The notes beneath the pieces were generated by a model that saw only the letters and a program-made list of their open reading frames with translations, was not told the origin of the DNA and searched no databases. Positions 1 through 64,000 of a stretch of 64,000 nucleotides of DNA are shown here, one piece after another; position 1 is the stretch's first letter; each line of letters begins with the position of its first letter. The translations under genes and the position numbers were made by a program. Source of the DNA: Listeria sp. PSOL-1 (GTDB lineage Bacteria; Bacillota; Bacilli; Lactobacillales; Listeriaceae); the NCBI RefSeq assembly GCF_902806445.1, contig NZ_LR760298.1, positions 620,001-684,000 on the forward strand. The letters run 5' to 3'.

Positions 1-1084
1 TTTTGATTTCCATTCCATCCATGATAATGTGTTAAAACTCGATATCCTCGGGCACGATGATCCAACGGCTATTCGGATGCTACAGGATCTAAGTGATATC
101 GATCCTAAAACGATTCCAACTGATGACCAAAGCGTAATGAGTTTATTTGGTTCAACAGAAGCGCTTGGTGTTAAACCAGAAGAAATTGATTCTAAAACAG
201 GAACACTTGGTATTCCGGAATTTGGAACACGTTTCGTGAGACAAATGCTTGAAGAGACAAAACCAACCACTTTTTCTGAGCTTGTCCAAATTTCAGGTTT
301 ATCACATGGAACCGATGTTTGGCTTGGCAACGCTGAAGAATTAATTAAGAATGATATTTGTGAATTGCCCGATGTGATTGGTTGTCGAGATGATATTATG
401 GTCTTTTTAATCTATCAAGGCTTGGACAGTTCACTTGCCTTTAAAATCATGGAATCTGTACGTAAAGGTAAAGGACTAACCGCGGAAATGGAAGCTGCAA
501 TGAAAGAAAACAATGTGCCAGCTTGGTATATTGATTCTTGTAAGAAGATTAAGTATATGTTTCCAAAAGCGCATGCGGCTGCCTATGTTTTAATGGCTGT
601 TCGTATAGCTTATTTTAAAGTCCATTATCCACTCTATTTTTATGCAACTTATTTTACTGTTCGGGCAGATGATTTTGATCTTACAGCAATGGTAAATGGG
701 ACTGAAGCAGTAAAAGCTGTCATGAAGGAAATTAACAGTAAAGGCATGGAAGCTTCTGCTAAAGAAAAAAATTTGTTAACCGTGTTGGAAATTGCCTGCG
801 AAATGCTTGCTCGGGGCTATAAATTTCAAAAAGTAGATCTTTATAAATCAAAAGCAGCAGAATTTGTTATTGAAGGAGATACGCTGATCCCACCATTTAA
901 TGCAATACCAAGCTTAGGAACAAACGTTGCAAGGCAAATCGTGGCTGCAAGAGAAGACGGCGAATTTTTATCAAAAGAAGACCTGCAACAACGTGGTAAA
1001 GTTTCCAAAACGATTATTCAATATATGGATGACCAAGGATGCTTGGAAGAGTTACCTGATCAAAACCAATTATCGTTATTCTGA
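1..1084 (+). CDS. polC: DNA polymerase III alpha subunit, PolC type (3' part)
   Basis: Replicative DNA polymerase of low-GC Gram-positives. The reading frame is open from base 2, and codons upstream of the first in-frame GTG (29) read FDFHSIHDN, a continuation of the protein, so the gene is cut by the window edge and not started here. About 360 C-terminal residues are visible, roughly a quarter of the usual ~1,440. They include the [13 protein letters not shown] and [19 protein letters not shown] segments typical of the PolC C-terminal fingers/duplex-binding region. The exonuclease and palm catalytic domains lie outside. The next operon has its own promoter in the gap that follows. Confidence 0.97.
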
Positions 1085-1106
1085 CAAGCTTGAAAACCAA
1101 TCAAAC

Positions 1107-1135
1107 TTGCCTAAAAAAGCTTTTTATGTTATATT
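1107..1135 (+). promoter_or_regulatory. SigA-type promoter of the rimP-nusA-infB operon
   Basis: TTGCCT (1107-1112) is followed after 17 bp by TATATT (1130-1135), with an extended -10 TG at 1127-1128. The predicted start near 1142 leaves a leader of about 108 nt that contains the hairpin at 1165-1188. Confidence 0.7.
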
Positions 1136-1164
1136 AATTAAAGAATGACAACGATAACTCAGCC

Positions 1165-1194
1165 AAGAGTGGGCCTCTGCCCACTCTTTCGTTT
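1165..1194 (+). terminator. Terminator-like leader hairpin ahead of rimP
   Basis: A perfect 10-bp stem (1165-1174 with 1179-1188) closes a CTCT loop and is followed by TTCGTTTT. It lies downstream of the promoter at 1107-1135, so it is inside the rimP-nusA leader. It may be an attenuator and not only the end of polC. NusA-dependent autoregulation at a leader terminator is known for the corresponding B. subtilis operon; applying it here is inference. Confidence 0.65.
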
Positions 1195-1249
1195 TGCAAT
1201 TAGGTAAGTTTAAAAACGGCTGCTTGAGTATCTTTATAAGGAGGCTGAA

Positions 1250-1717
1250 ATGAGCAAAGTTTTAGAACAAGTAGAGCAAATCGTTTCACCTATTACTGAG
1301 GAGCTCGGTTTTGAGTTAGTTAACCTTGCTTTTGAAAAAGAGGGGAAAAATTGGTTTTTGCGTGTATTTATTGATAAGCCTAAGGGCATTGATATTGATG
1401 AATGCGCTCTTGTCAGCGAGAAAATTAGTGAAAAATTAGACGAACATGATCCAATCACACAAAACTATTTTCTTGAAGTCTCCTCACCAGGTGCCGAACG
1501 TCCTTTAAAAAAAGAAAGCGATTTTGAAAACGCTGTTGGGAAGTACATTCATGTGACAAGCTATGAGGCGATTGAAGGTAGAAAAGTGTGGGAAGGTACA
1601 CTTACACAGTATGATGGTACCATTTTAACGATTGAAATTATGGATAAAACAAGAAAAATTATTTGTGAAGTCCCTCAAAAAAGCATCGCCAAAGCAAGGC
1701 TGGCCATTAAATTTTAA
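1250..1717 (+). CDS. rimP: Ribosome maturation factor RimP
   Basis: A 155-residue RimP (YlxS) needed for 30S subunit maturation. The N-terminal alpha/beta domain contains GFELVNLAFEKEGKNWFLRVFIDKP, and the motif EVSSPGAERPL precedes the C-terminal SH3-like domain. Length is normal for the family. The ATG start follows a strong AAGGAGG at about 7 bases. It is the first gene of the rimP-nusA-rnpM-ylxQ-infB operon, and nusA follows after 26 bases, the standard Firmicute order. Confidence 0.96.
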   Translation: MSKVLEQVEQIVSPITEELGFELVNLAFEKEGKNWFLRVFIDKPKGIDIDECALVSEKISEKLDEHDPITQNYFLEVSSPGAERPLKKESDFENAVGKYIHVTSYEAIEGRKVWEGTLTQYDGTILTIEIMDKTRKIICEVPQKSIAKARLAIKF

Positions 1718-1743
1718 AATTAAATAAGGAGTGACGAGAAAAA

Positions 1744-2850
1744 ATGAGCACAGAATTATTGGATGCTTTAGATACGCTAGAACGAGATAAAGGAATTTCA
1801 CGCAATGTGATTGTAGAAGCCATTGAAGCTGCACTCGTATCTGCATATAAGCGAAATTTTAATCAAGCACAAAATGTTCGCGTTGATTTTAATTTAGAAA
1901 ATGGTTCAATTCGCGTTCTTGCTAGAAAAGACGTTGTAGATCAGGTTTTTGATTCTCGCCTTGAGATTTCACTTGAAGAAGCACACAAGCTAAACCCTGT
2001 ATACAAAGTCGGTGATGTTGTTGAGCTTGAAGTAACACCAAAAGATTTCGGCCGAATCGCCGCTCAAACAGCAAAACAAGTAGTTACCCAGCGTGTACGT
2101 GAAGCTGAGCGCGGCATCATTTATGACGAATTCATTGATCGTGAAGATGATATTATGACAGGGATTGTTGAACGTCAGGATTCACGCTTTATCTACATCA
2201 ATTTAGGAAAAATTGAAGCCATCCTTTCACAAAATGAGCAAATGCCAAATGAAACCTATCATGCCCATGACAGAATTAAAGTCTATTTAACTAAAGTAGA
2301 AAAAACAACAAAAGGACCACAAATCTTTGTTTCAAGAACACATCCAGGCCTTTTAAAACGACTTTTTGAAATGGAAGTTCCTGAAATTTATGAAGGCATA
2401 GTAGAAATTAAATCCGTTGCACGTGAAGCAGGAGATCGTTCGAAGATTTCGGTTTATACTGCTGACGCTGAAGTGGATGCAGTCGGTGCTTGTGTTGGTC
2501 CTAAGGGTGCACGTGTACAAACGATTGTCAATGAATTGAAAGGTGAAAAAATCGATATTGTTGAATGGTCAAGTGATCCATATACATTTGTTGCGAACGC
2601 CTTAAGCCCTTCAAAGGTACTCGATGTTATTGTTGATGAAAAAGAACAAGCAACGACAGTGATTGTTCCTGATTATCAACTTTCTCTTGCCATCGGTAAA
2701 CGTGGTCAAAATGCACGCCTTGCTGCTAAATTAACTGGCTGGAAAATCGATATTAAAAGTGAAAGTGTAGCAACGGAAATGGGAATTTACCCACGAGAAG
2801 GAAGCGAAGAAACTGAAGTAGAAGATTTAGCAGATCGTGACGAAGAATAA
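1744..2850 (+). CDS. nusA: Transcription termination/antitermination factor NusA
   Basis: A 368-residue NusA that binds RNA polymerase and nascent RNA and modulates pausing and intrinsic termination. Domains in order: N-terminal polymerase-binding domain (about 1-125), S1 domain (about 137-200, including GIVERQDSRFIYINLG), and two KH domains (VGPKGARVQTIVNEL, then AIGKRGQNARLAAKLTGW). A short acidic tail ends the protein; there are no proteobacterial-type C-terminal repeats, as expected for Firmicutes. The start is preceded by AAGGAG. It may repress its own operon through the leader hairpin at 1165. Confidence 0.97.
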   Translation: MSTELLDALDTLERDKGISRNVIVEAIEAALVSAYKRNFNQAQNVRVDFNLENGSIRVLARKDVVDQVFDSRLEISLEEAHKLNPVYKVGDVVELEVTPKDFGRIAAQTAKQVVTQRVREAERGIIYDEFIDREDDIMTGIVERQDSRFIYINLGKIEAILSQNEQMPNETYHAHDRIKVYLTKVEKTTKGPQIFVSRTHPGLLKRLFEMEVPEIYEGIVEIKSVAREAGDRSKISVYTADAEVDAVGACVGPKGARVQTIVNELKGEKIDIVEWSSDPYTFVANALSPSKVLDVIVDEKEQATTVIVPDYQLSLAIGKRGQNARLAAKLTGWKIDIKSESVATEMGIYPREGSEETEVEDLADRDEE

Positions 2851-2864
2851 AAGGAGAAATTAAA

Positions 2865-3152
2865 ATGCGTAAGAAAAAAATCCCTCTAAGGAAATGTATG
2901 ATTACAGGCGCTCGATTACCTAAAGGTGAGCTCTTGCGTATCGCTTATTCTAAAGATGGGAAACTCGCAATTGATCCTACGGGAAAAGCTCCCGGACGCG
3001 GTTTTTATATCATAAAAGATGTTGCCGCCTGCCAAAAAGCCAAAAAGAAAAATGTTTTATTTAGTCAATTAAAAATCCCGGAGCAAGAAGGCTTTTATGA
3101 TGAACTTATTCATTTTGTAGAAGTTAATGGAGTGAAAAAAAGCAATGAATGA
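2865..3152 (+). CDS. rnpM: RNase P modulator RnpM (YlxR)
   Basis: A 95-residue YlxR-family protein (DUF448). Conserved features are the N-terminal IPLRKCMITGARLPKGELLRI, the DPTGKAPGRGFYI signature, and a basic middle section. YlxR of B. subtilis is reported to bind and modulate RNase P, so the RnpM name is applied by homology. It sits 14 bases after nusA with an AAGGAG site, and its last 8 bases overlap ylxQ, which suggests translational coupling. Confidence 0.93.
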   Translation: MRKKKIPLRKCMITGARLPKGELLRIAYSKDGKLAIDPTGKAPGRGFYIIKDVAACQKAKKKNVLFSQLKIPEQEGFYDELIHFVEVNGVKKSNE

Positions 3153-3444
3153 TAAGTTTTTTTCTCTCTTAGGTCTTGCCTACCGAGCAAAAAAGATAAC
3201 AACTGGAGAAGAATTAGTTTTAAAAGCTGTACGGAGAAAGCAAACATCACTTGTTATTATGTCCACTGATGTTTCCGAAAGCACAGCTAAAAAAATCCGC
3301 AGCAAATGTGAGTATTATGATGTAGCACTTTGTGAAATCGGCACACGTGAACAGCTAGGAGGTGCTATTGGCAAAGAGTCGCGCGCCTTACTTGCAGTGC
3401 TTGATAAAGGATTTTCAAAAAAACTAAGCGAGCTCCTAGGTTAA
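3145..3444 (+). CDS. ylxQ: L7Ae-family K-turn RNA-binding protein YlxQ
   Basis: A 99-residue protein of the L7Ae/L30e/S12e fold, a family that binds kink-turn RNA. Visible features are [22 protein letters not shown] at the N-terminus, the core [15 protein letters not shown], and the downstream [21 protein letters not shown]. It overlaps rnpM by 8 bases and is followed by infB after about 20 bases. The exact RNA target in the cell is not settled. Confidence 0.92.
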
Positions 3445-3464
3445 TCCTTACGGAGGTGTACGAC

Positions 3465-5693
3465 ATGAGTAAAATTCGTGTATATGAATATGCAAAAGAA
3501 CAGAACTTGCCAAGTAAAAAAGTAATTGAAAAATTAAACGAACTCGGTGTTGAAGTGGCAAACCATATGTCAACAATTAGTGATAATGCGCGCCGTCAAC
3601 TCGATAATGCTTTTTCTAGCAAACCAAATAATAAGCCTGAAGTAAAACCGCAAGATCAAGGTCAAAGTAAGGGGCAAAACCAAAAGAATATGAATAATAA
3701 AGAACAAAGTCAAGCAAAAGATAATAAAAAAACAACACAAAATACCCAGCAGAACCGTCCAAATCAAGGGAATAAAACAACGAATCAAAACCGTCCTTTT
3801 GGAAATCGTCCTGGTGGCCAAAAACAACAAAATAATAACCAACGTGGTGGCAAAAACACAAGAAAAAAAGGTAAAATTAATCATAGTACCGTCCCACAAA
3901 CACCACCAAAACCAAAGGAACTCCCTGCAAAAATTGTTTTTAGTGAATCTTTGTCTGTTGGTGAATTAGCACGGAAATTATACCGTGATCCAGCAGAAAT
4001 CATTAAAAAGCTGTTTATGCTAGGTGTTATGGCAACAATCAATCAAGAATTAGATAAAGATGCGATTGAATTAGTTTGTGCTGAATATAGTGTTGAAGTA
4101 GAAGAAGAAATCAAAGTTGATATTACCGACTTAGATGTTTACTTTGAAGAAGCAAAAGAAGCTGACAAAGAAAACGAAGCACAACTTGAAGAAAGACCAC
4201 CTGTCGTTACAATTATGGGACACGTTGATCATGGGAAAACAACCTTGCTTGACGCCCTCAGAAATACAAAAGTAATATTAGGTGAAGCAGGCGGAATTAC
4301 ACAGCATATCGGAGCATATCAAATTGAGGTCCGTAACAAAAAAATCACCTTCTTAGATACGCCAGGACATGCGGCTTTTACTGCTATGCGTGCGCGTGGT
4401 GCTCAAATTACTGATATTACAATCCTTGTTGTTGCTGCAGATGATGGCGTTATGCCACAAACAATCGAAGCAATTAATCATGCAAAAGCTGCTGGAATGC
4501 CAATTATTGTTGCCGTAAATAAGATTGATAAACCACAAGCTAATCCAGATCGAGTGATGCAAGAGTTAACAGAATATGGACTAATCCCCGAAGATTGGGG
4601 TGGAGATACAATTTTTGTACTAATTTCTGCTAAACTTAAAAAAGGATTAGATAGCTTATTAGATATGATTTTACTTGTTTCAGAAGTAGAAGAGTTAAAA
4701 GCGAATTCAAAACGTCGGGCAATAGGTACTGTCGTTGAAGCTGAACTTGATAAAGGCCGTGGTTCTGTCGCTACTTTACTTGTTCAAGACGGAACGCTTA
4801 ACGTAGGGGATCCTATTGTTGTCGGTAATACGTTTGGTCGCGTTCGTGCAATGGTTAACGACTTAGGGCGTCGCGTTAAAACAGGCGGTCCTAGTACACC
4901 AGTAGAAATTACCGGTTTAAATGGCGTACCGCAAGCAGGAGATCGTTTTGTTGTTTTTGAAGATGAAAAAACAGCTCGTAACGTAGGCGAAGCTCGTGCC
5001 TCTCGTGCTCTAGTTGCTCAGCGCTCAGCTACGAATCGTGTAAGTTTAGATAATTTATTTGAACATATGAAAGCAGGCGAAATGAAAGAAGTAGGTGTCA
5101 TCATTAAAGCTGATGTGCAAGGTTCTGTAGAAGCATTAGCAGCCTCTTTACGCAAAATTGAAGTTGAAGGTGTTAATGTTAAAATCATCCACACAGCAGT
5201 AGGAGCTATTAATGAATCTGATATCACACTAGCAGCAGCGTCAAATGCTATTATCATCGGCTTTAACGTTCGACCAACTGGACAGGCCAGAGAAGCAGCT
5301 GAAAGCGAACATGTTGATATTCGCCTGCATCGAATCATTTATAAAGCAATTGATGAAATTGAAGCAGCGATGAAAGGTATGCTTGATCCAGAGTTTGAAG
5401 AAAAAATTATTGGCCAAGCGCAAGTTCGCCAAACTTTCCATGTTTCAAAAGTAGGCACAATTGCAGGGTGCTACGTTACAGATGGTAAAATTACAAGAGA
5501 TAGTGGTGTAAGATTAATCCGCGACGGCATCGTTGTTTTTGAAGGAGAGCTTTCGACATTAAAACGCTTTAAAGACGATGCAAAAGAAGTAGCAAAAGGT
5601 TATGAATGTGGGATTACAATTGAAAACTTTAATGATATTAAAGAAGATGATGTAATTGAAGCTTTCGTTATGGAAGAAATCGAACGTAAATAA
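3465..5693 (+). CDS. infB: Translation initiation factor IF-2
   Basis: A GTPase that delivers fMet-tRNA to the 30S subunit. The ATG at 3465 is chosen because the upstream in-frame GTG (3456) lies inside the Shine-Dalgarno ACGGAGGTG. The product is 742 residues. Order: IF2_N (about 1-50), a low-complexity Asn/Gln/Lys linker (about 55-145) free of acidic residues in parts, a second IF2_N, then the G domain with GHVDHGKT from residue 252, DTPGHAAF and NKID, followed by beta-barrel and C-terminal domains. The linker seems shorter than in L. monocytogenes, whose IF-2 I remember as about 780 residues. Confidence 0.96.
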
Positions 5694-5816
5694 GATACAA
5701 AAATGTGCGATTTTAAGAAAAATCCTCCCTCAGACCAAATCCAATGTTTCTAATAACACTTAGAGGCGAGGATACACTTTGACTAACGTTGAAAAGTTAT
5801 AATGGGGTGAAAAAGG

Positions 5817-6161
5817 ATGAACGTAAGAGCAAATCGTATCGCAGAACAAATGAAAAAAGAATTAGGCGATATTGTTAATCGTAAATTAAAGGATCCACGA
5901 GTAGGTTTTATTACAATTACAGGCGTTGATGTAACAGGTGATTTGCAACAAGCAACCGTTTATTTATCTGTATTAGGAGATGAAAAAGAACGCGAAGCAA
6001 CGCTCCTTGCGCTTGAAAAAGCGCATGGCTTTATTCGTTTAGAAATTGGGAAACGCATTCGCCTGCGCAAGGTTCCTGAACTGTTGTTTAAAATTGATGA
6101 ATCAATGGAATATGGGAATCGCATTGATGAACTACTACGCGATTTACATGAAAAAGAATGA
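5817..6161 (+). CDS. rbfA: Ribosome-binding factor A
   Basis: A 114-residue KH-fold 30S assembly factor, starting [20 protein letters not shown] and containing [20 protein letters not shown] and [22 protein letters not shown], all typical of RbfA. The start is preceded by a weak GGGTG-type site. ylxP normally sits between infB and rbfA in Listeria and Bacillus. Here the 123-base gap has no ORF of that kind. A TTGACT (5779) and TATAAT (5798) pair lies just upstream, but with only 13 bp between them it is a doubtful promoter. Confidence 0.95.
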
Positions 6162-6170
6162 GAAAAATGG

Positions 6171-6210
6171 AGTAGGGCAGCCGGGAAGTTAGGTTTGCCC
6201 TGCTTTTTTT
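6171..6210 (+). terminator. Intrinsic terminator after rbfA
   Basis: AGTAGGGC (6171-6178) pairs with GCCCTGCT (6197-6204) through one G-U pair, followed by a seven-T run. truB starts 17 bases later, so readthrough probably links the genes. Confidence 0.65.
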
Positions 6211-6226
6211 AGAAGGGAAGTTTTTA

Positions 6227-7144
6227 ATGAACGGAATTATCCCGCTTTGGAAAGAGAGAGGCATGACAAGCCATGATGCTGTTTTCAAGCTTAGAAAAAT
6301 TTTGCATACTAAAAAAGTTGGCCATACTGGAACGCTTGACCCAGAAGTTTCTGGCGTGCTTCCTATTTGCGTGGGAAGAGCCACTAAATTAGCGGAATAC
6401 ATGACAGATGAAGGGAAAGAGTATATTGCCGAAATTTCAATTGGTAAAAGTACAACAACAGAAGATGGAACAGGAGATACCGTTAGCACAAAGGAAATCA
6501 GTCATGCCATTGATAAAGAGCAGATCACTGAAGTCCTAGTAAGCTTAACAGGAGAGATTACTCAAATCCCTCCCATGTACTCTGCTGTAAAAGTAAATGG
6601 CAAAAAATTATATGAATATGCAAGGCTTGGACAAACGATAGATCGGCCGCAACGTCAAGTCCAGATTCATGCTCTTGAAAGATTGGATGACAAAGCTCTT
6701 CTTACAGCGGCCGAGCCGACTTTCAGATTGCGGATTGCATGTGGGAAAGGGACTTATATCCGTACACTTGCCGTTATGATCGGAGAAAAACTTGGCTATC
6801 CCGCCCATATGTCAAAACTCGAACGCACAAAAAGTGGTTTTTTTCAAAAAAAGGATTGCTTCACTTTGCAAGAGATTGCTGAGAAAGTGGTTGCAAGTGA
6901 TTGGAGTTTCTTAGCGCCATTAGAAAAAGGAATCGCTTCATTTGCTCAAATTGATATAGAGGATGCCATTTACAAGCAGGCTCTTAATGGACGTGTTTTT
7001 ACTGAAGAGGAATTAAATACATCTGTAAAAGAGCGTTTAGCCTTAATGCATAACGAAAGACTAGTAGCAATTTACAAACCACATCCTGAAAAAGAAAAGA
7101 TGTATAAGCCTGAAAAAGTAATCGAACTTAACGATGCAAAGTGA
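6227..7144 (+). CDS. truB: tRNA pseudouridine(55) synthase
   Basis: Converts U55 of the tRNA T-loop to pseudouridine. The 305-residue product has the catalytic-motif region VGHTGTLDPEVSGVLPICVGRATK, with the Asp of TLDPE as nucleophile, then IPPMYSAVKVNGKKLYEYAR and RIACGKGTYIRTLA. A C-terminal PUA-like segment follows. The start is ATG with AGAAGGGAAG upstream. It precedes ribF, as in other Firmicutes. Confidence 0.96.
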   Translation: MNGIIPLWKERGMTSHDAVFKLRKILHTKKVGHTGTLDPEVSGVLPICVGRATKLAEYMTDEGKEYIAEISIGKSTTTEDGTGDTVSTKEISHAIDKEQITEVLVSLTGEITQIPPMYSAVKVNGKKLYEYARLGQTIDRPQRQVQIHALERLDDKALLTAAEPTFRLRIACGKGTYIRTLAVMIGEKLGYPAHMSKLERTKSGFFQKKDCFTLQEIAEKVVASDWSFLAPLEKGIASFAQIDIEDAIYKQALNGRVFTEEELNTSVKERLALMHNERLVAIYKPHPEKEKMYKPEKVIELNDAK

Positions 7145-7173
7145 TTGCCGAAAGGGTCACTTTATATTATGAT
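7145..7173 (+). promoter_or_regulatory. Candidate promoter of ribF
   Basis: TTGCCG (7145-7150), 17 bp, TATGAT (7168-7173), immediately after the truB stop. The short repeat AAGTGA/TCACTT overlaps the truB stop and may be a weak terminator. Confidence 0.45.
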
Positions 7174-7205
7174 AGCAAAGGATAAAGAATGAGGAGAAAG
7201 TGTTT

Positions 7206-8153
7206 ATGGAAACAATCTATTTACATCACCCTGAACTAAAAAACAGTGATACAAGTGAAAAAGTGATTGCTCTTGGCTTTTTTGATGGCTTGCATCGCGG
7301 CCATCAAGCTGTCATTCAAGAAGCTAAAAAAATCGCTAAAGAAAAAGGATTAAAGTCAGCAGTGCTAACCTTCGATCCCCATCCTTCCGTTGTTCTAAAT
7401 ACCATGCGAAAAAAAGTAAAATATTTAACGCCGATCAAACAAAAAGTGCAGAAAATAGCTGATCTTGGTGTTGATATTTTATATGTGGTGCGATTTACAA
7501 CTGCTTTTTCCGAGCTTGCACCAGAAGAATTTGTTGAAAAATATTTAGTTGCTTTAAATGCAAAAGAGGTTGTTGCCGGATTCGATTATTCCTATGGCAA
7601 AATGGGCGCTGGAACAATGACCGATTTACCTACCTATGCGAAAGATCGTTTTCATGTGACGATTATTGATAAAAAAGAAGCTTTTAGCGACAAAATTAGC
7701 TCAACAAAAATCCGACAGTACATTGAAACTGGCGAAATGGAAGAAGCAAACCAGCTACTTGGCTATCCTTACACAACAAAGGGAACCGTTATCCATGGAG
7801 ATAAGCGCGGCCGTACGATTGGTTTTCCGACCGCTAATATCGCAGTAGATCCAGATTATTTAATCCCTAAACTGGGTGTTTATGCAGTTAAATTTCGCGT
7901 TAATGAGCAGACACATTTAGGAATGGCTAGCATTGGGCATAATATCACTTTTAAAGATGACCAGCCACTTTCAATTGAAGTTTATATTCTCGATTTTAAA
8001 CGTGAAATTTACGGGGAAGACGCAGAAATTGAGTGGTATTACTTCTTTCGTCCCGAGCTTAAATTTAATGGCGTAGAGGGCCTAATTGAGCAGTTAAAAC
8101 AAGACGAGCAAAATACACGCACTTATTTTGCGCATCATCCAGATGAGTTTTAA
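7206..8153 (+). CDS. ribF: Bifunctional riboflavin kinase / FAD synthetase
   Basis: Makes FMN and FAD from riboflavin (RibF/RibC). The N-terminal nucleotidyltransferase domain shows GFFDGLHRGHQAVI with the HRGH motif and KISSTKIRQYI. The C-terminal flavokinase domain shows GDKRGRTIGFPTANI. The ATG at 7206 is preferred over an in-frame GTG at 7200 because GAGGAG (7191-7196) is 9 bases from the ATG and only 3 from the GTG. The product is 315 residues, normal length. Confidence 0.95.
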   Translation: METIYLHHPELKNSDTSEKVIALGFFDGLHRGHQAVIQEAKKIAKEKGLKSAVLTFDPHPSVVLNTMRKKVKYLTPIKQKVQKIADLGVDILYVVRFTTAFSELAPEEFVEKYLVALNAKEVVAGFDYSYGKMGAGTMTDLPTYAKDRFHVTIIDKKEAFSDKISSTKIRQYIETGEMEEANQLLGYPYTTKGTVIHGDKRGRTIGFPTANIAVDPDYLIPKLGVYAVKFRVNEQTHLGMASIGHNITFKDDQPLSIEVYILDFKREIYGEDAEIEWYYFFRPELKFNGVEGLIEQLKQDEQNTRTYFAHHPDEF

Positions 8154-8171
8154 GAAATTCCTGTTTAAAGC

Positions 8172-8200
8172 TTGCTTTTAGTGATGATTTAGTGTATCTT
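8172..8200 (+). promoter_or_regulatory. Promoter of rpsO
   Basis: TTGCTT (8172-8177), 17 bp, TATCTT (8195-8200). The start is predicted near 8206, giving a 90-nt leader. Confidence 0.6.
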
Positions 8201-8205
8201 TAATT

Positions 8206-8295
8206 CTGTACGAACAGAACCATTACTTGGCTTATTTGCGAATCACCAACGCGCTGCTCAGTAATTGGGGATATAATGAAGGAGGTGGAGTTAAT
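8206..8295 (+). promoter_or_regulatory. Structured rpsO leader, probable S15 autoregulatory site
   Basis: The leader can fold with an outer helix CCATTACT (8220-8227) against AGTAATTGG (8260-8268, one bulge) around an inner TTGG/CCAA helix (8227-8230 with 8246-8249), next to the GGAGGTGG ribosome site. S15 represses its own translation through leader RNA in several bacteria. This leader is assigned to that class by position and folding only. Confidence 0.5.
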
Positions 8296-8565
8296 ATGGC
8301 TTTAACTCAAGAACGTAAAAACGAAATCATTGCTGAATATCGTGTCCATGATACAGACACAGGTTCACCGGAAGTACAAATCGCTGTACTTACTGCTGAA
8401 ATCAACAGCTTGAATGAACACGTTCGCGTGCACAAAAAAGACCATCATTCTTACAGAGGTTTGATGAAAATGGTAGGTCACCGTCGTAATCTTTTAACTT
8501 ATTTACGTAAAAAAGATGTTCAACGTTACCGCGAGCTTATTAAGCGTTTAGGTTTACGCAGATAA
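8296..8565 (+). CDS. rpsO: 30S ribosomal protein S15
   Basis: The 89-residue primary 16S rRNA-binding protein. It contains [19 protein letters not shown] and the signature region [22 protein letters not shown]. The ATG at 8296 is chosen because of the strong GGAGGTGGAG 10 bases upstream and the family's fixed length. The frame is open further upstream, but that part falls in the leader. It is followed by its own terminator. Confidence 0.98.
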
Positions 8566-8576
8566 AAATCAGACTG

Positions 8577-8607
8577 AAAGCGGGAGACTAGTTTTTCCCG
8601 CTTTTTT
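8577..8607 (+). terminator. Intrinsic terminator after rpsO
   Basis: AAAGCGGGA (8577-8585) pairs perfectly with TCCCGCTTT (8596-8604), followed by a T run. Confidence 0.9.
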
Positions 8608-8652
8608 GTTAGAAAAAAGTAATGGGAATAAAAAGTGATGCACTTACTTTAT

Positions 8653-8708
8653 CGCATGAATCCAAAAACGTGATATAAATAGTTATGTTAGGTTTTTGGA
8701 TTCATGCG
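8653..8708 (+). promoter_or_regulatory. 17-bp perfect inverted repeat in the pnpA upstream region
   Basis: The arm at 8653-8669 is exactly complementary to 8692-8708 around a 22-base AT-rich loop. No T run follows, so it is not a standard terminator. A second 7-bp hairpin (ATGAAAC 8732-8738 with GTTTCAT 8757-8763) lies between it and the ribosome site. The long hairpin could be an RNase III or PNPase processing site as in the E. coli pnp leader. That is inference, and I could not place a convincing promoter upstream of it. Confidence 0.6.
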
Positions 8709-8792
8709 TGCTCAAGGATTGAAGAGTGTGCATGAAACATTCTTATACATGATAAAGTTTCATCATTTTCCCAACAAGAGGAGAATAACGAT

Positions 8793-10952
8793 ATGTCAGA
8801 AAAACAAGTTTTTACAACGGAATTAGCTGGAAAAAAGCTAACCATTGAAGTTGGACAGCTTGCTAAACAAGCGAGTGGTGCTGCGTTAGTACGTTACGGT
8901 GACACCGTCGTTTTAACAGCCGCAGTAGGTTCCAAAAAGCCACGTCCAGGAGATTTCTTTCCCTTAACTGTAAACTATGAAGAAAAAATGTATTCCGTTG
9001 GTAAAGTCCCTGGTGGATTTTTAAAACGTGAGGGACGTCCAAGCGACCGTGCAACATTAACTGCGCGCTTAATTGATCGCCCGATTCGTCCATTATTTGC
9101 TGAAGGTTTTCGAAATGAAGTACAAATAACATCAACCGTTTTTAGTGTAGACCAAGATTGCTCACCGGAAATGGCAGCAATGCTCGGTTCATCAGCGGCA
9201 CTTTCTATCTCTGATATTCCCTTTGAAGGACCAATTGCAGGGGTTGATGTCGGGCGCATTGATGGAAAATATATCATCAATCCAACGACTGAACAAGCTG
9301 AAAAAAGCGATATTGAACTTACCGTCGCTGGTACGCATGAAGCGATTAACATGGTAGAAGCCGGAGCAAAAGAAGTTTCCGAAGAGGCAATGCTTGAAGC
9401 GATCATGTTTGGTCACGAAGAAATCAAGCGTTTATGCGAATTTCAACAAGAAATTGTTCAAGCTGTAGGTAAAGAAAAACGCGAAATTGAACTCTTTGTT
9501 ACAGATCCTGAACTTGAAGCTGAGGTTAAGAATTTAAGCGAAACAAAGATGAAAAAAGCAATCCAAACAGAAGAGAAAAAAGCACGTGAAGCCGCAATTG
9601 ATGCTGTGAAGGAAGAAATTCTAGCGATTTATGAAGAAAAAGAGCTAGAAGATAAAGAAGCATTGTTAGCCGATGTAGCTCATATTTTAGAAATGATCGA
9701 AAAAGATGAAATGCGTCGCTTAATTTCACAAGATAAAATTCGTCCTGATGGGCGTAAAGTAGATGAAATTCGCCCATTATCATCTGAAGTAGGTTTGCTT
9801 CCTCGTGTGCATGGGTCAGGTCTATTTACACGTGGACAAACGCAAGCTTTAAGCATTTGCACATTAGCACCATTACGCGAACATCAAATTATTGATGGCC
9901 TTGGAACAGAGGAATATAAACGTTTTATGCACCACTATAATTTCCCACAATTTAGCGTTGGTGAAACAGGGCCACGCCGCGCACCTGGTCGTCGTGAAAT
10001 TGGACACGGGGCATTAGGAGAACGCGCATTACAATATGTTATTCCTTCTGAAGAAAAATTCCCTTATACGATTCGCCTTGTTTCTGAAGTTCTTGAATCA
10101 AACGGTTCAAGTTCGCAAGCAAGTATTTGTGGATCAACACTTGCGATGATGGATGCAGGTGTCCCTATTAAAGCACCAGTTGCAGGTATCGCAATGGGCC
10201 TTGTTAAGTTAGGTGAAGATTATACAATCTTAACGGATATTCAAGGAATGGAAGATCATTTTGGCGATATGGACTTTAAAGTAGCAGGGACACGCGCTGG
10301 TATTACGGCATTACAAATGGACATTAAAATTGATGGTTTGAGCCGTCAAATTTTAGAAGAAGCATTAGCACAAGCAAAAGCTGGACGTCTTCACATCTTA
10401 GATCATTTAGAACAAACAATAAGCAAACCTCGTGAAGAACTTTCCATGTATGCACCAAAAATTATGACAATGTCAATCAAGCCTGAGAAAATTAAAGATG
10501 TCATTGGACCAGGTGGAAAACAAATTAACGCCATCATAGAAGAAACAGACGTTAAAATTGATATTGAACAAGATGGCACAGTTTATATCGCTTCACAAGA
10601 CGAAGCGATGAATAAAAAAGCAAGAAGCATTATTGAAGATATTGTGCGTGAAGTCCAGGTAGGTGAAATTTATACTGGAAAAGTTCGTCGTATTGAAAAA
10701 TTCGGTGCTTTTGTAGAATTATTCAAAGGGACAGATGGTTTGGTTCACATTTCTGAATTAGCTCACGAGCGCGTTGGGAAAGTAGAGGACATATTAAAAC
10801 TTGGCGATGAAGTTACTGTAAAAGTAATTGAAATCGATCATCAAGGACGAATTAACTTATCACGTAAAGCATTACTTGAGAAAAAAGAAACCGAAGAAAC
10901 AAAACGACCTGAAAAGAAACCTTACAACAACAAGCGTAAAGATGATAAATAA
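8793..10952 (+). CDS. pnpA: Polyribonucleotide nucleotidyltransferase (PNPase)
   Basis: A 3'-5' phosphorolytic exoribonuclease of the RNA degradosome, 719 residues. Two RNase PH domains are visible: the first begins near residue 15 with the [25 protein letters not shown] region, the second near 315 with [14 protein letters not shown] and [16 protein letters not shown]-like residues. They are separated by an all-helical Glu/Lys-rich linker and followed by KH ([11 protein letters not shown]) and S1 ([28 protein letters not shown]) domains. The start follows AGAGGAG. The lysine-rich tail is short. Confidence 0.97.
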
Positions 10953-10997
10953 AAAAACGCAACAAAGCTTTGAATGAAAGCTTTGTTGCGTTTTTTT
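10952..10997. terminator. Bidirectional terminator between pnpA and the minus-strand gene
   Basis: A 20-bp perfect stem (10952-10971 with 10977-10996) closes a 5-base loop. It has A runs on the left and T runs on the right, so it can serve both converging genes. Confidence 0.93.
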
Positions 10998-11460
10998 ATT
11001 TATGAGCCAGTTTTTTAGCAATTTGCTCAAATGACATGTCGCTATTTAGTGGATATTTTCCGTCACGGATATATTTTTCGTAGTTATTTTGTTTTAAATA
11101 GTTGTCGAAGTCATTGGCATTTTTAATAATACCGTTCTTTTGTAATTCCTCGCTTGCTTTAGAAGAAGGATCACCTTTTTCTAGTGTTAAGGTATAAGTT
11201 TTTACTTTTTTCTTTGCTTCTTCTTCTTTGGCTTTTTGTTCTGCCTGTTTTGTTTTTTCTAGCTCTTTTTCGGCCAATAATTTTTCATATTTTTCTTTCC
11301 ATGAAGCTTCATTTTTTGATGTTGCTTTGGTTTGTTCTGCCTTTGTTGAAGTCGGCTGTTTTACACTTTTTGAAACACTAGGAGAAACTTGACTGAAAAC
11401 AAACAGGACAAGTGCAGAAATGAGAAAACCAAGAGCAATCATTTGTAAATTTTTTTTCAT
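10996..11460 (-). CDS. Membrane-anchored protein with YceG/MltG-like domain
   Basis: A 154-residue protein. An N-terminal signal-anchor (about 6-24) is followed by a Lys/Glu/Ala-rich charged stretch predicted as coiled coil (about 50-95). The C-terminal part contains YTLTLEKGDPSSKASEELQKNG and a terminal YPLNSDMSFEQIAKKLA. The C-terminal domain resembles the LysM-like entry domain of endolytic transglycosylase MltG (IPKG-SS-I-LKKNGVI and GxYxL-xMs-eei-kkL). There is no catalytic lytic transglycosylase domain, so an enzyme function is not implied. It is 41 bases downstream of the preceding minus-strand gene and is likely co-transcribed. Confidence 0.75.
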   Translation of the reverse strand: MKKNLQMIALGFLISALVLFVFSQVSPSVSKSVKQPTSTKAEQTKATSKNEASWKEKYEKLLAEKELEKTKQAEQKAKEEEAKKKVKTYTLTLEKGDPSSKASEELQKNGIIKNANDFDNYLKQNNYEKYIRDGKYPLNSDMSFEQIAKKLAHK

Positions 11461-11501
11461 AGATACACTCCTTTTTTAGATTCTCTTATTCAAAATTGAA
11501 A

Positions 11502-11870
11502 CTAATGTTTCAAATATTCTTTAATGATCTGCTCAATTTCTTCTTGGGGAAGAGAAGATTGCTCAACAATCTCTTCTGTTGTAATGCCGGACGTATAAAG
11601 TGTGATCACTTGTTTTTTTAGTAACTCACGTATTTTAGGGCTCAGTTCTTTTTGAGTGTCTTCGTGAGCAGTAGGCAGTTCGGTTTTTTCTATATGACTC
11701 GCTTTTTCAAGAATCGTCACACGTCTTTTTAGTTCATAGTTTTCATACATTAACTGAGAAGCTACTTCTTCGATCTCTGTTTCAAGGTTTTTGCTATCGC
11801 TTTTTTGCATAAAAGATAAAACAAAAAGAGCGATGGCAGCAATAAGCAGAATAACAATCACTATGGTCAT
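11502..11870 (-). CDS. Small membrane-anchored protein, unknown function
   Basis: Not recognised as a named family. The N-terminus is one transmembrane helix (MTIVIVILLIAAIALFVLSF). A helical charged stretch follows, and the C-terminus (TLYTSGITTEEIVEQSSLPQEEIEQIIKEYL) looks like a small helix-turn-helix facing the cytoplasm. The frame opens with a GTG at 11885 lying inside the likely ribosome site AAGAGGTG, so the ATG at 11870 is preferred, though its spacing is long (12-14 bases). It is the first gene of a two-gene minus-strand unit. Confidence 0.75.
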   Translation of the reverse strand: MTIVIVILLIAAIALFVLSFMQKSDSKNLETEIEEVASQLMYENYELKRRVTILEKASHIEKTELPTAHEDTQKELSPKIRELLKKQVITLYTSGITTEEIVEQSSLPQEEIEQIIKEYLKH

Positions 11871-11909
11871 TATTTTTTGGTACACCTCTTTTCGCTAAGC
11901 CTACTTTTA

Positions 11910-11918
11910 GTTATAGCA
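11910..11918 (-). promoter_or_regulatory. Extended -10 element for the two minus-strand membrane genes
   Basis: On the minus strand TGC precedes TATAAC (plus 11910-11915). No good -35 is present at 17 bp. Confidence 0.35.
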
Positions 11919-11986
11919 TAAAAGTATATAAAACGCTATGCAAAAATGAATTTGTAAAGAAATTAAAAAGAATGACGCATGAAACC

Positions 11987-12015
11987 TTGCAAGTATTGTG
12001 TAAAAATGATATCAT
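11987..12015 (+). promoter_or_regulatory. Promoter of rpmG
   Basis: TTGCAA (11987-11992), 17 bp, TATCAT (12010-12015), with extended -10 TG at 12007-12008. Confidence 0.75.
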
Positions 12016-12064
12016 AATAAAAGTCTGAGGAATAAAACCTTACAAAGAGTTGGAGGGGAAATAA

Positions 12065-12214
12065 ATGCGCGTAAATATTACTTTAGAATGCACCGAATCT
12101 GGTGACCGTAACTATATCACCACTAAAAATAAACGTGAGAATCCTGAACGTATTGAACTAAAAAAATATTGTCCAAGATTACGTCGTGTAACTTTACATC
12201 GCGAAACAAAGTAA
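12065..12214 (+). CDS. rpmG: 50S ribosomal protein L33, zinc-ligand-poor form
   Basis: A 49-residue L33 starting [17 protein letters not shown] and ending [10 protein letters not shown]. The start follows GTTGGAGGGG. Zinc-binding L33 carries two CxxC pairs. Here the first pair reads CTES and the second KYCPRLRR, so only one Cys of each remains and zinc binding is unlikely. Firmicutes often keep zinc-binding and zinc-free L33 paralogues, so a partner gene elsewhere is likely. It is flanked by its own promoter and a terminator. Confidence 0.95.
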
Positions 12215-12242
12215 GCAGCAGGATTTGCCCTGTTGCTTTTTT
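12214..12242 (+). terminator. Intrinsic terminator after rpmG
   Basis: AGCAGCAGG (12214-12222) pairs with CCTGTTGCT (12229-12237) with one G-U pair, followed by a T run. Confidence 0.8.
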
Positions 12243-12273
12243 ATTATTCAAAAAGTAAAGAGGTGCTTTTAGG

Positions 12274-12813
12274 ATGAATAAAAAAGAAATTAGGCAACAG
12301 ATTTTAAAGACGTTAAGTGAAATGCCAAAAGAGACTCATTTAGAAAGATCAAAAGAACTAGCAGAAATGCTTTTTCAAACCAATGAATGGAATCGCGCTC
12401 AAATTATTGGAGTGACATTATCGCGTTTTCCAGAAGTTGAAACGAGTTTTATCATAAAAGAAGCAGATCGTACTGGGAAAAAAATTGCTATTCCAAAAAC
12501 ATATGGTAAAGAACATACAATGGATTTTCATCTTTATGAAGTTAACGATAAATTAATGAAGACCAAGCTAGGATTAAAAGAACCATTAGACGATGCTCCT
12601 TTTATAGCAAAAGAAAGGATCTCGCTTTTAATTGTTCCAGGTGTTGCTTATCAAAAAGCTGGTTATCGAATTGGTTTTGGTGGAGGTTTTTATGATCGTT
12701 ATTTAGCTAATTTTGTTGGAGATACGGTTTCGTTATTGTTTCAAGAACAGCAAAATGAAGAGTTTACAGCTCAAATGCATGATCAGCCTGTCCAAAAGCT
12801 TCTAATTTACTAA
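12274..12813 (+). CDS. 5-formyltetrahydrofolate cyclo-ligase
   Basis: An ATP-dependent enzyme that converts 5-formyl-THF to 5,10-methenyl-THF, linking to folD and the gcv genes in this window. The 179-residue product has the N-terminal basic start NKKEIRQQIL, the VPGVAYQKAGYRIGFGGGFYDRYL signature (GFGGGFYDR nucleotide/folate-binding loop), and a short C-terminus. The ATG start follows AGAGGTGC. It lies between rpmG and gluP, as in Listeria and near yqgN in Bacillus. Confidence 0.94.
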   Translation: MNKKEIRQQILKTLSEMPKETHLERSKELAEMLFQTNEWNRAQIIGVTLSRFPEVETSFIIKEADRTGKKIAIPKTYGKEHTMDFHLYEVNDKLMKTKLGLKEPLDDAPFIAKERISLLIVPGVAYQKAGYRIGFGGGFYDRYLANFVGDTVSLLFQEQQNEEFTAQMHDQPVQKLLIY

Positions 12814-12865
12814 ATTCGCTTATTAAAAAAATTTGAAAAATCAGGGTAGAATGTTTACAATCCCT

Positions 12866-12894
12866 GTTTTTTTGCGTATAGTAATAGATATAAT
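12866..12894 (+). promoter_or_regulatory. Promoter of gluP-yqgQ-glcK
   Basis: A consensus TATAAT at 12889-12894 sits behind a T-rich, poor -35 region. A weak CAGGG/CCCTG hairpin with seven Ts (about 12842-12872) just upstream may end the previous gene. The predicted start near 12901 lies at the ATG at 12900, which argues against that ATG as the gluP start. Confidence 0.5.
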
Positions 12895-12917
12895 TTGTTA
12901 TGAAAGCAGGTAATTTT

Positions 12918-14462
12918 TTGAACTCCCTGGAGACATTTATTTTCTGGCATTTGACCAGTTATTTTTTAAGCGAAGAAAATTATCGTTTAATCCATTTACA
13001 TGAAGAAAAACATGAGCTTTGGTTAGAAAATCCTGCTCAAAAAGATCGTCCTGTTATTCGTATCCAAATGAAGGAGTTAAGTTGGTCTAACGTGATCGAG
13101 CGTGATATCAATCATACTTTTCATATTGTAGAAAATTTACGAAAGCAAATGGGACGAATGAAGCTGTTTTTAGCCAATATTTATATTAGCCCATTTGAAC
13201 CAGTGGGAGACACCAGTTCTTTTTTTATCAAGCCAATCACTAAGAAAAATGGGAAGCTTGCTATCCAGAATCTTTTATTGACAAGCGAAAATCTGAAGCC
13301 CCAATTAGAAAATATTGAGAAAAGACTGGGCGTTAAAAATGGATCATTTAGCATTCCTGACAAAGTTACAGAGGAAATGGTGACAAAAGAGCGTGATTCA
13401 GTTATTCGGTATATTACGGCAAAGGTAAATGAAGAGCAGCAATCTGCTCGTAAAGAAAAGCCTCTTGTTACGTATACTTTTTTAGCAATGCAAATTTTAG
13501 CTTTTATTTTTATTTTTTTGCAAGATCGTGCGTTAAGCACCTATACGCTTGTAAAATGGGGAGCGATGTTTAACCCGCTTGTTTATGAAGGTGAATGGTG
13601 GCGTTTTATTTCTCCTGTTTTATTGCATGTAAATTTCATGCACATTGCTTCAAACTGTATTATGCTTTATGTGATTGGTCCATGGGCAGAAGGTGCTTTT
13701 GGCAAGTGGCGTTATTTCTTCATTTTACTTTTTGGAGGAATAGCTGGAAATATTGCTAGCTTTGCTTTTAATCCAGAAAGCGTTTCAGTTGGTTCAAGCA
13801 CAGCTTTATTTGCTGTTTTTGGTGCATTGCTTTATCTTGTAGTGCGTAGACCACATATTTATGCAAAAACAATTGGAACAAGTATTGCTGCTCTTGTAGT
13901 TGTTAATTTGATCATTGATATTTTTTCACCTAATATTAGTTTATCTGGGCATGTCGGTGGTCTTGTTGGAGGCTTCTTTATAGCTGGAACACTTTCTTTA
14001 AAAAAACACTACTTTCATTGGCGTCAATTGATGTACGGTATAAGCTCATTTATCCTAGTAGTTCTTTTTGTTTTTGTAGGTTTAGATAAAATAGACGAGC
14101 CAATTCGTCCATCTGCTACAAATGCTATTGCACAGTCTTATTTACAAGACGGCAAACCTAAAGAAGCCAATAAATTAGTGCGTTATTTGGAAATATCGGA
14201 TAGTGCGGATGAAAATACGTATACACTGCGAGCTTCTGAGGCTATAAAACAAAAGGACTTTTATCATGCCGCCCAATTCGCGAAAAAAGCAAATGACATC
14301 GATCCTTCAATGGCCTATCCGTATTATGTTTTAGCTCTTTATAAGCTAAATACTGGAAATAAGGCTGCTGCGAGAATAGAAGCGAAAAAAGCAGCAGAAT
14401 TATCTGATGATCCGATATATCGTGAATTTTATGCCCGATTAATGCAAGAAAATAATAGATAA
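12918..14462 (+). CDS. gluP: Rhomboid family intramembrane serine protease with TPR domain
   Basis: A GluP/YqgP-type rhomboid of 514 residues. An N-terminal cytosolic domain (about 1-180) precedes six to seven membrane segments, then TPR-like helices (about 390-510). Catalytic candidates are the Asn of MHIASNCIML, the Ser of VGSSTALFAVFG and the His of LSGHVGGLVGGFF. The serine motif is GSST, whereas most rhomboids have GxSG. The TTG at 12918 is chosen because an in-frame ATG at 12900 lies at the predicted transcription start and lacks a ribosome site. It begins the operon with yqgQ and glcK. Confidence 0.9.
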   Translation: MNSLETFIFWHLTSYFLSEENYRLIHLHEEKHELWLENPAQKDRPVIRIQMKELSWSNVIERDINHTFHIVENLRKQMGRMKLFLANIYISPFEPVGDTSSFFIKPITKKNGKLAIQNLLLTSENLKPQLENIEKRLGVKNGSFSIPDKVTEEMVTKERDSVIRYITAKVNEEQQSARKEKPLVTYTFLAMQILAFIFIFLQDRALSTYTLVKWGAMFNPLVYEGEWWRFISPVLLHVNFMHIASNCIMLYVIGPWAEGAFGKWRYFFILLFGGIAGNIASFAFNPESVSVGSSTALFAVFGALLYLVVRRPHIYAKTIGTSIAALVVVNLIIDIFSPNISLSGHVGGLVGGFFIAGTLSLKKHYFHWRQLMYGISSFILVVLFVFVGLDKIDEPIRPSATNAIAQSYLQDGKPKEANKLVRYLEISDSADENTYTLRASEAIKQKDFYHAAQFAKKANDIDPSMAYPYYVLALYKLNTGNKAAARIEAKKAAELSDDPIYREFYARLMQENNR

Positions 14463-14475
14463 AGAAGGTTAAAAT

Positions 14476-14685
14476 TTGGATTCTGTTTATGATGTAGGGC
14501 AGTTATTAAAGAAATTTGGTATTTATGTTTATCTTGGCAAACGTGAGTATGATATTGAAATGATGGAACATGAACTGACAGAACTGTTTAAACATAGCCT
14601 TTTAGATCGTGAAAATTATGCCCGAGCAAGGAGTATTTTAAAGCAAGAGTTGATGAAAGAAAAGCGAATAAATAACCAGCATTAA
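14476..14685 (+). CDS. yqgQ: YqgQ family protein
   Basis: A 69-residue protein matching the YqgQ family (DUF910), a small helical protein of unknown role found between a rhomboid gene and glucokinase in Firmicutes. Recognisable features are the N-terminal VGQLLKKFGIYVYLGKREYDIEMM and a helical remainder. The start is TTG with AGAAGG upstream. It lies 13 bases after gluP and 17 before glcK and is surely co-transcribed. Confidence 0.88.
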   Translation: MDSVYDVGQLLKKFGIYVYLGKREYDIEMMEHELTELFKHSLLDRENYARARSILKQELMKEKRINNQH

Positions 14686-14702
14686 ATGGGTTGGAGGAAT
14701 CA

Positions 14703-15689
14703 ATGTTAATGGAAAAGAAACTAATTGGTGTTGATTTAGGCGGGACATCAGTAAAAATGGCTATTTTGACTAAAGATGGAGAGGTAGAAGAAAAATGGTC
14801 AATTAAAACAAATATCAGTGATAATGGCTCGCACATCGTTAAAGAATTAGGTGATAGCTTAAATCAAAAGCTGACCGAATTAGGGCTTGATAATCAACAG
14901 TTTTACGGAGTAGGAATGGGAACGCCTGGAACAGTTAATTATGAAAAAGGAATTGTTAAAGGTGCTTATAACCTTAACTGGTCAAAAGAACAGCATGTCA
15001 GAGATGGCTTAGCGCGAATCACTGGCCTATCGATCTTCTTGGATAATGACGCAAATGTTGCTGCTTTAGGTGAAAGATGGAAAGGCGCAGGAGAAGGCGG
15101 GGCCAATGTTGTTTTTGTTACGCTTGGGACTGGTGTTGGTGGCGGAATTTTCGCTGAAGGACAAATTCTTCACGGAGTTCGAGGTGCAGCTGGTGAAATT
15201 GGTCATGTTACTGTTATGCCTGAAAATGGCTATCAGTGTACTTGTGGGAAAAAAGGATGCTTAGAGACGGTTGCCTCTGCAACTGGAATTGTTCGAGTAG
15301 CTAAGGAAATGGCAAAAGAATTCTCTGATGTTTCTGAGTTAAAACAGCTCATTTCAGACGAAAAAGAAATTACGTCTAAAAAGGTATTTGATTTAGGAAA
15401 AAAGAATGATCAACTTGCTGTTGCTGTTATTGACCGGATTTCTTTCTATTTAGCACTAGCGCTCAGTCATATCGGTAATATGCTAAATCCAGAAAAGATC
15501 ATTATTGGCGGTGGTGTATCTGCTGCAGGAGATTCATTACTTAAGCCTATTGTTTCTTATTTTGAAAAAATGGTATTTCCAGTGGTGAGAGAATCAACCA
15601 AAATTTCAATTGCCACACTTGGAAATGATGCAGGAATTATTGGTGCTGCTTGGCTTGCACTTCCAGACGATGAAGATCAAGAGGCATAA
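14703..15689 (+). CDS. glcK: Glucokinase, ROK family
   Basis: Phosphorylates glucose to glucose-6-phosphate. The 328-residue product has the ATP-binding DLGGTSVKMAI, the substrate-binding LDNDANVAALGE with the catalytic Asp, the GTGVGGGI loop, and the zinc motif CTCGKKGCLETVAS of ROK kinases. The ATG at 14703 sits 5 bases from GGAGG. A TTG further upstream (14691) would place the start inside that site. It ends the gluP-yqgQ-glcK operon. Confidence 0.93.
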   Translation: MLMEKKLIGVDLGGTSVKMAILTKDGEVEEKWSIKTNISDNGSHIVKELGDSLNQKLTELGLDNQQFYGVGMGTPGTVNYEKGIVKGAYNLNWSKEQHVRDGLARITGLSIFLDNDANVAALGERWKGAGEGGANVVFVTLGTGVGGGIFAEGQILHGVRGAAGEIGHVTVMPENGYQCTCGKKGCLETVASATGIVRVAKEMAKEFSDVSELKQLISDEKEITSKKVFDLGKKNDQLAVAVIDRISFYLALALSHIGNMLNPEKIIIGGGVSAAGDSLLKPIVSYFEKMVFPVVRESTKISIATLGNDAGIIGAAWLALPDDEDQEA

Positions 15690-15690
15690 A

Positions 15691-15877
15691 CAAAATAAAA
15701 CGGTGACAAGCGCTCGCGATTGAAGAGGTTTGCCAGACTTCCGGTTTTCACGTGTACTCCATTTCCGGTTTCTGGCAAACTTTTTCAATACTAAAGTTTT
15801 TGCATGATTTGTCGCGTTTAACATGTAGTATTACGCGCTATTTTTCAAATCGTAAAATATAGCTGAACCGTACTATG
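15691..15877. repeat. Dispersed palindromic repeat, copy 1
   Basis: It fills the junction between converging glcK and comGG. It begins with an ACAAAATAAA-CGG segment and GACAAGCGCTCGC. It contains an 18-bp imperfect inverted repeat (TTGAAGAGGTTTGCCAGA, 15720-15737, against TCTGGCAAACTTTTTCAA, 15770-15787), and ends with TTTGTCGCG and a GCTGAACCGTACTATG tail. The same layout recurs at 53141 with different stem bases that still pair. It looks like a mobile palindrome or a conserved RNA structure; no ORF. Confidence 0.75.
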
Positions 15878-16196
15878 CTCCAGACTCTTTGGTTGCGGGA
15901 AGAAAAAATTCGCGTTGTAAATGGTAGCCGTTTTTCAACCAAATATTGGCGGTTATTGTAGCATTGATAGAATTGTAATTTGAAAATTGAATTTTACTTG
16001 AACCATAATACATCTCACTTGCTGTTGTTTTTTGCATAAGCACTAATCTAGCTTCAATTTCTGCTTGATAATAACTTTGAATGCTTTTTTCAAAATGAAG
16101 TTGTTGGCTATATATAAATAGGGTGCTAGTGATAATTAAACTAGTGATTAAAAAAATAAAAAGCGTAAATGGTAAAGTGAATCCATTTTTTTTCAT
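15873..16196 (-). CDS. comGG: Competence pseudopilus protein ComGG
   Basis: The last gene of the comG operon, encoding a 107-residue minor pseudopilin-like protein. An N-terminal MKKNGFTLPFTLFIFLITSLII hydrophobic segment is preceded by a short basic leader. It overlaps comGF by 4 bases. Sequence conservation in ComGG is low, and identity rests on position and the N-terminal helix. Its stop abuts the repeat at 15691-15877. Confidence 0.82.
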   Translation of the reverse strand: MKKNGFTLPFTLFIFLITSLIITSTLFIYSQQLHFEKSIQSYYQAEIEARLVLMQKTTASEMYYGSSKIQFSNYNSINATITANIWLKNGYHLQREFFLPATKESGA

Positions 16197-16666
16197 TGTT
16201 CATTCACCTCAGGATGAAGTGGTAATTGCATGGTTTGGATCGTTCGATTAGACAGCTCCACATTTATTTTAATTGCATGATTTGCTTTTTTTATATCAAT
16301 ATCTTTAATTTGGAAAAGTAGTGGTTCATGTCCTTTGTTATTGATTTGCTTGCGAATCATATCTTGGTACTTTGTAAAGCAAACAAGGCCTTTCGTAGAA
16401 GTTAAACATAAGCTTTCTTTTGAAATAGAAGAAATGGATTGGCTATGATTGTATTCGTTTAACAGTTGATTTCGAAAGATTGTCCATTCGCTTGTTAAAG
16501 ACATGTCTGATAAATCCAATATAGAATGAAGTGACAAGATGACAATGGGAATCAGTGTAGTCATACATGTGGCAATGATTAAAGTTAATATCGCTTCAAT
16601 TAGTGTAAAACCAGCACTATTTTTGATCCGATAACGAACAGTAACTAAAGGTTGCTGATTTTGCAC
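16193..16666 (-). CDS. comGF: Competence pseudopilus protein ComGF
   Basis: A 157-residue minor pseudopilin with the prepilin-type N-terminus NSAGFTLIEAILTLIIATCMTTLIP (processed after Gly by ComC). The GTG start at 16666 has AGAAGGAG upstream at 12 bases, so it overlaps the end of comGE by about 50 bases. A later start nearer the pilin motif is possible. The middle contains CFTKYQDMIRKQINNKG, consistent with ComGF. Confidence 0.85.
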   Translation of the reverse strand: MQNQQPLVTVRYRIKNSAGFTLIEAILTLIIATCMTTLIPIVILSLHSILDLSDMSLTSEWTIFRNQLLNEYNHSQSISSISKESLCLTSTKGLVCFTKYQDMIRKQINNKGHEPLLFQIKDIDIKKANHAIKINVELSNRTIQTMQLPLHPEVNEQ

Positions 16667-16922
16667 AGATTTGCCACACTCCTTCTGTTTTACTTTTTTG
16701 GATTGTTAGATTACCAATTGTTTTATTGCTTTCTTTGTTATCGTGGAGTAATAAATTGCTTTCATCGGCTATTGTTTGTAACAACATTGTTTTTTGCTTT
16801 TCTGTTTGAAGTGTATCAACCATTTTGAATAAACCAGGAATCAAAAAAGAGCAAATCAGTGAAAAAATACTTAGAGAAATGAGCCCTTCGAGGAGAGAAA
16901 AACCATTAATTTTGTTTAGCAA
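16617..16922 (-). CDS. comGE: Competence pseudopilus protein ComGE
   Basis: A minor pseudopilin with the prepilin motif NGFSLLEGLISLSIFSLICSF. The frame is open to an ATG at 16967. The TTG at 16922 is preferred because it has AAGGGG about 10 bases upstream and leaves the short leader usual for pseudopilins. It then overlaps comGD by 17 bases. The product is 101 residues. Start confidence is moderate. Confidence 0.82.
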   Translation of the reverse strand: MLNKINGFSLLEGLISLSIFSLICSFLIPGLFKMVDTLQTEKQKTMLLQTIADESNLLLHDNKESNKTIGNLTIQKSKTEGVWQICAKSATFSYCSLSDQK

Positions 16923-17343
16923 TGCGAAAGCGCCCCTTTCCGATTTGAAAGATAATTTGATAGTCATAGCCTTTACCGTAAAGCGTTACTGTTTTAAATT
17001 TATTTATATGGCCTGTGGATGCATGGAATTTAAAAGTTTCATCTTGGGCCTCTTTAAAATGTAGATTTTTAGGATAGTTCATATGGATAGGCTGTTGATT
17101 TGCGCTTTTCATCGTTATGGATTCTGAGGTAAATGACAGTGTACTATTTTCATTGCTAGTTATTGCTGCCATTTGAACCGTATAAATCGTCGTTTGTAAT
17201 TCGCGAAAAAAATTCCGTTCTTGTTGGTTATCAAGTAATTTTCCAATTGGGAATAAAGTGATGCGGATTAAAAGCATAAATATGGTAAGGACAAATAGGA
17301 TTTCAATTAATGAAAAACCATTTGGCTTAACTTTCTTGAACAT
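16906..17343 (-). CDS. comGD: Competence pseudopilus protein ComGD
   Basis: A minor pseudopilin of about 145 residues with the prepilin motif PNGFSLIEILFVLTIFMLLI. The ATG at 17343 (FKKVKPNGFSLIE leader) gives a normal-length leader and a 17-base overlap with comGC. The frame extends upstream to 17376, but that would add 11 residues with no ribosome site. Expression probably depends on translational coupling to comGC. Confidence 0.86.
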   Translation of the reverse strand: MFKKVKPNGFSLIEILFVLTIFMLLIRITLFPIGKLLDNQQERNFFRELQTTIYTVQMAAITSNENSTLSFTSESITMKSANQQPIHMNYPKNLHFKEAQDETFKFHASTGHINKFKTVTLYGKGYDYQIIFQIGKGRFRIAKQN

Positions 17344-17641
17344 GGCCATCAGCATCAATTTGGATGTTTTTTCCATTGGGACATGATTTCTGGTCTGCTT
17401 TTAAAAAACCTTTACTGATTAATTCATTTAGCGAGGGAATTTGATTAAATTCAAGTTGATATGCTTGAACTTGTCCTTCTACTAGTGAAATAAACGCATC
17501 GCAACCTTTATTATTAATATTCTTACTTTGTTTGACAACATTTGGGATGGTTAAAAGGAGTAGAATACTGACAACAAGTAAAACAATTAACATCTCAATC
17601 AAGGTAAACGCTTCAGAATCACGCCAATTAAGTTTAAACAT
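17327..17641 (-). CDS. comGC: Major competence pseudopilin ComGC
   Basis: The main subunit of the DNA-uptake pseudopilus, 104 residues. The prepilin motif is EAFTLIEMLIVLLVVSILLLLTIPNV, with a glutamate at mature position 5. In place of the Gly at the usual cleavage position the sequence reads EAFTLIE, so cleavage after Ala is implied. One Cys (GCDAF) and another near the C-terminus (KSCPNGK) could form the intramolecular disulfide known for ComGC. The start follows AAGGAGGTTG. Confidence 0.92.
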   Translation of the reverse strand: MFKLNWRDSEAFTLIEMLIVLLVVSILLLLTIPNVVKQSKNINNKGCDAFISLVEGQVQAYQLEFNQIPSLNELISKGFLKADQKSCPNGKNIQIDADGHVQES

Positions 17642-17656
17642 GTGATTTCAACCTCC

Positions 17657-18679
17657 TTAAATTTGTTCAATCATAGAAAACATCGGTAATAATATGGAAA
17701 GATAGGTTGCGATAACTAAAATGCCAATGATCAAAAAGGCAATCGGTTGAATCCAAGCAAAAATTCGTTCCGTTTTTTCGAGTAATCGAGTGTGACTGCT
17801 TTCATAATAATCAATTAGCTCTTCAGTTAACGTCCCATTTTGTTCACCATGAGCAATAATTTTTGTTAGTTCTTGTTCGAAAAGAGGCAACTTTTTTAGT
17901 GAAGCAGAAAAAGATAAGCCGCTTTCTAATGAGGATTGTATCTTTTGAGCAATTTCTTTAAATAATAATGGTGCTTTGTCTCTTTGGAAAATCTGAATGA
18001 TATTTTGGATAGATAAACCACTTTTTAACAGATAACCACATTCACGTGCTAGTAATTGAGAGTAATGGATACGGAACATTGAGCGAGCTACAGGGATACG
18101 CTTAAGATAGTTATATTGTTCAAGTGGTGTTAACTTAGCTATTTTTCTTGTAAATATAAATATAAGAATAGAGGTAATTATTAAAATAGTAAATAAAATT
18201 ATTGGTAATTGTTCTAGAATAAAGAAATTTGTACGATTATTATTCGCATTTAATTGATGAAATAATAGATTGAATTTAGGAAGTAGGAAGATTTTTAGTA
18301 AAAAAAGGACAATGATCATTGTAAACATTAAAAATGCTGGATAGCGAATGGTTTTTTGTAAATGTTTTTGTTGAAGAGCTCTTTTCTTTAACAGCTGTCC
18401 ACAATCCTTTAATGTGTGATTAAAATAGCCGTGTTCACCTGTATAGGAAATGGGGGCAGTAATAAAAAGAGGGAAAGCAATGCCATGTAAAGCATCGGCT
18501 AAAGAATCTCCTTGATTTAAATAGTGATTTAATTTTAGGTAACGTTTTTGGTGCTGTTTTGCGGTGATACTTAAATAAACAACGGCAGTTTCGATTGGAA
18601 AGCCTTTTTCAAGTAAATCTGCAAGTCTAATCAAAAAATCACCATCTTTATTCCAATCTTTTTTCTGCAAAAAAACCAT
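17657..18679 (-). CDS. comGB: Competence pseudopilus inner-membrane protein ComGB
   Basis: A GspF/PilC-type membrane platform protein of 340 residues, with transmembrane helices near 125-150, 180-200 and 310-335 and two F-domain repeats (second: HYSQLLARECGYLLKSGLSI). The ATG at 18679 follows AGGAAAGGAG. Upstream ATGs in frame lie within comGA and lack a site. It overlaps the end of comGA by 32 bases. Confidence 0.9.
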   Translation of the reverse strand: MVFLQKKDWNKDGDFLIRLADLLEKGFPIETAVVYLSITAKQHQKRYLKLNHYLNQGDSLADALHGIAFPLFITAPISYTGEHGYFNHTLKDCGQLLKKRALQQKHLQKTIRYPAFLMFTMIIVLFLLKIFLLPKFNLLFHQLNANNNRTNFFILEQLPIILFTILIITSILIFIFTRKIAKLTPLEQYNYLKRIPVARSMFRIHYSQLLARECGYLLKSGLSIQNIIQIFQRDKAPLLFKEIAQKIQSSLESGLSFSASLKKLPLFEQELTKIIAHGEQNGTLTEELIDYYESSHTRLLEKTERIFAWIQPIAFLIIGILVIATYLSILLPMFSMIEQI

Positions 18680-19670
18680 AAGCAACTCCTTTCCTGTATT
18701 GCTTTTTAATAGAAGAATGTATAGAAGCTTGGCCATTGATGCAATCGGTTAAAAGCTCATCATTCGCAGTTTCATATAAAACTGTTTGTTTGAGTGGGTG
18801 ATGTGTGCAATAAATCGAACAGTTTCTGTGACATAAAGGGCAATATAAATCAGTTAATTGTTGATAGCTTATACCTAATAAAGCATCATTTAAATCATCA
18901 CGTGTTACACCAAGATCTGTTAGTCTTGTAATCATTGTGTTTAGATTTGAAGCGTGGATTGTGCTTAGAACTAAATGTCCTGTTAGAGCTGCACGAATGG
19001 CCATTTTTGCGGTTTCAGAATCACGTATTTCACCAATGATTAAAATGTCAGGGTCGTGTCGCAGGACAGCACGAAGGACCTTCTCATAATTCAAGCCAGC
19101 TTTTTCATTGATTTCAACTTGTAAAAAAGAAGGAGAATAGTGTTCTACTGGATCTTCAACAGTGATGACATGTTTTGCGCGGTTACGGCAAAGTTCATTG
19201 GCTAAGCTATACATTGAGTTTGACTTTCCGCTGCCTGTTGTTCCTGAAAATAAGAACAGGCCATAGCGATTATGGCAACACGCTATGATTTTTTTGGCGC
19301 TTGCTTTAAAAATAGTACTATTTAAAAAAGGAATCGTTGCTTGGTAATGAAAAAGGCGAATGACTAAGCTTTCAGAACCTAATTTGTCTGGAAGTGCAGA
19401 AATACGTAATGCGAATGTCTTTTCGTTTAATTGTTTTTCGAATTGTCCAGATTGCGGTTTACGCTTTTCGCAAATATCCATAGATGCTTGGAATTTCAAA
19501 TAAGATTGTAATTTAGCGCCTTCAAGTAGAGGTAATTGCATAATGGTATGAAGTTTATTTAGAATTCGTAAGCGGACAATCCAGTATTTGGTGGTTGGAT
19601 GAATATGGATGTCAGAAGCATTTAAATTCGTTGCTTTGGTGAGAATACGCGAAAAAAGTTGTTGGGGCAT
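18648..19670 (-). CDS. comGA: Competence traffic ATPase ComGA
   Basis: The secretion ATPase powering the transformation pseudopilus, 340 residues. It has Walker A GTTGSGKS, the Asp box TVEDPVEH, Walker B DILIIGEIRD and a His box LTGHLVLSTIHAS. The C-terminus has CPLCHRNCSIYC-like cysteines of the tetracysteine zinc site. The ATG at 19670 sits 4 bases after AGGAGGTG. The ATG at 19694 has no site. It heads the comG operon. Confidence 0.95.
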   Translation of the reverse strand: MPQQLFSRILTKATNLNASDIHIHPTTKYWIVRLRILNKLHTIMQLPLLEGAKLQSYLKFQASMDICEKRKPQSGQFEKQLNEKTFALRISALPDKLGSESLVIRLFHYQATIPFLNSTIFKASAKKIIACCHNRYGLFLFSGTTGSGKSNSMYSLANELCRNRAKHVITVEDPVEHYSPSFLQVEINEKAGLNYEKVLRAVLRHDPDILIIGEIRDSETAKMAIRAALTGHLVLSTIHASNLNTMITRLTDLGVTRDDLNDALLGISYQQLTDLYCPLCHRNCSIYCTHHPLKQTVLYETANDELLTDCINGQASIHSSIKKQYRKGVAYGFFAEKRLE

Positions 19671-19746
19671 TGAGCACCTCCTATTAGTATACATATTCGC
19701 CGCCTTCTGGTTAATTCCTTTTTTAGGAAATGAACGTTTTTAATGG

Positions 19747-19832
19747 AAAAATGAATTTTTTGAAGTATATAGCACGTATATTTTCGCTTGTTTGTGAAAA
19801 ATAACTTGTTCTCCAAATAAAAAAAATATTTT
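19747..19832 (-). promoter_or_regulatory. Candidate ComK box region upstream of comGA
   Basis: AAAA-N5-TTTT motifs occur at 19747-19759 and 19820-19832, with a 3-of-4 partial one at 19797-19809. The minus strand also carries an extended TGC-TATATA -10 without a good -35, as expected for an activator-dependent promoter. The box spacings (37 and 10 bases) do not match the classical 8, 18 or 31, so this is tentative. Confidence 0.35.
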
Positions 19833-19961
19833 TGAGAAATAATTTGATAAACATTGTGCTGTTTTTAACATACGTACATTTACATTATTTAAATCCATAA
19901 AAGCACTTACATTCCGAACGAATTTTAAAATAAATCCTTAAAACAGAACAAAATCAATTAT

Positions 19962-19990
19962 TTGCTGAACGTTTCAACAAATGGTAAGCT
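19962..19990 (+). promoter_or_regulatory. Promoter of the gcv operon
   Basis: TTGCTG (19962-19967), 17 bp, TAAGCT (19985-19990), with extended -10 TG at 19982-19983. Confidence 0.55.
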
Positions 19991-20009
19991 ATAGGAAAGG
20001 CAAAAATAC

Positions 20010-20172
20010 ATAGCAATTGCGGGTGAAAATAAGCAGAGAGATCGAGCTTTCGGCGCCGACGGGGAAAGCATATGTATGTGAAACTCTCAGGCAAAAGAAT
20101 GTTTATTGGACGCGACTCTGGAGTAAATCAGGATACGACAGAGGCTTATCTTTTTAATAATAAGCCTTTTTT
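20010..20172 (+). promoter_or_regulatory. Glycine riboswitch with terminator, single aptamer
   Basis: A conserved aptamer core is visible: GCAGAGAG (about 20033), GGCGCCGACGGGGAAA (about 20052), AAACTCTCAGGCAAAAGAA (about 20081), then GACGCGACTCTGGAG (about 20109). Only one aptamer is present, with no second copy before the terminator. The expression platform is AGGCTTAT (20142-20149) pairing with ATAAGCCT (20160-20167) plus six Ts, 24 bases before gcvT. In this class glycine binding usually turns expression on by preventing termination; that direction is family knowledge. Confidence 0.93.
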
Positions 20173-20190
20173 CTATGAGGAGGAGTAGAG

Positions 20191-21279
20191 ATGGGAGAAT
20201 TAAAAAAAACACCGCTTCACTCTGTATATGCTAAGTACGGAGCAAAGACAATCGATTTTGGAGGATGGGATCTTCCTGTGCAATTTGCTGGAATTAAAGC
20301 AGAGCACGAAGCTGTTCGTACAGATGTAGGCGTTTTTGATGTTTCACATATGGGTGAGATTACTGTGAAGGGATCCGGAAGTGAAGCTTATTTACAGAAA
20401 ATGCTATCGAATGATCTGACAAAATTAAGCGATGGACGTGCTCAATATAACATCATGTGCTACGAAGATGGTGGTGCAGTAGATGATTTAGTTGTTTATC
20501 GCAAGGGTGAGCATGATTATTTACTTGTTGTCAATGCGGCTAATATTGAAAAAGATTACAGCTGGCTAAAAGAGCATGAAACGGAAGATGTCGCTGTTGA
20601 AAACGTTTCAAAAGAATATGGTCAACTTGCTTTACAAGGACCTAATGCTGAAAAAATTTTATCGGACTTAACAAATGCCGATTTAAGCGCTATTTCTTTT
20701 TTCGGTTTTGTAACCGACGTAGAAGTTGCAGGTGTAAAAGCGTTAATCTCTCGAAGTGGCTACACTGGTGAAGATGGTTTTGAGATCTATACAAAAAGCG
20801 AAGACACTGAAAAAGTATTTGAATCACTTATGGAAAAAAATGTACCACCAATTGGGCTTGGTGCACGTGATACACTTCGATTTGAAGCAAATCTTGCACT
20901 TTACGGGCAAGAATTAACAAAAGAAATTACACCACTTGAAGCGGGGCTAAATTTTGCAGTCAAATTAAAAAAAGAAGCTAATTTTATTGGAAAAAAAGCT
21001 TTGTCAAAACAAAAAGAGCAAGGTGTACCACGCAAATTAGTTGGCATTGAACTCATTGATCGTGGCATACCGCGACATGGATATGCAGTTTATGCAGGCG
21101 AACAAGAAATAGGAGAAATAACGTCTGGAACGCAATCACCAACACTTGGGAAAAGCCTTGGTTTGGCGCTAATAAAGACGGACTATGCTGAAGTAGGAAC
21201 AAAAGTACAAGTGCTTGTTCGAAATAAAAAACTAGAAGCTATAGTTGTTAAGACACCCTTTTACAAGCGTTCTAAATAA
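20191..21279 (+). CDS. gcvT: Glycine cleavage system T protein (aminomethyltransferase)
   Basis: Transfers the aminomethyl carbon from H protein to tetrahydrofolate, giving 5,10-methylene-THF and ammonia. The 362-residue product contains FDVSHMGEI, the GALFGTTAD-type domain order, [14 protein letters not shown], and [21 protein letters not shown]. The ATG start follows GAGGAGGAG at a normal distance. It is the first gene of the riboswitch-controlled operon with gcvPA and gcvPB. The H protein and lipoamide dehydrogenase are not in this operon. Confidence 0.97.
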
Positions 21280-21292
21280 GGAGGAAAAGACA

Positions 21293-22636
21293 ATGAAATA
21301 TCGTTACTTACCGATGACAGAACAAGATGAAAAAGAAATGTTAGCAAAAATTGGCGCTAAGTCAATTGATGACTTATTTAGCGATATTCCTGAGAAAATA
21401 CGTTTCAAGCGCAACTATCAGTTAAAAGAAGCAGCGCCTGAACCAACTTTGTTAAAAGAGCTAGCAGAACTTGCAAATAAAAATGCTAATACGATGGATC
21501 ATGCTTCGTTCTTAGGAGCAGGCGTTTATAGCCATTATATTCCAACGATTGTTGATCACGTAATTTCACGTTCAGAGTTTTATACAGCTTATACTCCTTA
21601 TCAGCCAGAAATTTCACAAGGGGAACTCCAAGCGATCTTTGAATTTCAGACGATGATTGCTGAGCTTACTGGCATGGATTTAGCAAATTCATCGATATAT
21701 GACGGGGGAACCGCTCTAGCTGAAGGTGCAATGCTTGCAAGTGCTCATGTAAAACGTAAAAAAATTCTTGTTTCAGAGGGTGTTCACCCAGAATCTATCC
21801 ATGTATTAAAAACTTATGCGAGCGGCCAGCATATTGAGGTAACCATTGTTCCAGAAAAAAATGGAACGACAGATCAAGAAGCTTTAGCCAATTTACTTGA
21901 TGAAAATGTTGCAGCTTTTGTTGTTCAATATCCTAATTTTCATGGTCAAATTGAACCGCTTGCTGATTTTGAAAAACTTGTTCATGACAACCAATCACTT
22001 TTCATTGTTTCAAGTAATCCACTTGCATTAGGAATCTTAACTCCACCTGGTGAATTTGGTGCTGATATTGTTACAGGGGATACTCAAGTATTTGGGATAC
22101 CAGAATCATTTGGTGGACCGCATTGTGGTTATTTTGCGGTCACTAATAAATTGATGCGTAAAGTGCCAGGGAGACTTGTTGGTGAAACAACGGATGAATC
22201 CGGTAAACGAGGCTATGTTTTGACACTTCAAGCACGTGAGCAACACATTCGCCGGGATAAAGCTACATCAAATATTTGCTCCAATCAGGCATTAAACGCT
22301 TTAGCATCTTCTGTTGCTATGGTAGCACTTGGCAAAAATGGTTTAGCCGAAATGGCACAACAAAATATTGATAAAGCGCATTATGCTAAATCGCGTTTTA
22401 GCGAAAGCGGTTTTAACGTCATATTTTCAGATGCTTTCTTTAACGAATTTGTTGTGAAATTAAATCAATCCGTTTATGAAGTCAATCAAGCGCTGTTAGA
22501 AAAAGGTTTTATTGGAGGTTTTGATTTAGGACGTTATGCGGATAAATATCAAAATCATATGTTAGTCGCTGTAACGGAGATGCGGACAAAAGAAGAAATT
22601 GATGCTTTTGTTGAAAGTTTGGAGGGAGCAAAATGA
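21293..22636 (+). CDS. gcvPA: Glycine dehydrogenase (decarboxylating) subunit 1
   Basis: The N-terminal half of the split P protein, 447 residues. It is structurally related to PLP enzymes but lacks the PLP lysine and forms the heterotetramer with GcvPB. Recognisable motifs are the N-terminal [31 protein letters not shown], and [16 protein letters not shown]. The ATG at 21293 follows AAGGAGG. The frame is open upstream to 21245, but that part overlaps the gcvT end. It overlaps gcvPB by 4 bases. Confidence 0.96.
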
Positions 22637-24093
22637 AAAACAGTGAAACGATGAAACTAGTCTTTGAGCGTTCTGTTCCTGGTCGTATTGGTTTTAGTTT
22701 GCCAGAATCTGATGTCCCTAAGATTAACTTAACAAGCGTTTTAGCGAAAGATTATGTCCGAAGTAATCTGGCTGCTTTGCCGGAATTAAGCGAGCTTGAA
22801 ATTATGCGGCACTATACAGAGCTTTCCAATCATAATTTTGGAGTTGATTCAGGCTTTTATCCACTAGGTTCATGTACGATGAAATATAATCCAAAAATCA
22901 ATGAAAAAGTAGCACGGTTTCCTGGTTTTTCTCATATTCACCCTTACCAGCCGGAAAGTTCTGTTCAAGGAGCAATGAAGCTGCTTTATGATTTGCAAAC
23001 AAGTTTAATTGAAATTACAGGAATGGATGAAGTAACGCTCCAACCAGCAGCAGGAGCACAAGGTGAATGGACAGGGCTAATGCTAATACGCGCTTATCAC
23101 ACTGCTAATGGTGATACCAAACGAACAAAAGTGATTATACCTGATTCTGCTCACGGGACCAATCCAGCTTCGGCAACGGTTGCAGGATTAGATGTAGTGA
23201 CCGTTAAATCAAACAATCATGGACTTGTTGATGTTGAAGATTTGAAAAAAATTGTAGGCGACGATACTGCGGCACTTATGTTAACGAACCCTAACACACT
23301 AGGATTATTCGAAAAAGACATTGTTGAAATTGCTGAGATCATTCACGAGGCCGGAGGTAAATTATATTATGATGGTGCGAACCTGAATGCAATTATGGCG
23401 AAAGTGCGTCCAGGAGATATGGGATTTGATGTTGTACATCTAAATCTACATAAAACATTTACAGGGCCACATGGCGGCGGAGGACCGGGTTCTGGTCCAA
23501 TTGGGATAAAAAAAGATTTAATTCCCTTTTTACCCACACCTGTTTTAACTAAAAAAGAGGAAAAATATCTCTTTGACTATCATTATCCACAGTCAATTGG
23601 ACGTGTAAAACCGTATTATGGGAATTTTGGTATTAATGTACGGGCTTACACGTATATCCGTACAATGGGACCACAAGGGTTACAAAAAGTAACGGAATAC
23701 GCTGTTTTAAATGCTAACTATATGATGCGCCGATTAGAGGAAGCGTTTGAATTGCCATTTAATCAAATATGCAAGCATGAGTTTGTTTTAAGTGGAAGTA
23801 AGCAAAAGAAATTAGGCGTTCGAACACTTGATATTGCTAAACGTTTACTTGATCATAATTTTCATCCACCAACTGTTTATTTCCCGCTCATTGTGGATGA
23901 GGCCATCATGATTGAGCCAACTGAAACGGAATCAAAAGAAACGCTCGATCGATTTATTGATACAATGCTTAAAATTGCTAAAGAAACAGAGGAAAATCCA
24001 GAAATTGTTCAAGAAGCACCTTATCATACTTATGTTAAACGATTGGATGAGACAAAGGCGGCACGTCATCCTATCCTACGTTATCAAAAATAA
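22633..24093 (+). CDS. gcvPB: Glycine dehydrogenase (decarboxylating) subunit 2
   Basis: The C-terminal, PLP-binding half of the P protein, 486 residues. The lysine that binds PLP sits in [21 protein letters not shown]. The upstream [12 protein letters not shown] and [11 protein letters not shown] regions match the cofactor site. The start overlaps the gcvPA stop (ATGA), so translation is coupled. It is followed by a strong hairpin terminator. Operon order gcvT-gcvPA-gcvPB is standard for Listeria and Bacillus. Confidence 0.96.
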
Positions 24094-24144
24094 ATGAAGG
24101 ACCTCGCTATATTTTTAAACAAAAAATATAGCGAGGTCCTTCAT
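24094..24144. terminator. Bidirectional terminator between gcvPB and the rhodanese gene
   Basis: A perfect 23-bp stem (24094-24116 with 24122-24144) closes a 5-base loop, with AT-rich flanks on both sides. It starts immediately after the gcvPB stop. Confidence 0.9.
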
Positions 24145-24157
24145 TTTATCGTTTTAC

Positions 24158-24541
24158 TTATTTTTTTGCTTTTGTTTTGCCTGTCCATTTGCGGAAGCCA
24201 CCTTTTAATTGATATAAATGGGTGTATCCGCGCTTATATAACATAATGGCTGCTCGATTACTTCTTTGAGCAGATTGACAATATAAGTATACAGGTAAGT
24301 CTTTTCTAATTTCAGCTGCCCGCTGCTTTAGCTGAGTAACAGGAATGTTTCTAGCTCCAAGAATGTGTCCGCTATTAAATTCATTTGGTTCACGAACATC
24401 AATTAATTGCGCTTTACGATAACCTTCTTTGAACTGCTCCTCTGTTAAAACAGTTAATGCTTTTTTTCGCATAATCAGTTTATAAATCTCATATCCTAAT
24501 AAAATTAGTAAAATGATAATTGCAACAATCCAACTAGCCAA
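24158..24541 (-). CDS. Membrane-anchored rhodanese-like protein
   Basis: A 127-residue protein with an N-terminal transmembrane helix (about 4-20) and a single rhodanese domain. The domain shows IDVREPNEFNSGHILGARNIPV and the active-site loop YCQSAQRSNRAA with the catalytic Cys at YCQS. It resembles B. subtilis YqhL and Listeria rhodaneses beside the gcv genes. The sulfur substrate is unknown. The terminator at 24094 closes it. Confidence 0.9.
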   Translation of the reverse strand: MASWIVAIIILLILLGYEIYKLIMRKKALTVLTEEQFKEGYRKAQLIDVREPNEFNSGHILGARNIPVTQLKQRAAEIRKDLPVYLYCQSAQRSNRAAIMLYKRGYTHLYQLKGGFRKWTGKTKAKK

Positions 24542-24580
24542 ATTCTATTCTCCTCTCTTAACTTTAAACTCTATTATAAC

Positions 24581-24829
24581 CTATTTTTTGCCACCATCAA
24601 TGACTTTCAATCTGGATTTTTTTCTTTTTTGACGGCTTTTGTTTTGTTTGACAGCTTTTTGGTATTTTTTATCCTCAGTGTTTTTGAATCGAGATAAAAA
24701 GAATAGGCCTAGGCAAGCGACAATCAAGCCAGTCAAAAGCAGGATGAGAAAGCTTTTGACTCCGCCAGTTAGTAAGCCAATAAGCGTAAGTCCAAGCAAA
24801 ATGGAGCAAAAAAACCAATTCCATTTCAT
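24581..24829 (-). CDS. Small membrane protein, unknown function
   Basis: An 82-residue protein of no named family that I recognise. It has two transmembrane helices (about 4-22 and 28-45) followed by a strongly basic, Lys/Gln-rich tail ending KVIDGGKK. The ATG at 24829 is 7 bases from GAGGTG. The frame also allows TTG at 24832. It sits 11 bases after the YqhQ-like gene and is likely co-transcribed with it. Confidence 0.78.
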   Translation of the reverse strand: MKWNWFFCSILLGLTLIGLLTGGVKSFLILLLTGLIVACLGLFFLSRFKNTEDKKYQKAVKQNKSRQKRKKSRLKVIDGGKK

Positions 24830-24840
24830 CAATGATCACC

Positions 24841-25800
24841 TCATTCGAGTAATTCAAGGTTTTCTGGTTCATTTTTCAAAGGCGCTTGTTCTGTGTGTAA
24901 AAGTTCGTTAAATGATGCAATAGCAACTTCTACTTGGCTATCATCTGGCTCTTTTGTTGTTAAGAGCTGAAGCCAAAGTCCAGGATAGCCTAAAAAGCGT
25001 AGAATGGGGAGATCACGACATTTATTTGTCAGTTGAAGTACTTCAAAAGCTACACCAAGCACAACCGGAATAAGTAAGATACGATCAAGAATTCTTAGCC
25101 AAAATGGATCAGTCGGAACTAAAAAATAAATGAACATACCGATAACGACGGTGAATAAAATAAAGCTACTACCACAGCGGTAATGTAGTCGTGATTGTTT
25201 TTGGACGTTTTGAATCGTAAGTGGTAATTCTTTTTCATAGCAATTAATCACTTTATGCTCAGAGCCGTGATACTCAAAAACACGCTTGATAAGTGGTGTT
25301 TGTGAAATAATAAAAAGATAAGTAAGCAATAAAATAAGCTTGAAAAAACTTTCTAAAATAACTTGTCCTACATCACTTGGAACAATAAATCTAAAGAGTT
25401 GTGCTAAAAAAACGGGAGCAAGTGTCAGCGCAAATTTAGCAAAAATAAACGAAAGGACCCCAATGAGAGCGACACCTAACCACATAACAAGCTTGGATTC
25501 CTTCTCTTCCTTTTTTTCTGGATTTAAAGGGTCTTGATCATAATTTTCAGTTGCAAAGCTAAGGTGTTTAGCGCCGATAGCACTGGACTCGACCAAAGCG
25601 ACAATTCCTCGTATAAAGGGGATTTTTTTGAGTTTAGTAGACCAAGCGGGTGTGTTTTTTTCTAAATAAAAAAAAGCGAGTGAACCATCTTTTTTTCTAA
25701 TCGCGGTTACAGTTTGCTTTTTGCCGCCAAACATAACGCCTTCAATTAAGGCTTGACCGCCATATGCAGGCTTTCTTTTTTCTGACAAAAAATTCACCAA
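24841..25800 (-). CDS. DUF1385 (YqhQ) family membrane protein
   Basis: A 319-residue protein of the DUF1385 family, homologous to B. subtilis YqhQ. The N-terminus has the signature KPAYGGQALIEGVMFGGKK, then several membrane helices (about 103-125, 140-165, 200-225) and the conserved FEYHGSEHKVINCYEKELPLT and LHYRCGSSFILF. The family is of uncertain function. In-frame TTG (25800) and GTG (25797) starts are both close to AAAAGG; the start is not certain. Confidence 0.87.
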   Translation of the reverse strand: MVNFLSEKRKPAYGGQALIEGVMFGGKKQTVTAIRKKDGSLAFFYLEKNTPAWSTKLKKIPFIRGIVALVESSAIGAKHLSFATENYDQDPLNPEKKEEKESKLVMWLGVALIGVLSFIFAKFALTLAPVFLAQLFRFIVPSDVGQVILESFFKLILLLTYLFIISQTPLIKRVFEYHGSEHKVINCYEKELPLTIQNVQKQSRLHYRCGSSFILFTVVIGMFIYFLVPTDPFWLRILDRILLIPVVLGVAFEVLQLTNKCRDLPILRFLGYPGLWLQLLTTKEPDDSQVEVAIASFNELLHTEQAPLKNEPENLELLE

Positions 25801-25866
25801 CCTTTTCTTTCTTATGGTGCTATTTTACGCTAAAAAATCACTTTCGTATATATAAAAATCAAATTA

Positions 25867-25875
25867 TGCTAAAAT
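25867..25875 (+). promoter_or_regulatory. Extended -10 promoter of the pepP-efp unit
   Basis: TG (25867-25868), one base, then TAAAAT (25870-25875). No good -35 is seen. Confidence 0.45.
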
Positions 25876-25912
25876 AACTTAAGAAACGAGTAGGGTACGT
25901 AAGGAGGAAAAA

Positions 25913-26974
25913 ATGAATAAGCTAGCAAAAATCCAAAAATTACTTGCGAAAAAGCAGATGGAAGCTGTTTTGGTGACAAGTGAATTTAATCGACGTTATG
26001 TTTCTGGTTTTACAGGTACAAGTGGCATGGCGCTCCTTCTTCCAAATAACGCCTTTTTTATAACAGATTTTCGCTATACAGAACAAGCAACGAAAGAGAC
26101 AGAAGGCTATGAAGTGATTAAGCATCAAGGTTCAATTTTTGCTGAAGTAGAAAGGCTATTAAAAGCAAACGATATAAAAGAGCTTTGTTTTGAAGAAGAT
26201 TATGTTACAGTAGCTGAATTTAAGATGATGGAGCAAGCTTTTTCTACACTTTTAAAACCATTAAGCGGCTTTTTTGAAGCGATGCGTGAGGTAAAGACGG
26301 AAGCTGAGTTAAAAGCTATCCAAACAGCTTGTGAAATTGCTGATGCTGCTTTTGAACATATCTTAGGCTTTATCAAGGTCGGTATGACTGAAATTGAAGT
26401 TTCAAATGAATTGGAGTTTTTCATGCGTCGTAATGGGGCAACCGGCTCTTCATTTGATACGATTGTTGCAAGTGGGTACCGCTCTGCTTTACCACATGGG
26501 GTAGCTTCGAATAAAAAGATAGCAGATGGTGATTTTGTTACGATGGATTACGGCTGTTATTACGGTGGCTATTGCTCAGATATGACACGTACGATTGCGC
26601 TTGGAGAACCTGATGCAAAATTAAAAGAGATTTATCAAATTACTTTAGCTGCTGAGCTTAAAGTGATCGAAGCAATCAAACCAGGAATGAGCGGTGTCGA
26701 AGCTGACAAAATTGCCCGGGATTACATTACAAGCTTTGGTTACGGGGAAGCTTTTGGTCATTCGCTTGGCCATGGAATCGGTCTTGAAATTCATGAAGGT
26801 CCGAACTTGTCAGTAAAAAGCCCGCAAATGCTTATCCCCGGGAATGTGGTTACCGATGAACCAGGAATTTATTTACCAAAAATTGGTGGCGTGCGAATTG
26901 AGGACGATTTATTGATTACAGAGACCGGATGTAGCGTTTTGACGCAGGCTCCAAAAGAATTAATTATCCTTTAA
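25913..26974 (+). CDS. Xaa-Pro peptidase (M24B family)
   Basis: A metallopeptidase (YqhT-like, Xaa-Pro dipeptidase/aminopeptidase P) of 353 residues. The N-terminal creatinase-like domain is followed by the pita-bread domain with metal ligands in VTMDYGCYYGGYCSDMTRTI (two Asp), SLGHGIGLEIHEGP (His) and the Glu pair VTDEPGIYLP and VRIEDDLLIT. The start follows AAGGAGG. It is the gene upstream of efp in many Firmicutes. Confidence 0.93.
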   Translation: MNKLAKIQKLLAKKQMEAVLVTSEFNRRYVSGFTGTSGMALLLPNNAFFITDFRYTEQATKETEGYEVIKHQGSIFAEVERLLKANDIKELCFEEDYVTVAEFKMMEQAFSTLLKPLSGFFEAMREVKTEAELKAIQTACEIADAAFEHILGFIKVGMTEIEVSNELEFFMRRNGATGSSFDTIVASGYRSALPHGVASNKKIADGDFVTMDYGCYYGGYCSDMTRTIALGEPDAKLKEIYQITLAAELKVIEAIKPGMSGVEADKIARDYITSFGYGEAFGHSLGHGIGLEIHEGPNLSVKSPQMLIPGNVVTDEPGIYLPKIGGVRIEDDLLITETGCSVLTQAPKELIIL

Positions 26975-27071
26975 GGAAATTTGTAAGTTAGCCGATTTTA
27001 TGGTTAAATAATAAAAGTAAAGAAAATGGAATGAACAGATCTTTTTAAGATCATTAACAGGAGGAAAAAAC

Positions 27072-27629
27072 ATGATTTCAGTAAATGATTTTCGTACTGG
27101 GCTTACGATTGAAGTGGATGGAGGCATTTGGCGTGTCCTTGATTTCCAACACGTAAAACCAGGAAAGGGCGCTGCTTTTGTACGTTCAAAATTACGTAAT
27201 TTGCGTACAGGTGCTATTCAAGAAAAGACCTTCCGCGGTGGTGAAAAGGTAGCCAAAGCACAAATTGATAATCGAAAAATGCAATATTTATACGCTGATG
27301 GGAATAATCACGTTTTTATGGATACAGAGTCTTATGAACAAATTGAGCTTCCAGAAGAAAGAATTGAATATGAACTCAAGTTTTTAAAAGAAAACATGGA
27401 AATGAATATAGTTATGTATCAAGGTGAAACGATTGGTGTAGATTTACCCAATACGGTGGAACTTGAAGTAACAGCCACTGAGCCTGGCATTAAAGGGGAC
27501 ACATCATCTGGCGGCTCTAAACCAGCAACGCTTGAAACAGGACTTGTTGTTAACGTTCCTTTTTTCGTAAACGAAGGGGATAAACTTGTGATTAATACAA
27601 CAGATGCTTCTTACGTTTCACGGGCTTAA
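27072..27629 (+). CDS. efp: Elongation factor P
   Basis: The 185-residue EF-P that rescues ribosomes stalled on polyproline. The N-terminal KOW-like domain contains the loop [16 protein letters not shown], whose PGKGAA Lys is the position modified in other bacteria. The C-terminal domain has [29 protein letters not shown]. The start follows a GGAGG site. A terminator with one bulge follows (27638-27664). Confidence 0.97.
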
Positions 27630-27637
27630 TCTTTATG

Positions 27638-27664
27638 CACCTTGCTTTTTAGCAGGTGTTTTTT
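27638..27664 (+). terminator. Intrinsic terminator after efp
   Basis: CACCTTGC (27638-27645) pairs with GCAGGTG (27652-27658), with one bulged T, then six Ts. Confidence 0.75.
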
Positions 27665-27709
27665 CTTTGGAGTTTACAAGCAGGAGTCTATTCGCCTTTT
27701 GTAGTTAAA

Positions 27710-27730
27710 ATATGATACAATAGATCATAT
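27710..27730 (+). promoter_or_regulatory. accB promoter -10 with overlapping inverted repeat
   Basis: An extended -10 (TGA-TACAAT, 27713-27721) lies inside an inverted repeat ATATGAT (27710-27716) / ATCATAT (27724-27730). A regulator binding here would cover the -10 of the acc operon. The repeat does not match the FapR operator consensus that I know. Confidence 0.45.
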
Positions 27731-27775
27731 ATTGGAATCATACAATTTTTTATAATGTATTAAGGAGTGTAAAAC

Positions 27776-28234
27776 ATGCTATCATTAGACGATATTAAAC
27801 AGCTAATCGAGCTGATTGACGAGTCTCAAGTAGATGAATTTGAGCTAGAAACAAAAGAAACAAAAATTCGCTTAAAGAAAAATAATGGTACGATAGAAGC
27901 TTTACCACCTGCAAGTGTGAGTCAGGCACCAGTTATTGCAAAACCAAGTGAACAAGTGGTAGAAGCACCGGAAGTAAAAGAAGAAATAGATGCACTAGAG
28001 GTTATCACTTCGCCAATGGTTGGAACATTTTATGCTTCAAAATCACCAGAAGATGGCCCATTCGTCCATGCTGGTTCAAGCGTTTCTAAAGAGACCGTTG
28101 TCTGCATTGTTGAGGCAATGAAGTTATTTAACGAAATTACAGCAGACATAGAAGGTGAAATTGCTGAAGTTCTAGTAACAAATGGAGAATTAGTTGAATT
28201 TGGGCAACCCCTATTTAAAGTGAAGAAAAAGTAA
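27776..28234 (+). CDS. accB: Biotin carboxyl carrier protein of acetyl-CoA carboxylase
   Basis: Carries biotin for the first step of fatty acid synthesis. The 152-residue product has a helical N-terminus, a Pro/Val/Glu linker (about 45-70), and a C-terminal biotinyl domain with EAMKLFNEITADIEGEI, whose MKL Lys is biotinylated. The ATG start follows AAGGAGTG at 8 bases. accC follows after 13 bases, the usual order. Confidence 0.95.
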   Translation: MLSLDDIKQLIELIDESQVDEFELETKETKIRLKKNNGTIEALPPASVSQAPVIAKPSEQVVEAPEVKEEIDALEVITSPMVGTFYASKSPEDGPFVHAGSSVSKETVVCIVEAMKLFNEITADIEGEIAEVLVTNGELVEFGQPLFKVKKK

Positions 28235-28247
28235 GGAGTAATCTGTC

Positions 28248-29603
28248 ATGATAAAAAAAGTCTTAATTGCTGGTCGCGGTGAAATTGCCGTCCGTATTAT
28301 TCGCGCAGCTAAAGAGCTCGATATTGAAACAGTGGCAATCTATTCTGAAGCAGATCGTGATGCACTACATATTCAACTTGCAGATGAAGCTTATTGCGTG
28401 GGACCCGCCCAGTCAAAAGAAAGTTATCTTAATATGTCAAATATCATGAGTGTTGCTCTTTTGACAAATTGTGATGCTGTCCACCCTGGTTATGGCTTCT
28501 TATCTGAAAACGCTGACTTTGCGGATCTTTGTGCTGATTGTAATATTACTTTTATTGGTCCAAGCGCGGAAGCTATTTCACAAATGGGCACAAAGGATGT
28601 TGCTCGCGAAACAATGCGAAAAGCAGGAGTGCCAGTTGTGCCTGGATCGCAAGGCATTATTCATAATGCCGAAGAAGCTAAAAAAATTGCTAAAAAAATT
28701 GGTTATCCTGTGATTATCAAGGCAACAGCTGGTGGCGGTGGAAAAGGGATTCGCATTGCTGAAGATGAAGAAAAACTTGTATCAGGGATTAAAACAACAC
28801 AACAAGAAGCAGAAGCAGCGTTTGGTGACCCAGGTGTTTACCTTGAAAAATACATCGAAGACTTCCGCCATGTCGAAATTCAAGTTTTAGCCGACAATCA
28901 TGGAAATATTATTCATTTAGGCGAGCGTGATTGTACTGTACAGCGTCGTTTGCAAAAACTCATTGAAGAAAGTCCATCACCTGCTATTGATGAAAAAATG
29001 CGCCAAAAAATGGGTAAAGCCGCTGTAAAAGCCGCTAAAGCAGTTAATTATTCTGGAGCGGGGACGATTGAATTTATCTATGAGCCGCAAGGGAAAATAT
29101 TTTATTTTATGGAAATGAATACACGTATTCAAGTGGAGCACCCTGTAACTGAATTAGTCACTGGCGTTGATTTAGTGAAACAACAATTTTTAGTAGCTTC
29201 TGGTAAGGAACTTGAAATAAAGCAAACAGACATCAGTTTAAAAGGTTGGGCGATGGAATGTCGGATCAACGCTGAGGATCCTTCAAAGAACTTTATGCCA
29301 GCACCAGGTGAAATTAAATTTTATCTGCCTCCGGGTGGAAACGGAGTACGGGTGGATTCTGCTGCTTATCCAAATTATAAAATACCACCATTTTATGATT
29401 CAATGATCGCAAAATTAATTTGTTACGCTGATTCACGTGAAGAAGTCATTAAAAAAATGAAACGTGCACTCGAGGAATTTGCCATTGATGGTATTCCGTC
29501 AACGGTTCCTTTTCATATTCGTGTGCTTGAAAATGATAAGTTTATATCTGGTGATTTTAATACAAAGTTTCTTGAACAAAACGATGTAATGAAAAAAGCT
29601 TGA
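28248..29603 (+). CDS. accC: Biotin carboxylase subunit of acetyl-CoA carboxylase
   Basis: An ATP-grasp enzyme carboxylating the AccB biotin, 451 residues. Landmarks: IAGRGEIAVRIIRAAKEL, the VHPGYGFLSENADFA segment, ATP-binding KATAGGGGKGIRI, and the active site GERDCTVQRRLQKLIEE, FMEMNTRIQVEHPVTE, with normal C-terminus. The start follows a GGAG site. It lies between accB and the asp23 gene, and is co-transcribed with both. Confidence 0.96.
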   Translation: MIKKVLIAGRGEIAVRIIRAAKELDIETVAIYSEADRDALHIQLADEAYCVGPAQSKESYLNMSNIMSVALLTNCDAVHPGYGFLSENADFADLCADCNITFIGPSAEAISQMGTKDVARETMRKAGVPVVPGSQGIIHNAEEAKKIAKKIGYPVIIKATAGGGGKGIRIAEDEEKLVSGIKTTQQEAEAAFGDPGVYLEKYIEDFRHVEIQVLADNHGNIIHLGERDCTVQRRLQKLIEESPSPAIDEKMRQKMGKAAVKAAKAVNYSGAGTIEFIYEPQGKIFYFMEMNTRIQVEHPVTELVTGVDLVKQQFLVASGKELEIKQTDISLKGWAMECRINAEDPSKNFMPAPGEIKFYLPPGGNGVRVDSAAYPNYKIPPFYDSMIAKLICYADSREEVIKKMKRALEEFAIDGIPSTVPFHIRVLENDKFISGDFNTKFLEQNDVMKKA

Positions 29604-29616
29604 GGGGGCTTAACGA

Positions 29617-30021
29617 ATGGCATACACAAACAATCTGCGAAATAAAGAAGTTACACTAGGAAAAATCGAGGTTGCACCTGAAGTAATCGGTGTTATTGCA
29701 GGATTGGCCACTTGTGAAGTAGATAATGTGGCAGCAATGCAAGGAGGATTTGCTAGTGAAGTACGCGAACGCCTTGGAGGAACAACAAATTATCGCAAAG
29801 GCGTTAAAATTGTTTTAGAAGAGAATGGGATCACAATTGATGTCTACTGTACGGTGTTTTTTGGAGCGATTATTCCACTTGTGGCTGAATCCATTCAAAC
29901 AGCAGTAAGAGATACGATCCTTAGCATGACAGGGCTTTCTGTTCTTGAAGTCAATGTTCATATCGTTGGTGTGCAGTTTGATAAAGCAGAAAACGTATCA
30001 CTAGAAGACTTTCCACTTTAA
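29617..30021 (+). CDS. yqhY: Asp23/Gls24 family protein (YqhY-like)
   Basis: A 134-residue Asp23/Gls24 (DUF322) protein. The middle reads GVIAGLATCEVDNVAAMQGG and VKIVLEENGITIDVYCTVFFGAIIPLVAESIQ. B. subtilis YqhY, also downstream of accBC, is linked to control of acetyl-CoA carboxylase, so a regulatory role is likely here too; this is inference from homology and position. The ATG start follows GAGGGGG. Confidence 0.9.
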   Translation: MAYTNNLRNKEVTLGKIEVAPEVIGVIAGLATCEVDNVAAMQGGFASEVRERLGGTTNYRKGVKIVLEENGITIDVYCTVFFGAIIPLVAESIQTAVRDTILSMTGLSVLEVNVHIVGVQFDKAENVSLEDFPL

Positions 30022-30058
30022 AAAACAGCTTTGGCTACGGAAAAAAGGAGCTTTTTAA

Positions 30059-30442
30059 ATGAAAAGAAGAGAAGCGCGGGAAAAAGCACTTCAGGCATTA
30101 TTTCAAATGGAACTCAACCAGATGAGTGAAGATCAAGCGATTAGAAATGTGTTAGCTGGTGAGACGGAAGACTATGTAGAAAGATTAGTTTACGGCGTGA
30201 CCGAGCATAAAGAAGAGCTAGATCAAAGAATTTCAGAGCAGCTTGACCACTGGAGAATTAGTCGTTTGAATAAAGTCGATTTATCAATTTTACGTGTGGG
30301 AGCGTTTGAAATGCTGTTTATTGAAGAAGTGCCTGATCGCGTGAGTTTAAATGAATCAATTGAAATCGCAAAAATATATAGTGATGAAAAGGCTAGTAAA
30401 TTTATCAATGGTGTGCTCGCTAGTATTGCGCAAGAAGATTAA
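30059..30442 (+). CDS. nusB: Transcription antitermination factor NusB
   Basis: A 127-residue helical factor of rRNA antitermination complexes, with REAREKALQALFQME at the N-terminus, WRISRLNKVDLSILRVGAFEML and SLNESIEIAKIYSDEKASKFINGVL. The ATG follows AAAAAAGGAGC. An inverted repeat occupies the gap before folD. Confidence 0.96.
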   Translation: MKRREAREKALQALFQMELNQMSEDQAIRNVLAGETEDYVERLVYGVTEHKEELDQRISEQLDHWRISRLNKVDLSILRVGAFEMLFIEEVPDRVSLNESIEIAKIYSDEKASKFINGVLASIAQED

Positions 30443-30450
30443 AATGGTTG

Positions 30451-30486
30451 GTTTAATGAAGAGAAGGGGCGCTTTCTCTTCATTAA
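30451..30486 (+). other. Hairpin between nusB and folD
   Basis: A 14-bp perfect stem (30451-30464 with 30473-30486). No T run follows directly, so it may be an mRNA processing or stability element and not a terminator. Confidence 0.55.
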
Positions 30487-30517
30487 ATACTATATTCGTT
30501 TTAAGGGGGCAATTTCA

Positions 30518-31360
30518 ATGGGACAAATAATTGATGGTAAAAAATTAGCAAAAGAGATTCAAGAACGCGTAACAAAAGAAGTAAGTGAGCTTGTAAGGCA
30601 AGGGAAGAAGCCAGGGCTCGCTGTTGTTTTGGTTGGAGACAACCAAGCATCACGTACATATGTAAGAAATAAACAAAAACGGACAGAAGAATGTGGTATG
30701 AAATCCGTTTTAATCGAATTACCAGAAAATGTATCAGAAGAGAAGTTGCTTAAAACAGTAGAAGAACTAAATCAAGATGAAAGCATTCATGGTATTCTTG
30801 TACAATTGCCATTACCTAAGCATATCTCTGAAGAAAAAGTCATCGATACAATCAGTCAAAAAAAAGATGTAGATGGTTTTCATCCAGCGAATGTCGGCAA
30901 TTTATTTATTGGGAAAGAGACACTTGTTCCTTGTACACCTGCTGGAATTATTGAATTAATCAAATCAACGAGCACCAAAATCGAAGGAAAACGTGCAGTT
31001 GTTATCGGACGTAGTAATATTGTTGGAAAACCTGTTGCTCAGCTCTTATTACAAGAAAATGCAACCGTAACAATTGCTCATAGTAGAACTAAAGATTTGC
31101 CTGAAGTGGCTAGTGAAGCTGATATTTTAGTCGTCGCAACAGGCCTAGCTAAATTTGTGAAAAAAAACTATGTAAAGCAAGGTGCGGTTGTTATTGATGT
31201 TGGTATGGACCGGGATGAAAATAATAAGTTATGTGGCGATGTCGATTTTGATGACGTTTTAGAAAAAGCAGGCTTCATTACACCGGTTCCAGGCGGAGTT
31301 GGCCCAATGACGATTGCTATGCTATTAATGAATACGCTAAAAGCAGCCACTAAAAAATAA
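30518..31360 (+). CDS. folD: Methylenetetrahydrofolate dehydrogenase / cyclohydrolase
   Basis: Bifunctional FolD, 280 residues, interconverting 5,10-methylene-THF and 10-formyl-THF. It shows [20 protein letters not shown] with the catalytic Tyr/Lys region, [13 protein letters not shown] and the NAD(P)-binding [29 protein letters not shown], ending with [12 protein letters not shown]. The ATG follows AAGGGGG. It closely precedes xseA. Confidence 0.97.
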
Positions 31361-31385
31361 TCATTAATCACTGGATGTGTTGATT

Positions 31386-32723
31386 TTGCAAGAAAAGTAT
31401 TTAACCGTTGATGCCTTAACAAAATATATTGAGAAAAAATTTGATGTCGATCCATATTTACGTAAAGTCTATGTTAAAGGTGAAATTTCAAATTTGAAAC
31501 AGCCAGCAAGTGGACATCTTTATTTCACGTTAAAAGATGAATCAGCTATGCTTCGTTCTGTTATGTTTTTAAAAGCAGCGACTAAATTAGCCTTTCAGCC
31601 AGAAGATGGAATGAATGTGTTGATTTCTGGGCGGGTCGGCGTTTTTATGAAAGCTGGTAGATACCAGTTTTATGCTGAAGAAATGGAGCCAGATGGCGTT
31701 GGTGCTCTTTATGTTCGCTTCGAACAGCTAAAAGTACAACTTGAAAAAGAGGGGCTTTTTTTAGAACAACATAAGAAAAAAATTCCTTCTTTTCCGTCAA
31801 AGATTGCGGTTGTAACAAGTGCGACGGGTGCAGCGGTACGAGATATTTTAACGACAGCTAAAAGACGTATGCCAAGCGTGGAAGTCATTGTTTACCCAAC
31901 AATGGTGCAAGGAGAAAAAGCGGCACTAGCGATTGCGCAAAATATTGCACGTATTAATAAGCGAAGCGATATTGATGTGATCATTGTCGGGCGTGGCGGT
32001 GGCTCACTTGAAGAGTTATGGGCTTTTAATGAAGAAGAAGTTGTACGAACTATTTATGATTCCGATATCCCGGTTATTTCTGCTGTTGGACATGAAACAG
32101 ATTTCTCATTAGCTGATTTTGTTGCTGATATTCGAGCTGCTACGCCTACTGCTGCCGCTGAGCTTGCTGTTCCTGACTATCGCGATCTGGAAAATCGGCT
32201 TGTCGAACAGAAATATCGATTGCATGTTCTTACAAAACGAATGATCGAGCAAAATGATGTTATTTTTACAAGATTTAAAGATCGGTTATTACAAAATGAT
32301 CCCAAACGTTATATCGAGCAACAACAAGAAAAGACAGATTATTTTGCGGAGCGCTTGGAAAATGCATATTCACGTTTTATTTTGCTTAAAAAAAGTGAAT
32401 TTGAAAGATTGAAACATCGTTTTGAACGTTTAACGCTAAAACAAGAGGTTCTCCTTTTTAAAAACCGCTTAGCGATTTTAGAAAACAACTTGAAAAGCAG
32501 TGTAACTACTGTGTTCCAAAATCGAAAAAGTTGTTTTTTAAGACAAGTTGAGGCGCTAGAATATTTAAGTCCACTTGCGCTTTTAAAAAGAGGTTATAGC
32601 ATGACGGAAAAAGATGGTGCAATGGTTAAATCGGTTGCTGATATTACTGTTCATGATGAAGTTGAGGTAACGCTTTATGATGGTAAGTTTCAGGCGAAGG
32701 TACTGCAGAAGGAGGAATCATAA
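31386..32723 (+). CDS. xseA: Exodeoxyribonuclease VII large subunit
   Basis: Single-strand-specific exonuclease subunit, 445 residues from this start. The N-terminal OB-fold (ISNLKQPASGHLYFTLKDE) is followed by the catalytic core (IIVGRGGGSLEELWAFNEE, ISAVGHETDFSLADFVADIRAATPTAAAELA) and a long coiled coil. The ORF begins at GTG 31377, with TTG at 31380 and 31386 also possible. The site GGATG is weak, so the start is uncertain by up to 9 bases. xseB follows directly. Confidence 0.92.
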   Translation: MQEKYLTVDALTKYIEKKFDVDPYLRKVYVKGEISNLKQPASGHLYFTLKDESAMLRSVMFLKAATKLAFQPEDGMNVLISGRVGVFMKAGRYQFYAEEMEPDGVGALYVRFEQLKVQLEKEGLFLEQHKKKIPSFPSKIAVVTSATGAAVRDILTTAKRRMPSVEVIVYPTMVQGEKAALAIAQNIARINKRSDIDVIIVGRGGGSLEELWAFNEEEVVRTIYDSDIPVISAVGHETDFSLADFVADIRAATPTAAAELAVPDYRDLENRLVEQKYRLHVLTKRMIEQNDVIFTRFKDRLLQNDPKRYIEQQQEKTDYFAERLENAYSRFILLKKSEFERLKHRFERLTLKQEVLLFKNRLAILENNLKSSVTTVFQNRKSCFLRQVEALEYLSPLALLKRGYSMTEKDGAMVKSVADITVHDEVEVTLYDGKFQAKVLQKEES

Positions 32724-32951
32724 ATGGCAACAAAAAAACAAACATTTGAGGAAGCTATGAAAGAGCTTGAAAAAATTGTTTCAGCGCTTGAAAGTGGAAG
32801 TGCAACGCTGGAAGAATCTTTGGATATGTATCAAGAAGGTGTTAAGTTAACTAAAGTTTGCCAAGAAAAATTAAAAGATGCTGAAGATAAACTCGCTAAG
32901 GTTGTGGATGAAGCAGACGAAGAAAAACCGTTTGAAGTGGAAGGTGAGTAG
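32724..32951 (+). CDS. xseB: Exodeoxyribonuclease VII small subunit
   Basis: The 75-residue small subunit of ExoVII. Features: TFEEAMKELEKIVSALESGSATLEESLDMYQEGVKLTKVCQEKL, a coiled-coil helical hairpin with all the family consensus positions. The ATG overlaps the xseA stop region (TAAATG). The stop overlaps ispA by 1 base. Confidence 0.95.
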   Translation: MATKKQTFEEAMKELEKIVSALESGSATLEESLDMYQEGVKLTKVCQEKLKDAEDKLAKVVDEADEEKPFEVEGE

Positions 32952-32953
32952 TG

Positions 32954-33832
32954 GTGTCGCAGCTAGATCAATTTTTCACGGAATGCAAAAATAAAATAGA
33001 TGAAGCGTTGTTAATGAAAGTAGACCGTCAAATCGAACCGCGTTTAAAAGAAGCAATGATTTATTCTTTGCAGGCCGGTGGAAAGCGAATTAGGCCACTT
33101 CTTCTTTTTGCTACAATCAAAACATTAGGTGGGGATTTGGAACAGGGATTAAACACTGCTTTAGCACTTGAGATGATCCACACATATAGCCTTATTCATG
33201 ATGATTTACCTGCAATGGACAACGATGATTATAGGCGAGGAAAGCTAACGAACCACAAAATGTATGGTGATGCAACAGCCATTTTAGCAGGCGACGCTTT
33301 ACTTACACTCGCTTTTACAATTCTTAGTGAGGATCAAACAATCAGTGATGCAAAGAAAGTAGCTTTGTCCAAACTTATTTCTGACAGTGCGGGGCCTCTT
33401 GGTATGGTTTCTGGACAACAAGCAGATATTCTTGCTGAAGGGAAAGATTTAACGCTATTGGAACTCCAGTCAATTCATCACCGAAAAACAGGTCTTCTCC
33501 TTTTTGCCGCGGTGACCGCTGGGGCGATTATTTCTGATGCGAGTAAAAAAGAGCAACAACAACTTGCCATTTTTGCCGACCATATCGGGGTCGCTTTTCA
33601 AATTTGTGATGATATTTTAGATGTCACTGGTGATGAGGAAAAACTCGGAAAAAAAACAGGTGCGGATTCTGCACTTCATAAAAGCACTTATCCTGAATTG
33701 TTGACTTTAAATGGTGCGCAAAAAGCCCTGTTCAAACATTATAATCAAAGTATAGAGGCACTCAGCGAATTAGGAAGGGAAGCACCACTTTTAACTGAAC
33801 TGGCAAGCTGGATTGTTAAGCGCGATAACTAA
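32954..33832 (+). CDS. ispA: Farnesyl diphosphate synthase
   Basis: Prenyl chain elongation to C15, 292 residues. The two aspartate-rich motifs are IHDDLPAMDNDD and ICDDILDVTGD; GGKRIRPLLLF lies at the N-terminus. The substrate pool comes from IPP/DMAPP produced by dxs (MEP pathway, this window) and the type 2 isomerase. The GTG at 32954 is chosen because AGGTGA is 6 bases upstream; an in-frame GTG at 32951 is only 3 bases from it. Confidence 0.94.
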   Translation: MSQLDQFFTECKNKIDEALLMKVDRQIEPRLKEAMIYSLQAGGKRIRPLLLFATIKTLGGDLEQGLNTALALEMIHTYSLIHDDLPAMDNDDYRRGKLTNHKMYGDATAILAGDALLTLAFTILSEDQTISDAKKVALSKLISDSAGPLGMVSGQQADILAEGKDLTLLELQSIHHRKTGLLLFAAVTAGAIISDASKKEQQQLAIFADHIGVAFQICDDILDVTGDEEKLGKKTGADSALHKSTYPELLTLNGAQKALFKHYNQSIEALSELGREAPLLTELASWIVKRDN

Positions 33833-33843
33833 ACCCTTTCTGT

Positions 33844-33872
33844 TTGCAAATTTGGTCGTTGTATGATACGAT
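33844..33872 (+). promoter_or_regulatory. Promoter of csp with long leader
   Basis: TTGCAA (33844-33849), 17 bp, TACGAT (33867-33872), extended -10 TG at 33864-33865. The leader is about 109 nt, typical of cold-shock genes. It contains GTGTG/CACAC (about 33954-33969), whose stem reaches the ribosome site AGGAGG. Confidence 0.7.
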
Positions 33873-33987
33873 GTAGTAGAATTATTTTTGTGGGTAAAGA
33901 TATGATGTGAATGATTTCCCATCTCGTGCCGTTAAGCAAGAATAGTAAATAATTGTGTGCATAACACACGAGGAGGAATTGAACAAT

Positions 33988-34188
33988 ATGGAACATGGTA
34001 CAGTAAAATGGTTTAACTCAGACAAAGGTTTTGGATTTATCGAACGTGAAGGCGGAGACGATGTATTCGTACATTTCAGCACTATTCAAGGTGAAGGTTT
34101 CAAAACTTTAGAAGAAGGTCAAGCAGTAACTTTTGACATTGAAAAAGGTGAAAAAGGACCTCAAGCTGCTAACGTTGTTAAAGCTTAA
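33988..34188 (+). CDS. Cold-shock protein
   Basis: A 66-residue CspA-family RNA-chaperone. RNP1 is KGFGFIE and RNP2 is VFVHFS. Sequence [17 protein letters not shown] identifies a Csp of Firmicute type (CspB/CspL-like). The ATG at 33988 is 8 bases from AGGAGGAA; the frame is open upstream, but in the leader. Monocistronic, with its own promoter and terminator. Confidence 0.96.
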
Positions 34189-34204
34189 CTTTTGATCGTT
34201 ATAT

Positions 34205-34242
34205 AAAGAGCAAGTCACTTAATCGTGATTTGCTCTTTTTTT
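34205..34242 (+). terminator. Intrinsic terminator after csp
   Basis: AAAGAGCAA (34205-34213) pairs with TTGCTCTTT (34230-34238), followed by a T run; an inner TCAC/GTGA stem extends it. Confidence 0.92.
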
Positions 34243-34254
34243 GTTTAAATTTAT

Positions 34255-34284
34255 TTGGTTAAATCGGGCCCAAGATGATATAAT
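34255..34284 (+). promoter_or_regulatory. Promoter of dxs-tlyA
   Basis: TTGGTT (34255-34260), 18 bp, consensus TATAAT (34279-34284), with extended -10 TG at 34276-34277. Confidence 0.75.
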
Positions 34285-34390
34285 AGAAACAATCAATTTA
34301 TGAAGAAAAAAGTAAAGGGCTTTTACATTTGTTGTATTCTCAGAAATAGTGAATGAAAAGGAGAACTTTATAGAAAGCGAGTTGTTTTCA

Positions 34391-36292
34391 TTGGATCTTT
34401 TACAAATTAAGGATCCGCTCTTCTTAAAGCAGCTGACGATTCCCGAAATGGAGCAATTAGCAAATGAAATTCGTCAGTTTCTTATAAATTCAACATCCGT
34501 TACTGGTGGACATATTGGACCTAATTTAGGTGTCGTTGAACTGACGATTGCTTTGCATCATACTTTTACAAGTCCAAAAGATAAGTTTATTTGGGATGTT
34601 GGTCATCAGTCTTATGTGCATAAGATTTTAACAGGAAGAGCAGGACAGTTTGATACACTTAGACAACAAGATGGATTAGATGGTTTTCCAAAGATGAAAG
34701 AATCGATCCACGATGTTTTTGAAACTGGACATAGCTCTACTTCTTTATCTGCTGCTTCAGGAATGGCCATTGCGCGTGATATTAAGCAAGAAAATTATCA
34801 TGTCATTCCAATTATTGGAGACGGGGCACTTACTGGAGGCATGGCGCTTGAAGCACTTAATCATATTGGAGACATGAAAAAAGATGTGATTGTGATCTTA
34901 AATGATAACAATATGTCTATTGCGCCAAACGTTGGCGCAATGCACAATATGCTAGGTAAGTTAAGAACATCACAAAATTTTAAGCGAGCTAAAAAAGATG
35001 TTGAGCGCGCGATGAAAAAAATCCCTACAGCTGGTAACGCGATTGCTAATATAGCAGAGCGTATTAAAGATAGTATTAAGTATTTACTTGTACAAGGCAC
35101 TTTTTTTGAAGAATTAGGTTTTACTTACCTTGGTCCTGTTGATGGACACAATTACCATGATTTAATTACAAACTTCGAGCTTGCTAAAAAAGCAAAAGGC
35201 CCAACGCTTATTCATGTTGTCACAAAAAAAGGCAAGGGTTATAAACCAGCTGAGACAGATAAAAGCGGCGTTTGGCATGGCACTGGACCCTACAAAGTAG
35301 AGACAGGTGCTTTTATTAAACCAAGAAGCGTTGCACCTGCTTGGAGTGAAGTGATTAGTACAGGTTTACTTGAACTTGCTAAAAAAGATAAACGTATTGT
35401 CGCGATTACCCCAGCTATGCCTGTCGGGTCTAAATTAGAAAAGTTTGCAGAAACATTTCCCGATCGCTTTTTCGATGTGGGAATTGCAGAGCAACATGCT
35501 GTGACAATGGCTGGCGGAATTGCAGCAGAAGGATTAAAGCCATTTCTAGCGATTTATTCGACTTTTTTACAACGTGGATACGATCAAATGGTACATGATA
35601 TTTGTCGCCAGAAATTAAATGTGATGCTTGGCATTGATCGTTCTGGACTTGTTGGCGGTGATGGTGAGACACATCAAGGCATTTTTGATATTGCTTTTTT
35701 ACGTAGTATACCTAATATCGTGATCACGATGCCAAAAGATGAAAATGAAGCCCTTCATTTGCTTCAAACAGCTTATGAATTTGATGGCCCATTTGCGCTC
35801 CGCTACCCGCGAGGAAATGGGTTAGGCGTACCAATCGATCAAGAAAAAGTTGCTCTTCCAATAGGTAGTTGGGAAACACTGCTTGAGCCATCAGATGCTG
35901 TTATTCTTACTTTTGGACCAACCATTCAGGTCGCATTAGCTGCTGCAAATGAACTGAAGAAAAAGGGCCTTAAAGTTGGTGTGGTTAATGCACGCTTTAT
36001 TAAACCGCTTGATCAAGCAATGCTACATGGTTTATTTAAACGACAAATCCCAATTTTGACAATGGAAGAAGCGCTTCTTGCAGGAGGTTTTGGTTCTGCG
36101 ATTTTAGAATTTGCTGAGATGAATATGTATGATACTGAACTGGTTCATCGTACTGGACTACCTGATGAATTCATTCCACATGGTGATGTGAAAGTTTTAC
36201 TTGCAAAACATGGAATTTCAAGCGAAGCCGTTCAGTTAAAACTACTGGAAATGCTAAGACATTTTGGAAAGCTTGGGGAAAAGTTGTTATGA
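34391..36292 (+). CDS. dxs: 1-deoxy-D-xylulose-5-phosphate synthase
   Basis: The first step of the MEP isoprenoid pathway, TPP-dependent. The TPP site is [15 protein letters not shown] with the downstream Asn of [10 protein letters not shown]. The C-terminal domain has [19 protein letters not shown] and the [15 protein letters not shown] segment. The TTG at 34391 ([12 protein letters not shown]) aligns with the family N-terminus. In-frame alternatives are GTG 34349 and TTG 34382. The only good ribosome site, AAAAGGAG, precedes an in-frame ATA (34370) by 6 bases. The stop overlaps tlyA. Confidence 0.94.
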
Positions 36293-37116
36293 CGATAAAA
36301 AAAGAGCGTGCAGATATTCTTTTGGTAGAAAATGGTTTATTTGAAACAAGAGAAAAAGCAAAGCGTGGCATTATGGCTGGTATTGTTTATGACCAAGATA
36401 CACGTATCGATAAGCCAGGTGAAAAAATTGCCATTTCAGCTAAATTGCGCGTTAAAGGAAAAACTTTACCTTACGTTAGTCGCGGTGGGTTAAAGCTTGA
36501 AAAAGCATTGCAAGTATTTGATTTTGCTGTGAAAGATAAATTGATGCTTGATATCGGTGCTTCAACAGGCGGTTTTACTGATTGCGCACTTCAAAACGGC
36601 GCTAAACATTCGTACGCCCTTGATGTTGGTTATAATCAACTTGCGTGGAAAATGCGAAGCGATAAGCGTGTAACGGTGATGGAACGTACGAATTTTCGCT
36701 ACGTAACAGCTGCCGATTTTAAATTAGGATTAGCTGATTTTGCGACCATTGATGTTTCGTTTATCTCTTTAAAACTGATTTTGCCGGTTTTAAGAACCGT
36801 TTTACTTCCTAAAGGCGATGTGATGGCTCTAATTAAGCCACAGTTTGAAGCCGGTAAAGAAAATGTTGGTAAAAAAGGGATTGTACGTGATCCCTTTATT
36901 CACCAAGAAGTGTTAAGCGAAATTACGATGTTTGCTCTTTCAATAGGGTATGATTTGTTAGGATTAAATTATTCGCCGATTACAGGTGGAGAAGGAAATA
37001 TTGAGTTTATTGCTCATTTTAAATGGAGCGGTTCATTTGATCTTAAAGGAGAAAACCATTTAGCTAAACAAGCCATTGATGAAATTGTTCGTCAGGCGCA
37101 TGAAAATTTAGAGTAA
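36289..37116 (+). CDS. TlyA family rRNA (cytidine-2'-O)-methyltransferase
   Basis: A 275-residue protein with an N-terminal S4 RNA-binding domain ([20 protein letters not shown]) and an FtsJ-like methyltransferase domain. The SAM motif is [22 protein letters not shown], with the [17 protein letters not shown] motif near the end. TlyA methylates rRNA in Mycobacterium; the exact site here is inferred. It overlaps dxs by 4 bases (ATGA). Confidence 0.9.
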
Positions 37117-37119
37117 AAG

Positions 37120-37167
37120 AGATTAGGACATAAATTAGCGAATCAGCGTTTATGTCCTAATCTTTTA
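37120..37167 (+). terminator. Intrinsic terminator after tlyA
   Basis: A 15-bp perfect stem (37120-37134 with 37149-37163) with a 14-base loop, followed by TTTT. Confidence 0.85.
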
Positions 37168-37192
37168 TCGATCGTAAGGATGTGTTTGTGAA

Positions 37193-38587
37193 GTGAAAAA
37201 AATATTGATGAGAGCTGGCATGACCCCACTTGACCCTTATCATTCAGAGGACATTTATACGAAGGATCGAACAGGCTATAATAATGGTAATCTAGCTTAT
37301 CAATATAGCGTATTTCGAACGCTTTGGACAGAAGATGTTGTGATTGAAGCAGATGGATTATTATCGAATCCAGCGCGTGCTGCAGAAATTAATGAAAAAT
37401 ATGATGCTTATGTTTTTCCACTTGCAGACGCCTTTCGAGCAGATTTTCGCGGAACGTTACGCAATTACACCAAATTAATCAAAAAATTAAAGATCCCAGT
37501 TATTGTAACAGGTGTCGGCCTAAGAGCAGATTATGAACCTCAATTAGAACAAGGTTTTATTTTTGATGAAGATGTTAAGCGATTTGTCAAAGCAGTACTA
37601 GAAAAATCAGCTCAATTGGGTCTTAGAGGGCAAATTACAGCAGATTATTTGAAAAAATTAGGGTTTATAGAAAACGTTGATTATCGAGTTATTGGTTGTC
37701 CATCACTTTACACATTTGGACGAACTTTAAAGATTAGAGACGTCCATTTAAATGAGCAATCTAAATTAGCCATTAACTTATCTCCTACCACTTCTGAAAC
37801 GGCTATTCAATTTCTCTTAAATACGACGACGAACTATCCAAACTATTCTTTCATTCCCCAACACCTTGATGAACTATACTTATCCTTTGCTGGAGGTCCA
37901 GATATCCTAAGCGAAAAAGCCGGTTATCCGACAACAATTGAACATAAGTTTTACCAGGAAGGGCGTGTTCAGTATTTTCCTAATATGCCTAGTTGGCTGG
38001 AATTTTTAAAAAACGTTGATCTTAGTGTTGGAGCGAGATTACATGGGAATGTTATTTCAACAATTGTTGGGACGCCAAACGTTTCATTTGTTCAAGATGC
38101 AAGAATGAGAGAACTCGCTTTATATCACGCCTTACCTCATGTAACGATAGATAAATTAGAGCAGTTACATAACCTAGAAGATTTATTAACATGCGTGGAT
38201 TTAACCTCTGCCGAAAAGGTCCAAACAAGAAATTTCGACAATTATATTGATTTTTTAAATCTTAATCATCTTGACCATATTTATAAAGAAGATCGGGGTC
38301 GAAAAGTAGCCCCGCTTGATAAAATAATAGCGTCTAAGCAATATCCATCTAGTACGCTACCAATTACAGCTTTAAGTAAAAAACAAGTATTAGAACGAAT
38401 ACGTTTAGCTTCTAATTTATTGAAAAAAAGACATGATTTTAAAGTGAATTATGAAATAACGATTCGGCAGCATCAAATTAAGTCCTTACTTAAAGAAAAG
38501 CAAGCGCTTAAAAAAACAATAAAAACCGAAAAAGCTACTGTTGCTAAACTTAAAGAGAAAGTTAATCAGTTGATGGCTGAAAAATAA
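37193..38587 (+). CDS. Polysaccharide pyruvyl transferase family protein
   Basis: A 464-residue enzyme of the PS_pyruv_trans family (CsaB-like), which adds pyruvate ketals to cell-wall or exopolysaccharides. Visible features are NNGNLAYQYSVFRTL at the N-terminus, IVTGVGLRADYE, the LGLRGQITADYLKKLG region with VIGCPSLY, and the typical SVGARLHGNVISTIVGTPNVSFVQDARMRELA. A basic coiled-coil tail (about 400-464) follows. It is not in the Listeria core order between tlyA and argR. Its acceptor cannot be told. The GTG start follows AAGGATG at some distance. Confidence 0.88.
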   Translation: MKKILMRAGMTPLDPYHSEDIYTKDRTGYNNGNLAYQYSVFRTLWTEDVVIEADGLLSNPARAAEINEKYDAYVFPLADAFRADFRGTLRNYTKLIKKLKIPVIVTGVGLRADYEPQLEQGFIFDEDVKRFVKAVLEKSAQLGLRGQITADYLKKLGFIENVDYRVIGCPSLYTFGRTLKIRDVHLNEQSKLAINLSPTTSETAIQFLLNTTTNYPNYSFIPQHLDELYLSFAGGPDILSEKAGYPTTIEHKFYQEGRVQYFPNMPSWLEFLKNVDLSVGARLHGNVISTIVGTPNVSFVQDARMRELALYHALPHVTIDKLEQLHNLEDLLTCVDLTSAEKVQTRNFDNYIDFLNLNHLDHIYKEDRGRKVAPLDKIIASKQYPSSTLPITALSKKQVLERIRLASNLLKKRHDFKVNYEITIRQHQIKSLLKEKQALKKTIKTEKATVAKLKEKVNQLMAEK

Positions 38588-38682
38588 CAAAGATTGTTCC
38601 TATTTTGATTCACTTATCCGTGACTTTATCCAATTTTTTCGATAAGATAAGAATAGTAAATAAATCGTGAGGTGAGAAGTAA

Positions 38683-39132
38683 ATGAATAAAGGGCATCGC
38701 CATATCATTATTCGAGAGCTAGTGACATCGAATGAAATTGAAACACAAGAAGAGCTTGTTGAACATCTAAAAGAGCGGGATGTAAAAGTAACACAAGCCA
38801 CGATTTCAAGAGATATTAAAGAACTCCACCTTGTTAAAGTACCAACACAAAATGGCATCTATAAATACAGTTTACCTGCAGATAATAAGTTTAACCCAGT
38901 GCAAAAATTAAGGCGAGCGCTTGTGGATTGCTTTATCAGTATTGATCATGTTCACTTCATTTTAATATTAAAAGTCATGCCTGGTAATGGTAATGCGATT
39001 GGGGCTCTTCTTGATAATATCACTTGGAAAGGAAAAGTCGGGACATTATGTGGCGATGATACGTGTTTGATTATTTGTCGAAGTGAGGCCGATGCGAAAG
39101 AAGTAGCAGAAAATCTTGTTGAGATGCTATAA
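38683..39132 (+). CDS. argR: Arginine repressor
   Basis: A hexameric regulator of arginine metabolism, 149 residues. The winged helix contains [19 protein letters not shown]. The C-terminal arginine-binding domain contains [15 protein letters not shown] and [16 protein letters not shown]. The ATG follows GAGGTG at about 9 bases. Order tlyA-argR-recN is conserved, here broken by the pyruvyl transferase gene. Confidence 0.96.
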
Positions 39133-39157
39133 GCAAGACAAGAAGGAGGAATAAATT

Positions 39158-40849
39158 TTGCTTCAAGAATTAACGATAAAAAACTTTGCGATCATTGAAT
39201 CACTGGAGCTTTCTTTTGAAGAGGGAATGACTGTTTTAACTGGTGAAACAGGTGCTGGGAAATCGATTATCATTGACGCACTAGGACTTCTTGTTGGTGG
39301 GAGAGGTTCAAGTCAGCTCATCCGTCATGGTGCTGAAAGTCTTGAACTTCAAGCTTTATTTGCTTTATCTGATGAAGATCAGAAAATAAGTGACTGGCTT
39401 TTAGAAAATGGCATTGATAGCTCTGATAAGATGATCGTATTAGAACGAATTTTATATAAAACTGGAAAAAATAGTTGTCGCGTAAACGGAAAATTAGTGA
39501 CAACTGTTTTGTTGCGGGATTTAGGAAGTCGTTTGATTGATATTCACAGTCAACATGAGCATCAAGAATTACTTCATGATGAATTTCATCTGAATTTACT
39601 TGACCGCTTCAGTGTAGCGGAAATTGGAAAGCTAAAGCAAGAATATCAAACACTTTTTCATAAATGGCAGGAAGCTGACCAAGAGTTGCAAAATTGGACA
39701 AAAAATGAGCAGGAACTTGCCCAGCGACTTGATATGTTGCGGTTTCAACATCAAGAAATTGAAGCGGCTCAGTTAGTGCTAGGTGAGGAAGAGGACTTGA
39801 ATGCACAAAAAAACACTTTAGCAAACTTTGAAAAGCTAAATGAAAATTTATCTGGGGCCTATCAAGCACTTGAAAAAGAACAAGGTGGACTTACTTTCAT
39901 TGGGGAAGCTATGCGACAACTTGAAGTAGCAAAGGAGATTTCAAGCGATTACGAAGAAGTAAGTGAAGCTGTTTCTTCCAGTTACTATATGTTAGAAGAT
40001 GCTGTAACTGAGATTCGTCAAGCGCTTGAACGGATGGAATTTCAACCAGATGAATTAAATCGCATTGAAAATCGGCTGGCTGAAATGAGCCAGTTAAAAC
40101 GAAAATACGGGAAAACCATTGAAAATATCATGGCCTATCATACAGAAATTCAATCAGAAATTGACCAGCTGGCAGATAGTGAATCGCATGTTACTGAATT
40201 AGAAGCTAAGTGTGATCAGTTAAAAGCTGAGGCAGAACAAATGGCTGAAAAACTGTCGTTATGTCGAAAAAAAGCAGCAACTCTTCTGGAAAAACAGATC
40301 AAGGAAGAATTAAACCAACTTTACATGGATAAAGCCATTTTTAAAGTTGAATTTGAAAAAACTAAGCAGTTAGGAAAAGATGGCTATGACCAGGTTGCTT
40401 TTCATATGTCAACGAATCCAGGAGAGCCATTAAAACCACTTGCCAAAGTAGCTTCTGGTGGAGAACTTTCAAGAATGATGCTAGCGCTAAAAAGTATTTT
40501 TTCTAAACACCAAGGAATCACATCAATTATTTTTGATGAGGTTGATACTGGTGTAAGCGGGCGAGTGGCACAAGCTATTGCGGAGAAGATCTACACGGTT
40601 TCAGTTGGTTCGCAAGTTCTTTGTATTTCACATTTACCACAAGTAGCAGCAATGGCTGATTATCATTTTTATATTACAAAAGAGGTTATTGGAAAGCGAA
40701 CAAAGACTTCTGTAGATGTTTTAATTGGTGCTGATCGTGAAGTTGAAATTGGACGAATGATTGCTGGATCAGAAATTACTGAACTAGCCAAAAGCCACGC
40801 CAAAGAAATGCTAGATCTTGCTGCGAAAATAAAACAAAATAAAAATTAA
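39158..40849 (+). CDS. recN: DNA repair protein RecN
   Basis: An SMC-like protein acting early in double-strand-break repair, 563 residues. Walker A is GETGAGKSI, and the C-terminal signature FDEVDTGVSGRVAQAIAEKI, preceded by ASGGELSRMMLALK (ABC signature), completes the ATPase. The middle (about 155-380) is coiled coil. The TTG start is supported by AGAAGGAGG 9 bases upstream. Confidence 0.96.
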   Translation: MLQELTIKNFAIIESLELSFEEGMTVLTGETGAGKSIIIDALGLLVGGRGSSQLIRHGAESLELQALFALSDEDQKISDWLLENGIDSSDKMIVLERILYKTGKNSCRVNGKLVTTVLLRDLGSRLIDIHSQHEHQELLHDEFHLNLLDRFSVAEIGKLKQEYQTLFHKWQEADQELQNWTKNEQELAQRLDMLRFQHQEIEAAQLVLGEEEDLNAQKNTLANFEKLNENLSGAYQALEKEQGGLTFIGEAMRQLEVAKEISSDYEEVSEAVSSSYYMLEDAVTEIRQALERMEFQPDELNRIENRLAEMSQLKRKYGKTIENIMAYHTEIQSEIDQLADSESHVTELEAKCDQLKAEAEQMAEKLSLCRKKAATLLEKQIKEELNQLYMDKAIFKVEFEKTKQLGKDGYDQVAFHMSTNPGEPLKPLAKVASGGELSRMMLALKSIFSKHQGITSIIFDEVDTGVSGRVAQAIAEKIYTVSVGSQVLCISHLPQVAAMADYHFYITKEVIGKRTKTSVDVLIGADREVEIGRMIAGSEITELAKSHAKEMLDLAAKIKQNKN

Positions 40850-40856
40850 AAAATGC

Positions 40857-40885
40857 TTGCATATCGAAACTTTTTTGCTTAAAAT
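40857..40885 (+). promoter_or_regulatory. Candidate promoter of the ptb-bkd operon
   Basis: TTGCAT (40857-40862), 17 bp, TAAAAT (40880-40885), directly after recN. I saw no -24/-12 (SigL-type) element in the 122-base gap, unlike the SigL-controlled bkd operon of B. subtilis. Confidence 0.55.
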
Positions 40886-40971
40886 GATAAAGGAATAAAT
40901 TATTACCTGGTCATAAAAACAACTGCTAATTTTGATATGCTATTTTTGCTGTGAAAGAAGGGAGCGTTTTT

Positions 40972-41856
40972 ATGAACAGAAAATCATTTTTTGATGGGCA
41001 TGAACCTATAGAACAGTTGACCTATGTCGTTGCGGGCGCTTGTGATCCCGTTATTTTAAAAACAGTTCGGCTAGCTGTAGCACAAAATCTAGGGAAGTTT
41101 TTATTAGTTAGCACAGAACCACTTGACCTGAGCGATTTAAAAGATAAAGTGACTTGTATCCAAGTAGCAGACGAGCAAGAGGCTGTAAAAAAAGCAGTAG
41201 AAGCTATCACAAGCAAGAAAGCGGACATTCTAATGAAAGGCTTTGTTAAAACAGCAACCCTTCTTCATCATGTATTGTTGAAGGAAAATCATTTGCGAAC
41301 AGATTCTTTATTATCACAAATTGCTCTTTTTGAAATCCCATCTTATCATAAGCCGCTTTTAATAACAGATGCGGCGATGAATATTGCACCTGATTTTGAA
41401 GCGAAAAAACAAATCACACAGAATGCTATTTCAGCAGCACATGCACTTGGGATCTCTTGCCCTAAGGTCGCTTTTTTATCGGCTGTCGAAACTCCTACTG
41501 CGAAAATGCCTTCGACTATGGATGCTGAAAAACTTGTTACGTATTTCATAAAAAGTGGCCAAAAAGTAGCTGTTTCTGGCCCACTTGCTATGGATGCAGC
41601 CATTTCAAAAGAAGCAGCGAGGCATAAAGGAATAACGGATAGCGTAGCAGGCGATGCTGATATTCTTATCGTCCCAAATATCGAAACCGGTAATGTTCTT
41701 TATAAAACACTGGTTTATTGTGCCCATGCTAAAGTGGGAAGTAGCATTATTGGCGCTAAAGTACCTATTGTGATTTCATCTCGTAGTGATTCTGCTGAAA
41801 ATAAACTCGCATCATTATTTTTAACTAGCAGAATGATTAGCAAATCGTTACTTTAG
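40972..41856 (+). CDS. ptb: Phosphate butyryltransferase
   Basis: Converts branched or butyryl-CoA to acyl phosphates, 294 residues of the phosphate acetyl/butyryltransferase family. Recognisable are the acyl-binding [34 protein letters not shown], and [18 protein letters not shown]-type residues. The ATG at 40972 follows GAAGGGAG; a GTG at 40951 would put that site inside the gene. First gene of ptb-buk-lpd-bkd. Confidence 0.93.
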
Positions 41857-41935
41857 AGCAAAGCCTTTTTCTCTATCAAATGTCACGTGTTACAATGGTA
41901 CTGCTTCATAAATTATCAGATAAGCTGGAGGGAAA

Positions 41936-43012
41936 ATGATGGAATTCACAGTTCTTACAATTAATCCAGGATCAACATCGACAAAAGTGGCGGTTTATCA
42001 AGGATACACACTACTTTTTGAAGAGGAAGTTCGTCATTTAAAGGAAGAACTTCAAAGCTTTGAGCGTGTTATCGATCAGCTTTCTTTTAGAAAAAAGGTT
42101 GTGGAGCACGTGCTTTTGACACACCATTTTACGTTTGAAAAACTTGATGCCATTGTTGGACGCGGAGGACTTCTTCATCCAATGTCTGGCGGTACATACC
42201 GGATCAATGAACAAATGATACAAGATTTAGCAGATGCAGTGTGCGGGGAACATGCTTCAAATTTAGGAGCTTTGATTGCACAAGATTTAAGTGAATCGCT
42301 AGGCCATCTCCCTGCATTTATTGTCGATCCTGTAGTCGTTGATGAAATGCAACCCATCGCTAGAATAACAGGCCATAAAAACTATGAACGAAAAAGTATT
42401 TTTCATGCTTTAAATCATAAAGCTACAGCGCGAAAAATAGCGGCTAAACTAGATAAAAAATATGAAGAAAGCCGTTTTATCGTAGCGCATCTTGGCGGCG
42501 GAATTTCTGTTGCTGCTCACTTAAATGGAAAAGTTGTTGATGTGAATAATGCGTTAGACGGCGAGGGGCCATTTAGTCCTGAACGAAGCGGTAGTTTACC
42601 TCTTGGGAGTTTTCTTTCCGCTTGTTTTAGCGAAGAGGTTTCAAAATCTGACCTATATAAGCAAATCGTTGGGCAAGGTGGCATGATTTCTTATTTAGAT
42701 ACCAATGATATGCGGGTTGTTTTAAAAATGATCGCTTCTGGTAACGCTTATGCTGAATTGATTTTTCAAGCAATGGCCTATCAAATCGCTAAGGAAATAG
42801 GTTCTTATGCGACAGTTCTTCAAGGAAACATTGATGCTATTATCTTAACGGGCGGACTTGCTCGTAGTGAACAGTTTATGCATGAGATTGAAAAAAATAT
42901 TTCTTGGATTGCACCTGTTGCGATTGAGCCAGGGGAAGATGAGCTTGAAGCATTGAATGGTGGCGTCCAGCGTGTTTTAGCAGGACTTGAAAAAGAGAAA
43001 ATTTATCAATAA
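41936..43012 (+). CDS. buk: Butyrate kinase
   Basis: ASKHA-family kinase, 358 residues, producing the acid and ATP from acyl phosphate. Visible motifs are LTINPGSTSTKVAV, GRGGLLHPMSGGTYRIN, and HLGGGISVAAH, plus the C-terminal TGGLARSEQFM. Two ATGs at 41936 and 41939 are possible behind GGAGGG; the call is the longer. Ptb and Buk together can interconvert branched-chain acyl-CoA and free acid. Confidence 0.94.
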   Translation: MMEFTVLTINPGSTSTKVAVYQGYTLLFEEEVRHLKEELQSFERVIDQLSFRKKVVEHVLLTHHFTFEKLDAIVGRGGLLHPMSGGTYRINEQMIQDLADAVCGEHASNLGALIAQDLSESLGHLPAFIVDPVVVDEMQPIARITGHKNYERKSIFHALNHKATARKIAAKLDKKYEESRFIVAHLGGGISVAAHLNGKVVDVNNALDGEGPFSPERSGSLPLGSFLSACFSEEVSKSDLYKQIVGQGGMISYLDTNDMRVVLKMIASGNAYAELIFQAMAYQIAKEIGSYATVLQGNIDAIILTGGLARSEQFMHEIEKNISWIAPVAIEPGEDELEALNGGVQRVLAGLEKEKIYQ

Positions 43013-43026
43013 AGGAGGCTTTTCAT

Positions 43027-44451
43027 ATGGCAAAAGAATATGATGTGGTTGTACTCGGGGGAGGAACGGGAGGCTACGTTGCGGCGATCTCTGCTGCAAA
43101 AAAAGGCTTAAAAGTGGCAGTTGTCGAAAAAGATAAATTAGGAGGAACTTGCTTACACCGTGGTTGTATACCAAGTAAAGCATTACTTCGCTCAGCAGAA
43201 GTATTCCAAACTGTAAAAAAAGCTGCTGAATTCGGTGTTGAGGTTGCTTCTCCAACGTTTAATTTTTTACAAGCGCAAAAGCGCAAAGAACAAATCGTTA
43301 GCCAACTTGAGAATGGGATTCATCAACTTTTTAAACAAGGGAAAATTGATTTATATGCCGGAACAGGTAGAATCCTTGGACCATCCATTTTTTCACCTAC
43401 AGCAGGTACGATTTCTGTTGAATATGAAGATGGTTCAGAAAATGAAATGTTAATCCCTAAAAATTTAATTATTGCAACAGGCTCTAAACCAAGGTCGCTT
43501 CCTGGCCTTGAGCTTGATGAAAAAATTGTTTTCTCATCAGATGGAGCGCTACAAATGGAAAGCCTACCGAAGTCAATTTTGATCGTTGGCGGTGGTGTAA
43601 TTGGGATGGAATGGGCCTCGATGCTGCATGATTTCGGCGTTCAAGTTACTGTTTTAGAATATGCTGATCGAGTCATTCCAACTGAAGACGCAGAAATTTC
43701 AAAAGAACTTACACGTCTTTTTAAGAAAAAGAAAATCAAAATGGTTACAAGTGCTGAAGTGATCGCAGATTCATTAATAAAAGATGAAGCTAGTGTAACC
43801 ATTTCAGCAACTGTAAAAGGTGAAAAACAAGAATTCTCTGCAGAAAAAATGCTTGTTTCTGTTGGGAGAACAGCCACTGTCTCTAATATTGGACTTGAAA
43901 ATACAGAGATTGTTGTTGAAAAAGGTTTTATCCAAGTGAATGAATTTTATCAAACCAAAGAAACACATATTTTTGCAATTGGTGACTGCATTCCAACGTT
44001 ACAGCTTGCTCACGTAGCCATGCATGAAGGGGTTCTTGCTGTCAATCATATTACTGGTGGCAAGGTAGAACCACTAAATTATGATTTAGTTCCACGCTGT
44101 ATCTATACGACGCCTGAAATTGCAAGCGTTGGAAGAACAGCTGAACAAGCAAAAAAACTAGGAACAGAAACGAAATCAGGGAAATTCTTTTTCCGAGGAA
44201 TTGGGAAAGCACTTGTATTTGGTGAGTCGGATGGTTTCGTTAAAATTGTAGCGGATAAGAATACAGATGACTTGGTTGGTGTATCCATGATTGGGCCTCA
44301 TGTAACGGATATGATTAGTGAGGCAGCACTTGCCCAAGTTCTTGATGCCACGCCATTTGAAATAGGTGAAACCATTCACCCACATCCAACCTTATCAGAA
44401 GCTTTTGCTGAAGCAGCTCTTGCTGTCGATGGTAATCAAATTCATGGATGA
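43027..44451 (+). CDS. lpd: Dihydrolipoyl dehydrogenase (E3) of the branched-chain complex
   Basis: FAD enzyme, 474 residues, that reoxidises dihydrolipoamide of BkdB. The FAD motif GGGTGGYVAAISAAKKGLKV is followed by the redox disulfide GGTCLHRGCIPSKALL, the NAD motif VGGGVIGMEWAS, GRTATVSNIGLENTEI and the C-terminal HPHPTLSEAF with the catalytic His. The ATG follows AAAGGAGG. It is the third gene of the operon. Confidence 0.96.
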   Translation: MAKEYDVVVLGGGTGGYVAAISAAKKGLKVAVVEKDKLGGTCLHRGCIPSKALLRSAEVFQTVKKAAEFGVEVASPTFNFLQAQKRKEQIVSQLENGIHQLFKQGKIDLYAGTGRILGPSIFSPTAGTISVEYEDGSENEMLIPKNLIIATGSKPRSLPGLELDEKIVFSSDGALQMESLPKSILIVGGGVIGMEWASMLHDFGVQVTVLEYADRVIPTEDAEISKELTRLFKKKKIKMVTSAEVIADSLIKDEASVTISATVKGEKQEFSAEKMLVSVGRTATVSNIGLENTEIVVEKGFIQVNEFYQTKETHIFAIGDCIPTLQLAHVAMHEGVLAVNHITGGKVEPLNYDLVPRCIYTTPEIASVGRTAEQAKKLGTETKSGKFFFRGIGKALVFGESDGFVKIVADKNTDDLVGVSMIGPHVTDMISEAALAQVLDATPFEIGETIHPHPTLSEAFAEAALAVDGNQIHG

Positions 44452-44491
44452 TAAGCGCTTTAAACTGTTTCAAACTAGGAGGAAATAAAAA

Positions 44492-45487
44492 ATGGCTTTA
44501 AAAGATACACTCTTATCCAAAGAAAAATTGCAAGAAATGTATAAAGTAGCACTTCTTGCAAGGCGGCTTGACGAACGTCTTTGGCTTTTAAACCGTTCGG
44601 GGAAAATTCCATTTACGATCTCAGGACAAGGTCAAGAAATCGCTCAAATAGGGGCAGCATTCGCTTTTGACTTACAAAAAGATTATTGTTTGCCTTATTA
44701 TCGGGATTTAGCAATAGTACTTGCCTTTGGGATGACAGCAAAAGAGATTATGCTCTCAGCTTTTGCAAAAGCTGAAGATCCTAACTCTGGTGGAAGACAA
44801 ATGCCCGCTCATTTTGGAGATAAAAAAAACCGGATTGTTACGCAGAGTTCACCAGTGACGACACAATTCCCTCATGCAGCAGGGATTGGTTTAGCAGCAA
44901 AACTTGCAGGAGATCCTATTGTTTCTTACGCATCAACTGGTGAAGGCTCATCTAATCAAGGTGACTTTCACGAAGGAATTAACTTTGCAAGTGTCCATAA
45001 ATTGCCAGTTGTCTTTGTTATTCATAATAATAAATATGCCATTAGTGTGCCAGCAGAAAAACAATATGCAGCAGCAAAACTATCTGACCGTGCGTTAGGA
45101 TACGGCATTCCAGGTGCCCGTGTGGATGGGAAAAATCTTGCCGAAGTTTATTTAGCATTTAAAGAAGCAACTGATCGTGCAAGAAAAGGCGAAGGTCCAA
45201 CGTTAATTGAAGCAGTTTCTTATCGTTTTACACCACATTCCTCTGATGATGATGATCGAAGCTACCGAACACGCGAAGAAGTAGAGGCAGAAAAGGCCAG
45301 TGATCCTCTTAAAATTTTTGAACGACAATTGCTGGATGAAGGATTTCTCACGACAGAAGATGTAGCGCAATTTGAGAAAGACATTGCGCAAGAAGTGAAT
45401 GAAGCAACGGATTATGCTGAAAAAGCACCTTATCCCGAGCCTGAATCAGCGCTTCGTTTTGTTTATGAAGAAAGTGGGGAGGAATAA
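44492..45487 (+). CDS. bkdAA: Branched-chain 2-oxoacid dehydrogenase E1 alpha subunit
   Basis: E1 alpha of the complex that makes isobutyryl-, isovaleryl- and 2-methylbutyryl-CoA, 331 residues. TPP-binding: STGEGSSNQGDFHEGINFASVHKLPVVFVIHNNKYAISV. The phosphorylation-type loop (YRFTPHSSDDDDRSYRTREEV) carries conserved His. These CoA primers support branched-chain fatty acids, which dominate Listeria membranes and help cold growth. The ATG follows TAGGAGG. Confidence 0.96.
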   Translation: MALKDTLLSKEKLQEMYKVALLARRLDERLWLLNRSGKIPFTISGQGQEIAQIGAAFAFDLQKDYCLPYYRDLAIVLAFGMTAKEIMLSAFAKAEDPNSGGRQMPAHFGDKKNRIVTQSSPVTTQFPHAAGIGLAAKLAGDPIVSYASTGEGSSNQGDFHEGINFASVHKLPVVFVIHNNKYAISVPAEKQYAAAKLSDRALGYGIPGARVDGKNLAEVYLAFKEATDRARKGEGPTLIEAVSYRFTPHSSDDDDRSYRTREEVEAEKASDPLKIFERQLLDEGFLTTEDVAQFEKDIAQEVNEATDYAEKAPYPEPESALRFVYEESGEE

Positions 45488-45490
45488 TTC

Positions 45491-46474
45491 ATGGCTGTTA
45501 TTTCATATATTGAAGCAATTACAGAAGCGCTCCGTGAAGAGATGGAACGCGATGGAAAAGTATTTATTATCGGTGAAGATGTTGGCAAAAAAGGTGGCGT
45601 ATTTAAAGCAACAGTCGGTCTTTATGATCAGTTTGGTGAAAGTCGTGTCATCGATGCCCCGCTTGCTGAATCAGCAATTGCTGGAGTTGGGATTGGTGCT
45701 GCAATGTACGGTTACCGGCCTGTTGCTGAGATGCAGTTTGCCGATTTTATCATGCCAGCTGTTAACCAAATCATCTCAGAAGCAGCTCGCATTCGCTATC
45801 GTTCAAACAATGATTGGAGCTGCCCTCTTGTGATTCGCGCTCCGTTTGGTGGTGGTGTGCATGGTGCTCTTTATCATTCACAATCTCTCGAAAAAGTATT
45901 TTTTGGTCAACCTGGCTTAAAAATTGTGATTCCAAGTAACCCTTACGATGCAAAAGGATTACTTAAGGCGGCTATTCGTGATAATGATCCTGTTTTATTT
46001 TTTGAACACAAACGGGCATATCGGCTTTTAAAAGGCGAAGTTCCAGAAACTGACTATACAGTTCCAATCGGGAAAGCAAACATTGTTCGTGAAGGGGATG
46101 ACATTACTGTTATCACGTATGGTTTAGCCGTAGAATTTGCCAAGCAAGCAGCTGAAAAACTATCTAGTGAGGGGATTGAAGCTCATATCCTGGACCTTCG
46201 AACGATCTATCCACTGGACAAAGAAGCCATTATCGAAGCAGCCAAAAAAACGGGAAAAGTACTACTTGTTACTGAAGATAATTTACAAGGAAGCATTATT
46301 GGTGAAGTCAGTGCAATCATTGCTGAAAATTGTTTGTTTGATCTCGATGCACCCATTGCTCGTCTTGCTGGACCAGACTCACCAGCAATGCCATTTTCAC
46401 CTATGATGGAAAAATTCTTTATGATTAATCCAGAAGAAGTTCAAAAAGCTATGCGTGAATTAGCAGAATTTTAA
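45491..46474 (+). CDS. bkdAB: Branched-chain 2-oxoacid dehydrogenase E1 beta subunit
   Basis: E1 beta partner of the preceding gene, 327 residues. It has FIIGEDVGKKGGVFKATVGL, APLAESAIAGVGIGAAMYGYRPVAEMQFADFI and IRAPFGGGVHGALYHSQSLE, typical of 2-oxoacid dehydrogenase beta chains. The ATG is 3 bases from the bkdAA stop with GGGGAGG overlapping its end, so translation is coupled. Confidence 0.96.
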   Translation: MAVISYIEAITEALREEMERDGKVFIIGEDVGKKGGVFKATVGLYDQFGESRVIDAPLAESAIAGVGIGAAMYGYRPVAEMQFADFIMPAVNQIISEAARIRYRSNNDWSCPLVIRAPFGGGVHGALYHSQSLEKVFFGQPGLKIVIPSNPYDAKGLLKAAIRDNDPVLFFEHKRAYRLLKGEVPETDYTVPIGKANIVREGDDITVITYGLAVEFAKQAAEKLSSEGIEAHILDLRTIYPLDKEAIIEAAKKTGKVLLVTEDNLQGSIIGEVSAIIAENCLFDLDAPIARLAGPDSPAMPFSPMMEKFFMINPEEVQKAMRELAEF

Positions 46475-46505
46475 ACATATGTACTACGTAAAGGAGTGAA
46501 AATCA

Positions 46506-47768
46506 GTGGCTTTAGAAAAAATAACGATGCCAAAGTTAGGTGAAAGTGTAACAGAGGGAACGATTAGTGCTTGGCTTGTGGAACCCGGCCAAAAAGTTGA
46601 AAAATACGATCCAATCGCAGAAGTATTAACAGATAAGGTAACTGCAGAAATCCCTTCATCATTTGGTGGCACAATAAAGGAAATCATTGCTAAAGAAGAT
46701 GAGACACTTGAAGTTGGTGAAGTGATTTGTACCATTGAAACAAATGAAGAAACAGCTTCTCAGGCTGAAGAAGAAAAACCAGAAAAAGAAGAAAGCGTCT
46801 CTAAACCTGAAGAAAAAGCAGTCCAGCAAACTGTTTCACGAAAAGAAGCAAAACAAGAAGCTCGAGGCGCACGATTTTCACCAGCTGTTCTTCACTTGGC
46901 AAATGAAAATCAAATTGACTTAGCAAATGTTACTGGTACTGGATCAAGTGGCCGCATTACACGAAAAGATGTCTTGAAATATATGGAAGGCGGCAACCAA
47001 AAAGTAGGATCCGAAGAAAAAACAGTGCCACAAGCAAACGTTCTACCCTCGTCTTCTAAAACAACAAGTGGTGACCGTGAAATCCCTGTAAATGGTGTTA
47101 GAAAAGCAATTGCTCAACATATGGTAGCAAGTAAGCAAGAAATTCCTCACGCCTGGATGATGGTTGAAGCAGATGTAACAAATTTAGTAAAATATCGTGA
47201 TCGAATGAAAGATCGCTTCAAGAAAGAAGAAGGCTATAGCTTAACTTACTTTGCATTCTTTATTAAAGCAGTTGCCCAAGCGCTTAAAGAATTCAAAGAA
47301 CTAAATAGTACATGGGCAAATGACAAGATTATCGAGCATAAAAATATCAATCTATCTATTGCTGTTGCTGCAAATGACTTACTTTATGTTCCAGTCATTA
47401 AAAATGCTGATGAAAAATCAGTCAAAGGCATTGCACGTGAAATTAACGAACTTGCTAATAAAGCGCGCTCAAATAAATTAACACAAGAAGATATGGCAGG
47501 TGGGACATTTACTGTCAATAGTACCGGTTCGTTTGGTTCAGTCCAGTCTATGGGAATTATCAATCACCCGCAAGCAGCTATTTTACAAGTAGAAACGATT
47601 GTTAAACGTCCAGTTATTATTGATGACATGATTGCTGTGCGCGATATGATTAACCTGTGTTTATCAATTGATCATCGTATTTTAGATGGCTTACTTGCAG
47701 GACGCTTTTTAAGTAGAATTAAAGAAATTGTTGAAGGAATGACCGAAGAAAATACACCAATTTATTAA
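46506..47768 (+). CDS. bkdB: Lipoamide acyltransferase (E2) of the branched-chain complex
   Basis: Core of the complex, 420 residues. One lipoyl domain (lipoyl Lys in EVLTDKVTAEIPS), a Glu/Lys-rich linker, a peripheral-subunit-binding domain (FSPAVLHLANENQIDLANVTGTG), and the acyltransferase domain with the catalytic His of CLSIDHRILDGLLAGRFL. The GTG start is supported by AAAGGAGTG. It closes the operon. Confidence 0.95.
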   Translation: MALEKITMPKLGESVTEGTISAWLVEPGQKVEKYDPIAEVLTDKVTAEIPSSFGGTIKEIIAKEDETLEVGEVICTIETNEETASQAEEEKPEKEESVSKPEEKAVQQTVSRKEAKQEARGARFSPAVLHLANENQIDLANVTGTGSSGRITRKDVLKYMEGGNQKVGSEEKTVPQANVLPSSSKTTSGDREIPVNGVRKAIAQHMVASKQEIPHAWMMVEADVTNLVKYRDRMKDRFKKEEGYSLTYFAFFIKAVAQALKEFKELNSTWANDKIIEHKNINLSIAVAANDLLYVPVIKNADEKSVKGIAREINELANKARSNKLTQEDMAGGTFTVNSTGSFGSVQSMGIINHPQAAILQVETIVKRPVIIDDMIAVRDMINLCLSIDHRILDGLLAGRFLSRIKEIVEGMTEENTPIY

Positions 47769-47885
47769 AAATGTTTAAAAAAACAAGGATGGGGAAATGA
47801 AATAATCACACCGAGACCTATACCCCTAAACTCCCTAAATGTTTTTGGGTAGTGCTGCTTTCAGTGCTGCTCTTTTTTTTACACA

Positions 47886-47920
47886 AAAAAGCCAGCGCTC
47901 TAAACAGAGTACTAGCTTTT
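47886..47920. terminator. Terminator-like hairpin between bkdB and prli42
   Basis: AAAAAGCCAG (47886-47895) pairs with CTAGCTTTT (47912-47920) with one G-U pair and an inner GCTCT/AGAGT stem. On the minus strand it follows the prli42 stop and runs into Ts. The segment from bkdB to here (47769-47885) has a T run after a GTGCTGC direct repeat and no gene. Confidence 0.55.
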
Positions 47921-47938
47921 CTAAAGATACATATTAAA

Positions 47939-48034
47939 CTAAAAGAATATTAAGAATCCCGTCATGATACTCGATAAGACAATAGCAATTAACATTAACA
48001 TAACAACAAAACGAACAAACCTTTTGTTAGACAT
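47939..48034 (-). CDS. prli42: Stressosome-associated membrane miniprotein Prli42
   Basis: A 31-residue ORF. The product starts MSNKRFVRFVVMLMLIAI and ends in hydrophobic GFLIFF: a short basic cytoplasmic N-terminus and a single transmembrane helix. This matches the Prli42 miniprotein described in L. monocytogenes as membrane anchor of the stressosome, and the position downstream of bkdB is the one I recall. A ribosome site GAAGGGAG is 12 bases upstream. No other ORF of coding character occupies this strand between bkdB and the peptidase. Confidence 0.82.
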   Translation of the reverse strand: MSNKRFVRFVVMLMLIAIVLSSIMTGFLIFF

Positions 48035-48157
48035 TTGAAAAAATAGCTCCCTTCAAAATGCAATTAGTTACTTTTATTTTACCCATGTCTTAAAAAAACT
48101 TCAAGTATTTCTTAAAAAATGAAGCTAAAAATTTTTCCTTTGAAAGTAGGAATAACA

Positions 48158-49243
48158 ATGAAAACACAAGTTAGCAACTATTTTGAAGATATGTTATCAT
48201 TTTATGCACCTCCGCGGCGAGAACAAAAAATGATAGATTATATCGTTGCCTTTTGCCAAAATAAACAATTAGAAATTATAAGTCAAAATGAAGGTGGCAT
48301 TCTTGTTCGCATCCCAGAAACAGCTGCAAATTATCAAACACTGTTTTTCAATGCGCATCTCGATCAAAAAGAAAATGAAGAAAAGCTAGTATTTAACTAT
48401 GAAAATGGCACATATTCTGCGAGTGCTGGTTTTCTAGGAGCTGATGATAAAGCAGGCGTTGCTGCTATGCTTGCTGTTATGGATTTTCTATCGACAACAA
48501 ATGAGCCTCACGGGGAAACAGAATGGCTATTTACAACACGCGAGGAAGAGGGCATGGCTGGAATAAAGATGTTTGATACAGAATTACTACATGCCCATTT
48601 TGGTTATACATTAGATGCGCCAGGGGATGTTGGTAGTTATTATCCTGAAAGTAAAACGCATATTGTTTTAGACTTTCAAGTAAGTCAAAATTTTGCTGAA
48701 AGTAATGTTTCAGCTATTAATATTGTGCGCTCCGTCATTCATCAAGTAAAGTTGCAAAAGTTACCACGTGATATTACTTTTTTGTTTGACCAGTTTGAAG
48801 GAAGCCAGGAAGCAAGTTATGAACTTGTTAAGGCGCGAACATGCCTTTTTGCACCGCGGACTTTAAGCGAACTACTTCCTTTTGTTGAGGATATTAAAGA
48901 GGCTTTTTATGCAGCAGGAACGAAATATAATGCTGATATTGAAGCTGATACACGAGTCACTTACCATGGTTACCGTATTGAGCCAAATCATCAAGTACTC
49001 CATCTTTTAAAAGCAGGTATAAAAAATAGCCATTTAACAGCGACTGAATTAAAGTTAGATGGCGGTAGCGATGCAAATGTATTGAATGAACGTGGCTTTG
49101 TGACTTGTTTGCTTTCTTGCGGTTATCAAAATGAGCATTCACATGCAGAAACGATCACAGAACAATCGCTTATTGATTTGGCAGAACTTGTAAAGCAACT
49201 GATTATCGGGGCAACAAGTGATAGGATCACAGCAACATTTTAG
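48158..49243 (+). CDS. M20 family metallopeptidase (tripeptidase-like, YqjE)
   Basis: A 361-residue dinuclear zinc peptidase. Metal ligand motifs: FFNAHLDQ (His), SAGFLGADDKAGVAAMLAV (Asp), TTREEEGMAG (catalytic Glu and ligand Glu), and the C-terminal CGYQNEHSHAE (His). It resembles PepT-like proteins near bkd in Firmicutes. The ATG at 48158 is 7 bases from GTAGGA; the ATG at 48119 has no ribosome site. Confidence 0.88.
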   Translation: MKTQVSNYFEDMLSFYAPPRREQKMIDYIVAFCQNKQLEIISQNEGGILVRIPETAANYQTLFFNAHLDQKENEEKLVFNYENGTYSASAGFLGADDKAGVAAMLAVMDFLSTTNEPHGETEWLFTTREEEGMAGIKMFDTELLHAHFGYTLDAPGDVGSYYPESKTHIVLDFQVSQNFAESNVSAINIVRSVIHQVKLQKLPRDITFLFDQFEGSQEASYELVKARTCLFAPRTLSELLPFVEDIKEAFYAAGTKYNADIEADTRVTYHGYRIEPNHQVLHLLKAGIKNSHLTATELKLDGGSDANVLNERGFVTCLLSCGYQNEHSHAETITEQSLIDLAELVKQLIIGATSDRITATF

Positions 49244-49275
49244 GCCAGAAAGTCCTGCATTTTGGTTTAGATCCG

Positions 49276-49304
49276 TTGCTTGAGTGGCATTTCTTTGGTA
49301 TAGT
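49276..49304 (+). promoter_or_regulatory. Promoter of gnd
   Basis: TTGCTT (49276-49281), 17 bp, TATAGT (49299-49304), extended -10 TG at 49296-49297. Confidence 0.8.
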
Positions 49305-49387
49305 AATGAATGTTGATACATTTTAGGTACTCGTTTGAAAATAAAAATTGGTTTGGAAATCAATCGTGGAAGGGAAGTTTATTGCAA

Positions 49388-50806
49388 ATGGCAAAACAAG
49401 AAATTGGCGTAATTGGAATGGGTGTCATGGGGCGCAACTTAGCACTCAATATTGAAAGTCGCGGTCATACTGTATCCATTTTTAATCGTTCAAGTGAGAA
49501 AACAAAAATGGTCATGGAAGAGCACCAAGATAAAAAATTAGTGCCAACGTATAGTTTAGAAGAATTTGTTGCCTCACTTGAAACTCCTCGTCGTATTTTA
49601 ATTATGGTTAAAGCAGGAGAAGCAACGGATATGATGATTAAAGCTGTGAAGGCTTTTCTTGATCAGGGAGATATTTTGATTGACGGTGGGAATGCTTTCT
49701 TTAAAGATACCATTCGCCGCAATAAACAGTTAAGCGATGAAGGATTTAATTTCATTGGGACAGGTGTTTCTGGGGGAGAAGAAGGCGCGCTTAAAGGCCC
49801 ATCAATTATGCCTGGTGGTCAGCGAAAAGCATATGATTTAGTTGCGCCTATTTTGCGTGAAATCGCAGCTGTTGCTGACGGTGAGCCTTGTGTGACTTAC
49901 ATTGGTCCAGATGGTGCAGGTCATTATGTTAAAATGGTTCATAACGGAATTGAATACGGAGATATGCAGCTTATTGCTGAGGCCTATACAATTTTGCGTG
50001 ATATTGTTGGGTTAAGTCATGATGAATTAGCTGAAGTATTTGCTGAATGGAATGAAGGCGAGCTAGATAGCTACTTAATCGAAATCACGAAAAATATTTT
50101 GACCGTTAAAGATGATGAAACAGGTAAGCCAATTGTTGATGTTATTTTAGATAAAGCTGGCCAAAAAGGGACAGGGAAATGGACGAGCCAAAGTGCACTT
50201 GATTTAGGCGTACCACTTTCTTTAATTACAGAATCTGTTTTTGCGCGCTTCATTTCTGCATTAAAAGATGAACGCGTGGAAGCAAGCAAGGTTCTTCATG
50301 GCCCAGATAATTATCGCTTTACAGGTGATAAGAAAGCATTTATTGAATCTGTTCGCCGCGCCCTTTATTTCAGTAAAATTGCTTCTTATGCACAAGGTTT
50401 TGCACAGATGCGAGCAGCAAGTGATGAATATAATTGGGATTTAGGATACGGTGAAATTGCTAAGATTTTCCGAGCAGGTTGTATTATACGCGCTCGCTTC
50501 TTGCAAAAGATTACAGACGCTTATAACCATGATCCAAATTTGAAGAACTTACTACTTGACCCTTATTTTAAAGATATTGCTCACAATTACCAAGCAGCAC
50601 TTCGCGAAGTAACTTCAGAGGCTGTTAAAGCAGGTATTCCAGTTCCAACATTTACCGCTGCAATCAGTTACTACGATAGCTACCGTTCGCAAGTTTTACC
50701 AGCTAATCTTATTCAAGCGCAACGTGACTATTTTGGTGCACACACGTATGAACGCGTAGATAAACCAGGTGTTTTCCATACAGAATGGCCTGAAATTGAA
50801 GAATAA
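49388..50806 (+). CDS. gnd: 6-phosphogluconate dehydrogenase, decarboxylating
   Basis: Oxidative pentose phosphate pathway, NADPH-producing, 472 residues. NADP motif is [16 protein letters not shown]; substrate signature [14 protein letters not shown] and [18 protein letters not shown]; catalytic Lys/Asn region [16 protein letters not shown]. The ATG at 49388 is chosen for the MAKQEIG family start; TTG 49382 is an alternative. The start follows GGGAAG. A terminator follows. Confidence 0.95.
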
Positions 50807-50812
50807 AAAAAG

Positions 50813-50844
50813 AAAGCGTATCTGAGTTTCCAGATGCGCTTTTC
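50813..50844 (+). terminator. Intrinsic terminator after gnd
   Basis: AAAGCGTATCTG (50813-50824) pairs with CAGATGCGCTTT (50831-50842) with one G-U pair, then Ts. Confidence 0.88.
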
Positions 50845-50907
50845 CTTGTTTAAAATGAAAAATTGCTAAATTTTACGGGAAAAAGTTATCATAAAGGGAA
50901 ATATTAG

Positions 50908-50935
50908 TTGTTTTTAGCAAAAAGTTCGATACAAT
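50908..50935 (+). promoter_or_regulatory. Promoter of lisRK
   Basis: TTGTTT (50908-50913), 16 bp, TACAAT (50930-50935). Confidence 0.55.
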
Positions 50936-50969
50936 AGTAGTAAGCATAGCCGAAAGAGAGGTTAACAAG

Positions 50970-51650
50970 ATGAATAGAATATTGATCGTGGAAGATGAAA
51001 AAAATCTTGCACGCTTTATTGAGCTAGAATTACAACATGAGAATTATGAAACAAGTGTGGCAAATGATGGCCGTACTGGTCTTGATTTAGCATTAAATGA
51101 AGATTGGGATGCTATTTTATTAGATTTGATGCTCCCAAATTTAAATGGTGTAGAAGTTTGTCGTCGCGTACGACAATCCAAACAAACGCCAATTATTATG
51201 ATTACAGCACGTGATTCAGTCATTGATCGTGTTTCAGGATTAGATCATGGTGCAGATGATTATATCGTTAAACCTTTTGCAATTGAAGAATTACTTGCTC
51301 GCCTTCGTTCTTTGCTTCGTCGCGTTGAGAACGCTGAACATACTGCCAAACAAACGACATTAGAATATCGTGACCTTGTCGTTGAAAAAGAAAGCCGTAT
51401 CGTTCGCCGAGGTGAAGAAGTGATTGATTTAACAAAACGTGAATACGAACTTTTACTGACTTTAATGGAAAATATTAATATTGTGCTGACAAGAGAAGTG
51501 TTGCTAAATAAAGTTTGGGGCTACGAGACAGAAGTAGAAACCAATGTCGTTGATGTTTATGTCCGTTATTTACGCAATAAGATTGATCATCCTGATGAAG
51601 AAAGCTACATTCAGACTGTCCGTGGCACGGGCTATGTGATGCGTACATGA
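50970..51650 (+). CDS. lisR: Response regulator LisR
   Basis: OmpR-family regulator, 226 residues. Receiver domain with phosphoacceptor Asp in WDAILLDLMLPNLNG, conserved ITARDS and KPFAIEELLAR; C-terminal winged helix TKREYELLLTLMENIN, GYVMRT. It matches Listeria LisR (stress, osmotolerance and cell-envelope antibiotic response), identified by order and its partner. It overlaps lisK (ATGA), so the two are translated together. Confidence 0.93.
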   Translation: MNRILIVEDEKNLARFIELELQHENYETSVANDGRTGLDLALNEDWDAILLDLMLPNLNGVEVCRRVRQSKQTPIIMITARDSVIDRVSGLDHGADDYIVKPFAIEELLARLRSLLRRVENAEHTAKQTTLEYRDLVVEKESRIVRRGEEVIDLTKREYELLLTLMENINIVLTREVLLNKVWGYETEVETNVVDVYVRYLRNKIDHPDEESYIQTVRGTGYVMRT

Positions 51651-53125
51651 CCACTCCGTCCCCGTCTCCAACAAGCACCTTTTCACTTAGAAGCCGTTCG
51701 TTAAAATTTAAATGGACTTTTGGTGCAAGTGCGGCGATTTTTTTAACGTTTTTCTTATTTTCGTTTGCTATCTATCAAGGAATCAGTAAAATGTTACTTA
51801 ACGAAGAGGAACAAAAAGCAAATTCTTTACTTGTGGCGACTGCATCGAATGAGGTTTTAAAAAGTGGAAATATTAGTAATGACGAGCTGAATAAAGGTGT
51901 TATGGATGATTCTAAGGCAATCAATCAGCGCATGCAAGATCAGGTTATTGTACTCTATGATAAAAAAGACCAAAGAATTAATAACTATTATTATCCACAA
52001 TACCATGATATCGGTGTGAAAGATTATAGTAAATACTTTATTGCAGATACAAATGTAATTGAAACGATAAAACCCACGATTGACGGTCAAAAAATGATCG
52101 TTTCCCAAAGCCCAATCATTTCTAATAGCGATAATTTAACAGTTGTTGGCTATGTACAAGTGATCAATCCACTCACGAGTTATAATAAAATGATGAACAA
52201 ATTACTTGTGACCATGTTTATTTTAGGCGCTGTAGCTTTGTTTATCAGTGGTATGTTGGGGTATCTACTTGCGCAAAACTTTTTGAAGCCACTAACCAAT
52301 CTAGCGCGGACGATGAATGCCATTCGCAAAAATGGTTTTCAAAAGCGAATTGAGGCAACAAACAATTCACGCGATGAAATTGGCGAATTGACAACGGTTT
52401 TTAATGAGATGATGTCGCGAATTGAAACAAGTTTTGAACAGCAAAAGCAATTTGTTGAGGACGCCTCTCATGAACTTAGAACACCTGTGCAAATTATGGA
52501 AGGACATCTCAATCTTTTAAACCGATGGGGAAAAAATGACCCTGAAGTTCTAGATGAATCTTTAAAAGCTTCATTGACTGAACTAGATCGCATGAAACAC
52601 CTTGTCCAAGAAATGTTAGATCTTTCACGAGCAGAACAAGTTTCTCAAACAAAAGAATTACAGATCACTAGTGTAAATGATACGGTTGAACAGGTGAGGC
52701 GTAATTTTGAAGTGATGTACGAAGATTTTCTGTTTACTTTAAAAGAAGATGGCAGCGATTTAAAAGCAATGATTCAGCATAATCATTTGGAGCAGCTTTT
52801 AATCATTATTATGGACAATGCAGTTAAATATTCCGGTGATTCAAAAGAAGTAGACCTTCACCTTTATCGTGATAAGGACCAAATTCGTGTGGCCATTCGC
52901 GACTATGGCGTTGGCATTTCAGAAGATGAAATCGATAAAGTCTTTAACCGTTTTTACCGCGTGGATAAAGCAAGAAGTCGCGAAAAAGGAGGAAACGGTC
53001 TAGGTCTTGCGATTGCTAAACAGTTAGTCGAAGGTTATTTAGGAACCATTCGAGCAACTAGTGAGCCTACTAAAGGGACAACAATTACAATTACACTACC
53101 CTTAATTGAAGGAAATAGTAAATAA
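51647..53125 (+). CDS. lisK: Sensor histidine kinase LisK
   Basis: Membrane sensor of 492 residues. Two transmembrane segments (about 28-48 and 180-200) enclose an extracytoplasmic domain, followed by HAMP, a DHp box FVEDASHELRTPVQIMEGH with the phosphorylated His, and the ATPase boxes IIIMDNAVKYSG, VAIRDYGVGISEDEI, and KGGNGLGLAIAKQLVE. It pairs with LisR and overlaps its end by 4 bases. The stop is followed by repeat copy 2. Confidence 0.93.
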   Translation: MTTPSPSPTSTFSLRSRSLKFKWTFGASAAIFLTFFLFSFAIYQGISKMLLNEEEQKANSLLVATASNEVLKSGNISNDELNKGVMDDSKAINQRMQDQVIVLYDKKDQRINNYYYPQYHDIGVKDYSKYFIADTNVIETIKPTIDGQKMIVSQSPIISNSDNLTVVGYVQVINPLTSYNKMMNKLLVTMFILGAVALFISGMLGYLLAQNFLKPLTNLARTMNAIRKNGFQKRIEATNNSRDEIGELTTVFNEMMSRIETSFEQQKQFVEDASHELRTPVQIMEGHLNLLNRWGKNDPEVLDESLKASLTELDRMKHLVQEMLDLSRAEQVSQTKELQITSVNDTVEQVRRNFEVMYEDFLFTLKEDGSDLKAMIQHNHLEQLLIIIMDNAVKYSGDSKEVDLHLYRDKDQIRVAIRDYGVGISEDEIDKVFNRFYRVDKARSREKGGNGLGLAIAKQLVEGYLGTIRATSEPTKGTTITITLPLIEGNSK

Positions 53126-53140
53126 AAAAGTGATATACAC

Positions 53141-53312
53141 AAAATAAATCGGCGACAAGCGCTCGCATTTAAGCAGTTTATCAGAGTCTGGCAAACTGCT
53201 TAAATACAAACGCTTTCGCTCGATTTGTCGTGTTCGAGATTAGCATCTATGCTTTATTTTTTAAATCATATTTTCTTGAGAAATAGGGCTGAATCGTATG
53301 ATGTGTTAGACT
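53141..53312. repeat. Dispersed palindromic repeat, copy 2
   Basis: Same layout as the copy at 15691. It begins with CAAAATAAATCGGCGACAAG-CGCTCGC, holds a 13-bp perfect inverted repeat (ATTTAAGCAGTTT, about 53168-53180, against AAACTGCTTAAAT, 53194-53206), then TCGCTCGATTTGTCGTG and a GCTGAATCGTATGATG tail. It lies between the converging lisK and yidC genes. The stem bases differ from copy 1 but stay complementary, so the structure is conserved. Confidence 0.75.
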
Positions 53313-53320
53313 TGGTGCTT

Positions 53321-54142
53321 TTATTTTTTATGCTCATTCACGATTTTTTCAAATTCTTTTTCTTGTTTTTCCATTTCTTTTACCTCGGGGTGTTTATTCA
53401 TATAAAGCTTTTTCGATAGCCAAGTTTGGCCAGCAAGGAAAATTCCACCAACAGCCCAATAAAGTGCTAAAGCTGAAGGGGCAGAGAATGAAATGAATAA
53501 AATCATTGCTGGGCTAATTAAACCAATGATTTGCATTTGCTTTTTTTGTTCAGGTGTGTAACCAATCATTGTTACAAAATATTGACCTAAATAAACAAGA
53601 CCAGCAATAACTGCCAAAATGGTATCTGGATGACCAAGGCTAAACCATAAGAAGTTATGGCTAGCAATTTCAGAAGAACTACGAATCGCGTAATAAAACG
53701 CCATTAAAATAGGCATTTGAATAATAATTGGTAAGCAGCCCATCTGCATTGGATTAATATCATATTTTTTATAAACGGTGACCATTTCTTGTTGAATGGA
53801 TGTTTGTTCTTCTTTTGTAGTTGCCCGTTTTAGCCGTGCTTGAATGTCATCAATTTCAGGTTTGGCAACGGCCATTTTTGATTGCATTGTCATTTGTGCT
53901 TTAGCTGTTCTTAAATTTAGCGGCAAGATAATTGCGCGAATAATAAGCGTTGTAATGATGATTGCAATGCCATAATTGTCGCCAAAGAAAGAAGCGACAA
54001 ATTTAATAAACGTGGTAAATGGTTGGATTAAATAAACGTTAAAAAAGCCATCTGAGTTTTGTGACGGATCAAGCCCACAACCTGAAAGGACACCTAGTGA
54101 AATAACAAGTATGGCAATTAAAATAAGATTTTTTTTCTTCAA
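53321..54142 (-). CDS. yidC: Membrane protein insertase YidC, lipoprotein type
   Basis: Oxa1/YidC insertase of 273 residues that helps proteins enter the membrane. A lipoprotein signal ends LGVLSGCG (lipobox Cys), and five membrane segments follow; [18 protein letters not shown] is the cytoplasmic coiled region. Lm has two YidC homologues; this is the YidC2-like one by gene order. The TTG start is 10 bases from AGGAGGAA. That ribosome site can be hidden by pairing with the end of the ORF at 54181, see there. Confidence 0.93.
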
Positions 54143-54148
54143 TATTTT

Positions 54149-54195
54149 TGTTCCTCCTACTAACTAAAATAAATTCCTTTTTAGTAAAAAGAACA
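54149..54195 (-). promoter_or_regulatory. RNA stem that can hide the yidC ribosome-binding site
   Basis: On the minus strand the last 15 bases of the upstream ORF (TGTTCTTTTTACTAA, plus 54181-54195) are fully complementary, with three G-U pairs, to TTAGTAGGAGGAACA (plus 54149-54163), which contains the yidC ribosome site. The loop is 17 bases. A ribosome paused on the acidic codons just before this arm would hold the stem open. Structure seen in sequence; function inferred. Confidence 0.75.
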
Positions 54196-54456
54196 ACTGT
54201 CTTCTTCATCATCAAATTGATTTTTCTTAAAAGTAATAACAAGCCAGCTAAGAATAAAATTATTGAGTATGACATGTTTTAATTTAATATACAAAAGTGA
54301 AACCCTGGAAAGACAAATGGCTTCTGTATGCAGTAACATTGTCGGTTTTAAGAAACTAATAGCAGGCCAAAACCGGAACAAAGACAACATTAGAAGAAGC
54401 GTAACGGTCATCGAAAGATATTCCGGTTCAAAAAACATTTGGAATAAGATGATCAA
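54181..54456 (-). CDS. Probable MifM-like regulatory (arrest) peptide for yidC
   Basis: A 91-codon ORF between the minus-strand promoter and yidC. TTG start at 54456 with AGAAGGGAG 10 bases upstream. The N-terminal half is hydrophobic (residues 17-37, membrane-segment-like); a second hydrophobic run (about 62-77, including SWLVITF) is followed by KKNQFDDEED and only five more residues. B. subtilis MifM (95 aa) also precedes yidC2 and stalls at an acidic DEED segment. No clear sequence identity beyond that and a Trp, so this is called from architecture. The shadow frame on the plus strand is much poorer. Confidence 0.68.
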   Translation of the reverse strand: MIILFQMFFEPEYLSMTVTLLLMLSLFRFWPAISFLKPTMLLHTEAICLSRVSLLYIKLKHVILNNFILSWLVITFKKNQFDDEEDSCSFY

Positions 54457-54498
54457 TAAAAGCAGGCTCCCTTCTGTTAAAGAATTAATTACCCATTA

Positions 54499-54527
54499 AC
54501 TATAATTCAAACGGCTAAGGAATTCAA
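54499..54527 (-). promoter_or_regulatory. Promoter of the arrest-peptide ORF and yidC
   Basis: On the minus strand TTGAAT (plus 54522-54527), 17 bp, TATAGT (plus 54499-54504). Start predicted near 54492, so the yidC transcript carries the 91-codon ORF. Confidence 0.75.
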
Positions 54528-54535
54528 GTCGAAAT

Positions 54536-54817
54536 TTAATAGATAATATCAAATGTTTTTCTAGCTTCAACAGGCGCTCCCATATAAATATAGACGTGCT
54601 CAATCCGGCAAGCTGGAGAAGGGCCTTTTTTTATTATTTCAATAAATTGTTCAAGTTTTTTTTCTTCAGCACGCGCATAAATTTCAACAGATCCATCTTC
54701 TAGGTTTTTAACGGTACCACTGATATCATATTTATAAGCCACTTGTTTTGTTGAATAGCGAAATCCTACACCTTGAACTAAACCGGTTATACGCAAAATA
54801 GCCGTTTGGACTGTCAT
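54536..54817 (-). CDS. acyP: Acylphosphatase
   Basis: A 93-residue enzyme that hydrolyses carboxyl-phosphate bonds. The [16 protein letters not shown] motif carries the phosphate-binding Arg, and [15 protein letters not shown] carries the catalytic Asn. Strong site GAGGATGAG before the ATG. It reads out from the same divergent region as DUF1033, and its stop is near the promoter of the 54181 ORF. Confidence 0.93.
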
Positions 54818-54891
54818 TTTCTCTCATCCTCTTCCTTTAATAAGATGTCTTTAATAAACAGTGTAGCCTTTTTTGCGATAAGTTTCAAAAA

Positions 54892-54919
54892 TTTACTTTG
54901 GTTTAGGATGTGCTATAAT
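54892..54919 (+). promoter_or_regulatory. Promoter of the DUF1033 gene and fni
   Basis: TTTACT (54892-54897), 16 bp, consensus TATAAT (54914-54919), extended -10 TG at 54911-54912. Confidence 0.75.
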
Positions 54920-54950
54920 AATAGCAGTTTTAAGAGCAGGAGATGGGAAA

Positions 54951-55295
54951 ATGAAGTGGCAAGTTATTCAAACAAAAGGTGAATATGAGCCGTGGTGGTT
55001 TTTTGAGAATTGGCAAGAAACCATTGAAGCAGACTATGCTTTTCAGATGAAAGAAGAAGCGTTTCAAAAATATAATGAACTTACGAATATTCTCATTAAG
55101 ACATATCCTAAACATCGCTTAAAAAAAGAAGTTTTGTTCGCTGCTTGGAATGAGGAAGAAGTCGAGTATTGTGAAAGTTGTGATGATGATATTCAAGTGT
55201 TTCATGGTATTATTTTATTATGTGATGGCAAGGTGTATCAACCAGAAGCACAGGAAAAAGAACAATGGTTTAAAAATTTAGCAAAATATCTATAA
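54951..55295 (+). CDS. DUF1033 family protein
   Basis: A 114-residue soluble protein of the DUF1033 family, of unknown function. Recognisable is the N-terminal WQVIQTKGEYEPWWFFENWQ, FQKYNELTNILIKTYP, and the closing CDDDIQVFHGIILLCDGK. Aromatic- and acid-rich. The ATG follows AGGAGATG. It lies 19 bases upstream of fni and is probably co-transcribed. Confidence 0.88.
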   Translation: MKWQVIQTKGEYEPWWFFENWQETIEADYAFQMKEEAFQKYNELTNILIKTYPKHRLKKEVLFAAWNEEEVEYCESCDDDIQVFHGIILLCDGKVYQPEAQEKEQWFKNLAKYL

Positions 55296-55314
55296 AAAGC
55301 GTGCAAGGGAGGAT

Positions 55315-56391
55315 ATGATGGATAAAGAGGATGATTTACTGCGCGCACGTCGTAAAGATGAGCATCTAGCACTTTCCTATCAGCAATTTGAAGTGGATAA
55401 AGAGAGCGCTTTTAAAGATCTAGATTTAATAGGGACTTCACTTCCAAGCTGCGGGGTGGATGACGTGCATTTAAATACTACTTTTTCCGGGATAGAATTT
55501 GCGTATCCCTTTTATATTAATGCGATGACAGGCGGTAGTGAACGTACAAAGCAAATCAATGCTGATTTTGCTGAAATTGCACGTGAAGTAGGCGTGGGAA
55601 TGGCAGTTGGTTCACAGTCAGCTGCTCTTAAAAACCCAAGCGTTCGAGATAGTTATGAAATTGTTCGCGAAAAAAATCCAGATGGCAAAATATTTGCTAA
55701 TCTTAGCCCAGCGATTCCTATTGATCTTGGAATGGAAGCTATAAAAATGGTGGATGCCAACTTGCTGCAAATTCATCTTAATCCCGCACAAGAACTTGTT
55801 ATGGTAGAAGGGGATCGTGAGTTTTCGAACTGGTTACGGCGAATTGAACAATATGTCACAAAGCTCGATATCCCTGTTGTTGTGAAAGAAGTAGGGTTTG
55901 GCATGAGCTGTGAAACGGTTGCAAAACTTGCAGAAGTTGGTGTAAAAACGGTTGATGTCAGCGGGAGAGGTGGTACTAATTTCATTCAAGTTGAAAATGA
56001 ACGCCGACGCGATCATGCGTATGATTTCCTGTATGATTTTGGTTTAACGACACCAGAATCGTTACTTGATTTGCGACGACTACAAGGAAATAATAAGCTG
56101 GAAATTTTGGCTTCCGGTGGCATCAGAACGCCACTTGATATGGTTAAGTCGTTTCGTTTAGGGGCAAAAAGTGCAGGTATGGCTGGGTACCTATTCTATT
56201 TTTATAAAAATTTTGGCAAACAAATGACAATCCACTTACTTGAGCAATATAAAGAAGCGCTTAAAGCATTATTTGTTTTATTTGATGCAACAAGTTTGGA
56301 CGAACTTCAAAATGCTCCACTTATTGTGCGTGGTGATTTGAAAGACTTTTGTGACGCACGCGCGGTCGATATAAAACAATTAGCAAATTAG
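55315..56391 (+). CDS. fni: Type 2 isopentenyl-diphosphate isomerase
   Basis: FMN- and NADPH-dependent IPP/DMAPP isomerase, 358 residues. Markers: YINAMTGGSERTKQIN, QSAALKNPSVRDSYEIVRE, HLNPAQELVMVEGDREFSNW, and KEVGFGMSCET with the FMN-binding SGRGGTNFIQVE and ILASGGIRTPLD. dxs in this window marks the MEP route, while a type 2 isomerase usually serves the mevalonate route, so both likely exist as in other Listeria. Starts at ATG 55315 or 55318 behind GGAGG. Confidence 0.94.
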   Translation: MMDKEDDLLRARRKDEHLALSYQQFEVDKESAFKDLDLIGTSLPSCGVDDVHLNTTFSGIEFAYPFYINAMTGGSERTKQINADFAEIAREVGVGMAVGSQSAALKNPSVRDSYEIVREKNPDGKIFANLSPAIPIDLGMEAIKMVDANLLQIHLNPAQELVMVEGDREFSNWLRRIEQYVTKLDIPVVVKEVGFGMSCETVAKLAEVGVKTVDVSGRGGTNFIQVENERRRDHAYDFLYDFGLTTPESLLDLRRLQGNNKLEILASGGIRTPLDMVKSFRLGAKSAGMAGYLFYFYKNFGKQMTIHLLEQYKEALKALFVLFDATSLDELQNAPLIVRGDLKDFCDARAVDIKQLAN

Positions 56392-56443
56392 AGCACGCCG
56401 AGAATTTGAAAGATGAACAGTCTATTCTTGGATAAAGTAGAAA

Positions 56444-56490
56444 AAGTAAAAGGAGACGAGTAATGAATGATTACCTGTCTCCTTTTACTT
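56444..56490. terminator. Terminator hairpin between fni and trhO
   Basis: A 14-bp perfect stem (56444-56457 with 56477-56490) with an inner GTAAT/ATTAC stem. The A run before it gives a T run on the minus strand. Confidence 0.75.
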
Positions 56491-56510
56491 GTATATAGGA
56501 TGAAACGTTA

Positions 56511-57476
56511 TTAACTAATGGTCTCAGGAAGCGTTTCACCAATTGCTTCCAAGCGGTTAGCTAATTCCTTTTTTGAAAATTGTTGTTTTTTGATATAAAG
56601 GTTTTCTGGATGCGTACGGCATTCATAAGAACAACTGTGCAAGTATTTTTCAGTATTCTCTGGTGAGGCAAGAATTTGCTTGTTACAATAAGGATTAGCA
56701 CAGTTAATATATTGTTCACAAGGCGTCCCATCAAAATAATCTTTTCCAACAATATGATGTTCTACTTGATTGATTGGAACAGAAATGCGTTCATCAAAGA
56801 CATACATCCTACCATCCCAGAGTTCGCCTTTTGTCTTTTCATTTTTCCCATAAGTAGCGATACCGCCATGAAGCTGAGAAACATCTTCAAAGCCAACTGT
56901 TTTTAACCAACCGGAAAACTTTTCACAACGAATGCCACCAGTGCAATAGGTGACAATTTTTTTGTTTTTTAGTTGTTCTTTATGCTTATGAACCCAGTTT
57001 GGTAGCTCGCGAAAGGCTTTAATATCTGGTCGAATAGCTCCACGAAAATGCCCCAAATCAAATTCGTAGTCATTTCGAGCATCTAAGATCACCGTATTTT
57101 CATCTTCTAAGGCTGCTCTAAACTCTTCAGGTTCCATGTAAGTTCCAGTCACTTCTAAGGGGTTTATATCATTTTCTAAATGTAATGAAACGATTTCAGA
57201 ACGAGGGCGAACATACATTTTTTGGAAAGCATGTTGAGAAGCTTCGTCTATTTTAAAAACCATGTCGCGAAAGCGTGAGTCTTCGTGCATTTTTTCCATA
57301 TAAATTTTTGTATTGCTTAAAATGCCAGATAAAGTTCCATTAATTCCTTCTTTAGCAACAAGAATTCTGCCTTTTAACCCTAATTTGTTACAAAACTCAA
57401 GGTGTTCCTTTGCAAATTGTTCTGGGTCATCAATTGTCGTGTATTTGTAGTATAACAACACTTGATAGTCTGCCAT
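56511..57476 (-). CDS. trhO: tRNA uridine(34) hydroxylase TrhO (rhodanese family)
   Basis: Makes 5-hydroxyuridine at tRNA position 34, 321 residues. N-terminal acylphosphatase-like domain followed by a rhodanese domain with [20 protein letters not shown] and the active-site loop [15 protein letters not shown], then a Cys-rich end ([23 protein letters not shown]). Matches YbfQ/YceA. ATG start after AAAGGTGG. A TTGCTT-17-TATAGT promoter lies upstream. Confidence 0.92.
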
Positions 57477-57558
57477 GATTTAAACCACCTTTATTTTATT
57501 TTTATGTGAAAACTCTTTCTAAGTGTAGAAATTCTCCACATTGCGCAGCTATTACTAT

Positions 57559-57587
57559 ACTATAGTCAACCGTTTTTTTTCAAGCAA
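57559..57587 (-). promoter_or_regulatory. Promoter of trhO
   Basis: On the minus strand TTGCTT (plus 57582-57587), 17 bp, TATAGT (plus 57559-57564). Confidence 0.7.
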
Positions 57588-57622
57588 GAGCTTGCCTTAA
57601 GCTATAAATTTTAAGGTAGCTA

Positions 57623-57631
57623 TGCTATAAT
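57623..57631 (+). promoter_or_regulatory. Extended -10 promoter of the YitT-family gene
   Basis: TGC then TATAAT (57626-57631). The -35 is poor. A CCTTAA/TTAAGG inverted repeat lies immediately upstream (about 57594-57616). Confidence 0.5.
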
Positions 57632-57667
57632 TTATGAGGATTCATTAATAATTAGGAGGTGATCTAT

Positions 57668-58585
57668 GTGCAGGTTGACTTTAATTATATTGAACAAGAA
57701 GCCTTAAAGCAGGTGAGATTGAGTCGCCATAAAAGGCTAAAGTGGCTTATTTATAAATTTATTATGGTGACATTAGGAGCAGTGCTTATGGGTGTGGGCC
57801 TTGAGTTGTTCCTTGTGAATAATCAGATTTTAGATGGTGGTATTGTTGGGATCTCCATTATTATTTCACAGCTTTCACCTCTTCCGCTTGGCCTCCTTAC
57901 CTTTGTTTTGAATATTCCTTTTTTTATTATTGGCTATCGTAAAATTGGTAAACTTTTTGCCATTTATACATCTTATGGCATTGCTGTCATGTCTACTGTG
58001 ACCTTATTACTTCATGATATGGACCCTGTGACAGATGATTTACTTTTGGCCACTGTTTTTGGTGGTGTGACGCTTGGCCTTGGTGTTGGGCTTGTTATCC
58101 GGAATGGGGGCGCGCTCGATGGGACAGAAATTGTGTCTTTACTTGTTAATGATAAAACCCCTTTTTCAACAGGACAAATTATTATGGCGATCAATATTGC
58201 GATTTTTAGTATTGCTGGGCTTGTATTTAACTGGGACCGAGCGATGTATTCACTGATTACTTATTTTTTAGCCTATAAAGTGATTGATATTGTCATCCAA
58301 GGTGTTGATGAATCAAAAAGTGCTTTTATTATTAGCCATTATTATGAAGAAATTGGTTATGAAATCATGGAGCAGCTTGGTAAAGGCGTTACATATTTGG
58401 AAGCAACAGGAAGCTATTCAGGTGATGTACATAAAGTAATCTTTGTTATTATTTCTCGCTTTGAAGAGGTTAAATTAAAATCGATTTTAGATGACATTGA
58501 TCCAGACGCATTTTTAGCTGTTGGCGGTAGCATGTCGGAAGTTCGTGGTGGGAAATTAAAGAAGAAAAAAACACCGCATTTGTAA
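57668..58585 (+). CDS. YitT family membrane protein
   Basis: A 305-residue protein with about five transmembrane helices (starting near 30-50, 55-80, 85-110, 120-140, 155-180) and the C-terminal DUF2179 domain (YLEATGSYSGDVHKVIFVIISRFEEVKLKSIL, DPDAFLAVGGSMSEV). Family function unknown. GTG at 57668 (8 bases from GGAGG) is chosen; GTG 57659 would overlap the ribosome site. Confidence 0.9.
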   Translation: MQVDFNYIEQEALKQVRLSRHKRLKWLIYKFIMVTLGAVLMGVGLELFLVNNQILDGGIVGISIIISQLSPLPLGLLTFVLNIPFFIIGYRKIGKLFAIYTSYGIAVMSTVTLLLHDMDPVTDDLLLATVFGGVTLGLGVGLVIRNGGALDGTEIVSLLVNDKTPFSTGQIIMAINIAIFSIAGLVFNWDRAMYSLITYFLAYKVIDIVIQGVDESKSAFIISHYYEEIGYEIMEQLGKGVTYLEATGSYSGDVHKVIFVIISRFEEVKLKSILDDIDPDAFLAVGGSMSEVRGGKLKKKKTPHL

Positions 58586-58713
58586 TGATGATGTGAAAGT
58601 ATGGAAAAAGAAAGTAAGCTTAGCATCAAATAAGAGGTTATTGAAAAGCAGAAAATACAGTTGATTTGTATCTTGAAAATTAGGTCAAAATGTAAGCGTA
58701 AAAGGAGGGTGCC

Positions 58714-58902
58714 ATGTTTTTTAAAGAACTTTATAAATTGCAATTAGTTTTTGTCTTTATGTTTGGTTTAATTTTAGCGTTTCGTTGGTTTAATATTTTG
58801 ACAAGTGGCATCTCTGTTGTTCTTATCACTATATTTTTTATTATTTGGACCATTTCAATCATGCTTGTTATTTTCAAAAAAACGAAGCAGAAGCGAATTT
58901 AA
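58714..58902 (+). CDS. Small membrane protein, unknown function
   Basis: A 62-residue ORF with a strong AAAGGAGGG site 5 bases upstream of its ATG. The product is almost all hydrophobic: two transmembrane helices (about 9-28 and 31-52) and a basic C-terminus KKTKQKRI. No family recognised. It lies alone between the YitT gene and ftsK; I see no other gene nearby that would explain it. Confidence 0.6.
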   Translation: MFFKELYKLQLVFVFMFGLILAFRWFNILTSGISVVLITIFFIIWTISIMLVIFKKTKQKRI

Positions 58903-58932
58903 AGTGATACCTAAAAATGTGGTAAATAGATC

Positions 58933-58987
58933 TTGAAGGATAAATAAGCAAACTAGCATGTTGCGACTCACGGGTAAAATCCTTCAA
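58933..58987. other. Inverted repeat upstream of ftsK
   Basis: TTGAAGGAT (58933-58941) is exactly complementary to ATCCTTCAA (58979-58987) around a 37-base loop containing GCAA/TTGC. It is a candidate structured RNA or operator; no T run. Confidence 0.4.
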
Positions 58988-59109
58988 AAGAAGTAACATT
59001 CATTGATTTTGAGTGAAACACACCTAAAGTTCAGAAAAATAAAAATATATGTTTTATCACCCTCAGGTTGACAGTAGGACTTTTGCATGAGCAAACCGTT
59101 TAGCTTCTA

Positions 59110-59118
59110 TGCTATAAT
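59110..59118 (+). promoter_or_regulatory. Extended -10 promoter of ftsK
   Basis: TGC then TATAAT (59113-59118), 36 bases before the start; the -35 is poor. Confidence 0.6.
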
Positions 59119-59153
59119 GAAGCAAGTAAAAAGCAAGGCTAGGGGGAAATAAG

Positions 59154-61412
59154 TTGGCAACAACACAAAAAAAAGCGAGTACACGAAAAAAAACAACGTC
59201 TAGAAAAAGTAAAAATAAACCAAAAACAACCTATCGTTTTGAAATAAGTGGTTTAATCATGGCGATTGTAGCACTAATTGGTATTTTTAGGTTAGGTTTT
59301 GTTGGACGAATTGTTTATGCACTAGGTGAATTTGTCTTAGGTAGTCTAAGTTATCTCCTTTTGATAGGGATTGTTTTTTTAGGCGGTTATTTAGTGGTCA
59401 AACGCAAGATGCTGAATTTCTTTACGAAGCGCCTTATGGGAATTTATTTAGCTCTTTTTGGGCTTTCAATGCTGTTTCACCTTTCCTTTATGTTTAAATA
59501 TGGCTTTATAGATCACGTTTTTATACATACGTGGAAGGTTGCTTCAAATAACCTCATTCATCCATCCCAAATCGTTTCTGTTGGCGGGGGAATGATTGGT
59601 GCTGCATTAACTGCTACGAGTTACTTTCTTATTGCTAAGATTGGTACACAACTCATTGCTGTCTTGCTCATTTTATTTGGGCTTTCATTCATTTCAGGCG
59701 TAGCATTACGAACTTTTGCTGAAAAACTAGTAACAAGTACAAGCCATTTCTTTTCTAAGAGCCAGGCCTTAGCTAAAAAAGGGAAAGCAAAAACTGCTCT
59801 GAAAAAGGCAGCAAAACAACGCCAAGTTAAACCAAAAGAAATACCAAAAGATTTAGAAGAAAATCAACAGCCAGAAACAAAAACACCACCTATTATTTCA
59901 AATTTTCATTCTAAAGAAGCACTACCTGAAACGGAAGATCAACAAGAAGAGCCTTCAAAAGAATTAACATTTGAACAAGAAACTTTTGAAAATGAGATTT
60001 ACCAGTTGCCATCAGTTAATCTTTTAAAAGCAGCAAAGCCAACTGATCAATCCAAGGAATACGATCAAATTAAGTCCAATGCAAAAAAACTCGAAGAAAC
60101 TTTCGAAAGCTTTGGGGTAAAAGCAAAGATTACGCAAGTCCATCTTGGGCCTGCTGTAACAAAATATGAAGTTCAACCAGCTATTGGTGTTAAAGTAAGT
60201 CGGATTGTTTCGCTAAGTGATGATATTGCACTTGCACTTGCTGCAAAAGATATTCGCATTGAAGCGCCAATTCCTGGTAAATCAGCCATTGGGATTGAGG
60301 TGGCTAACCAAAATGTAGCCATGGTGACATTAAGAGAAGTGATTGAAAATAATCAACAAAACAATCCAGAAGATACATTGCAAATTGCGCTTGGTCGTGA
60401 TATTTCAGGCGATGCCATTTTAGCGCACCTAAATAAAATGCCGCATTTACTTGTTGCGGGTTCTACAGGTAGTGGTAAATCGGTTTGTATCAATGGGATT
60501 ATTACAAGCATTTTACTTCGGGCTAAACCACATGAAGTGAAGATGATGATGATCGATCCTAAAATGGTAGAGCTCAATGTCTATAATGGTATTCCGCATT
60601 TACTTGCGCCAGTTGTCACCAATCCTAAAAAAGCAGCTCAAGCTTTACAAAAAGTTGTTTCGGAAATGGAGCGACGTTACGATTTATTTTCACATACAGG
60701 AACAAGAAATATGGAAGGTTACAATGAATATATAAGAAAGCATAATGATCAAAATGAAGAAAAACAATCGGAATTACCTTTTATCGTGGTGATTGTCGAT
60801 GAATTAGCTGATTTGATGATGGTCGCTTCAAATGATGTAGAAGATGCGATTACAAGACTTGCACAAATGGCTCGCGCTGCTGGTATTCATTTAATTATTG
60901 CGACACAGCGGCCTTCTGTTGACGTCATTACTGGTGTTATTAAAGCAAACATCCCGTCGCGAATTGCATTTGCTGTATCAAGTGCTACAGATTCCAGGAC
61001 GATTTTAGATATGGGTGGAGCCGAAAAATTACTTGGTCGTGGGGATATGCTCTTTCTTCCAGTTGGAGCGAGTAAGCCAACACGGATTCAAGGAGCCTTT
61101 TTATCAGATAGCGAAGTAGAAGATATCGTAAACTTTACAATTTCACAACAAAAAGCCCAGTACAGTGAAGAAATGATTCCTGATGAACTCCCTGATAACA
61201 ATGAAGAAACAGATGACGAGTTATACCATGACGCAGTGGCACTCGTTGTCGAAATGCAAACCGCTTCTGTTTCCATGCTACAACGCCGCTTTAGAATCGG
61301 TTATAACCGGGCAGCACGCTTAATTGATGAAATGGAACAACGCGGGGTTGTTGGTCCACATGAAGGTTCAAAGCCGCGTCGAGTTAATATTGAAGCTATG
61401 CCTGAGGAATAA
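59154..61412 (+). CDS. ftsK: DNA translocase FtsK/SpoIIIE
   Basis: Chromosome-segregation motor, 752 residues. Basic N-terminus, four transmembrane helices (about 31-50, 55-75, 85-108, 150-190), a charged linker, then the motor with Walker [15 protein letters not shown] and Walker [14 protein letters not shown], and a gamma winged helix ([28 protein letters not shown]). The TTG start is 7 bases after GGGGGA. Listeria does not sporulate; the dividing-cell role is expected. Confidence 0.94.
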
Positions 61413-61436
61413 AAGATGTGAGATCAGTGCAGGAAA

Positions 61437-61483
61437 TCGGCCGTATTTTTAAAATCGTTGTTATTCTTAAAAAATATGGTCGA
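61437..61483 (+). terminator. Hairpin after ftsK, probable terminator
   Basis: TCGGCCGTATTTTT (61437-61450) pairs with AAAAATATGGTCGA (61470-61483) with two G-U pairs. Its T run is interrupted. Confidence 0.5.
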
Positions 61484-61531
61484 TTCTTCATCTTATTTTA
61501 TGATCTTTTTCTATATTTATTTTTTTGTTCA

Positions 61532-61540
61532 TGGTATATT
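61532..61540 (+). promoter_or_regulatory. Extended -10 promoter of tcsA
   Basis: TG (61532-61533), one base, TATATT (61535-61540). The -35 is poor. Confidence 0.45.
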
Positions 61541-61637
61541 AATTATAGTTAGCAGCATCTAGTTTTATTGAACCATTTTTTACATAACCTACTGGATCAT
61601 GCTAGCAAATAATTTGTCTTATAGGAGGGGTTTAAAG

Positions 61638-62699
61638 GTGAAAAAGCGGACGTTTGCTTTAGCACTCGTTATGATTTTAGCATCAGCTGTTTTTTTAGGA
61701 GCTTGTGGATCAAGTGGTAATAATAAGAAAGATAGTAACAAAAACTTCACTCTAGCCATGGTCACTGATACGAGTGGAGTTGATGATCGTTCGTTCAATC
61801 AATCTGCTTGGGAAGGATTGGAAAAATTTGGTAAGGACAATCATTTGCAAAAAGGGACAGATGGCTATAATTACTTGCAATCTTCATCAGAAGCGGATTA
61901 TAAAACAAATTTGAATACTGCTGTTCGTAGTAACTATAACCTTATTTTGGGTATTGGCTACAAAATAAAAGAAGCGCTTACAACTATCGCAAAACAACAA
62001 CCAGATCAGCAGTTTGCCATTGTAGACGAAGCGATTGATGGTCATAAGAACGTTGCAAGCATTGGCTTTAAAGACAACGATGGCTCATTTTTAGCCGGTG
62101 TTGTCGCCGCCCTCACAACAAAAACAAAGAAAGTAGGTTTTGTTGGTGGTGTCAAAGGAGCTGTTATTGATCGATTTGAAGCGGGTTTTACGGCTGGTGT
62201 TAAAGCTGCAAATCCTGACGTCAAAGTAGAGGTCCAATATGCAAACGAGTTTGCCAAAGCAGATAAAGGACAGCAGATTGCTTCTGCGATGTATTCAGGT
62301 GGTGTAGATGTTATTTTCCATGCTGCAGGGGCAACGGGTAATGGCGTATTTGCTGAAGCGAAAAATCTTAAGAAAAAAGACCCTAGTCGCGATGTTTGGG
62401 TCATCGGTGTAGACCGTGATCAGTGGGATGAAGGCAAAGTAAAAGCGAACGATGGTAAGGAGTACAATGTCACTTTAGCTTCTGAAGTCAAACGTGTTGA
62501 TATTGCTGTAGAAGACCTAGCTAAGCGCACAAAAGCCGGGAATTTCCCTGGTGGTAAAAAGCTTGAGTACGGGCTTGATAAAGATGCTGTAGGCTTATCT
62601 CCTCATCAAGATAATATCTCAAAAGATGTTTTAACAAAAGTAGAGGAATATAAAAAGAAAATGATAAGCGGTGAAATTAAAGTTCCAAGCAAGCCTTAA
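61638..62699 (+). CDS. tcsA: BMP family nucleoside-binding lipoprotein (TcsA)
   Basis: Extracytoplasmic solute-binding lipoprotein of 353 residues. The signal is MKKRTFALALVMILASAVFLGAC-type, with lipobox LGAC and lipid on Cys 23. The mature part has FTLAMVTDTSGVDDRSFNQSAWEGLEKFG, as in PnrA/BMP nucleoside-binding proteins. It precedes the ABC ATPase and equals Listeria TcsA. The GTG at 61638 is 9 bases from TAGGAGG; earlier ATG 61599 has no ribosome site. Confidence 0.93.
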   Translation: MKKRTFALALVMILASAVFLGACGSSGNNKKDSNKNFTLAMVTDTSGVDDRSFNQSAWEGLEKFGKDNHLQKGTDGYNYLQSSSEADYKTNLNTAVRSNYNLILGIGYKIKEALTTIAKQQPDQQFAIVDEAIDGHKNVASIGFKDNDGSFLAGVVAALTTKTKKVGFVGGVKGAVIDRFEAGFTAGVKAANPDVKVEVQYANEFAKADKGQQIASAMYSGGVDVIFHAAGATGNGVFAEAKNLKKKDPSRDVWVIGVDRDQWDEGKVKANDGKEYNVTLASEVKRVDIAVEDLAKRTKAGNFPGGKKLEYGLDKDAVGLSPHQDNISKDVLTKVEEYKKKMISGEIKVPSKP

Positions 62700-62701
62700 T
62701 T

Positions 62702-62825
62702 AAAAAAGAGTTTGAGCCATAAATAGGAAAAACGTGTGTATTTAAGCACGACAATTGAGCGAAAATGTTCTAGAATCTTGTGCTTAACGCCGATTTATTT
62801 TGTTTATGTGCTCAAGCTCTTTTTT
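62702..62825. repeat. tcsA terminator split by a third palindromic repeat
   Basis: AAAAAGAGTTTGAGC (62703-62717) pairs with GCTCAAGCTCTTTTT (62810-62824) with one G-U pair, a terminator-type stem ending in Ts. Its loop, about 62725-62801, holds a sequence matching the repeat family in reverse: CAAAATAAATCGGCG (rc of 62788-62802) is identical to copy 2 (53141), and GAGCGAAA.. GACAATTG matches CGCTCGATTTGTCGTG with two changes. An inner TTAAGCAC/GTGCTTAA stem (62742-62749 with 62780-62787) is also present. Confidence 0.65.
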
Positions 62826-62921
62826 GGTTAAAAATGATTGCAAATCTTGCTCATTAGGAATAAACGCATTACATAAGAATGTGCGATGTTAATTGAAAAC
62901 GGAATGGAAGGAAGTGCGAAT

Positions 62922-64000
62922 GTGGCGTATGTTATTGAAATGTTAGGAATCAGGAAAGAGTTTTCAGGATTTGTAGCGAACGATAACATTACCTTACAGT
63001 TAAAGCAGGGAGAAATTCATGCTCTGTTAGGTGAAAATGGTGCAGGGAAATCAACGTTAATGAATGTACTTTTTGGCTTGCATGAACCAGATGGAGGAGA
63101 AATACGTGTTCGCGGAAAAGAGCAAAACATTAGTAGCCCAAATAAAGCAAACGAACTCGGTATTGGTATGGTTCATCAGCATTTTATGTTAGTTGATAAA
63201 TTTACAGTAGCTGAAAATATAATTTTGGGAAAAGAGCCAAGTAAGCTTGGAATGATTGAAAAGAAAAAAGCGATCCAAGAAATAGAAGAAATTTCAGAAC
63301 GTTACGGGTTGCGTGTAAATCCACATGCGAAGGTTCGCGATATTTCAATTGGCATGCAACAACGTGTCGAAATTCTTAAAACACTTTATCGGGGCGCTAA
63401 TATTTTGATTTTTGATGAGCCAACAGCTGTCCTTACCCCACAAGAAATTAAAGAATTAACACAGATTATGCGAACGTTAATTAAAGAAGGAAAATCAATT
63501 ATTTTAATTACACATAAACTAAAAGAAATTATGGACGTTTGTGATCGTGTCACTGTCATTCGCCGTGGGAAAAGTATGGGGACCGTGAAGGTCTCTGAAA
63601 CCAACCCGCAAGAATTAGCGAATATGATGGTAGGGCGTGAAGTTATTTTTAAAACCGAAAAAAAGCCGAGTCTACCTGGAAGTGATGTCCTTGAAATTAA
63701 AGATCTAGTGGTAAAAGAAAGTCGGGGGATAGAAAGTGTACGTGGGCTTAATTTAACTGTTCGCTCAGGTGAGATTGTTGGAATTGCTGGTGTTGATGGA
63801 AATGGACAAAGCGAGTTAATCCAAGCAATTAGCGGTTTAACGAAAATAGCACATGGCTCGATTTCACTTAATGGAAGTTTTATTCATAACCGGAGACCTC
63901 GCAAAATTACTGAAGCTGGACTGGGCCATATTCCTGAAGATCGCCATAAACATGGATTAGTTCTTGAAATGACAATCGGTGAAAATATCGCGCTACAAAC
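62922..64000 (+). CDS. Sugar/nucleoside ABC transporter ATP-binding protein (5' part)
   Basis: The first 359 or so codons of a two-domain ATPase of the YufO/NupO type partnering TcsA. First domain: Walker A LGENGAGKSTL, Q-loop MVHQHFML, signature ISIGMQQRVEIL and Walker B ILIFDEPTAVLTPQE, H-loop ITHKLKEIMDVCD. A second domain starts near 63690 with IVGIAGVDGNGQSELI. The frame is open to the window end. The GTG at 62922 (MAYVIEMLG) is 8-9 bases after GGAAGGAAG; an ATG at 62886 is in frame too. Confidence 0.93.
   Translation, partial: MAYVIEMLGIRKEFSGFVANDNITLQLKQGEIHALLGENGAGKSTLMNVLFGLHEPDGGEIRVRGKEQNISSPNKANELGIGMVHQHFMLVDKFTVAENIILGKEPSKLGMIEKKKAIQEIEEISERYGLRVNPHAKVRDISIGMQQRVEILKTLYRGANILIFDEPTAVLTPQEIKELTQIMRTLIKEGKSIILITHKLKEIMDVCDRVTVIRRGKSMGTVKVSETNPQELANMMVGREVIFKTEKKPSLPGSDVLEIKDLVVKESRGIESVRGLNLTVRSGEIVGIAGVDGNGQSELIQAISGLTKIAHGSISLNGSFIHNRRPRKITEAGLGHIPEDRHKHGLVLEMTIGENIALQ

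Follow-up and report, generated by a model that had tools for sequence, protein, structure and literature searches.

What is the role of a short open reading frame located directly ahead of the second membrane insertase gene, yidC2, in Listeria? We analyzed this locus in a window of 64,000 nucleotides (G000:C1:620001-684000 of a 2.10 Mb genome); all positions below are those of the window. In our estimate, with a probability of about four in five, the upstream open reading frame (uORF) encodes a YidC-monitoring arrest peptide, which would induce yidC2 by opening a hairpin that masks its Shine–Dalgarno (SD) sequence.

The uORF and its conservation in Listeria

The order on the minus strand was as follows: acyP-like gene, promoter, 91-codon uORF, and yidC. 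The acylphosphatase-like upstream neighbour of the uORF (54536..54817, minus strand, from the ORF list) is presumably acyP; past yidC2, on the opposite strand, a two-component pair was identified by eye. The promoter, present on the minus strand as given in the preliminary description, consisted of a −35 element TTGAAT (54522..54527) and a −10 element TATAGT (54499..54504) with a 17 nt spacer. Its hexamers were kept in 32 of the 34 Listeria loci (TTG, a 20-nt gap, TATAGTTA), the exceptions being L007, which has TATAGTAA, and L034, which is truncated.

The uORF (54181..54456, minus strand, TTG start, TAA stop included) was preceded by the ribosome-binding site AAGGGAG (54467..54473, minus strand, 10 nt before the start), and both are thus present as originally reported; most orthologues have AAAGGAG or AAGGAG. 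ATG or GTG was located 8–12 nt after AAAGGAG/AAGGAG at the same place in most orthologous loci, and this equivalent placing of start and ribosome site supports the uORF start codon. The ribosome-binding site of yidC2, AGGAGG (54153..54158, minus strand), indeed follows shortly after the uORF, the gap from the stop being 22 nt. The yidC2 gene (53321..54142, minus strand, TTG start at 54142) encodes a membrane insertase of 273 aa, which matched PF02096 at 5.6e-39.

The 91-aa uORF peptide has the hydrophobic N-terminal half already described. Its most hydrophobic 18 residues in a Kyte–Doolittle window (18–35; 54352..54405, minus strand) form a predicted N-out/C-in membrane segment (TM); K/R counts of 0–1 before and 1–4 after the TM across the Listeria loci fit this hydropathy-based topology. 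The acidic segment DDEED (residues 82–86; 54199..54213, minus strand) is separated from the stop codon by five residues, just where it had been placed before. Two Trp residues, 30 and 71, were found in the peptide instead of the single one claimed. According to the alignment, W71...D86 (WLVITFKKNQFDDEED; 54199..54246, minus strand) represents a candidate arrest module, with W71 and D83 invariant in 8 Listeria sequences and in 3 uORFs from other Bacilli. At least two acidic residues were located at W+10 to W+16 in 33 Listeria loci, and L034, the 34th, has TDDE. The distance from the TM end to the first acidic residue was 46–52 residues (33 Listeria loci), the median spacer reported for MifM being 54 (PMC10987492).

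A uORF homologue was found directly ahead of yidC, on the same strand, in 34/34 Listeria genomes (24 of the same genus, 9 of the sister genus, and the window's own). The protein search for the ORF covered 60 genomes, the window's included, and detected it in 25/25 genomes of the window's genus and 9/9 of the sister genus with E ≤ 1.4e-10; the remaining 26 genomes, two of which belong to a third genus of the family, gave weak ORF matches (best E 0.0077) or none. A scan of named records revealed 20 ORF loci, all of them from Listeria, L. ilorinensis through L. grayi. The dN/dS values were 0.05–0.38 in 11 of 12 pairs of relatives, the twelfth pair being saturated; judging by these ratios, the uORF evolves under purifying selection.

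Both the ORF and the acidic segment, whose loss in related Listeria the preliminary description had named as contrary evidence, were kept in 34/34 genomes, and the Trp was kept in the same 34 peptides. The mean top-residue frequency in 17 less redundant sequences was 0.65 for the N-terminal part, 0.59 for the C-terminal block, and 0.39 for the linker between them. In the draft locus L034 (G033:C14), the open frame of the uORF begins within the TM segment and is 73 aa long, with a T-run immediately upstream.

Two PF02096 genes were encoded in the window genome: the higher-scoring one at C1:1919195, behind an rnpA-like ORF, and the lower-scoring one in the window. We take the place behind the rnpA-like ORF to be the SpoIIIJ position; by score and position, the genome carries a second, SpoIIIJ-type yidC. 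Both kinds of yidC were found by score in the other 33 Listeria genomes, one copy being split in a few. The two genomes of the third genus contained a single yidC behind an rnpA-like ORF, and no uORF was seen in them. In two drafts the yidC2 domain match was in two pieces (G032:C2:531645-532209 and G034:C4:182450-183014), and so the yidC2 frame appears interrupted in them, whether through error or genuinely.

Relatives of the uORF outside Listeria

The preliminary description had left the peptide as either very diverged from MifM of Bacillus subtilis or convergent with it. A Listeria-only profile was run against 398 Bacilli genomes and gave, at E ≤ 0.1, 27 matches in 25 genomes: one strong (the window's) and 26 weak. 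Three of the weak matches were located directly ahead of a yidC (L038, L057, and L061; E 0.015, 0.041, and 0.085). As the profile contained no positional information, this blind result is what speaks most strongly for kinship, although a similar composition (acidic tail, Trp, basic pair) may have added to the matches. Comparison with the uORFs of other Bacilli by hhalign gave 59.5–84.5%.

A profile of 11 uORFs together with MifM 31–94 detected the window ORF at E = 6e-6, the next of 516 being at 0.033; this value is partly circular because three of the 12 profile rows had been found through Listeria. With profiles from uORFs found without Listeria, the window ORF had E values of 0.18, 0.0069, and 0.35, ranking third, first, and second of 516. 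These non-circular profiles were far weaker than 6e-6; homology, and with it the explanation as a whole, is accordingly given slightly lower odds.

A YidC-monitoring arrest peptide that arose convergently with MifM would differ in ancestry only and would be compatible with the same mechanism. Several results favour it: the Listeria profile scored 4.3 bits against B. subtilis MifM 31–94, below several chance ORFs; key MifM residues differ; the Listeria-independent profiles do not clearly single out the window ORF; and unrelated arrest peptides before yidC, CliM and ApcA, do exist (PMC13183943, PMC10987492). In addition, the real hhalign score was equalled in 12/200 shuffles of a null with blocks of 25 columns versus 0/200 in two others; the former deserves little weight, its maxima being implausibly high. 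On balance we consider convergence unlikely. With three of the 26 blind matches ahead of a yidC, the evidence leans towards the uORF being a diverged homologue of MifM-like uORFs; its tie to MifM of B. subtilis in particular is weaker, and homology there is tentative.

For a survey of upstream regions, 56 of the 398 genomes were taken, nearly one per genus among those with at least two yidC. It comprised 50 regions: 38 (37 genomes) outside the window's order, 9 within the order, drawn from 24 genomes of its other families, and 3 rnpA-side controls. The 38 outside-order regions included 31 that were YidC2-like by score and 7 of second SpoIIIJ-like copies. A uORF with a TM and an acidic tail was recognized by eye in 15 of the 31 YidC2-like regions (two from one genus) and in 7/7 of the second SpoIIIJ-like ones; it was not seen in the other 16 YidC2-like regions. 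Altogether, 24 uORFs, including the three blind matches, were kept for further comparison. The L110 uORF, containing RITTWI...NDDED, is plainly a B. subtilis-type MifM by its residues.

At the 9 loci from other families of the same order, an acylphosphatase-like ORF ahead of yidC2 was noted by eye, with no MifM-like ORF between the two genes; Listeria therefore has the same neighbour, with the switch apparently added or retained. Upstream of the second SpoIIIJ-like copies (L131–L137), the uORFs formed a different type with an acidic tail, and an RK(I/V)P-like stretch was present in several of them; these possibly represent another branch of acidic arrest peptides. In six loci of other Bacilli (L098, L106, L109, L115, L092, and L096) the uORF frame reads through the yidC ribosome site as far as the first possible yidC start, which it overlaps; a GG-containing stretch encoded by the site thus joins the peptide.

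Neither the ORF nor its alignments matched any family significantly in Pfam, NCBIfam, Rfam, or PDB, the best Pfam match being FixS (E 0.19, below its cut-off), and the B. subtilis arrest residues, searched as a literal DNA pattern, were found in 0/398 Bacilli genomes. A short hydrophobic type I toxin was ruled out by length, synteny, and relatedness.

A predicted stem over the yidC2 ribosome-binding site

The minimum free energy (MFE) fold of the region that begins near the acidic codons and ends at the yidC start contained a stem of 16 bp, including three G-U, between 54196-54181 and 54163-54148. Its 5′ arm (54181..54196, minus strand) is the uORF end, and its 3′ arm (54148..54163, minus strand) contains the yidC ribosome site; both arms are defined by the fold and by co-variation. 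The pairing of the uORF tail with this site, three G-U included, had been recognized earlier, at a length of 15 bp. In 32/33 loci, at least three of the six SD bases had their partner on the ORF side, with positions as far as 6 nt beyond the stop included; L. costaricensis was the exception, and the stem of L. ilorinensis was in a different register. L. costaricensis (L003) and L. ilorinensis (L002), in which the SD-masking stem is lost or shifted, are nearest to the window by peptide identity; in their MFE folds, codons overlapping the acidic segment pair with the region of the yidC2 GTG start.

The start of the 5′ arm lay between −1 and +12 nt relative to the last acidic codon in 29/33 loci and further upstream in L002, L003, L031, and L033. 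A ribosome is taken to reach about 15 nt downstream; with its P site on D86, 11 of the 16 arm bases would, by window coordinates, lie beneath it.

Synonymous-codon shuffles, which preserve the peptide, were applied to the SD-opening cost and to the MFE of the whole stretch. For the window alone, p was 0.207 and 0.43, respectively; its stem by itself is within what the encoded peptide would give. The native SD-opening cost was above the shuffled mean in 34/34 loci (single-locus p 0.023–0.367), and the native whole-stretch MFE was not clearly below the shuffled one (p 0.003–0.523 over 34 loci).

Arms were also swapped between ten hand-chosen representatives, roughly one per clade. Cognate pairs had a mean of −14.9 versus −11.1 kcal/mol for swapped ones (permutation p = 2e-5), and the average effect persisted without the window sequence (p = 0.0004). 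The result is one of averages, since the own leader was strictly best for just 4/10 arms; it was tied for one and beaten for five, often by that of a close relative, and L. costaricensis had no good cognate pairing. When the 36-nt segment tested was shifted upstream, p was 0.0044 for a segment placed 24 nt past the first base of the Trp codon; from 12 nt past that base upwards, no co-variation signal was found at nine positions (p 0.15–0.999). Two-sided pair changes, e.g., U-A/A-U and U-A/C-G, were seen at positions 10–12 from the SD, so that the compensatory changes which the preliminary description proposed to look for are present along with the better average pairing of cognate arms. There is good support that the stem co-evolves between species, the signal being confined to segments reaching the acidic codons and beyond. 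It is this cross-species comparison, not the window alone, that disfavours chance.

The position of the stem also bears on plain translational coupling, in which any ribosome at the uORF end melts the stem, with neither programmed arrest nor YidC sensing. A stem at the ORF end is meltable by any passing ribosome, and in L. fleischmannii (L004) the uORF stop even overlaps the yidC SD. However, coupling does not account for the retention of the Trp and the acidic run in 34/34 peptides alongside a variable linker (0.39 vs. 0.65 and 0.59), nor for the kinship with uORFs that precede yidC in other Bacilli; we regard it as improbable. Least credible is a stable small membrane protein working with YidC2, the RNA stem being a separate control element: the hydrophobic N-terminal half, in which Q6, P11, V18, T19, W30, K37, P38, and M40 do not vary among 10 aligned peptides, would suit such a role, but the start of the stem within −1 to +12 nt of the last acidic codon (29/33 loci) ties peptide to RNA, and the gene at the same place in B. 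subtilis encodes an arrest peptide. Transcription attenuation was set aside, as no U-run was found after the stem when the sequence was read by eye.

Proposed control of yidC2 and known systems

For the YidC-monitoring arrest peptide, we infer stalling, release by insertion, and regulation of yidC2 as follows. The uORF would be translated from its own promoter as a monitoring substrate of the MifM type, and its N-terminal hydrophobic segment would be passed to the YidC insertases. Upon prompt insertion, the pull would free the nascent chain and the ribosome would finish; with the ribosome gone, the last uORF codons would re-pair with the yidC2 ribosome site, keeping yidC2 low. When YidC is short, W...FKKN...DDEED in the exit tunnel would arrest the ribosome on the acidic codons or immediately beyond them; the arrested ribosome would cover the 5′ arm of the stem, AGGAGG would be free, and yidC2 would be made. 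At the level of sequence, the MifM-like reading is supported by the conservation of the ORF, the co-varying stem by the acidic codons, the presence of a SpoIIIJ-type yidC, and the TM-to-acid spacing. If it is true, a well-studied Gram-positive genus has self-adjusting control of its second membrane insertase.

We failed to find a description of such a switch among the matches listed for literature on Listeria, arrest peptides, and yidC. A term search did not find ‘Listeria’ in the available text of the arrest-peptide papers examined, nor anything on this locus in that of PMC10710512 (L. monocytogenes ribosome profiling; Bryant et al. 2023) and PMC8079631. The earlier statement that the switch had not been described in Listeria thus agrees with the literature found; its novelty was overrated, since MifM-family uORFs are known across Firmicutes (PMC10987492). 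The MifM cluster of Fujiwara et al. (2024) included 572 sequences from 592 Firmicutes genomes, taken from annotated uORFs (PMC10987492); its main text does not mention Listeria, which the supplementary lists may include. With peptides of this family already so widely catalogued, the putative Listeria switch is a further member. It shares with the cluster the place before yidC, the acidic segment near residues 75–95, and the N-terminal localisation signal.

Shared with CliM of Clostridium kluyveri, a YidC monitor (PMC13183943), are the place before yidC2, an SD-masking stem, an N-terminal TM, and, on the proposed reading, the monitoring of YidC. Neither the K-Y-x-I-W motif of CliM (uC_KYxIW) nor the RAPP/RAPG/RAGP-like C-terminal motif of the ApcA/RAPP type was seen by eye in the 34 Listeria peptides.

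With B. subtilis MifM (YqzJ, upstream of yidC2/yqjG), the Listeria uORF has in common its position before the second yidC, a length of about 95 aa, an N-terminal membrane segment, a C-terminal Trp 11–13 residues ahead of an acidic run near the stop, a stem masking the yidC SD, and a SpoIIIJ-type YidC elsewhere in the genome. In contrast to MifM, it sits between an acyP-like gene and yidC2, and the direct sequence match was not significant. R69, I70, M80, and N81, important for arrest in B. subtilis (PMC4423224), are not conserved in Listeria: of R69, I70, W73, I74, M80, N81, and DEED, clear conservation is limited to the Trp and the acidic run. Residues F76/K77/N79 of the window peptide resemble F78/R79/N81 of MifM, but vary across Listeria. 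The exact MifM residues were not taken as defining, because the cluster was set by sequence clustering, local negative charge, and a localisation signal (PMC10987492).

A further difference concerns ribosomal protein L22, whose residue 90 (M in B. subtilis, K in Escherichia coli) governs MifM stalling; lineages with R, Q, K, or H there were judged unlikely to support it efficiently (PMC4423224). We read L22 in 29 of the 34 Listeria genomes. Position 90 was Q in the window genome, unlike the M of B. subtilis, and in the other 18 same-genus genomes read except L. grayi, whose L22 (L162) has K and further tip changes; it was M in 9/9 sister-genus genomes. Outside Listeriaceae, the 24 uORF-bearing genomes had M in 17 and Q in 7 cases. 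A simple link of residue 90 to the peptide was sought there but not found, as the peptides showed no evident change in step with M or Q.

The new angle offered by Listeria is that L22 position 90 may be Q, M, or K without loss of the uORF, which is kept in all 29 genomes whose L22 was read. Either the Listeria peptides would have re-tuned their contacts, or Q and K would be tolerated in their context. Tentatively, and with more doubt than confidence, we suggest that Listeriae may carry a MifM re-tuned for Q90/M90/K90 tips through mid-tunnel contacts other than the RI/MN residues; if this is true, peptide and tunnel form a natural co-evolution series of an arrest peptide escaping the species barrier. 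The Listeria series offers a direct test of L22 residue 90 as the limit on MifM-type arrest that was inferred from B. subtilis mutants.
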